From the NCBI GenBank assembly GCA_016214995.1, contig JACRML010000055.1, forward strand, positions 1 to 46,381: a stretch of 46,381 nt of DNA. Direction: 5' to 3'. Under the pieces are notes generated by a model that saw nothing but the letters and a program-made list of their open reading frames with translations, had not been told where the DNA came from and searched no databases. Shown here in pieces: positions 1 to 46,381 of this stretch (the first letter of the stretch is position 1; every line of letters starts with the position of its first letter). A program made the translations under genes and the position numbers. Source of the DNA: Deltaproteobacteria bacterium (GTDB lineage Bacteria; Desulfobacterota; GWC2-55-46; UBA9637).

Positions 1-427
1 CTGGTCGCCTGATGCAAAGAAACTTGTCTTTATATCTGATATAGGTGGAAATCCGCATATCTATATGATAAGCTCTGACGGAACCGGTTATGTCCGTCTT
101 ACCTATGACGGCAAATACAATGCTGCGCCTGCCTGGTCGCCAAAGGGTGATAAGATTGCATTTGCCAGGTTAAATGGAGGCCATTTTGATATATGGACTA
201 TGAATGTTGACGGAACAGGTCAAATTCAGCTTACATCAAATGGCGGCGATAATGAATCGCCTTCATGGTCGCCTGACGGAAGGTATATAGTCTTTTCATC
301 CACGAGAGATGGCGCGGCCGGTATTTATATTATGCGTGATAACGGAGCGGACCAAAAGCGGATAACCATGATGGGTGGAGAAAAAGGGAGCTTAACCGCC
401 CCTTCATGGTCGCCGTATGTGAAATAA
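1..427 (+). CDS. tolB: TolB C-terminal beta-propeller (5' truncated by window)
   Basis: This is the 3' end of a gene whose start lies outside the window; the open frame runs from base 2 to the TAA at 425-427. The visible 141 residues are WD40-like/PD40 beta-propeller blades with repeated W-S-P-D/K-G turns (WSPDA, WSPKGDKIAF, WSPDGRYIVF) and the typical IW/IYxM blade ends. TolB is the periplasmic propeller of the Tol-Pal envelope-constriction system and binds Pal. Identity is supported strongly by pal and cpoB directly downstream, the conserved tol operon order. The protein ends shortly after the last blade, as normal TolB does. Confidence 0.9.
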   Translation, partial: WSPDAKKLVFISDIGGNPHIYMISSDGTGYVRLTYDGKYNAAPAWSPKGDKIAFARLNGGHFDIWTMNVDGTGQIQLTSNGGDNESPSWSPDGRYIVFSSTRDGAAGIYIMRDNGADQKRITMMGGEKGSLTAPSWSPYVK

Positions 428-453
428 AATACAGGGAGGGCTGTGCCACCAGC

Positions 454-494
454 TTTATCTGTGTAATCGTTTTCAAGAATCTGTGCAAGTAATC
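454..494. repeat. Half element of the ATCTGTGTAATC repeat family
   Basis: In the tolB-pal gap one exact ATCTGTGTAATC (457-468) is followed about 10 bp later by a degenerate copy (ATCTGTGCAAGTAATC, 479-494). This matches the right-hand double arm of the elements at 2223-2293, 3291-3380 and 26274-26744. I see no matching left arm here. Confidence 0.6.
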
Positions 495-512
495 ATAAAA
501 AAGGAGGAAAAA

Positions 513-1148
513 ATGAAAAAAAATAGTTTGCTCATATTTACGTTGGTAATAGCCGGCTTATTTTTTATGGCTGCTGGATGTGCGAAGGTTGTAAAAGAAG
601 AAGAGATTAAAAAGTCAGCAGAGCCTGCTGCTGGTCAAACTCAGGAAGAAAAGGCGGCTAAAGCAAAAGAAGAGGCTGCGGCAGTAAAGGAAGAGAAAAT
701 TGCAGAGCAGCCTGTAAAGGAAGCGCCGGTGTCCGAGGCGACCGCAAAGGCGGAGAAAGAGGCATCAGCCAAAGCTGAGGCAGGCGGTGAAATTGCAGAA
801 CTGGCAAGGGGGAAGGGAATGCTCTTAGCTGTGTATTTTGACTTTGACAGATTTACCATAAGAGATGATATGAAATCTGTGCTGGAGAAGAACGTAGAAT
901 GGCTAAAGAAAAATTCGGCTATAGCTATTCAGATTCAGGGTAATTGTGATGAAAGAGGAAGCAATGAATATAATATTGCCCTTGGAGAACGAAGGGCGCA
1001 GAGTATAAAGGAATATCTCATAAATTACGGCATAAAACAATCAAGGCTATCTACGGTAAGCTACGGCGAGGAAAAGCCGGCAGACCCAGGTCATACAGAA
1101 GAGGCATGGGCAAAGAACAGAAGGGGAGAGTTTGTAATCGTAAAATGA
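513..1148 (+). CDS. pal: Peptidoglycan-associated lipoprotein Pal
   Basis: Outer-membrane lipoprotein that tethers the outer membrane to peptidoglycan and partners TolB. I place the start at ATG 513, behind AAGGAGG at 501-507; an in-frame start 30 bp upstream lacks such a site. Residues 1-20 form a lipoprotein signal peptide ending in the lipobox AAGC. A Lys/Glu/Ala-rich, low-complexity linker (about residues 25-95) follows. The C-terminal OmpA/MotB domain (about 105-211) contains VYFDFDRFTIR, the NCDERGSNEYN peptidoglycan-binding loop and the LGERRAQ helix typical of Pal. It lies between tolB and cpoB and its stop overlaps the cpoB start (ATGA), so the two are probably translationally coupled. 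The linker is longer than in E. coli Pal. Confidence 0.95.
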   Translation: MKKNSLLIFTLVIAGLFFMAAGCAKVVKEEEIKKSAEPAAGQTQEEKAAKAKEEAAAVKEEKIAEQPVKEAPVSEATAKAEKEASAKAEAGGEIAELARGKGMLLAVYFDFDRFTIRDDMKSVLEKNVEWLKKNSAIAIQIQGNCDERGSNEYNIALGERRAQSIKEYLINYGIKQSRLSTVSYGEEKPADPGHTEEAWAKNRRGEFVIVK

Positions 1149-2197
1149 GGCCAGAAGTCATAAGTCATAAGTCAGAAGCCAAAGCCGAGATGCAAGATGC
1201 AAGATGCAAGATGCAAGATAGAAAAGATGTTGTTTTTTCTGACTTCTTGCCTCTGGCTTCTTGCATCTTTTTTTCCTGTTTACTGCTCACTGTATTGTCA
1301 GGCTGTGTTGTCATTACATCTGAAGACGACCCCATAAAGAAGGATATGAATGGTTTGAGGCAGGATATAGCTGTGCAGCAGCGAAAACTTGTTTCTCTTG
1401 AGGAGGCCGTAAAAAAAGAGGCCGCTGGCAGGGAACAAGAAAGCAGAAGTCAGAAATCAGAAGTTGGCAGGATAGACGAATATGTTCAAAAGGGTAAGGC
1501 GGATGTCAATGCATCCATTGACAGAATTAAAGAGGATATGGCCTTTTTAAGCGGAAGGTTTGAGGAGGCAGAGGCAGAGGTAAAGAAGATAAAGAATGAT
1601 ATAGGATTACTGCAGGCCAAGGCTGCCGATTCTAAGGAAACAAAAGAAATGAACAGCAGACTGGCTTCTGCCCAGGAGCGTCTTACGGCGCTGGAAAAGA
1701 GACTTGCGGGTACGGACGAAAGGCTTGCTGCAATGGAGCAGGCCATTGATAGATTCAATAAGGGACAGGCTTCTGCAGCAGATGAAGCTAAAAAGGATGC
1801 CAATAAAAAGGAAGTAAAGCCGCCAAAACCAGATGAATTGTATAATGAGGCAATTAAACTTACAAAAGATAAGGATTACTCAAATGCTGTTGAGAAATTC
1901 GCAGGGTTTATTTCTCTTTTTCCTGACCATGAACTGGCTTCCAATGCCCAATATTGGATAGGCGAGATACATTATGCGCAAAAAGATTACGAACGGGCTG
2001 TGCTGGAGTTTAACGATGTTGTCCAAAAATATCCAAAAAGCAAAAAAGTTTCTGCTGCGCTACTGAAACAGGGAATGGCCTTTTCTGAGCTGGGAAATAA
2101 AAAAGAGGCAAGGCTTGTTTTGGAAAAGGTTATGGATAAATATCCTAAGACAGAAGAGGCGAGCATGGCGCAGAAGATGTTGAAGGGGATGAAATAA
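1145..2197 (+). CDS. cpoB: Cell division coordinator CpoB / YbgF-like TPR protein
   Basis: Periplasmic Tol-Pal accessory protein of the YbgF/CpoB family. The most likely start is ATG 1145, in an ATGA overlap with pal. The N-terminus is unusual: about 38 residues encoded by heptamer repeats (1155-1217) precede a hydrophobic segment ending in the lipobox LSGC, so the protein appears to be a lipoprotein rather than a soluble periplasmic protein as in E. coli. Coiled coil fills about residues 55-215. Three TPR-like repeats follow (YNEAIKLTKDKDYSNAV, YWIGEIHYAQKDYERAV, LLKQGMAFSELGNKKEA), forming the typical C-terminal YbgF domain. A second heptamer repeat (1446-1466) lies inside the coiled coil. 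Family assignment is firm; the true start and signal peptide cleavage are less certain. Confidence 0.88.
   Translation: MRPEVISHKSEAKAEMQDARCKMQDRKDVVFSDFLPLASCIFFSCLLLTVLSGCVVITSEDDPIKKDMNGLRQDIAVQQRKLVSLEEAVKKEAAGREQESRSQKSEVGRIDEYVQKGKADVNASIDRIKEDMAFLSGRFEEAEAEVKKIKNDIGLLQAKAADSKETKEMNSRLASAQERLTALEKRLAGTDERLAAMEQAIDRFNKGQASAADEAKKDANKKEVKPPKPDELYNEAIKLTKDKDYSNAVEKFAGFISLFPDHELASNAQYWIGEIHYAQKDYERAVLEFNDVVQKYPKSKKVSAALLKQGMAFSELGNKKEARLVLEKVMDKYPKTEEASMAQKMLKGMK
1155..1217. repeat. 7-bp periodic repeats in the cpoB 5' coding end
   Basis: Three AAGTCAT/AAGTCAG units (1155-1175) are followed by four exact ATGCAAG units (1190-1217). Partly complementary text (GACTTCTTGC, CTTGCATCTT) lies at 1241-1269, so an imperfect hairpin is possible. 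The array is read in the cpoB frame just before the hydrophobic core of the signal peptide. Confidence 0.8.
1446..1466. repeat. Three heptamers inside cpoB coiled coil
   Basis: GAAGTCA-GAAATCA-GAAGTTG are three consecutive 7-bp units, 21 bp or exactly seven codons, so they leave the cpoB frame intact. The sequence resembles the AAGTCAT array at 1155. Confidence 0.6.
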
Positions 2198-2222
2198 CCA
2201 TCCTATAAAAGAAGAGATGTTT

Positions 2223-2293
2223 GATTACACCGATTTAAAGGCGGATTACTTAATACCCTTAATCTGTGTAATCCTCTCAAAATCTGTGTAATC
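2223..2293. repeat. Gene-free inverted ATCTGTGTAATC element
   Basis: The left arm reads GATTACACCGATTTA, then GGCGGATTAC; the right arm carries two exact ATCTGTGTAATC copies (2262-2273 and 2282-2293). The arms are inverted relative to one another. The layout is the same as around the GxxExxY gene at 26274-26744, but with only about 25 bp between the arms. Confidence 0.75.
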
Positions 2294-2303
2294 AGGTAAG
2301 TTT

Positions 2304-3251
2304 ATGGCAGAAAGAACGCTTTTACTTGTTGACGATTCAGCGCTTATCAGACAGTTGGTAAGAAAAACTGTATCAGGGGCCGGTATATTTTCAAGTATCC
2401 TTGAGGCTGAGGATGGCGAGAAGGCTTTGGAGATTTTTTTAAAGAATAAAATTGACTTTATAATTACAGATGTAATGCTGCCAAAGGTTAATGGCTATGA
2501 GCTTATAACTGCGGTAAAAGAAAGCGAGACAGGGCAGGATATTCCTATAATCGTGATAAGCGCAAGCAGGAAAGAGGTTGTTGACAAGATAAAAGGGCTC
2601 AATATGGGGGCAAGCGATTATGTGATAAAACCATTTGATGGCAGAGAGCTCCTGGCAAGGATAACTGTATTTATTAAACTGCAGGATTTGCAAAGTGAAT
2701 TGAAAGAGAAAAATGCCTTGCTGGAAAAAATGTCTATGACAGATGAACTGACAGGTCTTTATAACAGAAGATACTTCTACGACCATATAAATATGCAGAT
2801 TGCACTGGCAAAACGTCATACCTATGTTATTGGCTGTCTTCTGATAGATATAGACCACTTTAAAAATATAAATGATACCTATGGCCATGATGTCGGCGAT
2901 AAAGTGCTGAAAGGGGCGGCCAATATAATGAAGGGAAAAATGAGGGGCGGCGAGGTTCTGGCAAGGTTTGGCGGTGAAGAGTTTATTGTATGCCTGATAA
3001 AAACCTCCCACGACGGAGCGGTAAGCGCCGCAGAAAGGATGAGAAAGGCTGTAGAAGATGCTAACCTTTCCAATGATGCCAATAATCCTTTAAAGGTAAC
3101 CATAAGCATAGGCGTTGCGATATATCCGCAGCAAGGATTGGAGAACTCAGACGATATAATAAAGGCGGCTGATAAGGTGCTTTATTGCGCCAAAAAGGGG
3201 GGAAGGAACAGGACTGCGATATATTCTGAAATGGTTAGCAGCTTGGCCTAA
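2304..3251 (+). CDS. Response regulator with GGDEF output (diguanylate cyclase, PleD-like)
   Basis: Predicted cytoplasmic two-component response regulator making cyclic di-GMP. Residues 1-125 form a receiver domain with the acidic pair in LLVDDS, the phospho-acceptor Asp in FIITDVMLPKVNGYEL and the conserved Lys in DYVIKPFD. A short helical linker (LQSELKEKNALLEKM) leads to a GGDEF domain at about 145-312, with DELTGLYNRRYF, LLIDIDHFKNIND and the intact active site RFGGEEF. The usual inhibitory RxxD I-site just before the active site reads RGGE, so product inhibition may be altered. No histidine kinase is adjacent. The gene follows an ATCTGTGTAATC element by 10 bp and has only a weak ribosome site. 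The link to Tol-Pal is positional only. Confidence 0.93.
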   Translation: MAERTLLLVDDSALIRQLVRKTVSGAGIFSSILEAEDGEKALEIFLKNKIDFIITDVMLPKVNGYELITAVKESETGQDIPIIVISASRKEVVDKIKGLNMGASDYVIKPFDGRELLARITVFIKLQDLQSELKEKNALLEKMSMTDELTGLYNRRYFYDHINMQIALAKRHTYVIGCLLIDIDHFKNINDTYGHDVGDKVLKGAANIMKGKMRGGEVLARFGGEEFIVCLIKTSHDGAVSAAERMRKAVEDANLSNDANNPLKVTISIGVAIYPQQGLENSDDIIKAADKVLYCAKKGGRNRTAIYSEMVSSLA

Positions 3252-3290
3252 AAACAATTTGTGCAAAGACAAAAAGAAGATGATATGAAA

Positions 3291-3380
3291 GATTACACCG
3301 ATTATAAAGGCGGATTGCACAGATTAAGGCAAAATAGCAGTTTTTAATCTGTGTAATCATATTTCGAAATCTGTGTAATC
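3291..3380. repeat. Gene-free inverted ATCTGTGTAATC element
   Basis: The left arm has GATTACACCGATTATAA and GATTGCACAGATTAA; the right arm has ATCTGTGTAATC at 3347-3358 and 3369-3380. Paired motifs in each arm and inverted arms match the elements at 2223-2293 and 26274-26744. It ends 25 bp before the OmpA-like lipoprotein gene. Confidence 0.78.
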
Positions 3381-3404
3381 AATTCTTTCATAGGAGGAGT
3401 GCAT

Positions 3405-4499
3405 ATGAAGCCAGAAACCGGAATGATAAAGAAAGATTCAATATTCAAGATTCAAGATTTAAGATTCAGGTCATCCTTTGCAACTTGCAACTTGCAACTT
3501 ATAACTTTCATCTTACTATTCACTGTCTTGATGGGTTGCGGTATAAACAAGGATATCTACCAAAAGACAGTGGAAGAATCTGAGGCCAGAAAGGCAGGCC
3601 TGGAACAGGCACAGAAAGAGATTGCCCAATTAAAAGATGAGAATGGGCAGCTAAAGAACAGGATAGATGAGTTATCAAAACAGGTTGAAGGGCTCGCCGC
3701 CAGTTTAGATGCCGCAACAAAGGGGAAGCAAGGGGCAGAGCAGGAGATTGAGGCATTAAAAGAGGAAAACCTCAAACTAAAGGGAAAGATAGAAGACTTG
3801 TCAAAGCAGATACAAGACCTTCTCTCCGGGAAAGAGATAGCCTTGCAGTTGAAACAGAAGATTGATGCTCAGGCAGAAGAAATAAATAACTTAAAAAGAG
3901 AGAAAGAAAGCCTTACTGCCAGAACCGAATATCTGAATAGAGAGGTGGAAAGGTTAAAACTTAAGGCAGGTGAACTGAGTACTGCAAAAGAAGAGGAGCT
4001 GGCCAGGGTAAAGGAGACATATGAAAGTCTGATGAAGGAGATGAAGCAGGAGATTGACAAAGGGGAGATAAAGATTACACAGGCCCTTGACAGGCTTTCT
4101 GTAAATATGGTTGAGAAAATACTTTTTGATTCAGGCAAGGCAGAGGTAAAACCAGAAGGGCTGAAGATACTGAACAGGGTGGGGACAATATTAAAAGGTA
4201 TAACCGACAAGCAGATAAAGATAGAAGGGCACACGGATAATGTGCAGATAGGCGCAAAACTACAGAAAAGATATCCCACCAACTGGGAACTCTCCACCGC
4301 AAGGGCAACTAATGTTGTACGGTACCTTCAGGATAAGGTCGGCATTGATGCGAGATTGTTGTCTGCCGCCGGATATTCAGAGTATAAGCCTATTGCAGGC
4401 AATGATACTGTAGAGGGAAGGGCGCAGAACAGGAGAATGGAGATAGTGCTTCTGCCGCTGGATTTAAGCAGTGTTGTGGAGGAGTTGAAAAAAAAGTAG
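3405..4499 (+). CDS. Coiled-coil OmpA/MotB-domain lipoprotein
   Basis: Predicted envelope lipoprotein linking the outer membrane to peptidoglycan. ATG 3405 is chosen because AGGAGG (3392-3397) lies at normal spacing. Residues 1-46 contain a long polar stretch, then a hydrophobic core ending in the lipobox VLMGC; this part is encoded largely by 7-bp repeats (3435-3511). Residues 50-235 are a continuous coiled coil rich in Glu, Lys and Gln (LKDENGQLKNRIDELS). Residues 245-364 are an OmpA C-terminal domain with KILFDSGKAEVKPEG, IEGHTDN, the NWELSTARA helix and GRAQNRRMEIV. It resembles the OmpA/MotB proteins seen in Deltaproteobacteria; the specific role is unknown. It may be a second cell-wall tether alongside Pal. 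Confidence 0.88.
   Translation: MKPETGMIKKDSIFKIQDLRFRSSFATCNLQLITFILLFTVLMGCGINKDIYQKTVEESEARKAGLEQAQKEIAQLKDENGQLKNRIDELSKQVEGLAASLDAATKGKQGAEQEIEALKEENLKLKGKIEDLSKQIQDLLSGKEIALQLKQKIDAQAEEINNLKREKESLTARTEYLNREVERLKLKAGELSTAKEEELARVKETYESLMKEMKQEIDKGEIKITQALDRLSVNMVEKILFDSGKAEVKPEGLKILNRVGTILKGITDKQIKIEGHTDNVQIGAKLQKRYPTNWELSTARATNVVRYLQDKVGIDARLLSAAGYSEYKPIAGNDTVEGRAQNRRMEIVLLPLDLSSVVEELKKK
3435..3511. repeat. Two 7-bp arrays encoding a lipoprotein N-terminus
   Basis: Five units of GATTCAA type (3435-3469) are followed by CTTGCAA-type units (3477-3511). The second array runs straight into the codons of the signal-peptide hydrophobic core. The two consensus units are close to reverse complements (TTGAATC versus CTTGCAA), so partial hairpin formation is possible. 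Confidence 0.8.
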
Positions 4500-4556
4500 T
4501 AAGACAAAAAGGAGGAATTATAGCGAATGGCATAAATAAGTTGACACAGGATTAAG

Positions 4557-4702
4557 AAATCCTAAATCCTAATGTCTAATTTCTAATGAAATCTCCAATG
4601 ACTAAATTTCCAATGTTTTTGATTTTTATTTGATATTTGACATTTTATTAGAAATTAGCCCCCGATTGAATCTATCGGGGGTTAGAAATTAGAAATTCAT
4701 TT
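4557..4702. repeat. Heptamer-rich inverted repeat between OmpA-like gene and DUF362 gene
   Basis: AAATCCT-AAATCCT-AATGTCT-AATTTCT begins a run with 7-bp spacing (4557-4612). CTAATTTCTAA (4576-4586) is the exact inverse complement of TTAGAAATTAG, found at 4648-4658 and 4682-4692. The right arm abuts the ATG of the DUF362 gene, which has no obvious Shine-Dalgarno site. Confidence 0.75.
4659..4681 (+). terminator. GC-rich hairpin, possible terminator
   Basis: CCCCCGAT pairs perfectly with ATCGGGGG around a 7-nt loop. There is no U-tract after it, so it may be a repeat core rather than a true intrinsic terminator. Its position between two gene groups fits either reading. Confidence 0.45.
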
Positions 4703-4704
4703 TA

Positions 4705-5841
4705 ATGAATCCATCCGTAGTTATAACAAAATGCAGTGATTATATTAACGAGGAGGTCTATCAGGCAATTAAAAAGTCTGTAGACCTCCTCGGCGGTATT
4801 GGGGCATTTGTAAAAAAAGGCGAGCGCATACTTTTAAAACCGAACCTTCTTTCTGCAAAACCTCCTGAAGCGGCAGTAACAACCCATCCTGCGGTAGTAA
4901 GGGCAATAATACAGCTTGTCCAAGAGGCAGGAGCAGTTCCTATAGTTGGCGATAGCCCTGGCATTGGCAGCGCCGAAAAGGTGGCGCAGAAATGCGGGAT
5001 TGCGGCAGTTGCAAAAGAGTTTGATGTGGAGGTGATAGGCCTTGCCACATCTGTAAGCGTAGAAAACCCTGATGGAAAAACATTTAAAAGGCTTGAGATA
5101 GCAAAAGAGGCGCTGGAAGCGGACGGCATAATAAACATTCCAAAACTTAAGACCCACACCCAGATGTTTTTGACCCTTGGGGTGAAGAATATGTTTGGTT
5201 GTGTTGTGGGCACAAGAAAACCGCAGTGGCATATGGCAGCAGGCGTTGATACTAATGCCTTTGCCAGAATGCTTGTTGATACATATCTGTTTCTAAAGCC
5301 CAGACTGACAATAGTTGACGGCATAGTAGGTATGGAGGGAAATGGGCCGGGAAGCGGCGGCGAACCGAGAAGGCTCGGACTTGTATTTGCATCTGCCGAC
5401 TGCATAGCGCTTGACAGGATTATTACAGAGGTTCTTGGGGCTAAAGCGGATGACCTTTTTACGACAAAGGTTGCAAAAGAAGATGAGACCGGAATAACAG
5501 ACATAGATGAGATAAATATCCTTGGACAGGAAATTGATGATGTTAGAGTCTCTGACTTCAAGTTTCCTCCGATGGTTGGCATAGAATTTAAACTCCCTTT
5601 TTCTCTGCACAGTTATCTTAGGAAGCCGCTGACGGCAAGACCGCTTATAAATAATGATAAATGCACACTATGCAGTATGTGCGTTGATATATGTCCGCCC
5701 GGGATTATGACAAGGACAAAAACAATCAATATTGACTATGATAATTGTATAAGATGCTTCTGCTGTCTGGAGATATGTCCAGAAGGGGCAATAACGGTGA
5801 AAGAGGGCTGGCTAAAGAGGATAGTAAGCAGTATGCAGTAA
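4705..5841 (+). CDS. DUF362 protein with two C-terminal 4Fe-4S clusters
   Basis: Predicted cytoplasmic iron-sulfur protein of the DUF362 family; the biochemical role of these proteins is not established. Residues 1-295 are DUF362, with LLKPNLLSAKPPEAAVTTHP, the GDSPG motif, IINIPKLKTHTQ and GVKNMFGCVVG. Residues 310-365 hold two ferredoxin motifs, CTLCSMCVDICP and CIRCFCCLEICP, so two [4Fe-4S] clusters are expected. Start ATG 4705 has no visible ribosome site and follows the heptamer repeat directly. The Cys content and ferredoxin module suggest electron transfer in an anaerobe. It stands alone between the envelope genes and the transposase relic, so context gives little help on function. Confidence 0.88.
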   Translation: MNPSVVITKCSDYINEEVYQAIKKSVDLLGGIGAFVKKGERILLKPNLLSAKPPEAAVTTHPAVVRAIIQLVQEAGAVPIVGDSPGIGSAEKVAQKCGIAAVAKEFDVEVIGLATSVSVENPDGKTFKRLEIAKEALEADGIINIPKLKTHTQMFLTLGVKNMFGCVVGTRKPQWHMAAGVDTNAFARMLVDTYLFLKPRLTIVDGIVGMEGNGPGSGGEPRRLGLVFASADCIALDRIITEVLGAKADDLFTTKVAKEDETGITDIDEINILGQEIDDVRVSDFKFPPMVGIEFKLPFSLHSYLRKPLTARPLINNDKCTLCSMCVDICPPGIMTRTKTINIDYDNCIRCFCCLEICPEGAITVKEGWLKRIVSSMQ

Positions 5842-5859
5842 ACAGACATCAAAAGTTTT

Positions 5860-6390
5860 ATGAAAAACAGGGAATCTGATGTAAAAAATGAAGATGTAGG
5901 GGAGGGGCTTGTCCCCTCCCTATATCTAAAACGAAAAACTACCAGATTAATGGATTTTGACTATGCCCAGGCTAATACGGTTTTCTTTATAACCTTATGT
6001 TCATTAGACAAAAGGTAAGTTTTTGTTAGAAATGATTTTAATATAGAGGTTGTAGAATGTATTAAGAAAGAGAGGGAAAGGGTTAATCACGCAGTATATG
6101 TTTTTTGTTTAATGCCTGAACATATTCATCTTTTATCCAGCCCTATAGTATCGGGTATTCCGATTACCCATTTTATGGGTGGATTAAGCAGCCAGATAAC
6201 TCGCTTATCATGGAGATATGGCTTTTCCGGCCGCTTATTACAGCGTAGTTTTTACGATCATGTTGTTCGCAAAGCTGAAGATTTGAGAAGGGTTGCTGAG
6301 TATATGCTCAATAACCCTGTGCGAAGAGGTCTTGTTAAGAGATGGCAAGATTATCAGTATTGTGGATTTATTGATTCAATGCCATTGTAA
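5860..6390 (+). pseudogene. REP-associated tyrosine transposase (RAYT), broken by an in-frame stop
   Basis: A continuous frame from ATG 5860 to the stop at 6388-6390 encodes a Y1-transposase (TnpA_REP) once the in-frame TAA at 6016-6018 is ignored. Before it, TTRLMDFDYAQANTVFFIT matches the RAYT N-terminus. After it come the HUH motif HIHLL, QRSFYDHVVRKAEDLRR and EYMLNNPVRRGLV, with the presumed catalytic Tyr in EYML. These enzymes nick and move REP palindromes as single strands. REP hairpins lie at both sides (5897-5922 and 6442-6467), and the first is inside the 5' part of the frame. A restart at ATG 6112 would leave only 92 residues. The stop makes an active enzyme unlikely unless read through or mis-sequenced. 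Confidence 0.82.
5897..5922 (+). repeat. REP palindrome, left copy
   Basis: TAGGGGAGGGGCTTGTCCCC followed by TCCCTA folds as a stem with one bulged G and the loop CTTGT. It is the inverse complement of the copy at 6442-6467, placing the transposase relic between inverted REPs. Confidence 0.85.
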
Positions 6391-6441
6391 GGGAGACTTA
6401 GTGGTCTTCCGTTCGCGGTCTGTTGTGCGTTGCACGCAGAC

Positions 6442-6467
6442 AGGGAGGGGACAAGCCCCTCCCCTAC
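6442..6467 (-). repeat. REP palindrome, right copy
   Basis: AGGGAGGGGACAAGCCCCTC followed by CCCTAC is the inverse complement of the left REP, almost exactly. A second small hairpin (GTCTG..GTGC / GCAC.CAGAC, about 6418-6441) abuts it. The related REPIN in ugd is at 45158-45216. Confidence 0.85.
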
Positions 6468-6503
6468 CGAAATATTTATGTGTTCTAAAGGAGGTCTAAC
6501 GGG

Positions 6504-7652
6504 GTGCAAGTATCATTATTAAATCTTAAGCTTCAATATCAGGGTATAAGAGAAGAGGTTCGCAAAGAAATTGAAAAGGTCTGTGATAATCAGTCATTCA
6601 TTCTTGGAGAAAATGTAAAAGCATTAGAGCAGGAGATAGCGGGGTATTGCAATGCAAAATTTGCCATTGGCGTCGGCTCCGGAACAGATGCCATCCTACT
6701 GGCCCTCATGGCTGCCGGTGTTGGCGCCAGAGACATGGTTATTACCACGCCATACACATTCTTTGCCACAGCAAGTTCTATCGCACGGCTTAATGCGAAT
6801 CCGATCTTTATTGATATTGAGCCCGATACATACAATATTGACCCAAACAAACTGGAAGCTTGTCTGAAACAGTTTACAGGTCGCAGTTCACGATTCACAG
6901 TCAAAGCCATAATCCCTGTTCATCTTTTCGGGCAATGTGCTGAAATGGAGCCAATTCTGAAAATAAGCAAGAAACATAAACTGACTGTGATTGAAGACGC
7001 GGCGCAAGCCATAGGCGCAGAATATAAAGGGGAAAGGGCAGGCTCTATAGGCGACTTTGGCTGTTTTTCATTCTATCCATCAAAAAATCTCGGCGGTTTT
7101 GGAGACGGCGGCATGGTGGTTACAAATAACGAGAGGATGGCCGAGAAGGTCAAAATTTTAAGAGTGCATGGGAGTAAGCCAAAATACTATCATAAGTTTG
7201 TGGGTATAAATAGCAGACTGGATGAATTGCAGGCTGCGGTATTAAGGGTAAAACTGAGGCATCTTGCAACATGGACAAATAACAGGATAGAAAGGGCGAA
7301 GAAATATGATAAACTTTTTCAGGATGTCGGTCTTACAGATGCGGTTTCTCTGCCGACAGCACGGCCATATAATCGTCATGTATTTAACCAATATATCATC
7401 AGGGTCAAAAAGCGTGACAGCTTGCGGGAATATCTTGCAAAAGAAGGCATAGGCACTGAGGTATATTACCCTGTTCCCCTGCACTTGCAAGAATGCTTCA
7501 AATATCTTGGATACAAAAAAGGAGATTTTCCGGTATCTGAAAAGGCAGCAAAAGAGACCCTGGCATTGCCAATTTATCCGGAACTTACACCGGAAGAGCA
7601 GGAGTATGTGGTGGATAAGATTGCGGGGTTTTATGGGAAAGCAAATTTATGA
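6504..7652 (+). CDS. DegT/DnrJ/EryC1 family PLP sugar aminotransferase
   Basis: Predicted cytoplasmic pyridoxal-phosphate aminotransferase that converts a keto nucleotide sugar to an amino sugar for surface glycans. GTG 6504 follows AAAGGAGGT at good spacing. Family marks include NQSFILGENVKALEQEIA near the N-terminus, GVGSGTDAILLAL, EDAAQAIGAEYKG and the PLP lysine in FYPSKNLGGFGDGG. The length of 382 is normal. Resemblance to WbpE/QdtB-type 3-aminotransferases is general; I see no matching 3-dehydrogenase or isomerase next to it, so the exact substrate is open. Residues near 125-133 (FTGRSSRFTV) look like an insert relative to the usual loop before KAIIPVHLFGQ and coincide with heptamer-like DNA. 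Confidence 0.92.
   Translation: MQVSLLNLKLQYQGIREEVRKEIEKVCDNQSFILGENVKALEQEIAGYCNAKFAIGVGSGTDAILLALMAAGVGARDMVITTPYTFFATASSIARLNANPIFIDIEPDTYNIDPNKLEACLKQFTGRSSRFTVKAIIPVHLFGQCAEMEPILKISKKHKLTVIEDAAQAIGAEYKGERAGSIGDFGCFSFYPSKNLGGFGDGGMVVTNNERMAEKVKILRVHGSKPKYYHKFVGINSRLDELQAAVLRVKLRHLATWTNNRIERAKKYDKLFQDVGLTDAVSLPTARPYNRHVFNQYIIRVKKRDSLREYLAKEGIGTEVYYPVPLHLQECFKYLGYKKGDFPVSEKAAKETLALPIYPELTPEEQEYVVDKIAGFYGKANL
6872..6906. repeat. Degenerate 7-bp array inside the aminotransferase gene
   Basis: GTTTACA-GGTCGCA-GTTCACG-ATTCACA-GTCAAAG show 7-bp spacing with a GTTCACx consensus. The encoded residues form an apparent loop insertion before the conserved KAIIPVHL strand. Confidence 0.45.
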
Positions 7653-7725
7653 TTTATCCAGTGTAATTGAAGAACCGTGCATCCACTATATTTTTCACCC
7701 ATTGTCAAAAATGTTCGCCAGAATA

Positions 7726-7741
7726 TTTGACTAAGGTCAAA
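7726..7741. promoter_or_regulatory. Small perfect inverted repeat upstream of ATPase gene
   Basis: TTTGAC-TAAG-GTCAAA is a perfect 6-bp inverted repeat about 20 bp before the ATPase start. It could be an operator or a chance hairpin; only the symmetry is seen. Confidence 0.3.
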
Positions 7742-7761
7742 AAAGATGGTAAGTTGTTTTC

Positions 7762-8940
7762 ATGAAAAAAAGGTACCTTGTCCCACATATTCTGCGTGAC
7801 CTCAATGAAAAGATGGTTTTTATAGGCGGTGCAAGACAGGTTGGAAAGACGAGCCTGGCTAAGTATATTGGCGAAAACTATTTCAAGTATTACGATTATC
7901 TGAACTGGGATGCGCGGGATGATAGAAAGAATATTTTACAGTCACAGTTTAAAGGCAATGCCGAGGTTATCCTGTTCGATGAAATACACAAGTACAAGGA
8001 GTGGAAAAATTATCTCAAGGGGCAGTTTGATAAGCATAAAGATGATTTCAAGATTCTTGTGACCGGAAGTGCAAGGCTGGATGTATACAGGCGGGGCGGG
8101 GATTCGCTAATGGGAAGGTACTACTACTATCGCCTTCATCCCTTCAGCCTTGCGGAGTTTCTGGAAAGGGGAAATGAGATTGTCCCTTTCAAAGAAATAC
8201 TCTTTCAGGAGTCAGGGAAGGAGACAAAAGAGGCATTAGAGATAGCATTGAAATTTGGCGGTTTCCCTGAGCCTCTGCTTAAACAAAATGAAAAGGAACT
8301 TAGGAGGTGGCACAACCAGAGGGTTGAAAGGCTGGTGAGGGAGGATATAAGGGATTTGGAGAATATCAGAGAACTGTCGCTCCTTCATATCCTTGTGGAT
8401 ATTCTTCCTGACAGGGTCGGCTCTCTTCTATCCCTGAATTCTTTGAGAGAAGACCTTTCTGTCGCTCATAAGACTGTAGCGCACTGGATGGATATTCTTG
8501 AGAGGTTTTATTATCACTTCAGGATTTATCCCTTTCATCATAAAAAAATAAGGTCTCTGAAAAAGGAGCCTAAATTGTATCTATGGGATTGGTCTGAGGT
8601 TCCTGATGAGAGAGGCGCCAGGCTGGAGAATATAGTCGCTTCGCACCTGCTCAAGATGTGTCATTTTCTGAATGATGTGGAAGGTCACAAGACAGACCTG
8701 CATTTTTTAAGAGATGCTGAAGCAAGGGAGGTTGATTTTCTGGTTACTGAAAGCGGCAAGCCGTGGTTTGCTGTGGAGGTTAAGTCCAATTCAAAAGAGG
8801 TTTCAAAAAGCCTGCCATATTTTGGAGACAGGCTGGATATTCCATTTTTGTACCAGGCTGTCTCTGAAAAAGATGTTGATATAAGGAAAGATAAAGTGAG
8901 AATTATAAGTCTGGACAAATTTATTGTTTCACTTAAATAA
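7762..8940 (+). CDS. AAA ATPase with DUF4143 and nuclease-like C-terminus
   Basis: ATP-binding protein of the AAA_14/DUF4143 family. The Walker A motif is GGARQVGKTS (residues 21-30) and the Walker B motif VILFDEIH (about 70-77); sensor-like VTGSARLD follows. The DUF4143 part covers about 180-390 and contains EVDFLVT and WFAVEVKSN, the D...ExK pattern of restriction-endonuclease-like folds in this family. The cellular role of the family is not established; such genes are scattered, often near mobile or defence genes. Here it interrupts sugar genes between an aminotransferase and a SIS isomerase, which suggests cargo acquired by insertion rather than a part of the pathway. Length 392 is normal and the gene looks intact. 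Confidence 0.88.
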   Translation: MKKRYLVPHILRDLNEKMVFIGGARQVGKTSLAKYIGENYFKYYDYLNWDARDDRKNILQSQFKGNAEVILFDEIHKYKEWKNYLKGQFDKHKDDFKILVTGSARLDVYRRGGDSLMGRYYYYRLHPFSLAEFLERGNEIVPFKEILFQESGKETKEALEIALKFGGFPEPLLKQNEKELRRWHNQRVERLVREDIRDLENIRELSLLHILVDILPDRVGSLLSLNSLREDLSVAHKTVAHWMDILERFYYHFRIYPFHHKKIRSLKKEPKLYLWDWSEVPDERGARLENIVASHLLKMCHFLNDVEGHKTDLHFLRDAEAREVDFLVTESGKPWFAVEVKSNSKEVSKSLPYFGDRLDIPFLYQAVSEKDVDIRKDKVRIISLDKFIVSLK

Positions 8941-8985
8941 AATAGTAACATCTGTCCTTATTATTTTTTAAAAAGAGGAGAAGGT

Positions 8986-9570
8986 ATGAAAAAAGATATA
9001 AGTTGTTATTTTTCAGAACTTGGGAGCATGTTTTTAAAGGTTCAAGTTGCTGATAGTAGCGGTAAATCTCTTGAATTTGCAGATGCATTGGAGAAGGCAA
9101 TAAATTTAATTGTCAACCGGACTTCAAAAGGTTGCAAGGTTATATTTATAGGCAACGGCGGCAGCGCCTCTATTGCAAGCCATCAGGCGGTAGATTTTTT
9201 TAAAAATGGCAGTGTGCGCGCAATCGCCTTTAACGATTCGTCTCTTTTAACCTGCCTGAGCAATGACTTTGGCTATCAATATGTATTCGAAAAGCCCATT
9301 GAAATGTTTGCCGAGAAAGGGGATGTGCTTGTGGCTATAAGCAGTTCAGGCAAATCCGAGAATATATTAAGAGGCGCAGATGCGGCAAAAAACAAGGGCT
9401 GTCATGTAATAACCATGTCTGGTTTTAAGCCGGATAATCCCCTTCGGAGCAGAGGAGAACTTAATTTCTATGTTCCGTCAGATTCCTACGGTTATGTAGA
9501 GATTACTCACCTTACGCTTTGCCACTGCATGGTGGATACTATTGTTGGGAAACAACAAGATGCTAAGTAA
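8986..9570 (+). CDS. SIS-domain sugar phosphate isomerase, GmhA-like
   Basis: Predicted cytoplasmic ketose/aldose phosphate isomerase, closest in layout to GmhA, which turns sedoheptulose 7-phosphate into heptose 7-phosphate for ADP- or GDP-heptose. A strong ribosome site (AGAGGAGAAGG) precedes ATG 8986. SIS marks are FIGNGGSASIASH (about residues 53-65), LSNDFGYQYVFEKP and VAISSSGKSENI. By eye, the GmhA catalytic Glu of HFAEEL aligns with Asp in HQAVDF, and the catalytic His aligns with His in EITHLTLCH. The length of 194 matches GmhA. Kinase and cytidylyltransferase genes that could act next are at 26.8-28.9 kb. I infer a heptose or related ketose substrate but cannot fix it. Confidence 0.8.
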   Translation: MKKDISCYFSELGSMFLKVQVADSSGKSLEFADALEKAINLIVNRTSKGCKVIFIGNGGSASIASHQAVDFFKNGSVRAIAFNDSSLLTCLSNDFGYQYVFEKPIEMFAEKGDVLVAISSSGKSENILRGADAAKNKGCHVITMSGFKPDNPLRSRGELNFYVPSDSYGYVEITHLTLCHCMVDTIVGKQQDAK

Positions 9571-12037
9571 TAATATTCGTAATCAGATACAAGAGATATA
9601 CTTGGAGAGTAAAAAGGCAGTATATGTAATCTGGCATATAGTAGCTTTTATGTATACAACGCATAAAAGGGTGATATCTATCATCAGTTATGCTTTCCTT
9701 TTCTTGATATCTCTTGTTTTTGCATACAATGGCTATACAAAAACTATGGCAATAATGGATAGCCCTGTTGCAGATAGTATAAAAATAAGCATAAAACATA
9801 CATTCCCGTGGCTATTTTTAGTATTTATACTCATCCATGCTTTTTTCTTTATCGTATGGCATAGCGAGCAAAGAAGATATAAACTATTTTGGCTATGTTC
9901 TGCCCTTTTCATAGTTCAGAATGCTATAGCTGTTACTTTTTTTTCTTCCATTAAAATTCCTTTTATAATTATCACCAATCTTTCTATTGCATTTTTTGTC
10001 ATCTTGTTAAATACTCCCTGTTGGTTATCAAAACTGGAGAATAATTATGATAGATTAGAGCACGAAGCAAAAGGAGGCAAACTGCTTTTAGTATTTTTAG
10101 CTTACGGTATTATTGCTTTTACTATTTTTTCCCCTACCATAGATAATATTTTCAGGAGTGATTACTGGCTCATAGCGGCGCTTTTTAACACCTCAAGAGT
10201 ATTATCCCTTAATGATATAAAAGCCATAGCGACATTTGAGATGTTTGGAGACCAAAGGTCTCAGCCCCTGGCGCATTTACTTATGTTTGCAAGGTATAAA
10301 TTATTGGGCAATTATATAGAATTATATAATGTCCTGAATATATTATTGCATATTATCAATGGCTTCCTCATATTTATTATATTAAAGAAAATTACCAAGA
10401 AACTGATAGTGCCCTCCTTATTTGGCATATTCTTTATTGTGATGCCCGGCCATTTTGATACTGTAGCATGGACATATCACATATATATTGTTCTCGGAAC
10501 TACATTTTTCTTAATTATTTTGTTTTTATTGTTGCAGATATTTGATTCCAGACGTTTATTCTATATATACCTAAGCACTTTTCTATTGATTTTTTTAGTA
10601 TTATTTTATGAAGCATTTGTATTGGCTCCAGCTGTTGTATTAATATTTTATATACTTCATGTCTCACTGAAATATAATGCAGAAACATTTCCCAAACAAC
10701 AAACCGGTCTCATGTTTTACAGTACTTTTTTTGCCTACCTCGTTTTTATCGTTACTACTCTGATTGTGTTTAATATCGCAGGTGCACGAAGCAATATGAA
10801 ATTGATGGATTTATTATCTTTTCGTAATGTGACCATGGCATTGCAAGGTTCCCTTTTAGATATTTGGGAAACAGCGCTGAAAAATATAAACATAGGACCA
10901 ATTATAGAAATTAAAGATATCGTGTATTTACATCTTCCTTCCCTGTTGATTAGTAAGTGGAAGGATATTTTCAACCTTGCAGTTGGAATAATCGTGCTTT
11001 GCTATTTCAGGATTACAAGAGGCAATATGTTTTTGGTCTTACCATTGTTTATTATGTTGTTATCTTATTTGTTTATTATATCTCTCGGCAGAGTGCATTC
11101 TAATGATATTGATTATATAGTAACACAGCCACGATACCAATATTTTCCTAATAGTTTATTGGCAATAATAGGCGGGTTGTTATTATGGTCAGAAAATCAC
11201 CAGAGAAAACGAAAACATGCCATGATAATAATGATAGGCCTGTTGATAATTATTGGGGGAGATGTGAGGAATACTTTTCTGATGGAAAGAAAAGTAGCAG
11301 AGGCAATGAAGCCGATGACTACCCATTTTTGGCGTATAAAAAAGTTTGTAGCTGATAATCCTGATGCAAAAATATTTTTAAAATTTGTGCCTGATAATAA
11401 GGGTGTGTTTTCTCTTGGAACCGATATTGCCCTTGATATCCTCTATGCTGACACTGGCAAAATCACCAAATCACTCAATAATGCCACGCATATTTATGAT
11501 TCAAAACATTTCTTAAAGAATGAACAATATCACCTAAACAATGACAATTTGGGTAATTTTACCATTGAGTTTATGTATGGGCCTATTACAAATACTCTGC
11601 GAAAAGAAGTTATTATTCTTGGTTCTGATAAGATATTTCCAAGAGTTTCCCTTACCACTGATAAATCTATTCTGATTAAAATGAGAAATACAAAAACTGG
11701 TCTTGTTGATGAATATAAGTTTCCTTTTTCTCCCGCAAATTCTCAAGAATGGTTAGAACATCCTGTTTTAAAAGATTGGGCTTCTATAATAATTGAGAAA
11801 GATGGTGATAATTTATGTTTTATTGGTAACGGCATTCTTGAGAAAAAGGTTGCATTAAATGGTACCCATCGGCAATGGGATAAAGATGGTATGGATATGC
11901 TGGGAGGATATTATAAAGGAACTTCAGAAGTTGTTTTTATTATGAGGTCATTTGTTCAGGTAGACGATGCCAAATATAAGTGCAGCAAACAGGATGTCGG
12001 TAACCATCTGAATATCCAATTTAAAAAACCATGGTAA
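9560..12037 (+). CDS. Large multi-pass membrane protein, GT-C-like, unassigned
   Basis: I do not recognise a named family. ATG 9560 is the likely start, overlapping the SIS gene by 11 bp; TTG codons just upstream are alternatives. The first 570 residues contain roughly ten to twelve hydrophobic segments, with a periplasmic-type loop after about residue 180 (FRSDYWLIAALFNTSR) that recalls the acidic first loops of GT-C glycosyltransferases. Residues 590-825 form a soluble C-terminal domain without hydrophobic stretches. The base composition looks more AT-rich than the rfb genes downstream. Position next to a LamG lipoprotein and a GtrB-type transferase suggests transfer of a sugar to surface polymer outside the inner membrane; that is inference. 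Confidence 0.6.
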   Translation: MLSNNIRNQIQEIYLESKKAVYVIWHIVAFMYTTHKRVISIISYAFLFLISLVFAYNGYTKTMAIMDSPVADSIKISIKHTFPWLFLVFILIHAFFFIVWHSEQRRYKLFWLCSALFIVQNAIAVTFFSSIKIPFIIITNLSIAFFVILLNTPCWLSKLENNYDRLEHEAKGGKLLLVFLAYGIIAFTIFSPTIDNIFRSDYWLIAALFNTSRVLSLNDIKAIATFEMFGDQRSQPLAHLLMFARYKLLGNYIELYNVLNILLHIINGFLIFIILKKITKKLIVPSLFGIFFIVMPGHFDTVAWTYHIYIVLGTTFFLIILFLLLQIFDSRRLFYIYLSTFLLIFLVLFYEAFVLAPAVVLIFYILHVSLKYNAETFPKQQTGLMFYSTFFAYLVFIVTTLIVFNIAGARSNMKLMDLLSFRNVTMALQGSLLDIWETALKNINIGPIIEIKDIVYLHLPSLLISKWKDIFNLAVGIIVLCYFRITRGNMFLVLPLFIMLLSYLFIISLGRVHSNDIDYIVTQPRYQYFPNSLLAIIGGLLLWSENHQRKRKHAMIIMIGLLIIIGGDVRNTFLMERKVAEAMKPMTTHFWRIKKFVADNPDAKIFLKFVPDNKGVFSLGTDIALDILYADTGKITKSLNNATHIYDSKHFLKNEQYHLNNDNLGNFTIEFMYGPITNTLRKEVIILGSDKIFPRVSLTTDKSILIKMRNTKTGLVDEYKFPFSPANSQEWLEHPVLKDWASIIIEKDGDNLCFIGNGILEKKVALNGTHRQWDKDGMDMLGGYYKGTSEVVFIMRSFVQVDDAKYKCSKQDVGNHLNIQFKKPW

Positions 12038-12040
12038 TGC

Positions 12041-12805
12041 ATGAATAAGAAATCCGGTAAAATAATCACAGCGGGCAAATTACTCTTTATGTTAAGCATG
12101 GCAGCGGGACTTATGATGTTTGCCGGCTGTGATCATGCTTCGCTGTCCGATCCCTACTCTGATGCTAAGGCTGTTTGGCATATGGATGAGCGCGACGGTG
12201 ATCTCATAAGGGATGTGAAAGGCTTATATAATGCAACCGCCTATCACACAAAGATTGTTGCCAACCATCCCCCTGGATATGCGAGATACTTGAATGGATT
12301 AAATGCATACATTCAAACCCCTTTAAAATTGAGTAAAGACATGACCGTCTCTTTATGGGTAAAACCAGAGAGAGATTTGTGGGAAAGTGCAGCCTTGACC
12401 AAAAAGAGAAGCGGACATGCAATTATGTTGGACAATGGCCATACAGAGAGGACAAATTTTGTATTGCAATCCAGCGATCTTGAATATACTAAATTTGTTT
12501 GGCATACTGCTGATACCGATGTATTTTTTGAATTGCCATGGAATGAATGGTCGCATCTTGTAGTCGTAGCTAATTCTCAAGACAGTACATTGCAGGTTTT
12601 CTTAAATGGCGAACTACTCGGAGAAAATCGCACAAAAGGCGAGATTGTTATAGACGATACACCATTAACTATTGGTAAATGGGCAGTAAAAGATAAAAGA
12701 TTTTTTAGGGGCATGATAGATGAAGTGGTAATCTGGGACAGGGCGCTTACCAAGTCAGAGATTAAAAAAGTATTTGAAGTATTCATTACATCTGCCAAAA
12801 ATTAA
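12041..12805 (+). CDS. LamG-domain lipoprotein
   Basis: Predicted exported lipoprotein. Residues 1-30 form a signal peptide ending in the lipobox FAGC. The rest is a concanavalin-like LamG_3 jelly roll: AVWHMDE, the YLNGLNAYIQTP strand, DMTVSLWVKPE, NEWSHLVVVANSQD, LQVFLNGELLG and the closing GMIDEVVIWDRALTKSEI are the standard family pattern. Such domains usually bind carbohydrate or protein. It starts 3 bp after the preceding membrane gene, so both are probably co-transcribed and could act together at the cell surface. No catalytic motif is visible. Confidence 0.85.
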   Translation: MNKKSGKIITAGKLLFMLSMAAGLMMFAGCDHASLSDPYSDAKAVWHMDERDGDLIRDVKGLYNATAYHTKIVANHPPGYARYLNGLNAYIQTPLKLSKDMTVSLWVKPERDLWESAALTKKRSGHAIMLDNGHTERTNFVLQSSDLEYTKFVWHTADTDVFFELPWNEWSHLVVVANSQDSTLQVFLNGELLGENRTKGEIVIDDTPLTIGKWAVKDKRFFRGMIDEVVIWDRALTKSEIKKVFEVFITSAKN

Positions 12806-12836
12806 CGGTATAGGGAAAAACAGGAATTGTAATATT

Positions 12837-13814
12837 ATGATACGCAAAAAATTAATATCCATCATCTGTCCTGTTTACAATGAAGAGGAGGCAGTCCCTC
12901 TTTTTTATAAGAGGCTTATGTCTGCCATAGAAAGTCTACGCCAAGAATACGACTTTGAACTGATATTTACAAACAATGCCTCTGAAGACAGAACGCTGGA
13001 AGTTATAAAAGATATTCGTTTAAAAGACCCTATTGTCCAGGTAATAACATTTTCGCGGAATTTTGGCTATCAGGCATCAATATTAGCAGGCCTGCGAAAC
13101 GCAAAGGGAATTGGTATAGTTATAATTGATGTTGATTGTGAAGACCCGCCGGAAATGATACCAAGATTTCTCATGGAGTGGGAGAAAGGCTGCGATATCG
13201 TCTACGGAAGAAGGGATAAGAGACCGGAACACATTGCCCTTCAACTGGCGCGCAAGGTTTTTTATCGTATTACAAGGCTTATTGCTGATTATGATTTTAT
13301 TCTGGATATGGCAGAATTTTCTCTTTTCTCATCTCGTGTTAGAGATATAATATTGCAAAATCACTCCACCTTTCCCTTTATAAGAAGCGAACTGGGTTTT
13401 GTCGGTTTCAAGAGGCTGGGGATTCCGTATAATAGGGAGCCTCGTATAAGTGGTAAGACCCACTATAATTTTATAAAAATGGCGCAGTTTGCGATTGGAG
13501 GGATACTCAGCTCATCAACATTTCCTCTCAGACTTGCCGTATATCTTGGCATTCCGCTTGTTTTTATAAACTTATTTATTGCCCTTCTATCACTTATGGC
13601 AGGGGGCAGTATAGATATGCAAGTCATCTTTCTTCTGGATTTTAGCTATGCGATACTGGTATTGGTTTTTTTGTCTACTTATCTTGCACGGATATACAAA
13701 GATGGAATACGGAGGCCTCTTTTCATTGTAGACTGGCAAAACTCTATTTTGAATCAGGCCAATGCCGGCGAGCATGAGCCTGATGAAGAGGCAACCGAAA
13801 AGGAGCGCAGATGA
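12837..13814 (+). CDS. GT2 glycosyltransferase, GtrB/ArnC-like, with two TM helices
   Basis: Predicted inner-membrane enzyme that loads a sugar from a nucleotide donor onto undecaprenyl phosphate. ATG 12837 is preferred over an upstream in-frame ATG because the GT-A fold begins directly with KKLISIICPVYNEEEAVPLF. Motifs include FTNNASEDRT, FSRNFGYQASILAGL and the DVDCEDPPE catalytic acidic motif. Two hydrophobic segments lie at about residues 225-295, as in GtrB. The stop overlaps the rfbF start (ATGA), which ties this transferase to the CDP-sugar operon. A lipid-linked donor would suit the GT-C-like membrane proteins on either side. Confidence 0.87.
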   Translation: MIRKKLISIICPVYNEEEAVPLFYKRLMSAIESLRQEYDFELIFTNNASEDRTLEVIKDIRLKDPIVQVITFSRNFGYQASILAGLRNAKGIGIVIIDVDCEDPPEMIPRFLMEWEKGCDIVYGRRDKRPEHIALQLARKVFYRITRLIADYDFILDMAEFSLFSSRVRDIILQNHSTFPFIRSELGFVGFKRLGIPYNREPRISGKTHYNFIKMAQFAIGGILSSSTFPLRLAVYLGIPLVFINLFIALLSLMAGGSIDMQVIFLLDFSYAILVLVFLSTYLARIYKDGIRRPLFIVDWQNSILNQANAGEHEPDEEATEKERR

Positions 13815-14584
13815 AGGTGGTAATTTTAGCAGGAGGGCTTGGCACACGCATTAGCGAAGAGACAGTTGTTAAACCTAAACCGATGGTTGAGGTTGGCGGA
13901 AAACCTATCCTCTGGCATATTATGAAGATATATTCTCATTACAATTTCAACGACTTCATTGTATGTTTAGGTTATAAAGGTTATCTTGTCAAGGAGTACT
14001 TTGCCAATTATTTTCTCCATATGGCTGATGTGACATTTGACTTGAGCAGGGGCAATAATATGGAAATACATGAGAACTATGCTGAGCCATGGAAGGTAAC
14101 GCTGGTAGATACAGGAGAAAATACGATGACAGGGGGAAGGGTCAAACGCATTCAAAAATACATTGGCAACGAGACATTTATGCTCACCTATGGCGACGGG
14201 GTTGCCGACATTAGCATCAGTGAACTTGTTGCGTTTCATCACAGCCACGGTAAGTGCGCTACGATTACATCAACCCAACCGCCGGGACGTTTCGGAGCCC
14301 TTAATCTTGACAAAAATAATCATGTGGCATCATTTCAGGAGAAGCCAACCGGGGATGGGGCATGGATTAACGGTGGTTTTTTTGTTATGGAACCCTCTGT
14401 TTTTTCTTATATTGACAATGACCATACCGTATTAGAACGGGTGCCTTTGGAACGGCTTGCTCAAGATAGAGAACTTGTGGCCTTTAAGCATAGCGGTTTT
14501 TGGCAGCCAATGGACACTTTGCGAGACAGAAACCATCTGGAAGAACTATGGGCTTCCGGCAAGGCGCCATGGAAGGTGTGGTAG
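13811..14584 (+). CDS. rfbF: Glucose-1-phosphate cytidylyltransferase
   Basis: Makes CDP-glucose from CTP and glucose 1-phosphate, the entry step for CDP-6-deoxyhexoses. The N-terminal nucleotide-binding loop is LAGGLGTRISEETVVKPKPM; VGGKPILWHIMKIYS, TYGDGVADI and the substrate region WINGGFFVMEP follow. The length of 257 residues is exactly that of RfbF. The gene starts within the stop of the GT2 gene and ends one base before the rfbG ATG, so it is clearly part of one operon. Identification is firm. Confidence 0.96.
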   Translation: MKVVILAGGLGTRISEETVVKPKPMVEVGGKPILWHIMKIYSHYNFNDFIVCLGYKGYLVKEYFANYFLHMADVTFDLSRGNNMEIHENYAEPWKVTLVDTGENTMTGGRVKRIQKYIGNETFMLTYGDGVADISISELVAFHHSHGKCATITSTQPPGRFGALNLDKNNHVASFQEKPTGDGAWINGGFFVMEPSVFSYIDNDHTVLERVPLERLAQDRELVAFKHSGFWQPMDTLRDRNHLEELWASGKAPWKVW

Positions 14585-15667
14585 ATGTTTAATGGTATTT
14601 ATCAAAATAGAACCGTATTGATTACAGGACATACAGGTTTTAAAGGTGCATGGTTATCGCTTTGGTTGCACCATTTGGGAGCCAATGTCATTGGCTATTC
14701 ATTGAAGCCTCCAACCAACCCAAACCTCTTTGAACTCTGCAACCTAAAAGATAAATTAATTCATATTCAAGGTGATGTAAGAGATTTTGGTCATCTTAAG
14801 GATATAATTAAAGAATATAAACCAGAAATAATTTTTCATATGGCAGCGCAATCTCTTGTAAGGCGTTCCTATCACGATCCGGTTGAGACTTATTCTACGA
14901 ATGTCATGGGGACGGTTCATCTGCTGGAAGCAGTTCGCCATGTTGGAGGGGTTAAGGCAGTAATCAATGTAACAAGCGATAAGTGCTATGAAAATAAAGA
15001 GTGGATATGGGGCTACCGGGAAAGCGACCCAATGGGCGGTTATGACCCTTATAGCAGCAGCAAAGGATGCGCTGAACTGGTAACAAATGCTTATTTAAAA
15101 TCATACTTTAATTCTGGAAATTACAAAGAGCATGGCGTGTCCTTAGCCTCAGTGAGGGCAGGCAATGTAATCGGCGGCGGAGATTGGGCTGAGGATAGGC
15201 TTATTCCTGATTGTATTAAAGCCGTGATGAAAAACAGTCCGATTATCATCCGCTATCCAGACGCTGTCCGGCCTTGGCAGCATATTCTGGAGCCGCTTTA
15301 TGGTTATCTTTTACTGGCTCAGCGCCTTTGTCAGGATGGCGCTAAATTTGCTGAAGCATGGAATTTTGGGCCAAACGATGAGGATGTTAAACCTGTTAGA
15401 TGGATCGCAGAACATATAGTTGAGATGTGGGGAGATAATGCGCGCTGGGAGATTGCCAAAGATAATCATCCTCACGAAGCCCATTGCCTGAAATTAGACT
15501 GTTCCAAAGCAAAGTCAAAGATTGAGTGGCAGCCACGATGGGACTTGAAAATAGCATTAGAAAAAACAGTGGAATGGTATAAAAGGTATTGCAATCATGA
15601 GGATATGTTTAAAATTACAATGGCTCAGGTTCAAAGTTATGAAAAATGTATTCAAGAAGATAGGTAG
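14585..15667 (+). CDS. rfbG: CDP-glucose 4,6-dehydratase
   Basis: NAD-dependent short-chain dehydrogenase/reductase that converts CDP-glucose to CDP-4-keto-6-deoxyglucose. The nucleotide-binding motif is ITGHTGFKGAWLS; the catalytic set includes VTSDKCYEN and YSSSKGCAELV (YxxxK). Family-specific patches are NVIGGGDWAEDRL and RPWQHILEPL. The 360-residue length is normal. It follows rfbF without a gap and precedes a sugar C-methyltransferase, giving the classic CDP-branched-deoxysugar order. Confidence 0.96.
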   Translation: MFNGIYQNRTVLITGHTGFKGAWLSLWLHHLGANVIGYSLKPPTNPNLFELCNLKDKLIHIQGDVRDFGHLKDIIKEYKPEIIFHMAAQSLVRRSYHDPVETYSTNVMGTVHLLEAVRHVGGVKAVINVTSDKCYENKEWIWGYRESDPMGGYDPYSSSKGCAELVTNAYLKSYFNSGNYKEHGVSLASVRAGNVIGGGDWAEDRLIPDCIKAVMKNSPIIIRYPDAVRPWQHILEPLYGYLLLAQRLCQDGAKFAEAWNFGPNDEDVKPVRWIAEHIVEMWGDNARWEIAKDNHPHEAHCLKLDCSKAKSKIEWQPRWDLKIALEKTVEWYKRYCNHEDMFKITMAQVQSYEKCIQEDR

Positions 15668-15673
15668 ATAACA

Positions 15674-16897
15674 ATGAATTGTAGATTTTGTAATACAAGA
15701 TTAATCCATTTATTTGCATCTGTAGGCCCATCTCCGCTGTCTAATTCTTATCTCACTAAAGAGCAATTGCACAAAATGGAGCCTTACTATCCATTAGATG
15801 TCTATGTATGTGAAAATTGTTTTTTAGTTCAACTTGAAGAATTTGAAAGCCCCAAAAATATATTCAGTGATTATGCGTATCTTTCATCTTATTCCGATAC
15901 ATGGTTAAATCATGCCAGGACCTATGTTCAAAAGATGATAGATGTTTTTGGAATAGATAAAAAATCTCATGTTGTTGAAATTGCAAGTAACGACGGGTAT
16001 CTGCTTCAATATTTTATTGAGAAGAAGATTCCTGTGTTGGGGATTGAACCTGCCGCAAATGTTGCGGAAATAGCCAAACAAAAAGGTATTCCTACCGAGG
16101 CGATATTTTTCGGAGCAAAAACAGCGCAACGATTAGCAACAGAAGGGAAGCATGCCGATCTTCTCTTGGGAAACAATGTCTTGGCCCATGTGCCGGATCT
16201 GAATGACTTTGTGGCAGGGTTAAAGATTCTTCTGAAACCACACGGTGTGATTACCATGGAATTCCCTCACCTTATGAGACTGATGGAAGAAACACAGTTC
16301 GATACTATTTACCATGAACATTTTTCTTATTTTTCTTTCCTGACCGTGAAAAAGGTGTTTGAGGAGCATGAACTGACTCTGTTCGATGTAGAGGAATTAT
16401 CCACTCACGGAGGTTCCTTAAGGATTTATGCAAAACATGAGGAAGATACGATGAAACCAATTTCTGAAAGGGTTATAGAGCTAGAACAACGGGAGATCAA
16501 TGCCGGACATACAGATATTAATCATTATCTTGCCTTTGCGGAAAAGGTTCAAGCGGTTAAGAGGGATATTCTTTCTTTTCTGATTAAAGCAAAGAATGAA
16601 GGGAAAATAATTGTGGGTTATGGCGCTCCTGCAAAGGGGAATACACTGCTTAACTATTGCGGGGTGAGAACTGATTTTATTGATTATACGGTTGATAAAA
16701 ACCCCTATAAGCAAAGACGTTATTTGCCTGGAAGCCGCATACCCATCGAAGCGCCGGATAAGATAAGAGAAACAAAGCCGGATTATGTATTTATCCTGCC
16801 ATGGAATCTCAAAGGTGAAATTATGGAGCAGATGTCCTTTATTCATGAATGGGGCGGAAGATTTGTTATCCCTATCCCAAGAGTTGAGATAATGTGA
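15674..16897 (+). CDS. SAM-dependent sugar C-methyltransferase (TylCIII/NovU type)
   Basis: Predicted to add a methyl group to carbon 3 of the 4-keto-6-deoxy nucleotide sugar made by RfbG. It shows the three-part family layout: an N-terminal zinc-binding domain with CRFCNTRL and VCENCFLVQ (residues 3-60), a class I SAM fold with VVEIASNDGYLLQYF and GIEPAANVAEIA, and a C-terminal Methyltransf_14 domain with YGAPAKGNTLLNYC and IPRVEIM. The conserved YHEHFSYFS segment carries the catalytic acid-base residues in characterised members. The length of 407 is normal. Direct adjacency to rfbG makes the CDP sugar the likely substrate, though the stereochemistry is unknown. Confidence 0.92.
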   Translation: MNCRFCNTRLIHLFASVGPSPLSNSYLTKEQLHKMEPYYPLDVYVCENCFLVQLEEFESPKNIFSDYAYLSSYSDTWLNHARTYVQKMIDVFGIDKKSHVVEIASNDGYLLQYFIEKKIPVLGIEPAANVAEIAKQKGIPTEAIFFGAKTAQRLATEGKHADLLLGNNVLAHVPDLNDFVAGLKILLKPHGVITMEFPHLMRLMEETQFDTIYHEHFSYFSFLTVKKVFEEHELTLFDVEELSTHGGSLRIYAKHEEDTMKPISERVIELEQREINAGHTDINHYLAFAEKVQAVKRDILSFLIKAKNEGKIIVGYGAPAKGNTLLNYCGVRTDFIDYTVDKNPYKQRRYLPGSRIPIEAPDKIRETKPDYVFILPWNLKGEIMEQMSFIHEWGGRFVIPIPRVEIM

Positions 16898-16898
16898 A

Positions 16899-17438
16899 AT
16901 GAGATTCAAAGAAATAAAACTGAAAGGGGCTTATGTTATTGAGTTGGAACTCTTGAAGGATGATAGAGGTTTTTTTGCACGTAGCTTTTGCCGGGAAGAA
17001 TTTAAAAAGCATGATTTAAATTTTCAAGTTGCCCAGTGCAATGTCTCCTATAATATAAAAAGGGGGACATTGCGAGGGATGCATTATCAGGCGGCTCCCC
17101 ATGAAGAAGTTAAATTGATCAGATGTGCAAAGGGGGTTATATACGATGTAATTATAGATTTGCGGCCAGATTCGCCAACTTTCAAGCAGTGGATTTCCAT
17201 CGAACTTGTTGCCGATAATTATACAATGTTATATGTTCCAAAAGGTTTTGCGCACGGATTTCAAACGTTGCTTGATGATACAGAGGTGTTCTATCAGATG
17301 TCAGAATTGTACTATCCTGAATCTGCCGGAGGTGTGCGGTGGGATGACCCTGCATTCGGAATTACATGGCCAATCTCGCAGCCGATACTTTCTCCAAAGG
17401 ATTGTTCTTATCCATTCTTTAAATTAAAAACCGAATGA
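16899..17438 (+). CDS. RmlC-like nucleotide-sugar 3,5- or 5-epimerase
   Basis: Cupin-fold epimerase of the RmlC family, acting on a 4-keto sugar nucleotide. Visible marks are DDRGFFARSF near the N-terminus, QCNVSYN, TLRGMHYQ with the catalytic His, VIIDLRPDSPTF, YVPKGFAHGFQTL and the VFYQMSELYYP segment carrying the catalytic Tyr. The length of 179 is typical. It starts one base after the methyltransferase stop, so here it probably inverts C5 (and perhaps not C3) of the C-methylated CDP sugar rather than serving dTDP-rhamnose; there is no rmlA or rmlB in the window. Confidence 0.9.
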   Translation: MRFKEIKLKGAYVIELELLKDDRGFFARSFCREEFKKHDLNFQVAQCNVSYNIKRGTLRGMHYQAAPHEEVKLIRCAKGVIYDVIIDLRPDSPTFKQWISIELVADNYTMLYVPKGFAHGFQTLLDDTEVFYQMSELYYPESAGGVRWDDPAFGITWPISQPILSPKDCSYPFFKLKTE

Positions 17439-17463
17439 AATAGGGGAGTAGTAAATAGAGAGA

Positions 17464-18336
17464 ATGAAAATTCTTCTTATAGGCAAAACAGGCCAGTTAG
17501 GCAGTGATATTTTGAGAAATGGCATAGCCGTTCATGATATCTTCGCTCCAGAAAGAGAAATACTTGACATCGGATATTTAGAAAGTATTGAAAAAGCTGT
17601 TATGTCCTGCAAGCCGGAAATCGTAATCAATACGGCAGCTTTTCATAACGTTCCATTATGCGAAACAGAGTATGCAGCGGCTTTTAAAATTAACTGTATG
17701 GCTGTAAAAGAATTGGCGAGATGTTCTAAAAAAATAGGGGCGCTCTTTATTACATTTAGCACAGATTATGTCTTTGATGGGAAAAAGAGGACGCCTTATT
17801 TTGAGGATGACGAACCAGCGCCACTCCAGATATACGGAATATCCAAGCTTGCCGGTGAGTATGCTGCTATGTCGGTTTGGCCGGATAAGACTATAATAAT
17901 CAGAACCTGCGGCCTATACGGTATTTCAGGGGCCAAGTCTAAAAGTGGCAATTTTGTTGATAAAAGGCTTTTGGATGTCGAGACGAATAAATATCTGGAG
18001 ATAAGCTGTGACCAGACAGTCTGTCCGACTTATACGGATGATTTGAGTAAGGCAATCTTGCAATTAATAGGGAAAGAAACAATAAAACCAGGGGTTTATC
18101 ATCTTGTAAATGAAGGCGAATGCACCTGGTATGATTTTACGAAGGCTATATTTGAGATAATTGAATTTGATGCAGAGGTTAAGCCTGTGGACAGGAAAGG
18201 GCTTTCAGATGATATGCGGCGGCCTTTATATTCGGCTATGGCAAATACTAAGGCCAAGGCGCTGGGTGTTGTTTTGCCTTACTGGCGCAATGCACTGGAA
18301 AGATACTTAAACATTAAATATTTAAACAGATGGTGA
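17464..18336 (+). CDS. RmlD-like 4-keto-sugar reductase
   Basis: NAD(P)H-dependent short-chain reductase of the RmlD substrate-binding family. The N-terminal motif is LLIGKTGQLGSDI; the catalytic Ser/Thr region is FSTDYVFDG and the YxxxK motif is YGISK. VINTAAFHNV and YHLVNEGECTWYDF are further family marks. The length is 290. As the last gene of the rfbFG-methyltransferase-epimerase string it is expected to reduce the 4-keto group and complete the CDP-3-C-methyl-6-deoxyhexose. The configuration at C4 cannot be read from sequence. Confidence 0.9.
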   Translation: MKILLIGKTGQLGSDILRNGIAVHDIFAPEREILDIGYLESIEKAVMSCKPEIVINTAAFHNVPLCETEYAAAFKINCMAVKELARCSKKIGALFITFSTDYVFDGKKRTPYFEDDEPAPLQIYGISKLAGEYAAMSVWPDKTIIIRTCGLYGISGAKSKSGNFVDKRLLDVETNKYLEISCDQTVCPTYTDDLSKAILQLIGKETIKPGVYHLVNEGECTWYDFTKAIFEIIEFDAEVKPVDRKGLSDDMRRPLYSAMANTKAKALGVVLPYWRNALERYLNIKYLNRW

Positions 18337-18337
18337 T

Positions 18338-20764
18338 TTGAAATTAAACTTGCCTTCAGAGGATAGGGTAAGTGACGATATGTCAAAGTCTGAGATGCAT
18401 TCTCAAGCAAAATACAAGACGATAATAACCATAGCCTTATTGGTCATCCTTTATCTCCTGGTGCATACGCCTTTGATAAAAACATATAAAACAGCTGGTT
18501 TTGACATATCAAAGGGGCAAAAATTGGATGACCGGACCATAATGATAGGTGACTATAGTTATTATCTGCACGGTGCGTTATCTATATTTGATTTTGAAGT
18601 TGAGAAAAAGTTTAATGACAAACATTATCCTATAATAGGTCAGCAGAGACGCATCGTTGAGAATGATATGCCGTGGTATGCAAAGTATGTATTGATTTTT
18701 TATCCGAATCCATCTTTTAAATTTGGCTATTCCCTTTCTGCAGCATTGATTACCGCCCCTCTGCCTCAATCGTTATTTAGCTACCATATCCACAGGCTTA
18801 TCTTCGTCAATATTATCTTTATCAGTTTGACGATAGGAATTATTTTTCTCATTGTCAAAAAAATAACCGGCGATTATGCGCCTGCTGTAATTGCCGTTTT
18901 ATTCTTCATATTCGATGTTTCCAATGCTCACAATAGTTATAGTTATCAGAGCCATACCATGAGCGGTATATTCTATCTGTTACTCTCATATTATTTGTTT
19001 GTTAAGATTGAAAAGGTTACCCCGTTTCGACTGGGGCTTATTGCCTTTTTACTTGTTTTTGCTCTACTATCTTCATCTCACGTTGTTCCGTTGGCGATAT
19101 TCATGGGGTTATTCATACATCTATCGGCATGCTATGCTGGATACATAGAGAGCAAATTGAATGTGTTGAAGTATACAGTGGCTGGTATTGTCGGCAGTTT
19201 AATATGGCCGCTCTATATCATTGGAGTTGAAACGCTATTTAATTTTAGGTCATTAGGGCTTCCAACCACCGCTATGCAATTGGAGAACTACCGACGTACG
19301 GTAAACGAACTTATAAAAACCTATCCGGTTCATTTAAGATTCATGTGGGACTTAAGGCTATTTAATATATTCATAATTTATATACTCCTTATGGCCTTAT
19401 TCATTATTATTTACCAAAGGCACACCTCCCATTCTGCTGAAAGGCAGCAGCAAAAACCGAATTTAATTTTGTCATTAAAAGAGTGTATTGTAAGCAACAG
19501 GGATTATTATATTTTATTCTTCACCATCATTTTAGCGACACTTGTTACGGCTTTTTATACTCAGCCCATCAGCAGGGGAATGACGCCGTATACTATCTTA
19601 TATGGGATACTGTTTGCTATCTTTTTAGGGAAACGGTTTACGAGAGGCGGCATGCCCGTCAAAGTATTCATTGCATCCATAGTGTTCTTATTTTTTCTGA
19701 ATTTTTATCTAACTTTCCATATCATAAAATTGCCTGATAATAAACCTTCTAATGATTTGATAGTAATAAATGAGGACGATATTATATCAAAGAATGCCCA
19801 TGCATTTTACAGAGAAAACAAAACTGATGCTTACGAATATCACATAATATCAAAAAGCATCAAAGAATTTATCAATGACCATGATGCAACAATAAAAAAC
19901 GGCAAAAATACGTATATAGAGTTTGATGCCATGAATTTGGTGAATGTTTATACCCCAACCAGAAGGTTTATTTACAAGTTTGTGCCTAACAAAAAGGATG
20001 TGGTTACTCAAAAAACATTTTTTAAGGACTTCCGTCTGTTGGCTGAGATATTTGCTCTGTATCAGAAAGGCCTTTTGAGTGATTCGGATATAGTTCGTAG
20101 AAAAAGATGGGTATGGGATTTTATAACTTGGGATCAGGAATATAATTATATATACGGCTATTCTAACTATGTAAAGAAATATCTTAAAGGGACTCCACTG
20201 GAACAGTTAAACCCGCATTATATTTATTATATTAATTACGGAGCGCTGAAAAAGGCCATTTTAAAAGAACAGAGTCAGGAAATATTGGATACTTTGGAAA
20301 AAGCGCGATTAGAGAGCCCTTCTCCTGCATGGGTTATTTTTTCGGATACGGAGATGAACAATAAGAACTGGATAGACCATCAATCACCTGAGAAAAACGA
20401 ATTGTTGGCTAAAATAGACGAGAATAAGAATTGCCGTCATGTTGTGGATTCAACACCGAGTTTTGGTGGAATTATAAATGCCAATAGCTTTTCTTTGGCT
20501 AAAGGCAAAGACTATGAGGTAGAATTTAAGATGAAAGTTGTCCACGGAGAAGTAACCATGCAGGTTGTTATGAATTATGGTGTCAAACCAGAATATACTA
20601 ACCTTGGAGGAATAGCGAATAGAGACTGGACAATCAAAACAACCTCTTTTAATTCTAATAAGCAACAATTAGCTAAGATAAACTTCACAAACAGCTCTGG
20701 TAACGCCCCTGCCGAGTTTTATATATGTGATGTATATATAAGGAAAATGCAACCTGATGATTGA
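18338..20764 (+). CDS. GT-C-like membrane protein with C-terminal paired module
   Basis: Large predicted inner-membrane protein (808 residues from TTG 18338; ATG 18380 is an alternative start). One N-terminal hydrophobic helix is followed by a polar loop containing GDYSYYLHGALSIF, then about nine further membrane segments to residue 470, which suits a GT-C glycosyltransferase. A soluble region follows. The last 140 residues (from about 20331) share clear similarity with the end of the SGNH protein at 22202-23785: NCRHVVDS, PSFGGII, KGKDYEVEFK, MQVV and AEFYICDVYIR have close partners there. Function is not known; the shared module hints at binding the same glycan or partner. It directly precedes the MBOAT gene. 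Confidence 0.65.
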   Translation: MKLNLPSEDRVSDDMSKSEMHSQAKYKTIITIALLVILYLLVHTPLIKTYKTAGFDISKGQKLDDRTIMIGDYSYYLHGALSIFDFEVEKKFNDKHYPIIGQQRRIVENDMPWYAKYVLIFYPNPSFKFGYSLSAALITAPLPQSLFSYHIHRLIFVNIIFISLTIGIIFLIVKKITGDYAPAVIAVLFFIFDVSNAHNSYSYQSHTMSGIFYLLLSYYLFVKIEKVTPFRLGLIAFLLVFALLSSSHVVPLAIFMGLFIHLSACYAGYIESKLNVLKYTVAGIVGSLIWPLYIIGVETLFNFRSLGLPTTAMQLENYRRTVNELIKTYPVHLRFMWDLRLFNIFIIYILLMALFIIIYQRHTSHSAERQQQKPNLILSLKECIVSNRDYYILFFTIILATLVTAFYTQPISRGMTPYTILYGILFAIFLGKRFTRGGMPVKVFIASIVFLFFLNFYLTFHIIKLPDNKPSNDLIVINEDDIISKNAHAFYRENKTDAYEYHIISKSIKEFINDHDATIKNGKNTYIEFDAMNLVNVYTPTRRFIYKFVPNKKDVVTQKTFFKDFRLLAEIFALYQKGLLSDSDIVRRKRWVWDFITWDQEYNYIYGYSNYVKKYLKGTPLEQLNPHYIYYINYGALKKAILKEQSQEILDTLEKARLESPSPAWVIFSDTEMNNKNWIDHQSPEKNELLAKIDENKNCRHVVDSTPSFGGIINANSFSLAKGKDYEVEFKMKVVHGEVTMQVVMNYGVKPEYTNLGGIANRDWTIKTTSFNSNKQQLAKINFTNSSGNAPAEFYICDVYIRKMQPDD

Positions 20765-20805
20765 AGTAGATACATGAATTGTTTCAGCCAATTGGAGGGC
20801 TGGCT

Positions 20806-22233
20806 TTGTTATTTAACTCTTTTGAATTTTTTATCTTTTTTGTCTTTGTATTAACAATCTACTACCTTTTGAATAGAAAATCTCAGAATGTTTTTCTTCT
20901 TGCAGCGAGTTATCTTTTCTACGGTTTTTGGGATTGGCGGTTCTTGTTTCTGCTTTTTGTCACATCAGCGGTTGATTATTTCATTTCCCATATCATCCAC
21001 GTGACGGAAAATCCAAACAAAAGGAAGCATATCCTGCTCATCAGCCTTGTTGCCAATCTGGGAGTGCTTGGTTTTTTTAAGTATTACAATTTTTTTATAG
21101 ATAATTTTATGGTGTTGACTTCATCGTTTGGGATGACCATAGAACCATGGTTATTAAACGTTATCCTGCCGGTAGGCATATCGTTTTATACTCTTCAATC
21201 CATGAGCTACACCATTGATGTTTACAGGAGAAATATAATTCCTTGCAGCAATTTTCTTGATTTTCTTCTTTATGTCTCATTTTTTCCTCAGCTTGTTGCA
21301 GGGCCTATAGAACGGGCATCTAATCTTATTCCTCAATTACAACAAAAAAGAATTGTCAACTATGAGGATATTCGGAAAGGATGTTTTTTAATTTTATTTG
21401 GTCTTTTCCAAAAAGTGGTTATCGCTGATAATCTTGGCATAGTAGTGGATAAAGTGTTTAGTCACCCAGCGCAACATTCGGGTGTGGATTTAATTATAGG
21501 AACTTATGCCTTTGCATTCCAGATTTATTGTGACTTTTCTGGTTATTCCTCTATGGCAATAGGAATAGCAAGACTCCTTGGTATTGAACTCATGACAAAT
21601 TTTAAGGCGCCCTATCTTTCCGCAAGTCCCGGCGAATTCTGGCATAGATGGCACATATCATTATCTACATGGCTTAAAGACTACCTCTACATACCTTTGG
21701 GAGGAAACAGGAGCGGAAATATTTATATGAATTTGATGCTGACAATGCTGATCGGCGGTCTTTGGCACGGCGCCAATTGGACAATGTTGATATGGGGCGG
21801 CATGAATGGTCTTTATCTGGTTGTGAACAGGAAATTATCTTTGTTGCTTCCGAAACGGTCTGCGTTATTTTCCTCCAAAATAGCCATGAAGATTTCTTCA
21901 ATAGCGGGAGTGTTGATTACTTTTAATCTCATTTGCATAGCCTGGATTTTCTTTAGAGCTACTACCTTAACCAATGCGGTGGAATATCTGTCGCATATTT
22001 ATGTTAATTTTAATTGGGGTATTCATGATGTTCACCATTTTTCAGCCGTTGCATTGGGATTGATGGGCATTATGCTTTCTTTTGATATATTATACTGCCG
22101 GGCTGGAGAGGTTCCCTTTTTTTGCATGAATTGGGGAACAGTTAGAAGGGCCCTTGTATACACCTTTTTACTTATCAGCATCATATTTTTCGGAGTAGGA
22201 CATGTTCAATCGTTCATCTATTTTCAGTTTTAG
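20806..22233 (+). CDS. MBOAT O-acyltransferase, AlgI-like
   Basis: Predicted inner-membrane enzyme that moves acyl groups across the membrane for O-acylation of exported polysaccharide. I place the start at TTG 20806, because GGAGGG sits 7 bp upstream and the protein then begins MLFNSFEF, the usual start of this family; a frame start at 20779 lacks a ribosome site. About ten to twelve membrane segments are present. Key motifs are SYLFYGFWDWRF, FFPQLVAGPIERA, YSSMAIGIARLLG, FWHRWHISLSTWLKDYLYIPLGG and the catalytic His in GGLWHGANWT. The next gene, an SGNH protein, overlaps its 3' end by 32 bp, like the AlgI with AlgJ/AlgX pairing. Confidence 0.94.
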   Translation: MLFNSFEFFIFFVFVLTIYYLLNRKSQNVFLLAASYLFYGFWDWRFLFLLFVTSAVDYFISHIIHVTENPNKRKHILLISLVANLGVLGFFKYYNFFIDNFMVLTSSFGMTIEPWLLNVILPVGISFYTLQSMSYTIDVYRRNIIPCSNFLDFLLYVSFFPQLVAGPIERASNLIPQLQQKRIVNYEDIRKGCFLILFGLFQKVVIADNLGIVVDKVFSHPAQHSGVDLIIGTYAFAFQIYCDFSGYSSMAIGIARLLGIELMTNFKAPYLSASPGEFWHRWHISLSTWLKDYLYIPLGGNRSGNIYMNLMLTMLIGGLWHGANWTMLIWGGMNGLYLVVNRKLSLLLPKRSALFSSKIAMKISSIAGVLITFNLICIAWIFFRATTLTNAVEYLSHIYVNFNWGIHDVHHFSAVALGLMGIMLSFDILYCRAGEVPFFCMNWGTVRRALVYTFLLISIIFFGVGHVQSFIYFQF

Positions 22234-23785
22234 CATACTTGCAAAAGACATGAAACTTCCTAAGGCCGGGCTATTGTCCATTAGTTTTATCGTCATATTA
22301 AATTCTTTGGTCATGTTATTGCCTGTAGATAACTATCTGCCGTCGCCATATTTCCCAAGGCATGAGGTAAGTCAAAAATATATGACTTTGAAAGCGTATA
22401 TAGAAAAAGGCGAGAGCCCTGATGTCATTTTTGTCGGTTCTTCCATTGCGGACATGGGATTTGACGTGCTAGCCTTTGAACATTATCTTAAAAAGGAAAA
22501 CAAACCACTCACCGCGTTTAATTTTGGGATTAATGGCGCTGGACCAGAAGTGCATCTGGAAATACTCAGACATTTAATCGTGGCAAAGACAAAAGTAAAA
22601 TATGTGGTTTATGGTTTAAGTCTTGTAGAACTTAATAGTGGAAGTTCTGTTTTCCTGTCTGATCAACAAGTTTTATTGGATGCTTCTTATTTTGAAAGCA
22701 AGAGAGATTCCTTTCCTCTAAAGGGAAGGGTGAGGGAATTTTTATTCAACAACTTTAAACTCTACAGGATGAGAGATGTTTTTTGGCCAAATTTTTTTAC
22801 CACAGACAACACATGGCTCAATACAAAACTCTTTAAATATAAATACAAAGGACAAAATCGGTTGTTACCTGACCATTTCAAAGATTGGACATATAATTAT
22901 AAATTTTCCGGCAAGAAATGGGTTCATGCGGATATAGTCCGTTTGGAAAATTTGTTTGGTAATTATTCGGCGGAAGGATATAACTTGAAAAAGTTAATAG
23001 ACCTGATGGAGTTCTGTAAAAGCAATGGCATTAAACTGGTAATGGTTAATATGCCAGTTATTGCAAATCCGGAATATTTAGAGAATACCGTTTATCTTAA
23101 TATGATAAAAGCGACTGACAATACGAATCCTATGGCATTATATGAAAAGACAATTCGGGAAACTTCTTTAAGATATGATGTCCCGTTACTTGATATCGGC
23201 GCCAAATCAAATATGGAAATACGTGATTTTCATGATCCACTCCATCTGAATTATTCTGGAGCGCAAAAACTATCAAAAGAAATCGTCCGTCATTTTATTA
23301 AACAATATCCTGAAATACCGGTAAGGGCTGTGGCAAATACTTCCGAACCAATTAAAGAAGTATTTTTTGATATGAGCAATGATAATTGGTTAGATCACCA
23401 GTATCCGGAACGCAATGAAATGGCAGCCTGTTTTGATGGTCAAGACAATTGCCGCCATATCATAGATTCTAAACCAAGCTATGGCGGTATTATCAGCAAA
23501 AAGGCTTTTTCTTTTGACAAGGGAAGAGAGTATGAAGTATCATTCAAAATAAAAGTCATCTCTGGAACTGTAAATATGCAGGTTATTGAAGACCACGATG
23601 ACGTCCCCAATTATTTATCTTTTGGCGGGTTAAAAGAACATGATTGGACAACAAAGGTATTCTACATTGATGCCACAAAAACATCGTCAAGCAATAGGAT
23701 AAATTTTACGAATAATATGTCTGACAGCCATGCTGAATTCTATATCGCTGATGTGCATATACGGACAGTAGGTTATATTGATTAG
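22202..23785 (+). CDS. SGNH/DUF1574-type periplasmic acyltransferase partner with paired C-terminal module
   Basis: Predicted membrane-anchored periplasmic protein acting with the MBOAT. One N-terminal hydrophobic segment (about residues 22-42) serves as an anchor. The SGNH-type core covers about 70-375: VIFVGSSIADMGFD contains the nucleophile Ser, FNFGINGAGPEVH the Gly/Asn oxyanion region, and DFHDPLHLNYSGA the Asp-His pair. The last 140 residues (from about 23347) form the module also found at the end of the protein encoded at 18338-20764, with NCRHIIDS, PSYGGII, GREYEVSFK and AEFYIADVHIR. I infer O-acetylation of a surface glycan, with the extra module as a possible glycan- or partner-binding domain. 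Confidence 0.82.
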   Translation: MFNRSSIFSFSILAKDMKLPKAGLLSISFIVILNSLVMLLPVDNYLPSPYFPRHEVSQKYMTLKAYIEKGESPDVIFVGSSIADMGFDVLAFEHYLKKENKPLTAFNFGINGAGPEVHLEILRHLIVAKTKVKYVVYGLSLVELNSGSSVFLSDQQVLLDASYFESKRDSFPLKGRVREFLFNNFKLYRMRDVFWPNFFTTDNTWLNTKLFKYKYKGQNRLLPDHFKDWTYNYKFSGKKWVHADIVRLENLFGNYSAEGYNLKKLIDLMEFCKSNGIKLVMVNMPVIANPEYLENTVYLNMIKATDNTNPMALYEKTIRETSLRYDVPLLDIGAKSNMEIRDFHDPLHLNYSGAQKLSKEIVRHFIKQYPEIPVRAVANTSEPIKEVFFDMSNDNWLDHQYPERNEMAACFDGQDNCRHIIDSKPSYGGIISKKAFSFDKGREYEVSFKIKVISGTVNMQVIEDHDDVPNYLSFGGLKEHDWTTKVFYIDATKTSSSNRINFTNNMSDSHAEFYIADVHIRTVGYID

Positions 23786-23794
23786 AGGAAAACA

Positions 23795-24538
23795 ATGAAC
23801 AATCAGGAAAAAAATAACGTGGGTTATTACAATAAACTATGGACAGAGGACTGGTATGACATGGAGAGGTTTAATCCTACTGCTAGGCATCTGGAAACAA
23901 TCATCATCGGTCTTTTAAGACGCATCTATCCTGTGCAAAACCTTTTAGACATAGGATGCGGCATTGGAGTCAATCTTAAACGAATACATAAACATTTCCC
24001 TGATATTCAGCTTACCGGAAGCGACCTTTCAGAAGACATATTAAATCTTGCCAGAGATTATGTAAAAGAGGCGGATATAGAATACTTCTGTCTTGACCTC
24101 GGCAAAGATAAACTTGATCGTAAATTTGATGTGGTATTATGTTCGCAAGTTCTGGAACATATTGAAGATGATGAAACGGCGTTTAAGAATATGGCATTGA
24201 TGTGCCGCAAGTATGTGATTATAACCGTTCCCGGAGGAGCATATAATTCAACAAGCAAATTGGTCGGCCATTATCGTCATTATACTAAAGATGCCTTGGT
24301 GAAGATGGTGAAGTCATGTGGGTTTAATATCCTTTATGCAAGGGAATGGGGCTTCCCTTTCCATTCATTATACAAATTTATGCTGGATATGCTTCCAACA
24401 GAATCTAAGGTAAAGATAGGTCTCGGCAAATATGGCTTTTTCAAGAGAGGGGTCTCCCATATTCTTTATCTTCTCTTTCTTTGCAACATCTTTAACAGGG
24501 GAGCAAATATCATTCTTCTTGCAGAAAGAAATAATTGA
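23795..24538 (+). CDS. Class I SAM-dependent methyltransferase
   Basis: Predicted cytoplasmic methyltransferase of the Methyltransf_11/23 type. The SAM-binding motif I is LLDIGCGIGVNLKRI (about residues 50-64), followed by acidic GSDLSEDILNLAR and the motif DVVLCSQVLEHIEDDE. The C-terminal third contains HYRHYTKDALVKMVK, common in small-molecule and glycan methyltransferases. ATG 23795 follows AGAGGAAAAC. Situated between acyl transfer genes, it probably modifies a sugar or glycan terminus, but the target is unknown. Confidence 0.85.
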   Translation: MNNQEKNNVGYYNKLWTEDWYDMERFNPTARHLETIIIGLLRRIYPVQNLLDIGCGIGVNLKRIHKHFPDIQLTGSDLSEDILNLARDYVKEADIEYFCLDLGKDKLDRKFDVVLCSQVLEHIEDDETAFKNMALMCRKYVIITVPGGAYNSTSKLVGHYRHYTKDALVKMVKSCGFNILYAREWGFPFHSLYKFMLDMLPTESKVKIGLGKYGFFKRGVSHILYLLFLCNIFNRGANIILLAERNN

Positions 24539-24551
24539 AAAAAGTTTTATT

Positions 24552-25226
24552 ATGGGCATTGACAATCTTGAGCCAGAAATAGCTAATTTTTTAAGATTTA
24601 TAAAGAAGGGATATTCCGTTAGGGAGATTTTTTTAAAAGGAGTGTCTTTGAAAATATTTTCAAAGGCACTCTCGTATATGAAGTATAATTTTTATTCCCG
24701 TGGCAGGGGCGTTGATATTGATTCCAGAAGTGTGATTGACGGATCGCGCTACATATATCTTGGTGATAGGGTGTGGCTTCAGCGGGGCGCATGGTTGAGT
24801 GTGCCGCTTATAGATATGCTTAATGTTGAAAAACGTCCTTATCTTACTGTAGAGGAAGGGACAAGGATTGGACCAAACTGTACCATATCGGCAGGTAATA
24901 AGATACATATCGGCAAAAATGTCCTTTTTGGCCCCAATGTTACAGTTTTGGATCATATGCACCAATATGAAGATATTACAAAGCCTGTCTTGCAACAAGG
25001 GATTTTAAACAGTGGTGAAGTAATCATAGAAGACAACTCATGGGTTGCGGCAAATGCCGTGATATATTCCGCAACCAAAAGATTGGTTATAGGGAAAAAT
25101 AGTGTTGTTGCTGCCAATTCGGTAGTTAGAGATAGTGTTGAACCATACACTGTAGTGTCTGGAAATCCTGCTGTGCCAATCAAAAGATTTGATCCGATAA
25201 CAAATAAATGGGAGCGGTTAAAGTAA
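24552..25226 (+). CDS. Left-handed beta-helix (hexapeptide) O-acyltransferase
   Basis: Predicted acetyl-CoA-dependent sugar O-acetyltransferase. ATG 24552 is chosen because it follows the methyltransferase stop; an in-frame upstream start would overlap that gene by about 100 bp. After a helical N-terminus, hexapeptide turns run from about residue 55 to 210 (YIYLGDRVWLQRGAWLS, IGPNCTISAGNKIHIG, VLFGPNVTVLDHMH), with the catalytic His in DHMHQYED. The C-terminal VVSGNPAVPIKRF is the family signature. It is similar in layout to WbbJ/NeuD-type enzymes. No ribosome site is obvious before the start. Confidence 0.88.
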   Translation: MGIDNLEPEIANFLRFIKKGYSVREIFLKGVSLKIFSKALSYMKYNFYSRGRGVDIDSRSVIDGSRYIYLGDRVWLQRGAWLSVPLIDMLNVEKRPYLTVEEGTRIGPNCTISAGNKIHIGKNVLFGPNVTVLDHMHQYEDITKPVLQQGILNSGEVIIEDNSWVAANAVIYSATKRLVIGKNSVVAANSVVRDSVEPYTVVSGNPAVPIKRFDPITNKWERLK

Positions 25227-25297
25227 ATGAACCTGAAGCGCTGCACATCGGGTTCACGCAATCACTTTATAACAGAACAAAGCAATAAAAATATTGA

Positions 25298-26275
25298 ATG
25301 ATATCAAGCAAGGATTTGTGCAATATGTCTTTTAACAGGAACAGATTGCAACTTTTGCCATTAAATAAGCGCATCCATGATTTAAATATCTCTGCAATAA
25401 AGGAGCTGCAGGAAAATTCCTTTTCTCATCCATCCTTTAATGTAATTGCAGACAATATCAAAAACGCCAGGAAGGCAAGCAAGTCTGTAATCATGATGCT
25501 CGGTGGCCATGTCATCCGCTCCGGTGTTCAACGATATATCATTGATCTGATGGAGAAGGGTTATATCACATGCCTTGCCATGAACGGTTCCGGGGTTATC
25601 CACGATTTTGAGCTGGCGCTTATCGGTGCGACAACTGAAAGTGTTGCGCGCTATATACGAGAAGGGCAGTTCGGCTTCTGGAAAGAGACTGGACAGATAA
25701 ATGATGTTGTCAATCAGGCTTATCAGGGCGGCAAGCTCGGTATGGGAGAGGCAGTAGGCAGGGCTATTTATGAGGGCAATTTTCCATATAAAGATATTAG
25801 CCTCTTGGCAGCATGTTATCGGCTGAATATACCTGCCACAGTTCATGTTGGCATCGGGTATGATATTATCCATGAACATCCTAATTTTGACGGTGCTGCG
25901 GCAGGCGGCACGTCGTATATTGATTTCTTAAAATTTACAGAGGTTGTTTCCAATCTTGAAAATGGCGTGGTTATGAATTTCGGCAGCGCTGTCATGGCGC
26001 CAGAGGTCTTCTTGAAGGCATTGAGCATGGCGCGGAATGTGGCTCATCAGGACGGAAAGGCTATTCGGCATTTTACAACGGTTGTTTGCGACCTGCATAA
26101 TCTTCCTGAAGATTGCAGCAAGGAACCTTCCAAAGATGACGAGACATATTATTTCAGACCATGGAAGACCATGCTTGCGAGGACAGTGGCTGATGGGGGC
26201 GAGAGTTTTTATATAAAAGGGAAACATGCAGATACCATACCAGCGCTGTGGACTGCCTTAAACAAAATTGTTTGA
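25298..26275 (+). CDS. Deoxyhypusine-synthase-like protein, function unknown
   Basis: I assign this tentatively to the deoxyhypusine-synthase-like fold on the basis of Gly-rich segments and overall order: IMMLGGHVIRSGVQRYI, AMNGSGVIHDFELALIG, LGMGEAVGRAI, ACYRLNIPATVHVGIGYD, DGAAAGGTSYIDFLKF and VVMNFGSAVMAPEVF. These resemble the NAD-binding pattern of bacterial DHS-like proteins, which are not known to modify any translation factor in bacteria. ATG 25298 or ATG 25325 may be the start. Its TGA stop touches the left arm of the GxxExxY repeat element. Neighbours (cytidylyltransferases, kinase, transketolase) suggest a sugar-pathway dehydrogenase or synthase role, which is only inference. Confidence 0.5.
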   Translation: MISSKDLCNMSFNRNRLQLLPLNKRIHDLNISAIKELQENSFSHPSFNVIADNIKNARKASKSVIMMLGGHVIRSGVQRYIIDLMEKGYITCLAMNGSGVIHDFELALIGATTESVARYIREGQFGFWKETGQINDVVNQAYQGGKLGMGEAVGRAIYEGNFPYKDISLLAACYRLNIPATVHVGIGYDIIHEHPNFDGAAAGGTSYIDFLKFTEVVSNLENGVVMNFGSAVMAPEVFLKALSMARNVAHQDGKAIRHFTTVVCDLHNLPEDCSKEPSKDDETYYFRPWKTMLARTVADGGESFYIKGKHADTIPALWTALNKIV

Positions 26276-26744
26276 TTGCGCAGATTATAAGAACCGATTA
26301 CACAGATTAAAGACAAGACCACACAATTTAAAGGAACTTTAAATGAAAAATAGAGACCCGCTTACTGAACGAATAATAGCGTGTTGTTATAGGGTTCACT
26401 CGGAATTGGGACCAGGATTTAATGAAAAAATATATCATACGGCTTTGAAGTTTGCCATTAATCAAGAAGGTTTAAAATTTGAAGCAGAAAAACGATTTGA
26501 GGTTTATTACAAGGATAATAAAGCTGGTTATCTGATTATAGATTTGGTTGTTGAGAATGGGGTCATTGTTGAAGTTAAGGCCTTAACAGGCAACGTTCCT
26601 GATGTTTTTAAATATCAGGTGCTTTCTTATCTAAAAGTATCTAATCTGAAGGTTGGGTTATTAGTTAATTTTGGTAATAAGAGTTGTCAGGTAAGAAGAT
26701 TTGTTTTTAAATCTGTGTAATCCTATTTTGAAATCCGTGTAATC
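26274..26744. mobile_element. Inverted-repeat element carrying a GxxExxY gene (putative)
   Basis: The left arm (26274-26309) has GATTGCGCAGATTATAA and GATTACACAGATTA. The right arm (26709-26744) has AAATCTGTGTAATC and AAATCCGTGTAATC. The arms are inverted, each holds the motif twice, and the GxxExxY gene fills the space between. The same paired arms occur without a gene at 2223-2293 and 3291-3380. The stop codon of the upstream gene and that of the carried gene both lie in the arms. Mobility is inferred from structure only. Confidence 0.55.
26343..26720 (+). CDS. GxxExxY protein (PD-(D/E)XK nuclease-like fold)
   Basis: Small protein of the GxxExxY family (TIGR04256, PDDEXK_3-like); no function is established for the family. 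The signature GPGFNEKIYHTAL (G-x-x-E-x-x-Y type) lies at about residues 22-34. The presumed nuclease core is LIIDLVVENGVIVEVKAL, giving D...E-x-K at about 61-77, followed by the closing LLVNFGNKSCQVRRF. The length of 125 is typical. It splits a run of sugar genes and is bracketed by inverted ATCTGTGTAATC arms; its TAA stop is inside the right arm. I infer it is a passenger or driver of a mobile unit and not part of glycan synthesis. Confidence 0.88.
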   Translation: MKNRDPLTERIIACCYRVHSELGPGFNEKIYHTALKFAINQEGLKFEAEKRFEVYYKDNKAGYLIIDLVVENGVIVEVKALTGNVPDVFKYQVLSYLKVSNLKVGLLVNFGNKSCQVRRFVFKSV

Positions 26745-26759
26745 ATATCGGAGGATATT

Positions 26760-27242
26760 GTGAAGATTTTAGAATTGGAAGAATTAGCCAGAAAGCTTCA
26801 GGAGCTTAAATCCAAAGGCAAGAAGATTGTCTTGTGTCATGGTTGCTTTGATTTGATGCACCCGGGGCATATCAAATATTTTCAGGCATCAAAAAAGATG
26901 GGAGATATATTGATAGTTACCGTAAGCCCTGATATCTATGTTGATAAGGGAGAGGGCAGACCTGTTTATAATCAAACTCTGCGGGCAGAATCAATCGCAG
27001 CGCTTGAATGCGTTGATTATGTGGCAATTAACAAATGGCCTACGGCGGTTGAAACTTTAAGATTATTGAGACCTCATATATATGTTAAAGGCCAGGAATT
27101 TGAAAATAAAGCGGATAAAACAGGCAAACTCCAGCAAGAGCAGGAGGTTTTGGTTGAAATCGGGGCGGAGATGCGTTATACTCACGAAATCGTTTTTTCG
27201 TCAACAAAGCTTATAAATCAACATGTTATCAAAAAGGGATAA
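26760..27242 (+). CDS. RfaE2-like cytidylyl/adenylyltransferase
   Basis: Nucleotidyltransferase of the HldE C-domain/RfaE2 family, expected to activate a sugar 1-phosphate to an NDP sugar. GTG 26760 follows CGGAGGA. The intact active-site signature is CHGCFDLMHPGHIKYFQ (HxGH at about residues 36-39), with VTVSPDIYVDKGEGRPV, RAESIAAL and the closing FSSTKLIN. The 160-residue length matches a stand-alone domain. It is followed after about 80 bp by a kinase fusion with a second, altered copy of the same domain. ADP- or CDP-heptose synthesis is the obvious guess, but CTP/ATP preference and sugar cannot be read here. Confidence 0.87.
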   Translation: MKILELEELARKLQELKSKGKKIVLCHGCFDLMHPGHIKYFQASKKMGDILIVTVSPDIYVDKGEGRPVYNQTLRAESIAALECVDYVAINKWPTAVETLRLLRPHIYVKGQEFENKADKTGKLQQEQEVLVEIGAEMRYTHEIVFSSTKLINQHVIKKG

Positions 27243-27323
27243 GTGGAATTTTTGCAAGCGGTGATTATGTTTATAAATTAACTGACCATGTAAAAGGGGG
27301 AGTATCAGAGGAAAGGTGAATGA

Positions 27324-28853
27324 ATGAGAACCTATGTAAAAAATAAGATTCTGACACTGGATGAGATAATTGATAAAGCAAAGGCCTTGAAGAAAGAGGG
27401 CAAGGTTGTTGTGCAGAGTCACGGAGTCTTTGACCTTATCCATCCAGGCATAATAAAACATCTTAATCATGCCAAGAAGCTGGGAGATGTCTTGATAGTA
27501 TCGGTCATTAAAGACAAGGATGTGCATCGTGGGCCTGGCAGACCGATTTTCCCTGAGGCATTCAGGGCAGAAAATGTGGCATCGCTTGAGCAGGTTGATT
27601 ATGTTTGTCTTGTGGACAACGAGATGCCGTTCGAATGCATTAAGATGATACAGCCAGATATCTTTGCAAAGGGGCAGGCTGCTCACGAAAAAGACAGAAA
27701 GATACATGAACGGTTGTTTAAGGAAGAAAAGGAATTTTATTCCGATAAATGTCGTATCATCGAAACTGAGGGCTTTTCTCTCAGTTCCTCTCATATTATC
27801 AATAATTTTTTGGATATATACCCTGAAGAGACCAAAAAGTTTTTAAGCGATTTTAAGAAAAAATACAGTTTTTCAGATATTGCAGACAGGATCAATGCCT
27901 TAAAAGATTTGAAGGTCATGGTTATCGGCGACGGGATTATTGATGAGTATCATTATTGTGAGCCGCTTGGAAAGTCTAGCAAGGCGAATCTTGTTGTAAA
28001 TAAATATCTCTCCCATGAGGTTTTCGCGGGCGGAACATTTGCCGTTGCCAATCATATTGCCGGGCTGTGCGATAACATCAATCTGGTGTCGCTTTTGGGA
28101 AGAGAAGATTCGCGGGAAGAGTTCATTGCAAAAAATCTCAAGCCGAATGTCAAGACGAAATTTTTCTACCGGGATGACGGGCCGTCCGTTATAAAAAAGA
28201 GATATATCCACGAGTATTTAAATCAAAAATTATTTGAAGTGTGTTACATGAACGATGATTTTATTTCCGGGGAATTAGAGAGAGATATTATTGATTATCT
28301 CGTATCCGAAGTTCCTCAATATGATATGATCATGGTTTCCAACTTTGGGCATGGGTTTATCACCGATAACATCATAGAGGCCATTAAAACACATGCAAAA
28401 AAAATTGCCGTAAATGCTCAGACCAACGCCGCCAATGTGGGGTATAATTTAATAACAAGGTACGATGATCCTGACTATGTGTGCCTTGATGAAAGCGAGT
28501 TGAGATTGTCGGCGCAGGAAAAACATGCGGATATTGAACAGGTTGCAAAAAAGATTGCGAATGACATCAAGGCGGATTGTCTCATTGTAACCCTTGGAAA
28601 GAAAGGGTCGTTTGGCGTGAACCACAACAGCTTTAACAGAACTCCCATATTTTCTCATAAGGTGGTTGATACAGTGGGTGCAGGCGATGCATTTTTTGCA
28701 TATACTGCCCCATGCTATGCTAAAAGGGTGCCGCTGGACATGCTCTCTTTTATTGGCAATGCCGTAGGGGCTATAGCCGTTCAGATTGTCTGTAATAAAA
28801 AATCAGTTGAAAAGTTTGAATTGTTGGAATTTATAAATACCATCCTAAAGTAA
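27324..28853 (+). CDS. Cytidylyltransferase-like domain fused to PfkB kinase (order reversed versus HldE)
   Basis: Two-domain cytoplasmic protein. Residues 1-170 are an RfaE2-like nucleotidyltransferase domain with SHGVFDLIHPGIIKHL; the second His of HxGH is Ile (codon ATA). Residues 190-509 are a PfkB/ribokinase-type sugar kinase with MVIGDGIIDEYHY at the start, VFAGGTFAVANHIAGL, NAQTNAANVG and the catalytic GAGDAFFAY with Asp as base. In HldE the kinase comes first and the transferase second; here the order is swapped. The stand-alone transferase at 26760 has the intact motif, so I infer the kinase phosphorylates C1 of a sugar 7-phosphate or similar, and that the fused transferase domain may be structural or altered. 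Confidence 0.85.
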   Translation: MRTYVKNKILTLDEIIDKAKALKKEGKVVVQSHGVFDLIHPGIIKHLNHAKKLGDVLIVSVIKDKDVHRGPGRPIFPEAFRAENVASLEQVDYVCLVDNEMPFECIKMIQPDIFAKGQAAHEKDRKIHERLFKEEKEFYSDKCRIIETEGFSLSSSHIINNFLDIYPEETKKFLSDFKKKYSFSDIADRINALKDLKVMVIGDGIIDEYHYCEPLGKSSKANLVVNKYLSHEVFAGGTFAVANHIAGLCDNINLVSLLGREDSREEFIAKNLKPNVKTKFFYRDDGPSVIKKRYIHEYLNQKLFEVCYMNDDFISGELERDIIDYLVSEVPQYDMIMVSNFGHGFITDNIIEAIKTHAKKIAVNAQTNAANVGYNLITRYDDPDYVCLDESELRLSAQEKHADIEQVAKKIANDIKADCLIVTLGKKGSFGVNHNSFNRTPIFSHKVVDTVGAGDAFFAYTAPCYAKRVPLDMLSFIGNAVGAIAVQIVCNKKSVEKFELLEFINTILK

Positions 28854-28941
28854 TGCGTAAGGTTTAAAAATTGCTTTTAAGGATGGCATGATTGTGTAAT
28901 AATATATTCAAGCGGTAACAAGAAGGAGACTGTTTAAGAAC

Positions 28942-30009
28942 ATGGACAAATACAGAATAGACAGCCATAAACTAATATATCATATCCCAAGGGTCAATGA
29001 CTGGATTGCAGGAAAATTAGTCTATCCAATCTACACCGAGATAGCGACATCCGGAACTTGCAATCATCGCTGCACATACTGCGCCCTTGATTACATGGAA
29101 TATCAACATCGGTTTCTTGACACGAAGATATTGAAAGAAAGGCTCTCGGAAATGGCGCGGCTTGGAGTAAAAAGCGTTATGTATGCCGGAGAGGGCGAAC
29201 CGCTCCTGCACAAGGATATTGGAGAGATTGTCCTTCATACGAAAAATGCGGGCATTGATGTGGCGTTTACGACCAATGGAGTGGTGTTTGTCCCGAAGCT
29301 CATGCGGCAGACCCTTCATGCCATTACATGGATAAAAGTCAGCATCAACGGCGCAACGCGTGAGACTTACGCAAAAATACACAGAACCGGTGCCGATGAT
29401 TTCGACCGGGTCATAAAAAATATCGGAGAGGCGGTAAAATTTAAAAAAGAAAATAATCTGGAGTGCGCCATTGGTATGCAGATGATTTTACTGCCGGAAA
29501 ATTGGCATGAGGCTGCGCTTTTGGCGGAGACTGCAAAGAATCTTGGCGTGAACTATCTTGTTGTAAAGCCCTACTCCCAGCACTCCTTCAGCCATACAAC
29601 GGCATATAAAGATTTTCGCTACAGTGAACATATCGGTCTTGGTGAAACCCTCCGGCAGTTCAACACAAAAGATTTTCAGGTCATTTTTCGTGAGCATACG
29701 ATGAAAAAGTGGGATGACGGCAAAAGGAATTATGAGAGGTGCTTGGCATTGCCGTTCTGGTCGTATATAGACGCAGGCGGAAATGTGTGGGGGTGCAGCG
29801 CCTATCTGGGGGATGAGAGATTTTTATACGGGAGTATTTATCAAAACACATTTCAGGAAATATGGGAAGGGGAACAAAGAAAAAAATCCATGCAATGGGT
29901 CGGGGCTGATTTGGATACATCACAATGCAGGGTGAATTGCAGGATGGATGAGATTAACAGGTATCTATGGGAACTGAAGCACCCGTCTGGGCATGTGAAT
30001 TTTATTTAA
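28942..30009 (+). CDS. Radical SAM/SPASM-like enzyme, paralogue 1
   Basis: Predicted radical SAM enzyme of 355 residues. The cluster motif CNHRCTYC (CxxxCxxC) lies at about residues 37-44, followed by MYAGEGEPLLHKDIGEI and TTNGVVF, the normal SAM-binding strands. A C-terminal Cys set (RCLALPFWSYIDAGG, WGCSAY, QCRVNCRMDE) suggests an auxiliary iron-sulfur cluster of the SPASM/twitch kind. It is clearly related to the protein encoded at 32347-33450: both start with a HKLxxH..RV..W..G pattern and end in NFI. The surrounding sugar genes suggest that it acts on a nucleotide or phosphorylated sugar, although most SPASM enzymes modify peptides. The substrate is unknown. Confidence 0.85.
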   Translation: MDKYRIDSHKLIYHIPRVNDWIAGKLVYPIYTEIATSGTCNHRCTYCALDYMEYQHRFLDTKILKERLSEMARLGVKSVMYAGEGEPLLHKDIGEIVLHTKNAGIDVAFTTNGVVFVPKLMRQTLHAITWIKVSINGATRETYAKIHRTGADDFDRVIKNIGEAVKFKKENNLECAIGMQMILLPENWHEAALLAETAKNLGVNYLVVKPYSQHSFSHTTAYKDFRYSEHIGLGETLRQFNTKDFQVIFREHTMKKWDDGKRNYERCLALPFWSYIDAGGNVWGCSAYLGDERFLYGSIYQNTFQEIWEGEQRKKSMQWVGADLDTSQCRVNCRMDEINRYLWELKHPSGHVNFI

Positions 30010-30153
30010 TACGAACGCAATAAATGTCTTTATACTGCGTTGGACTCCTCGGAAAATCCTCAACATACTACTATTAGTATGCCTGCGGTTTTCCTCGTCG
30101 TCCGCCTTGTCTAAAACCATTTCTTGCATTCGTATGATGTGATTTTATTTAAT
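30000..30153. mobile_element. MITE-like palindromic element flanked by an 11-bp direct repeat
   Basis: The inverted ends TACGAACGCAATAAATG (30010-30026) and the complement of 30118-30134 agree in 15 of 17 positions. Inside, GGAAAA and TTTTCC and the near-palindrome CATACTACTATTAGTATG make a nested hairpin. TTTTATTTAAT occurs at 30000-30010 and again at 30143-30153, as a target-site duplication would. The left copy contains the stop codon of the radical SAM gene. No coding sequence is carried. Confidence 0.65.
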
Positions 30154-30180
30154 GCGTTTGTATTAAAATGGAAATAATGC

Positions 30181-31068
30181 ATGAGTAGAAAATTAATAAA
30201 GAAAAACATTAGAGTGAGAGGCTCTTCCAGAGTAAAGGTACTGGCTACACTATCGGCGAACCAGTTATATAAAAAGGCAAATGCGATGCGCAAGGATCTG
30301 GTAAAAATAGCCGTGCAAAATAAGGCAGGCCATATCGCCCCATCCCTTTCCTGCGTTGATATTTTAACAGCGCTTTATTATCACACCATGAATCTTTCTC
30401 GCGACCCGCAATGGGAAGAAAGGGACCGGCTTATATTTTCCAAGGCGCACGGCTGTTATGGACTTTATGCAATTCTTGCAGACAGAGGGTATATTCAGCG
30501 GGAAGACTGGGAGAATTTTTATAGAGGAAGTTTTTTATCAGGGTGCGCGGAACGAAGCACAGAACATGGTATAGAGGCAAGCTGCGGTGCGCTTGGTCAC
30601 GGGCTACCCATCGCCGCAGGCATTGCATTTGGAGCAAAATTACAGGATAAAAAGTACAGGGTTTATTGTGTTGTAGGAGACGGCGAAATGCAGGAAGGGT
30701 CTATGTGGGAAGCGGTTCAATTTGCAGCAAAGTATAAACTGTCGAATTTGACGGTTATAATAGATCATAACAGACTGCAGGCTATGGATTTTCTGGAAGA
30801 TGTATTGACCGTGGAAGGAAAAAGGTTTGATTTGCAACAAAAAATGAAGGCCTTTGGGTTTGAAGTAAAGACATGCAATGGGCATAATCCTGAAAAAATT
30901 GTTTCTACCATAGACAGGTGGATAAAGAGCAGTGCGCTTGACAAACCGCAGGTGTTGATAGCAAACACTGTTAAAGGATACGGTTTGTTGTGCATGGAAA
31001 ATATTCCTAAATTTCACTTCCGTTTGCCGACAGAAGATGAATTAAACATGGGGTGTCGTTTTGAATAG
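30181..31068 (+). CDS. Transketolase N-terminal subunit (ThDP-binding)
   Basis: Thiamine-diphosphate-binding half of a two-gene transketolase, moving a two-carbon ketol unit between sugar phosphates. The family fold starts at ANAMRKDLVKIAVQNKAGHIA (about residue 33); the 30 residues before this are basic and without match, so translation may start at a later ATG. The SKAHGCYGLYAIL helix and GALGHGLPIAAGIAFG precede the ThDP/Mg motif GDGEMQEGSMWEAVQFA to IIDHNR. The C-terminal KGYGLLCMEN is normal. It overlaps the next gene by 8 bp. Its place among heptose-like genes suggests that it makes a ketose phosphate precursor. Confidence 0.9.
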   Translation: MSRKLIKKNIRVRGSSRVKVLATLSANQLYKKANAMRKDLVKIAVQNKAGHIAPSLSCVDILTALYYHTMNLSRDPQWEERDRLIFSKAHGCYGLYAILADRGYIQREDWENFYRGSFLSGCAERSTEHGIEASCGALGHGLPIAAGIAFGAKLQDKKYRVYCVVGDGEMQEGSMWEAVQFAAKYKLSNLTVIIDHNRLQAMDFLEDVLTVEGKRFDLQQKMKAFGFEVKTCNGHNPEKIVSTIDRWIKSSALDKPQVLIANTVKGYGLLCMENIPKFHFRLPTEDELNMGCRFE

Positions 31069-31555
31069 CGCAGCAAATTACAGAAAAGATATTGTCAACA
31101 AGATTGTCCCTTATGCAAAAAAAGACGAGAGGATTATGCTAATTGTTTGTGATATGGGATTTGGAGCTATTGACAAATTTAAAATGGAATTTCCTGACAG
31201 GATTTTCAATGCCGGCATTATGGAGCAAGGGGTCGTTGGCATAGCAGCCGGAATGGCAATGACCGGTTTGATACCAGTAATATATTCTATTGTAAATTTC
31301 CTTGCTTTTCGTTCATTAGAGCAGATAAGGAACGATGTAGTGCATCAGAATTTGAATGTTAAGTTTATTGCAACTGGCGTTGATAATTACTTCAAATTTC
31401 TTGGCCCATCGCATTGCTGCGACGAAGACGACAGAGAAATTATGCAGTTGATAGATATGAAAATATATGACCCTTACAAAACGGAAAAAGTTGACTTTGA
31501 TAAATTGGTAAAAGATTGGATTACAGACACAAAAGCCGGATATTTCAGGGTGTAA
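31061..31555 (+). CDS. Transketolase pyrimidine-binding subunit, lacking C-terminal domain
   Basis: Second half of the split transketolase, starting at TTG 31061 inside the first subunit's end. It contains the Transket_pyr fold: IVCDMGFGAIDKF, FPDRIFNAGIMEQGVVGIAAGMA with the catalytic Glu, VNFLAFRSLEQIRNDV and FLGPSHCCDEDDREIM with a conserved His. At 164 residues it ends after this domain; the usual C-terminal subunit of split transketolases is about 300 residues and includes a further Transketolase_C domain. Part of the missing domain helps to build the interface, not the active site, so activity is possible. The stop at 31553-31555 is clean, with a GT2 gene starting 5 bp later. Confidence 0.85.
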   Translation: MNSAANYRKDIVNKIVPYAKKDERIMLIVCDMGFGAIDKFKMEFPDRIFNAGIMEQGVVGIAAGMAMTGLIPVIYSIVNFLAFRSLEQIRNDVVHQNLNVKFIATGVDNYFKFLGPSHCCDEDDREIMQLIDMKIYDPYKTEKVDFDKLVKDWITDTKAGYFRV

Positions 31556-31560
31556 ACAGG

Positions 31561-32325
31561 ATGAAATATAACTATAAAATAACAGTTATTATGCCTGCCT
31601 TGAATGAAGAAAAAAATATTGTAAAGGCGGTGGAGAATGTAATAGAGTCGTTTGACAGGATTGGAATTTCGGGTGAGATTATTGTTATGAATGACGGAAG
31701 CACGGATGGCACAGGAAATGCAGTGGAAGGGCTTATTAAAAAACACTCTTTTATCAGATTGATAAGCCATGATAAGCCGGAAGGCATAGGCGCATCTTTT
31801 TGGGAAGGCATAAAGAAATCTCAGGGAGAAGTTGTAACCATGCTTCCCGGCGACGGGGAAAATGACGGCTTTGAAATCCTGCGGTATATACCCCTCATGG
31901 AACAAGTGGATATTGTCATACCGTTTGTTTACAATAAAGAGGTAAGATCATGGAAGCGGAGGATGCTTTCTAAACTCTACAAGGGGATCATCAATCTGTC
32001 GTTCGGCATGCTGCTCAACTATATGAATGGCACAGTCATCTATCGCCGATGCGTACTTGATGGCATTGATTTAAAGGCCAGAGGGTTTTTTTACCAGACC
32101 GAACTTTTGATCAAATGCCTTAAAAACGGCTATATGTATGCTGAGGTTCCGTATATCTTAAAAAAACGGAATGCCGGCGGCTCAAAGGCCACAACCCTGA
32201 AATCTCTTCTCGGGGTGATGCGGGGGTATCTTACGGTAATGGTCTCCGTATATCTCGGCAAAAAGGTGAATGGGCTGATTTCACCTGATTCAGTAACTGC
32301 CTTAAAAATGAAAGAAGTGAATTGA
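31561..32325 (+). CDS. GT2 glycosyltransferase, dolichyl-phosphate-mannose-synthase-like
   Basis: GT-A fold glycosyltransferase, probably loading a sugar onto a polyprenyl phosphate. ATG 31561 is used since the family fold begins just there (KITVIMPALNEEKNI); an upstream start would run over the transketolase end. Motifs are VMNDGSTDGT, GIGASFWEGIKKSQGE and the acidic site MLPGDGENDGFE. A conserved RRCVLDGIDLKARGFFYQTELL segment follows. There are no clear C-terminal membrane helices, unlike the GtrB-type enzyme at 12837. It lies within the radical SAM/transketolase block, so it may handle the product of that pathway. Confidence 0.86.
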   Translation: MKYNYKITVIMPALNEEKNIVKAVENVIESFDRIGISGEIIVMNDGSTDGTGNAVEGLIKKHSFIRLISHDKPEGIGASFWEGIKKSQGEVVTMLPGDGENDGFEILRYIPLMEQVDIVIPFVYNKEVRSWKRRMLSKLYKGIINLSFGMLLNYMNGTVIYRRCVLDGIDLKARGFFYQTELLIKCLKNGYMYAEVPYILKKRNAGGSKATTLKSLLGVMRGYLTVMVSVYLGKKVNGLISPDSVTALKMKEVN

Positions 32326-32346
32326 TGAGAGCTAAGACATCTGATT

Positions 32347-33450
32347 ATGGAAAATATAATTCTTGACGGGCATAAACTTGCCTGGCATAAGGATCGCGTT
32401 GACGCTTGGCTCCGGGGAGAAAGAATTGCCCCTATAACCATTGATTGCGCTTTAACCAGGGCATGCACATACAGATGCACCTATTGTTACGGCATGCTTC
32501 AGGCGAACGATATAAAGCGGATGACCAAGGACGTGATATTCAGATTTCTTGATGACGCCGCTGATATTGGCGTTAAGGCGATAAGTTTTGTAAGCGACGG
32601 TGAATCTACCTGCAGTCCGCATCTGTATGACGCCGTATTGAGAGGCAAGGCCAATGGTCTAGATATGGCCATCGGCACCAACGGCTATCTGCTCAAAGAT
32701 GAAAGATTGGAGGTTCTACTCCCTGCGCTTACCTATCTGAGATTTAATATATCCGCAGCAGACGCCAAGAGATATAAAGAAATACATGTGTGCGAAGAAG
32801 AGGCATATTTCAAGGTTATAAAGACAATAAAAGAGAGCGTGAGGATAAAGAAGAAAAATAAACTGGATGTTACTATCGGCCTGCAAATGGTATTGCTGCC
32901 AGCATTTGCAGACCAAATTATCCCTTTGTCAAAATTGGGCAAAGAATTAGGTGTTGACTACCTTGTCATCAAACATTGCAGTGATGACGAGATGGGGAGC
33001 ATCGGGGTGGATTATTCCAAATATAATGATATGGTTGATGTGCTGAAACAGGCCGAAACTTACTCAACAGACAATTATCTTGTTAAGGCGAAATGGTCAA
33101 AGATATTAAGCGGCGGCAAGCGCAAATACTCAAGATGCTACGGCCCGCCGTTTATAATGCAGTTCTCAGGCTCCGGCCTTGTTGCGCCGTGCGGCATGTT
33201 GTTCAACGAGAAATACAAAAAATATCACATAGGGAATATTGCGGACACTTCATTTAAAGAACTGTGGAAGAGCGAGAGGTACTGGGAGGTGGTCAATTTG
33301 ATTGCGTCTGATAAATTTGACGCAAGAACGATGTGCGGCTCGCTTTGCCTCCAGCATAAGGTGAATGAATTCCTTTGGGATATAAAACAACACAGTGTGG
33401 ATGTTGTGGCGCCGAATGTCGCTTCTCCGATGCACATCAATTTTATATAA
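32347..33450 (+). CDS. Radical SAM/SPASM-like enzyme, paralogue 2
   Basis: Predicted radical SAM enzyme of 367 residues related to the one at 28942-30009. The cluster motif is CTYRCTYC (about residues 39-46) with SFVSDGESTCSPHLYDA and GTNGYLL. The C-terminal Cys set (RCYGPPFIMQFSG, APCGMLFN, MCGSLCLQHK) fits an auxiliary cluster. Shared features with paralogue 1 include the HKLAWHKDRVDAWLRGE start, the central IGLQMVLLPA patch and the C-terminal HINFI. Having both paralogues, with transketolase and GT2 genes between them, suggests two related steps or a heterodimer. Its stop codon sits immediately before the repeat at 33451. Confidence 0.85.
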   Translation: MENIILDGHKLAWHKDRVDAWLRGERIAPITIDCALTRACTYRCTYCYGMLQANDIKRMTKDVIFRFLDDAADIGVKAISFVSDGESTCSPHLYDAVLRGKANGLDMAIGTNGYLLKDERLEVLLPALTYLRFNISAADAKRYKEIHVCEEEAYFKVIKTIKESVRIKKKNKLDVTIGLQMVLLPAFADQIIPLSKLGKELGVDYLVIKHCSDDEMGSIGVDYSKYNDMVDVLKQAETYSTDNYLVKAKWSKILSGGKRKYSRCYGPPFIMQFSGSGLVAPCGMLFNEKYKKYHIGNIADTSFKELWKSERYWEVVNLIASDKFDARTMCGSLCLQHKVNEFLWDIKQHSVDVVAPNVASPMHINFI

Positions 33451-33602
33451 CTATACAGAGCGTCATAACTTCGCATACCTGTGTTGCTCCTCGGTTCGTC
33501 GCTGCGGCGTATGCTGAAAATACACCTCACTCCTCTCCTTCGTCGCGCCGTGGTTTGCTTTGTTCTGACGCTCTGTATGCATCTACTTATGACGTTGTGT
33601 AT
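33451..33602 (+). repeat. MITE-like repeat, copy 1 (inverted partner at 35432-35550)
   Basis: CTATACAGAGCGTCATAACT opens the copy and TTGTTCTGACGCTCTGTATG, then TTATGACGTTGTGTAT close it. The opening text and its complement in the closing part make each copy a long hairpin. The reverse complement of 35432-35550 matches over most of its length; copy 1 has about 37 bp extra in the centre. It replaces the expected 5' flank of the TIM-barrel gene. Confidence 0.8.
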
Positions 33603-34292
33603 CCTATTGTGAGCAAACCCTCCGAGATAACCATTGCCGCAAAATGTGCGCCGGTTGAATCTGCTCTTGACGCAGTTGTGGAAGCAGGTTTAACCGCAGC
33701 AGAGCTCTACACAAACAATTCATGGCTGAATAAGATAGATGAGATTGTCAAGACCTGCGGAAAATATCCTCTGAGATATGCGCTGCATGCCCCTGCCAGC
33801 GGATATGAGCCGGATGTTATATTTAATGCGGCCAAATACATCAAGGCCGAGGTTATGGTCTTTCACAATATCTATTGGGAAGACGAGTGGAAATATATAA
33901 CAGAAAAGTTCAGTCCGCTGAAATGCAAGCTGTGTATGGAAAATGTCTACAGCGCCATTGAACCGGTAAAATATATGCGCAGATTCGGCATCGGGCGATG
34001 TCTTGATCTGGAGCATCTTATTATGGAGGTGAATGGTATATTTGAAGAGCCGTTTTTTGACCTTATAAAAGAAAGTTCTCATATACATATGACAGGCTAT
34101 GTTTTCGGAAGCAAGTTATGGCACACACCAATACATCATGCGCCCGAACAGGGTATCTATTTTCTCAATCTTCTTGAGAAGGCTGGATACACTGGATTTG
34201 TGGTTTCGGAGGCAAAAGAATCTTATCAAACAAGAAATGAATTTAAAGCTCTTTATGATTTTTTTAAGAATTGGAAGGACAGCAGATCATGA
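33597..34292 (+). CDS. TIM-barrel sugar isomerase/endonuclease-IV-like protein
   Basis: Xylose-isomerase-like TIM barrel (AP endonuclease 2 superfamily). Metal-site residues are visible in order: KLCMENVYS (Glu), RCLDLEHL (Asp/His), SHIHMTGY (His) and VVSEAKESY (Glu). The open frame extends upstream through the repeat at 33451-33602, and those codons do not look like protein of this family. I use GTG 33597, which puts VYPIVSKPSEITIAAK at the N-terminus, but no ribosome site is visible and the start is uncertain. The 231-residue length is slightly short, so 5' damage by the repeat is possible. A role as sugar isomerase or epimerase in the neighbouring pathway is plausible. Confidence 0.72.
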   Translation: MYPIVSKPSEITIAAKCAPVESALDAVVEAGLTAAELYTNNSWLNKIDEIVKTCGKYPLRYALHAPASGYEPDVIFNAAKYIKAEVMVFHNIYWEDEWKYITEKFSPLKCKLCMENVYSAIEPVKYMRRFGIGRCLDLEHLIMEVNGIFEEPFFDLIKESSHIHMTGYVFGSKLWHTPIHHAPEQGIYFLNLLEKAGYTGFVVSEAKESYQTRNEFKALYDFFKNWKDSRS

Positions 34293-35431
34293 GGGATTTT
34301 TTATTGCCAATTGTAATCACTCTTTTAGCAGTGCATGCGCTTGTTATGTATTCAATAAAGCCTTATGGATATAACCTATCCAGTATGATTCGCATAAGTC
34401 AAAATGAAAAAGAGGGAGTTGCTAAGGAATATTTTCAAAAAGGCATGGTTATCTTTGATGAAGGCGGCTACGATGGACAATTTTATTACTATGTTGCCAT
34501 GGATCCATTTTTAGAAAAGGGATATTTTAAAAATGCGTATCGCCAGCAGCGCATTCTATATCCTTTAATGGCGCGTTTGTTTGCATTTGGTAAAGGGAAC
34601 CTTCTTCCATATACCCTTTATATAGTGAACTTGACGGCATTGGCTGCCGGGATGTATTTTTTTATTCTCATATTAAGGCGCTACTCATTACATCCGGCAT
34701 GGAGTCTGTTTTATGGACTGTCACCACCTTCTATTATGACCATACAGTATGATTTGCCGTCCCCGGTTAGCATATGCCTGATTATTGCCGCTGTTTATTT
34801 TTACATAAGGAGAAATATTTTTCTTGCTACAGTTTTTATCTCATTCTCATTTCTTGTAAGAGAAGATTCTATAGTAGTTTTACTGCCCTTGTTAGTTTGG
34901 GATTACCAGTGTAACAGACGATTTAAACGGATTATTTTATTGAGTAGTTGTTTGATACCATTTTTTCTCTGGCAGTTATTTGTTGCTGTTAAACTGGGGG
35001 ACGCGCCTATGGCAACCTCTGCAGAGGTAGTAAGTTTTATCCCGTTTTCAGGGATTATTGGCTATATAAAAACAATAGAGTTTGGCGATTTTAAACAGAT
35101 TGGCCGCCAATTCAGCACGCTGGTTATCTTTTCTTATTTTGCTGTCCTATCAGTAATTATAGTAAAGAAATTGTTAAATCTGAGGCATCTTTTTTATTAT
35201 GTGGTTGCAGCCTATTGTTTGCTTACAGTATTTACTGTCCCATCGCAATGGGATAATTATAATGGTCTGTTAAGAATGTTCTATGGGCTCTTTCCATTTT
35301 TAGTCCTTTCTTACTGCGTTGAAAAGGACATATTGATAAGGAAGGCTGTATGTTTTATAGGTGTCTTATCTTTTTTAACAGTTATCAGAATACTTTTTAT
35401 AAGCCCTATATATCCCTTTAGAATTTGGTAA
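34289..35431 (+). CDS. GT-C-like membrane glycosyltransferase
   Basis: Predicted inner-membrane protein of 380 residues from ATG 34289, which overlaps the TIM-barrel stop (ATGA) and follows GGAAGG. After a first membrane helix, a periplasmic loop contains EGGYDGQFYYYVAMDPFLEK and QQRILYPLMARL, a recurrent pattern in bacterial GT-C-like proteins that use lipid-linked sugars. About eight further hydrophobic segments follow. It has no large soluble C-terminal domain. With the TIM-barrel gene it is bracketed by the inverted repeats at 33451 and 35432. The acceptor and sugar are unknown. Confidence 0.72.
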   Translation: MRDFLLPIVITLLAVHALVMYSIKPYGYNLSSMIRISQNEKEGVAKEYFQKGMVIFDEGGYDGQFYYYVAMDPFLEKGYFKNAYRQQRILYPLMARLFAFGKGNLLPYTLYIVNLTALAAGMYFFILILRRYSLHPAWSLFYGLSPPSIMTIQYDLPSPVSICLIIAAVYFYIRRNIFLATVFISFSFLVREDSIVVLLPLLVWDYQCNRRFKRIILLSSCLIPFFLWQLFVAVKLGDAPMATSAEVVSFIPFSGIIGYIKTIEFGDFKQIGRQFSTLVIFSYFAVLSVIIVKKLLNLRHLFYYVVAAYCLLTVFTVPSQWDNYNGLLRMFYGLFPFLVLSYCVEKDILIRKAVCFIGVLSFLTVIRILFISPIYPFRIW

Positions 35432-35550
35432 CTATACACAACGACATAAATAAATCCGCATACAGAGCGTCAGAACAAAGCAGACCAAGGCGCGACGAAG
35501 CGAGGAGCGAGGAGCAACGCAGGTATGCGAAGTTATGACGCTCTGTATAG
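35432..35550 (-). repeat. MITE-like repeat, copy 2 (inverted relative to 33451-33602)
   Basis: Reading the minus strand gives CTATACAGAGCGTCATAACT, then CGCATACCTGCGTTGCTCCT and TGCTTTGTTCTGACGCTCTG, nearly the same as copy 1. It starts immediately after the stop codon of the membrane gene and ends 11 bp before the next gene's ATG. Confidence 0.82.
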
Positions 35551-35561
35551 AAGAAAATAAT

Positions 35562-37181
35562 ATGAATAGAAAACAGAAAATATTGCTGGCCAGTCTTATT
35601 GCTGGCCATTTTGTTATTCTTATACTTGGTGTTTTTTATAGGTTTGTTGATGGCGATGAGGGCGGCTATCTCGTGGTCAGTAAAGAAGTAATAAACGGCC
35701 GTATTCCGATACTTGATATAAACGCCCATAATCAGCCTCTTTTGTATTATTTTTACGGTTTGTGGATGAAGATTTTCGGATTTACTATCCCTGCGGCAAG
35801 GTCTTTATCAGCCGCTACCGTTTTTATCGTTGGACTTCTGATTTTTTATTGGGTCTATAAATTCTCGAAAAAATATTGGGCGGCAGTCATTTCTTATATA
35901 CTTTTCATTATAAATCTTACCTTTTATAAGGTAAATATATCAGTAAAACCGTTCCCGCTTTCTAATTTTTTTATATTCGCCTCGTTTGTTATTTTGACGA
36001 GCAGATACCTTTCAGGCAGATTGACGGAAAATGCAACTTTATTCTTTTCTGGATTGCTTCTTGGTATGGCAATGGGGATTAGGCTTATATTTATATTGCC
36101 TGTTATGTTTGTAATCTGGCTTATTGTTGTAATGTATAGAGAGAACTTGACAGTAAATGAGATCGCAAAAAAAGCAGCAATCTTTTGCATTGGAGTTATT
36201 ATTCCGCTGTTACCATCAATATGGATATTCATAAAAGAGCCGCTTCGGGCTTATGCAATATGGGGCGGCGCATATGCGCAGGTTTATTTTGGAAAGGGCA
36301 ATAACCCTGATTTCGCAGCGGATGTCCTCAAAGACATGAAGCATGATATGATGATTAAAGGTTTGATTGATGTGGTAAAGGTTCCTGATACTGTTTTTCT
36401 GCTATTGTTAGTTTTAATTTCAACAGTTTTATTGATAAGGAAATGGCGGCAGGGAATGGATAAGATAGAATTTAACATCTATTTGCTGATATGGATGATA
36501 TTTGGCGGGATAATCTGGATTTATTCTAATATGTATGCAAATTATCTTGGGTATGTAAATCAATTGACATTATTTGCAGTATTGTTGTCTCTTCCAGTTG
36601 TGGAGAAAATAACCAATGCTGCTGCCCCTAAAAAATTGATAGTATATGTTTCTATTTTTCTTGCAACGATAATCGGTCTTTCATATCTGCATTTTCAGAA
36701 AAGATTAAAGACAAGCATATTTTATATGTTTAATTCAAAAGAGCAAATCATAACGCCGGAATTCGTAAATGATATATCTGAAAATGTAATTAAAAAATTG
36801 ACAAAAGAAGGCGATGTTGTCCTAGATACATGGGGGGTATTTGTTTTTACATCCAATAGAAGACCGCTAAATGGCTATGAGTATCCTACGGATCAAGCGC
36901 TGTTTTGGAAACTTATGCCGAATAGAGAAAATGCCAGAAAGTATCTTTATATATCAGAGACCGAATTGCTAATGATGCTTGAAAAGAAAGAAATACCTTT
37001 GCTGGTTCTTGGCGATCCCAAAGCGCTGAACCAATTAGTATTAGACGAGCGTCTGGCTAAATCAGATGACATAGATATTGTATTAAACCATGCCAATAGA
37101 TACTATTATCTATACAGAAAGTATTTTGTAAAACCTACAAATGCATGGCTTTTGATTTACCTGCCGGAAAAACCATTATAA
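35562..37181 (+). CDS. GT39/ArnT-like membrane glycosyltransferase
   Basis: Predicted PMT/ArnT-type polyprenyl-phosphate-sugar transferase. ATG 35562 lies just outside the repeat; the frame also has an ATG at 35535 inside the repeat, which I consider less likely. The first loop contains DGDEGGYLVVSKEVINGR and NAHNQPLLYYFYG, the acidic metal-binding pattern of the family. About ten membrane segments reach residue 385, and a soluble domain of about 150 residues follows. The length of 539 is normal. It probably adds a sugar to the polysaccharide or lipid A core on the periplasmic side. It has no clear ribosome site. Confidence 0.82.
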   Translation: MNRKQKILLASLIAGHFVILILGVFYRFVDGDEGGYLVVSKEVINGRIPILDINAHNQPLLYYFYGLWMKIFGFTIPAARSLSAATVFIVGLLIFYWVYKFSKKYWAAVISYILFIINLTFYKVNISVKPFPLSNFFIFASFVILTSRYLSGRLTENATLFFSGLLLGMAMGIRLIFILPVMFVIWLIVVMYRENLTVNEIAKKAAIFCIGVIIPLLPSIWIFIKEPLRAYAIWGGAYAQVYFGKGNNPDFAADVLKDMKHDMMIKGLIDVVKVPDTVFLLLLVLISTVLLIRKWRQGMDKIEFNIYLLIWMIFGGIIWIYSNMYANYLGYVNQLTLFAVLLSLPVVEKITNAAAPKKLIVYVSIFLATIIGLSYLHFQKRLKTSIFYMFNSKEQIITPEFVNDISENVIKKLTKEGDVVLDTWGVFVFTSNRRPLNGYEYPTDQALFWKLMPNRENARKYLYISETELLMMLEKKEIPLLVLGDPKALNQLVLDERLAKSDDIDIVLNHANRYYYLYRKYFVKPTNAWLLIYLPEKPL

Positions 37182-37196
37182 AAGGAATCCGTAGAA

Positions 37197-38612
37197 GTGA
37201 AGATTATCAGGAATTTTTCATTTTTAACCTTATCGCAGACCGGCGAAAGGTTTTTCAATTTTTTACTGGTAGTAATTTTGGCGCGCTACCTTGGCGTTGA
37301 AGAATACGGTATATATGCCTTGACAGTGTCATTTGTCGGCATGTTCGGAAATCTGTTTGACGGCGGATTAAACTTCTTGCTTACAAGGGAGATAGCAAGT
37401 TCCAGAAGGAATGAGTCTGTGTTTTTCACCCAGACATTGCTGCTGAAGATAATTATCGGGGTAATAGTTTTTGTTGGGTTGATTGCTGCTGCGTTTGCAA
37501 TGCAGTATGATACAAAAATATTTTTTACTATCGCTTTATTTGCTGTCGCAGCGCTCATTGTTTCATTCTCCAATACATTCAGAGCTGTTTTTATAGGCCA
37601 TGAGCGGATGGAATTTGAAGGCGGACTGGCGGTGCTTTACAGGTTTTTGGCTTTAACAGGCGTTTTTTTTCTGTTAAAGGCAGGGATTTCATTTCCAGCA
37701 TTGATATTGCCCCATGCAGCCGCTGCCTTGATAGTTTTATCTTTGAGTTATTATCTTCAAAGAAAGATATTTCCTTTAGTTAAGTCTGCGGGATGTTTAA
37801 ATATAAGAAAATTGGAAATCTTTAAACAGGCGGCGCCGTTTGCTGTCGGCACTGTTATGAGCGAGATATATTTTAATGTGGACAGCGTAATGCTTTCTAA
37901 AATCAGCGGCATAAAAGCAGTGGGCAGCTACAATGCCGCATATAGACCGGTTTTTGTGTTGTTGTTGCTGGCTAATGGATTATCACTGGCAGCGTATCCA
38001 TATTTTGCAAAGATGTGGAATGAAGACAGGTCTAAAGTCCATAGTGTTTTTAATATGATATTCAAACTGCTGTTTTTAGCGAGCATCCCTGTTTCATTTA
38101 TTGCCGCCTTTTTTGCAAATGACATCATTGTTTTTATATTTGGGGACAAGTTTTATGAAAGCGGCGGCATCTTACAGATTCTTATATGGACTTTAATCCC
38201 ATTATATCTGTATCATATAACGGGAAGGACATTGGAGGCTATAGGCGAGCAGAGATTTGTAGCCAGAACAATGGTTGTCAGCGTGATAAGCAATATAATA
38301 TTAAATGCGTTTTTAATCCCTGCTTTTGGCGCAAAAGGCGCTGCGATAGCGACGTTTGTTACTACAAGTCTAATACTTTTGACGCATTTAATATTTATAT
38401 CCAGAAACGTAGGCTCGCCAAAGATTATTGACACAATATATAGGATGGCAATACCTTTTGGCGGCTTTATTGCAATTCTTGTAATGACTGCCGGATACTG
38501 GCATTGGACATTTTCTGCTGCAGGAAGTTTTGCAGCGTATCTTTTCCTCTTATATATGTTTAAATGCGTCAATATGGACGAACTCAGCATATTGGCAAGA
38601 CATAAGGGCTAA
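37197..38612 (+). CDS. Wzx-like polysaccharide flippase (MOP superfamily)
   Basis: Predicted inner-membrane transporter that flips undecaprenyl-linked repeat units. GTG 37197 follows AAAGGAATCC. The start SFLTLSQTGERFFNFLLVVILARYLG and YGIYALTVSF are typical of RfbX/Wzx, as is NVDSVMLSKISGIKAVGSYNAAYR at the middle. About twelve to fourteen membrane segments are present in 471 residues. No Wzy polymerase or Wzz is recognised in the window, so chain assembly may depend on the unassigned membrane proteins or on genes outside. Confidence 0.9.
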   Translation: MKIIRNFSFLTLSQTGERFFNFLLVVILARYLGVEEYGIYALTVSFVGMFGNLFDGGLNFLLTREIASSRRNESVFFTQTLLLKIIIGVIVFVGLIAAAFAMQYDTKIFFTIALFAVAALIVSFSNTFRAVFIGHERMEFEGGLAVLYRFLALTGVFFLLKAGISFPALILPHAAAALIVLSLSYYLQRKIFPLVKSAGCLNIRKLEIFKQAAPFAVGTVMSEIYFNVDSVMLSKISGIKAVGSYNAAYRPVFVLLLLANGLSLAAYPYFAKMWNEDRSKVHSVFNMIFKLLFLASIPVSFIAAFFANDIIVFIFGDKFYESGGILQILIWTLIPLYLYHITGRTLEAIGEQRFVARTMVVSVISNIILNAFLIPAFGAKGAAIATFVTTSLILLTHLIFISRNVGSPKIIDTIYRMAIPFGGFIAILVMTAGYWHWTFSAAGSFAAYLFLLYMFKCVNMDELSILARHKG

Positions 38613-38615
38613 ACG

Positions 38616-39143
38616 ATGCGAATGCTTGATATAGGCTGCGGCAAAAACAAGATACATGGCGCTATAGGTCTGGATATTCACAAGACGCCTGCAACAGATG
38701 TTGTCTGTGATTTAGATAAATTTCCATATCCATTCCGAAGCAATACCTTTGATAAAATTTATATGATGGATGTATTGGAGCATCTTGATGATATAAAGGG
38801 GGTAATGGAAGATGTTTACCGCATTGCCAAGCCGAGGGCTGAAGTATATATCAGAGTTCCTCATTTTTCAAGCACCCATGCCTACGGTGATTTCACACAC
38901 AAACACTTTTTCAATACCGAGTCTTTTAATTATTTTACAGGGAACTTTCCTCAGTATGATTTTTACAGCAGCGCAAAATTTTATAAGACAAAGATTAAGA
39001 TAAATTTTTGGAGGCTTCATAGAATAAACGGCATTTCTTTTCTGGCAAACAAATTTCCATTATTTTATGAAAAATATTTGGGCTTTATATTTCCAGCGAT
39101 GAATATTGAGGTTTGTCTGAAGGTCATAAAAATAAGGCATTAG
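38616..39143 (+). CDS. Small class I SAM methyltransferase
   Basis: Methyltransferase-like protein of 175 residues. MLDIGCGKNKIHGAIGLDIH is motif I and the acidic second strand; VVCDLDKFPYPFRSNTFDKI and MDVLEHLDD are the next motifs. The C-terminal HFSSTHAYGDFTHKHFF segment is common in polysaccharide-locus methyltransferases. It starts 3 bp after the flippase. It is likely to methylate a sugar, with the target unknown. Confidence 0.82.
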   Translation: MRMLDIGCGKNKIHGAIGLDIHKTPATDVVCDLDKFPYPFRSNTFDKIYMMDVLEHLDDIKGVMEDVYRIAKPRAEVYIRVPHFSSTHAYGDFTHKHFFNTESFNYFTGNFPQYDFYSSAKFYKTKIKINFWRLHRINGISFLANKFPLFYEKYLGFIFPAMNIEVCLKVIKIRH

Positions 39144-39165
39144 GTGAAGTATAGAGGTCTTACAG

Positions 39166-40317
39166 GTGAAAACCTATGTGTATAAGAGCAGGCTGTTAAA
39201 GGGCATAATTTTCATTATTGACGCTGTTGGTTATCTTCTTAAATGGGTGTTATCCATTTTTAAAAAGAGAAATGCAAGACAGATAGAACGGATTTTAATC
39301 GTTAAATTGGACCATGCCGGAGATGTTTTGCTGGCTACACCTGCCATAAAGGCTATACGAAAACAATTCCCTTCAGCTCATATAACCCTTGTGGCCGGTC
39401 CCTGGTCAAGAGGCATTGTTGAAGGAGAGTCATACATCAATGATATAATCAGCTATAACGCATACTGGCATAACAGGAGCCCTGACAAGATTTTAAACAT
39501 CAGCGAAGGCATTGATTTAATACGGACATTGCGGCAGACTAGATATGATATATTTTTTGATTTAAAAGGAGATTTATTTGCAATCATTATTGGTTTTTTA
39601 AGCGGCATTCCGCGAAGGATTGGCTATGGATGGAGCGGAGGCGGCTTCCTTTTAACGGATGAGGTTGAGACTACTATAAAAAAGCATCAGGTTGAAATCC
39701 TTATGGACGCTGTAAGGATTGTAGACCCAAGCCCTGGTATTCCGCAACTCGGCATAACTGTTCCGGTATATGAAGACAGGCATGTTCGCGCAATGATGAG
39801 GGAAGAAGGGTGGGACGAATCAAAGTTAATGCTCGGATTTCATGTCGGCAGCGGCTGCCCTTCGAAGATATGGCCTGTTGAACGATTTGCTGATTTGATG
39901 GAACGGGTTTATGGCAAACTTAAGGCGCAGATTGTGGTTGTCGGCGGCTCTGAAGATATTGAGTTGATTAAAAGATTGGAAGGGCTTTTAAGTTTCAAGC
40001 CGATTGTCATGGCCGATAAAACCACCTTTGAGCAGACTGCCGCGGTGATAAAAAGGTGTTCACTATTTATAGGCAATGATTCCGTTCCTGTCCATATTGC
40101 CGCCGCAGTTGAAGTCCCTGTAGTCGTTCTGTTCAGTGCAGCCAATGACTGGCAGAGATGGGGGCCTTACGGCAATGATGTCACCGTTGTTTATAAGGAT
40201 GTGCCGTGCAAAGGCTGCGAAAAAGATGTTTGTGAGAGCATGGAATGTATGGACATGATTACTGTTGATGAGGTCTTTGATTTGATTTCAAGGAAGATAA
40301 ACCTGAAAAAAGATTAG
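39166..40317 (+). CDS. GT9 heptosyltransferase-family protein 1
   Basis: GT-B enzyme of the ADP-heptose:LPS heptosyltransferase family. GTG 39166 is preceded by AGAGGTCTTACAG. A hydrophobic or basic N-terminal extension of about 40 residues precedes RILIVKLDHAGDVLLATPAIKAI, the family start. GFHVGSGCPSKIWPVERFADL and FIGNDSVPVHIAAAVEVPVVVLFS are the donor-binding and Gly-rich motifs. The C-terminal Cys group CKGCEKDVCESMEC also occurs in the next two genes. First of three tandem paralogues; acts at the cytoplasmic face on LPS core or similar. Confidence 0.9.
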   Translation: MKTYVYKSRLLKGIIFIIDAVGYLLKWVLSIFKKRNARQIERILIVKLDHAGDVLLATPAIKAIRKQFPSAHITLVAGPWSRGIVEGESYINDIISYNAYWHNRSPDKILNISEGIDLIRTLRQTRYDIFFDLKGDLFAIIIGFLSGIPRRIGYGWSGGGFLLTDEVETTIKKHQVEILMDAVRIVDPSPGIPQLGITVPVYEDRHVRAMMREEGWDESKLMLGFHVGSGCPSKIWPVERFADLMERVYGKLKAQIVVVGGSEDIELIKRLEGLLSFKPIVMADKTTFEQTAAVIKRCSLFIGNDSVPVHIAAAVEVPVVVLFSAANDWQRWGPYGNDVTVVYKDVPCKGCEKDVCESMECMDMITVDEVFDLISRKINLKKD

Positions 40318-41424
40318 ATGGGATTCAATAACTATAAAATTTTGATCATAAAACTCGGCGCCATCGGAGATTTGCTTATGACAACCCCTGCAATCAGGGC
40401 GCTCAAAAAAGCATATCCTACGACGCATATTTCTCTCCTGGCAGGTAAGTCTTCAAAAATGACAGTGAATGGCAATCAATATATAGATGAGCTCATAGAA
40501 TGTGATGATTATATAATTTACAAAGCAAGATTCCTGCAAAAGGCAAGGTATGCGCTCTCTTTGTTCTATCTGCTTAGAAAAAAGAAATTTGATGCGGTAA
40601 TTGTTTTTCATAGAGACTGGCGGTTTAACTTTTTTGCCTTTTTGTGCGGTATACCTGAAAGGGTCGGGTTTGACAGAAATGGCGAAGGGAGATTTCTTAC
40701 AAAAAAGGTCATGGTTATCGGTATTAAGCATAACATAGACCAATACTTGGAGGTTGTCAAAGCCATTGGCATACACGATGACGGCAGAGATATGGACTTT
40801 GCAATAAGCAAAGAGGCGGAAAACGTTGCGGATAAAATGTTGCAGACAGGCGGCGTAGGCAAAGGCGATATTGTAATAGGAATATTGGCCGGCGGCGCCA
40901 GCAATATAAAAACCGATATGCCCATAAAGAGATGGCCTTTGGAAAATTATATTGAATTGTCAAACCAGATGGCTGCTGACGGCTGTAAGGTTATACTTTT
41001 GGGCGCTGAGAGTGACAGGCCTAATGCCGATGCGATTTTAAAACATGTCCCCGAAGGCTTAAATCGGGGAAGAGTTAGCCATAATATTCTTGACCTGACC
41101 GGAAAAACCACATTGGAAGAGACAGCCGCTGTTATGAAAAGATGCAATCTGATTGTTGCGCATGACAGCGGTCCAATGCATCTGGCAAGCGCTGTTGGTG
41201 TGCCGGTAATTTCCATATTTGGCCCTACAGACCCAAGAGAATATTACCCATTAAGCCCCAACAGTTATTATTTCTGGAATGTAGAAAATATCAAGTGTGC
41301 GCCCTGCTATAAAGACGGAGAATTTCCGGATTGTCAGAATCCAATCTGCATGAATGCTGTGACTGTTGAGCAGGTTTACCAAAAGATTGGAGAGCTTATC
41401 ATAAAAAGAGGTGTGAATAATTGA
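40318..41424 (+). CDS. GT9 heptosyltransferase-family protein 2
   Basis: Second tandem GT9 enzyme, 368 residues, beginning at the base after the previous stop. KILIIKLGAIGDLLMTTPAIRAL, GILAGGASNIKTDMPIKRWP and VAHDSGPMHLASAVGVPVISIFGPTDPREYYP are classic family motifs; the DSGPMHLA set binds the ADP-heptose phosphate groups in characterised members. A C-terminal Cys group (CAPCYKDGEFPDCQNPICM) is conserved among all three. Probably transfers a heptose or related sugar to the LPS core. Confidence 0.93.
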   Translation: MGFNNYKILIIKLGAIGDLLMTTPAIRALKKAYPTTHISLLAGKSSKMTVNGNQYIDELIECDDYIIYKARFLQKARYALSLFYLLRKKKFDAVIVFHRDWRFNFFAFLCGIPERVGFDRNGEGRFLTKKVMVIGIKHNIDQYLEVVKAIGIHDDGRDMDFAISKEAENVADKMLQTGGVGKGDIVIGILAGGASNIKTDMPIKRWPLENYIELSNQMAADGCKVILLGAESDRPNADAILKHVPEGLNRGRVSHNILDLTGKTTLEETAAVMKRCNLIVAHDSGPMHLASAVGVPVISIFGPTDPREYYPLSPNSYYFWNVENIKCAPCYKDGEFPDCQNPICMNAVTVEQVYQKIGELIIKRGVNN

Positions 41425-42590
41425 AAGAACGTGGCAATTTCTGGATGAGGTTTTTGGACCGTTATGCCGGCATACCTGTTATCTGCTTTTTGTCTCTGGT
41501 GAAACAGGCAAACAAGGCAAACCCCTTTAGAGGCAGCGCCTCTAACGGGGTCCTTGTTATCAAGATTGGCACGATTGGCGATACTTTGCTGTTGGCGCCG
41601 GTTTTAAAGGCTATAAAAAATGCGTATCCAAAGGCTTCGTTAACGGTAATCGGCAGCAAAAATAATTATGAGATTTTGAGCCGCTATTCTTTTATAGACA
41701 ACCTGAAAATATTAGAGGTCTCTAAAGTTATTAAAGAGCCGTCTTATTTTTTTAGATTTATGAAGGATGTAAACAGCAGGAATTATGATGTTATCATGGA
41801 TTTCGAATCATGGCCCCGGCTTAGCGCCATAGTGGCATTTTTTGTCGGGACAGGGCGCAAGATAGGTTTTAAAACCAAAGCACAGTTCAAGCATACCGTA
41901 TTTGACGCTGTCGTGCCGCATGACTCCAGCCGCCATGAAATAGAGAACTATATATCTCTATCCGATGCGATTGGTGTTTCAGTTTCTGACTATAAAATAG
42001 AATTTCCCATACTTGATGCGGAAAAAACTTTTGTTGAAGATTGGTTCAAAAATGAAAATATAAAATCAGACAATCTTATTCTTTTTCATCCGTGGAGTTC
42101 AGGGTATAAGGGGCATCTGAAAGAGTGGGGCGCAGAAAATTTTGCAAGATTGGCTGGACTTCTTGCAAAGGACGGTTATATTATCGGTATTACAGGCACG
42201 AAATATAATCAACTTGCCGCAGAAAATATTGTCAAGACCTCTCCTGAAAATGTAATTTCTTTTTGCGGCAAATTTACGCTCGGCCAAACCGCGTATCTCA
42301 TAACCAAAAGCAGATTGCTGATCACCGTAAATACCGGCATCATGCACCTCGGCGCGGCGCTCAATCACCCCATGATAGCCCTTCACGGGCCTGCGGGTGT
42401 TGTGAGGTGGGGGCCTGTTGGTTCATCAAATGTTTGCAATATACAAAGCGAACTGCCGTGCGCCCCCTGCCTGAACCTTGGTTTTGACTATAAATGCAAA
42501 CAGGGCGGGTGTATGGATGAGATAAAGGTTAAGGCTGTACTGAAAAAAGTTCATGAAATCTTAAAATATAAAGAAGGGTTGCCTTGTTAA
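41421..42590 (+). CDS. GT9 heptosyltransferase-family protein 3, with palindrome-encoded insert
   Basis: Third tandem GT9 enzyme, TTG 41421 overlapping the previous stop. VLVIKIGTIGDTLLLAPVLKAI marks the family start, with LFHPWSSGYKGHLKEWG and VNTGIMHLGAALNHPMIALHGP later; the usual DSGPMH is NTGIMH. C-terminal Cys residues (CAPCLNLGFDYKCKQGGCM) match the paralogues. Residues 35-43 (NPFRGSASNG), just before the first strand, are encoded by a 31-bp near-perfect palindrome at 41521-41551. The gene is followed, with overlap, by the initiating phosphoglycosyltransferase. Confidence 0.9.
   Translation: MKERGNFWMRFLDRYAGIPVICFLSLVKQANKANPFRGSASNGVLVIKIGTIGDTLLLAPVLKAIKNAYPKASLTVIGSKNNYEILSRYSFIDNLKILEVSKVIKEPSYFFRFMKDVNSRNYDVIMDFESWPRLSAIVAFFVGTGRKIGFKTKAQFKHTVFDAVVPHDSSRHEIENYISLSDAIGVSVSDYKIEFPILDAEKTFVEDWFKNENIKSDNLILFHPWSSGYKGHLKEWGAENFARLAGLLAKDGYIIGITGTKYNQLAAENIVKTSPENVISFCGKFTLGQTAYLITKSRLLITVNTGIMHLGAALNHPMIALHGPAGVVRWGPVGSSNVCNIQSELPCAPCLNLGFDYKCKQGGCMDEIKVKAVLKKVHEILKYKEGLPC
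41521..41551. repeat. REP-like palindrome in frame in a GT9 gene
   Basis: ACCCCTTTAGAGGC, AGC, GCCTCTAACGGGGT: the two 14-bp arms pair with one mismatch around a 3-nt loop. It is read in frame just upstream of the GT9 Rossmann strand, where family members normally have only a short start. Confidence 0.82.
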
Positions 42591-43987
42591 AGAAACACAG
42601 CCAGTTTTTTGAGAGTCTGTTATTTATTACGGATATCGCCATAATAGTAGCCTCATGGCTGCTTTCCCATTATCTGCGGTTTCACACCGCTTTTGTGCCT
42701 GTTGATAAAGGCATACCTCCGTTAAGAATATATATCCTTCTTATAATCCCCATAGTCCTTATATGGGGTTTTGTATTCAAATCGTTTGGTCTTTACAGGC
42801 CCAGGAGAATTGCGTCTCATGCCAGAGAGATATTTGATATAACGAAGGCATGTTCGGTTTCTATCCTCGTCCTCATTGCAGTAACCTTTGTTTACCGCCA
42901 GTATGAATTTTCCAGATTGGTATTTCTATTTTTTGGAATAATGAATATTGCCGCATTAAGCATTGAGAGATGGGTTTTCAGAGAAGCTCTCCGGTATTTG
43001 AGGAAGAAGGGGCATAATCTTCGATATGCGCTCATTATTGGAACCGGTGAGATGAGTAAGGAAATATTAAAACGTATAGAGGCGCACCCGGAGATTGGAT
43101 TAAAAGTTATAGGGCTTCTGTCAACAAGCCAAGATGAGATTGGGGCTAATATGCATGGGATAAAGGTTTTAGGTATTTATAACGAGGTTGCCAGGTTTAT
43201 CAAAGAAAAAGGCATTGACCATGTGATTATTGCTTTGGCATGGGAAGATCACGGCAAGGTAATTGATGTGCTGAAGAATATCGGCGAAGAGATGATTGAT
43301 ATAAGGGTTGTGCCTGACATTTATGAATTCGCAACAATAAGAGGCGGCATTGAAGAGTTTGACGGTCTCCCCATAATAAGCCTTCAGGATTCCCCATTAT
43401 ATGGCTGGAATATGGTTATAAAAAGGGTTGCCGATATAGTTTTTTCTATCATTGCAATAACCCTGACAGCACCGCTCGTGGTTGTGATAGCTATTACAAT
43501 TAAGCTTACTTCCCCTGGTCCTGTATTCTATAGACAGGAAAGGATGGGGCTTGATGGCAAGATATTTCAGATGCTGAAATTTCGTTCCATGAGGATTGAT
43601 GCAGAAAAAGGGACAGGGGCTGTATGGGCAAGGGGAAATGACCCCAGAAGAACTTGGCTGGGTGCTTTTTTAAGAAAGACAAGCATTGATGAACTCCCAC
43701 AGTTTCTTAATGTCCTGAAAGGCGATATGAGTATCGTTGGGCCAAGACCGGAACGACCTGTATTTATAGAAGAGTTTAGAAAGAATATTCCTAAATATAT
43801 GTTGAGACATAAAATGAAGGCAGGTATCACTGGATGGGCGCAGATAAGTGGATGGCGAGGGGATACAGACCTGAAAAAAAGGATAGAATACGACCTCTAT
43901 TATATAGAAAACTGGTCATTCTGGTTTGACTTGAAGATCATGTGGCTGACAATCTGGAAAGGGCTTGTCAATAAAAATGCCTACTGA
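42584..43987 (+). CDS. Undecaprenyl-phosphate glucose phosphotransferase (WcaJ/WbaP type)
   Basis: Polyprenyl-phosphate hexose-1-phosphate transferase that starts polysaccharide repeat-unit synthesis at the inner membrane. TTG 42584 overlaps the GT9 stop. Four to five N-terminal membrane helices (residues 10-125) are followed by a Rossmann-like domain (YALIIGTGEMSKEIL) and the PF02397 catalytic part: a membrane-inserted KRVADIVFSIIAITL helix, MLKFRSMR, SIDELPQFLNVLKGDMSIVG and PRPERP. The Asp-Glu of SIDELPQ is the catalytic pair in the family. The length of 467 is normal. The sugar is most likely glucose or galactose, but specificity cannot be decided. Confidence 0.93.
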   Translation: MLKKHSQFFESLLFITDIAIIVASWLLSHYLRFHTAFVPVDKGIPPLRIYILLIIPIVLIWGFVFKSFGLYRPRRIASHAREIFDITKACSVSILVLIAVTFVYRQYEFSRLVFLFFGIMNIAALSIERWVFREALRYLRKKGHNLRYALIIGTGEMSKEILKRIEAHPEIGLKVIGLLSTSQDEIGANMHGIKVLGIYNEVARFIKEKGIDHVIIALAWEDHGKVIDVLKNIGEEMIDIRVVPDIYEFATIRGGIEEFDGLPIISLQDSPLYGWNMVIKRVADIVFSIIAITLTAPLVVVIAITIKLTSPGPVFYRQERMGLDGKIFQMLKFRSMRIDAEKGTGAVWARGNDPRRTWLGAFLRKTSIDELPQFLNVLKGDMSIVGPRPERPVFIEEFRKNIPKYMLRHKMKAGITGWAQISGWRGDTDLKKRIEYDLYYIENWSFWFDLKIMWLTIWKGLVNKNAY

Positions 43988-44009
43988 TTTTTGTTTTCCC
44001 CAAAAATCA
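43985..44009 (+). terminator. AT-rich hairpin after the phosphoglycosyltransferase gene
   Basis: TGATTTTT (starting in the stop codon) can pair with AAAAATCA across a 9-nt loop, and TATTTTT follows. The stem is weak, so an intrinsic terminator is only possible. The 225-bp gap after it is the largest intergenic space in this part of the window. Confidence 0.35.
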
Positions 44010-44090
44010 AAGTCTATTTTTAGGTGTTTTAAATTTCCTTGCAATACTAAATTTTGTTTGATATTTCTTTTTATATTAACTCAAATGTCA

Positions 44091-44105
44091 TCCGCCTAAG
44101 GCGGA
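44091..44105. repeat. Palindrome TCCGCCTAAGGCGGA
   Basis: A 7-bp inverted repeat around a central base, in the intergenic region before ugd. It may be a dispersed repeat or an operator. Confidence 0.55.
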
Positions 44106-44130
44106 CTCAAAAGTAAACTATATACCGCAG

Positions 44131-44152
44131 ACCCAAGACTTAAGTCTTGGGT
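44131..44152. repeat. Perfect 22-bp palindrome before ugd
   Basis: ACCCAAGACTT followed by AAGTCTTGGGT is completely self-complementary. It lies 61 bp before the ugd start and could act as a cruciform, an operator or a REP-like element. Confidence 0.75.
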
Positions 44153-44161
44153 TTTGAATCT

Positions 44162-44196
44162 GATTTTTGACTTTTGTATTTTAAGTTTTGCATTTT
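44162..44196. repeat. 7-bp array before ugd
   Basis: GATTTTT-GACTTTT-GTATTTT-AAGTTTT-GCATTTT are five units of exactly 7 bp, ending 17 bp before the TTG start and just before the TAGGAGGT ribosome site. Confidence 0.7.
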
Positions 44197-44212
44197 TTCA
44201 TAGGAGGTCGTT

Positions 44213-45601
44213 TTGAATATCTGTATTATTGGCACTGGTTATGTCGGACTTGTTGCAGGGACATGTTTCGCAGACAGCGGGAATGATGTGATTTGCGTGG
44301 ATATAGACGCAAAGAAAATAGAAAAGCTAAATAAAGGGGAGATACCTATTTATGAGCCGGGGTTGGAAGAACTTGTTAAGAGGAATACACAGGATGGAAG
44401 GCTTAAATTTACCACAAACCTTTCCTATGGGGTGAAAGAGTCTCTCATCTGTTTCATTGCAGTTGGAACACCGCCAGGTGAAGACGGTTCTTCAGATTTA
44501 AAATATGTATTAAGTGCAGCAAGGGGTATCGGTAATGCAATGGATGGTTATAGGATAATAGTTGATAAGAGTACTGTTCCGGTAGGGACTGCCGATAAAG
44601 TAAGGGCGGCAGTAGAGGGTGAGCTTGCCAAGCTTGGTAAAAAGTATGAATTTGATGTGGTCTCAAATCCTGAATTTCTTAAGGAAGGTGCCGCCATTGA
44701 TGACTTTACGAAGCCGGACCGTGTGGTTATTGGGACCGACAGCGCACATGCTGCGGAGATCATGAAGGAGCTTTATTCGCCGTTTATGCGTAAGACCGAC
44801 CGTCTGATTGTGATGGATATCCGCAGTGCGGAGATGACTAAATACGCTGCCAATGCCATGCTTGCCACGAAGATATCATTTATTAATGAGATTGCAAATC
44901 TTTGTGAGTTGATAGGTGCTGATATAAATAATGTCAGAAAAGGCATAGGAACGGATTCAAGGATAGGATTTGAATTTCTTTTTCCCGGTGTGGGATACGG
45001 CGGTTCCTGTTTTCCCAAAGATGTTCAGGCGATTATAAGAACTGCCGGAGAGTATGGTTATGATATGAAGATACTTAAATCTGTGGAGGATGTGAATTAC
45101 AGGCAAAAGGGATTGATAGTGGATAAGATACTTGAACATTTTAAAAGACAGAATTCTGTAGGGGAGACCCTTGTGGTCTCCCGCAATGATAGGGCGGGGA
45201 CAAGCCCCGCCCCTACAAATTCATTGGCTGGAAAGGCTATCGGTATCTGGGGCTTATCATTTAAACCAAAAACCGATGATATGAGAGAGGCGCCTTCGAT
45301 AACAATAATAAAAAGATTGCTTGATACAGGCGCAAAAATAAAGGCACATGACCCTGAGGCAATGGATGAGGCAAAAAAGGTCTTTGGCAGCAGGATTGAA
45401 TATATGCAAGATAACTACGAGGTTCTTAAGGGCGCCGATGCCCTTGTTATTATTACTGAATGGAATGAATTCAGGAGACCAAATTTTGAAAAGGTGAAAA
45501 ATCTGATGAAAAACCCTGTGATATTCGACGGCAGAAATATATATGACCCCAAAGAGATGAGAAGCCTGGGTTTTACATATTACGGAATAGGAAGGGTGTA
45601 G
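44213..45601 (+). CDS. ugd: UDP-glucose 6-dehydrogenase with REPIN-encoded linker
   Basis: Oxidises UDP-glucose to UDP-glucuronate with two NAD+. TTG 44213 follows TAGGAGGTCG. The N-terminal NAD-binding motif is [52 protein letters not shown] and the catalytic Cys motif [11 protein letters not shown] follow. The C-terminal domain has [19 protein letters not shown] and VIITEWNEF. Between the two domains (about residues 316-336) the peptide [20 protein letters not shown] is encoded by an in-frame REPIN (45158-45216) and has no counterpart in normal family members. The site is a linker, so the enzyme could remain active. It is followed by a UDP-glucuronate decarboxylase gene. Confidence 0.95.
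45158..45216. repeat. REPIN (two inverted REPs) inside ugd
   Basis: GTAGGGGAGACCCTTGTGGT with CTCCCGC forms a first hairpin; after a short spacer, AGGGCGGGGACAAGCCCCGC with CCCTAC forms the second. The outer ends GTAGGGG and CCCCTAC are inverted. The loop text CTTGT/ACAAG and the GTAGGGG border are shared with the REPs around the RAYT relic at 5.9-6.5 kb. Confidence 0.9.
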
Positions 45602-45636
45602 AATTTCTAATTCCCAATTACTAATTTCTAATTCCA
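45602..45636. repeat. 7-bp array between ugd and the decarboxylase gene
   Basis: AATTTCT-AATTCCC-AATTACT-AATTTCT-AATTCCA: five 7-bp units, ending just before the CGGAGGA ribosome site. The unit AATTTCT also occurs in the array at 4557-4612. Confidence 0.78.
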
Positions 45637-45653
45637 ATCGGAGGAATTCTAAA

Positions 45654-46381
45654 ATGCGTATACTGGTAACAGGCGGTGCGGGTTTTATAGGTTCGCATCT
45701 TTGTGAAAGACTTTTGAGCCAAGGACATGATGTTTTATGTCTTGATAATTTTTTTACAGGCTCAAAGGATAATATTATCCATCTTATGGATAATCACAGA
45801 TTTGAACTCATAAGACACGATATTATAGGGCCGGTTCTGTTGGAGGTTGACCAAATTTATAACCTTGCATGTCCTGCCTCGCCTATCCATTATCAATACA
45901 ATCCTGTAAAGACAACAAAGACCAGTATTATGGGAACAATCAATATGCTTGGTCTTGCAAAGAGGGTGCGGGCAAGGATTTTACAGGCATCTACATCAGA
46001 GGTTTACGGAGACCCGAAGGTGAGCCCACAGAAGGAGGATTACTGGGGAAATGTGAACTGTATAGGAATGAGAAGCTGCTATGATGAAGGGAAACGTGTT
46101 GCTGAAACCCTTATGATTGACTATCACAGGCAGAATAAGGTAGATATAAGGATAGTCAGGATATTCAATACATACGGACCGAGGATGGCGCTGAATGACG
46201 GCAGGGTTGTAAGCAATTTTATAGTTCAGGCGTTGAAGGGCGAGGATATTACTATTTATGGCGACGGCAGGCAGACCCGTTCTTTTTGCCATGTCTCGGA
46301 TTTAGTTGAAGGTATGATAAGGATGATGAATAAAGATAATTTTATTGGTCCTGTAAATCTCGGTAATCCTGATGAATATAC
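45654..46381 (+). CDS. UDP-glucuronate decarboxylase (UDP-xylose synthase), 3' truncated by window
   Basis: NAD-dependent short-chain dehydrogenase/reductase that turns UDP-glucuronate into UDP-xylose. ATG 45654 follows CGGAGGA. The frame stays open to the window end (242 residues of about 310). [20 protein letters not shown] is the NAD-binding start; [51 protein letters not shown] (YxxxK) and [17 protein letters not shown] are specific to this family. It uses the product of the preceding ugd gene, so the locus can make UDP-xylose. The 7-bp array lies between the two genes. Confidence 0.93.

Follow-up and report, generated by a model that had tools for sequence, protein, structure and literature searches.

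A GxxExxY gene enclosed by inverted word arrays: a probable single-gene mobile unit with gene-free derivatives

Each lineage of the RAYT enzymes has its own repeat word, and the enzyme gene is flanked by these repeats (PMC3116915). A comparable arrangement is found around a gene of the GxxExxY family in a 46,381-nucleotide contig of a deltaproteobacterium (here called the window, meaning this whole stretch of DNA). As in the REPIN/RAYT system, the GxxExxY gene is flanked by repeats with their own word per enzyme lineage, and the arms occur mostly as intergenic inverted doublets, at tens to hundreds per genome. The arms are, however, tandem words of 7-12 bp with no stem covariation, whereas REP sequences are palindromes. 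A first-pass annotation of this DNA had likened the unit to RAYT and REPIN; the likeness holds for organisation but not for kinship, as the GxxExxY enzyme (TIGR04256/PF13366) has a PD-(D/E)XK fold and the RAYT enzyme is of the Y1/HUH type.

Other described systems are comparable in part. The ribosomal (23S rRNA) intervening sequences with an S23p ORF, long suspected to be selfish (PMC4990558), likewise have terminal inverted repeats on either side of a small gene, but the S23p protein, a four-helix bundle, is unrelated to GxxExxY. Insertion sequences with MITE derivatives also consist of a gene flanked by terminal inverted repeats, and also have gene-free copies with the same ends; unlike them, the GxxExxY unit (about 470 bp, with a gene of about 375 bp) has no recognised transposase domain and no established target-site duplication. 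In its fold and E...D...ExK residues the protein resembles the Cas4/RecB/lambda-exonuclease branch of nucleases, from which it differs in being shorter and in an aligned identity of about 11-18%; no CRISPR or helicase context was seen in the window. The GxxExxY family is very widespread and, to our knowledge, has no known function.

The GxxExxY unit and its gene-free relatives

The GxxExxY gene of the window, whose neighbours are a GSU2086-type gene and a gene for an HldE-like adenylyltransferase, is enclosed by inverted arms of two 12-bp words (ATCTGTGTAATC) apiece. The elements and words read in the window are as follows.

457..494, plus strand: half element, one arm, with a small insertion in its second word
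2223..2293, no strand assigned: gene-free paired-arm element, three good words and a degenerate fourth, upstream of a GGDEF response-regulator gene
3291..3380, no strand assigned: gene-free paired-arm element, four words
26274..26309, minus strand: left (upstream) arm, two words facing the GxxExxY gene
26274-26285: left-arm word GATTGCGCAGAT, by direct reading
26296-26307: left-arm word GATTACACAGAT, by direct reading
26343..26720, plus strand: GxxExxY gene, 125-aa product, PD-(D/E)XK fold, profile matches
26711..26744, plus strand: right (downstream) arm, two words
26711-26722: inner word of the right arm, ATCTGTGTAATC, by direct reading
26733-26744: second word of the right arm, ATCCGTGTAATC, by direct reading

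Direct reading of the four words bears out the first-pass annotation in its description of paired inverted arms, each with the motif twice, around the gene. Its two gene-free inverted pairs were likewise recovered from their words, as was its half copy, placed there at 454-494 and read here as 457-494. It had overlooked the position of the TAA stop codon (26718-26720) within the inner word of the right arm, as well as the usual spacing of words within an arm (21-22 bp).

The window genome (1.98 Mb, 82.5% complete) has a single GxxExxY gene and a large number of the words. At one mismatch or fewer, ATCTGTGTAATC was found 342 times (167 forward and 175 reverse), against five (3 + 2) for a reversed-pattern control; exact matches numbered 90 on each strand, against none for the control. 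The abundance of these words is not a chance effect. Word clusters were read in a portion of the genome: of 39, 38 are intergenic (by an ORF rule under which the window itself is ~92% coding), often squeezed between co-oriented genes, and most are four-word inverted doublets, with a usual spacing of 21-22 bp between the words of an arm and of mostly 15-16 bp between the inner words. When the gene-free elements of the window are folded as DNA, they come out far lower than shuffled sequences (z = -6.0 and -4.9). A search for hairpin covariation within the elements found no compensatory pairing: the words are individually conserved, and they vary singly and independently. This behaviour, without compensation across the stem, is what would be expected of protein binding sites and points to a protein that recognises each word rather than a hairpin.

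The protein itself matches TIGR04256 at 125.6 bits (cut-off 35) and PF13366 at 119 bits (cut-off 22); Pfam and NCBIfam returned PDDEXK_3/GxxExxY only, and no Y1 (HUH) or recognised transposase domain. Among 62 aligned homologues the G25, E28 and Y31 of the GxxExxY motif are invariant, as are E28, D67, E77 and K79. An AlphaFold model (pLDDT 95.7) matched known PD-(D/E)XK nucleases in Foldseek at probabilities up to 1.00, the best PDB match being the Cas4-type nuclease SSO0001 (4ic1; query TM-score about 0.6), followed by AdnAB, RecE and lambda exonuclease. A single-sequence structure prediction (pLDDT 40) was discarded, as was an 18-sequence alignment that was too diverse for a genome scan. Cas4 was also the best PADLOC match of a GxxExxY homologue, although a weak one (E = 7e-4). 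The nuclease-like fold suggested previously is thus confirmed as PD-(D/E)XK by the model, the Foldseek matches and the invariant residues; the active site is apparently intact, and the protein is predicted to act as a nuclease. Purifying selection acts on the gene (dN/dS 0.10-0.17), and tandem GxxExxY duplicates in one genome (G195) have a dN of 0 at a dS of 0.09-0.15. Among the phages searched, no relative of the query GxxExxY was found.

Arms, words and GxxExxY genes across genomes

We assessed bracketing with one fixed inverted-repeat (IR) score, with a threshold of at least 30, in two samples: 80 GxxExxY loci in named genomes that represent about 17 phyla and include Methanothrix and Methanoperedens, and 44 GxxExxY genes from the phylum of the window. 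Inverted arms of 2-4 tandem words are visible around most genes of the first sample, with a word that varies by locus (CACAGAG, CGCAGAG, CACGGAG, CGCCAAG, CGCAAAG, CACGAAG, CCAGGAA and others). The threshold was reached at 70.5% of the 78 scorable loci. Of 708 other ORFs from these loci 2.5% reached it, among shuffles 0.1%, and gene-free copies of such arms flank some of the control ORFs that scored highest. In the second sample it was reached by 82% of the GxxExxY genes and by none of 22 ParE toxin genes. The possibility, raised at the outset, that arms flank GxxExxY no more often than other genes is clearly contradicted by these frequencies (70-82% versus 0-2.5%). The association between gene and arms is strong and specific, and apparently unreported in the open-access papers searched, none of which was found to connect GxxExxY, PF13366 or the words with repeats.

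About 20-30% of the GxxExxY genes fall below the threshold, and at some loci the gene lies between two complete elements and not inside one pair. Plasmid records from isolates of Bacteroides finegoldii, Bernardetia and Sphingomonas parapaucimobilis also contain bracketed genes, the Sphingomonas unit sitting between fabD and fabG, and bracketing is therefore not an artefact of metagenome assembly. The median unit is 466 bp from outer end to outer end, and the median distance from arm edge to gene is 7 bp at the start and 3 bp at the stop. Words in the arms have a period of 8-10 bp in most lineages and of 21-22 bp in that of the window, which places successive words on approximately the same helix face, about one helical turn apart in the former and two in the latter. 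For CACAGAG-like words, which are nearly identical when read backwards (GAGACAC), the reversed-word control was unusable and a shuffle control was usable (105 vs 28).

Similarity between arms is correlated with similarity between proteins (rho = 0.21, P = 0.001 by Mantel test) and remains so, as a weak effect (rho = 0.14, P = 0.03), when the comparison is restricted to pairs from different phyla. The arm word thus tracks the GxxExxY protein more closely than expected by chance. Where a genome has several GxxExxY genes, the words around them differ; in G078, for instance, two loci (L032 and L048) have CACAGAG and a third (L053) has TTCCTGATT. All four GxxExxY genes found in the order of the window use GATTACACAGAT. 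At the GxxExxY locus of G005 the right arm is missing.

Across 296 genomes of the phylum, 102 with a GxxExxY gene and 194 without, at least 20 copies of CRCRGAGNNCRCRGAG (CRCRGAG-type arms) were found in 27 of the former and five of the latter (P = 1e-9 by Fisher's exact test, indicative only, as the genomes are related). Within the window lineage, G002 (62% complete) being left out, exact words number 180, 24, 147 and 274 where the gene is present; genomes without it have 26, 4, 144, 14, 6, 7 and 37. Carriers of the gene have both more copies (P = 0.02) and a larger share of exact words (P = 0.006), these values being likewise indicative given small samples of related genomes. The genes themselves are few, with one copy in the window genome and up to seven elsewhere. 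That genomes rich in arms might lack the family had been named as a finding that would break the link, and it is borne out only in part: 27 of the 32 such genomes in the survey carry the gene and five do not, nor was one detected in G006, a member of the window lineage with 144 exact words. Many words and no detected gene were recorded for G006, G080, G083, G189, G256 and G260. Such genomes could reflect loss of the gene, missing sequence or another driver.

Evidence for movement of the elements and competing explanations

G005 lacks both gene-free elements of the window (2223-2293 and 3291-3380) at its orthologous gaps, and conversely the gaps of the window lack elements that G001 and G005 carry there. 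A comparison of G078 with G116 (about 95% identity) showed four CRCVRAG-type elements in common and five present in only one of the two. In G132, a unit including its downstream arm is present at two unlinked loci, 95% identical over 530 bp, and the homology ends at the outer end of the right arm. A target-site duplication was sought at the polymorphic sites and at the duplicated unit of G132, and none could be established for GxxExxY-type arms; at the polymorphic sites compared, sequence differences often extend past the element into its intergenic flanks. With both forms, polymorphic sites and a duplicated unit in hand, the earlier idea that gene-bearing and gene-free units are mobile relatives is strengthened.

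We propose, with a probability of roughly two in three, that the GxxExxY gene and its two arms form a compact single-gene mobile unit (~470 bp), that the gene-free pairs are its non-autonomous derivatives, and that the nuclease drives the copying of both. The mobile-unit reading is favoured by arms that bracket the gene across phyla together with gene-free copies in the same genomes, by the statistical link of copy number to the gene, the polymorphic sites and the whole-unit duplication, and by conservation of the catalytic residues and reading frame. Against it stand the lack of an established target-site duplication and the flanks that differ beyond the element, the high-copy genomes without a detectable gene, and the genes that score below threshold or lie between two complete elements; we also know of no transposase of PD-(D/E)XK fold that acts alone. 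It is plausible that the GxxExxY nuclease drives the spread. The protein would bind to the tandem arm words and nick or cut, so processing the element or its target, after which host repair would paste copies into intergenic gaps; it would act in cis on its own unit and in trans on gene-free arms. As the arms overlap or abut the start and stop of the gene, binding there might also regulate its expression.

Two explanations give the enclosed enzyme no part in the spread of the arms. The arms might be moved in trans by another transposase, above all one of Y1/RAYT type, with GxxExxY as cargo caught between two arms, and Y1 transposase genes are indeed present in 14 of 14 genomes tested, with 12 matches in the window genome. 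However, the word is absent from all 11 Y1 loci examined there (stretches of 1.5-2.4 kb) and from the Y1 remnant in the window, and some Y1 loci carry different palindromes of their own. Cargo status also leaves unexplained why one family, unlike ParE or other ORFs, is bracketed in about 80% of cases across many phyla, and why the word follows the protein; we regard this explanation as quite unlikely. A role of the arms as ordinary regulatory hairpins or terminators, unconnected with mobility, fits their stable single-strand folding and their frequent position between co-oriented genes, yet the window has no Rfam match, the words show no compensatory pairing, and neither presence/absence polymorphism nor specific bracketing of one gene family would be expected, so that we give it hardly any weight.

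Two further explanations retain the nuclease in a different role. GxxExxY could be a host or selfish nuclease that protects or maintains word-bearing DNA in the manner of addiction or restriction systems, the arms spreading by recombination or gene conversion and being kept because their loss is costly. Strong purifying selection, a fold nearest to Cas4/RecB-type nucleases and the conservation of individual words agree with this; the existence of gene-free high-copy genomes, sites that differ at ~95% genome identity (the five unique and four shared elements above) and the whole-unit duplication do not, and we consider it unlikely. In a homing-type drive, the nuclease would cut gene-free elements and its gene would be copied into the break, making solo elements empty homing sites. 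GxxExxY is a free-standing nuclease, and at one orthologous site with a shared left arm G078 has GxxExxY where G116 has a four-helix-bundle unit. Homing nevertheless appears very unlikely, since gene copies stay few despite hundreds of potential sites and it is the solo elements themselves that multiply.

A parallel family and other repeats

A second family, the four-helix-bundle (S23p-like) proteins of TIGR02436, which are unrelated to GxxExxY, has an arrangement parallel to that of GxxExxY. Inverted arrays bracket 21 of 24 scorable TIGR02436 genes (L233-L262, L297 and L298). Their words repeat strictly every 7 bp (72% identity at lag 7), compared with 8-10 bp for GxxExxY arms. The window genome has four such genes, and both of those read (L297 and L298) have 7-bp arrays.

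The combination of enzyme and arm architecture fits no known class of mobile element, and in this sense, as judged from open-access literature exclusive of ISfinder, the class would be new. We see an even chance that it is a hitherto unrecognised minimal class, in which a lone PD-(D/E)XK nuclease of ~125 aa acts on recognised word arrays, with lineage-specific words, hundreds of gene-free derivatives, a distribution over many phyla and archaea, and a parallel 7-bp version in TIGR02436. If so, the very widespread GxxExxY family would gain a function, and the short arrays of CACAGAG, CGCAAAG or GATTACACAGAT type in many environmental genomes would be explained. Another type of enzyme would join the known bacterial DNA movers, the GxxExxY unit would rank among the smallest single-gene elements, and RAYT/REPIN would have an independent comparison for gene-free repeats that live off an enzyme.

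Other repeats were noted in the same genomes. Gene-free tandem arrays of 7-bp words, some as inverted pairs, lie in the window at 1155-1268, 3433-3516, 4548-4697 and 45602-45635; their word types (AGATGCA, AAGATTC, TTGCAAC and CTAATTT) resemble TIGR02436 arms. A decayed Y1 (RAYT-like) transposase with an in-frame stop (5992-6216) is enclosed by a perfect inverted repeat, GTAGGGGAGGGGCTTGTCCCCTCCCT (5896-5921 / 6442-6467), of which a similar copy lies at 45188-45225; the stretch 5896-6467 is probably a RAYT-type unit with a different repeat, in the same window as the GxxExxY unit. Inverted repeats of 43 bp (95-98%) with GAGCGTCATAACTTCGCATACC, at 33451-33580 and 35458-35550, frame a stretch with an ORF (34271-35431) that has no Pfam match, and a related copy is found in contig C4 of G005. 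Between G078 (contigs C3 and C4) and G116 (C2 and C10), word-array insertions of 50-200 bp belonging to several families occur at many intergenic gaps, and one of them, of another word family, has a possible 5-bp target duplication (TAGGG). Hairpins of CTGTTGA/TTGTTGA (GGCTGTTGAAAAAGTC..CAACAGCC) flank about half of the four-word elements in the window genome (G000; contigs C3, C8, C20, C32, C34, C53 and C54), forming composites, and in G001 and G005 the same hairpin lies next to the GxxExxY unit.
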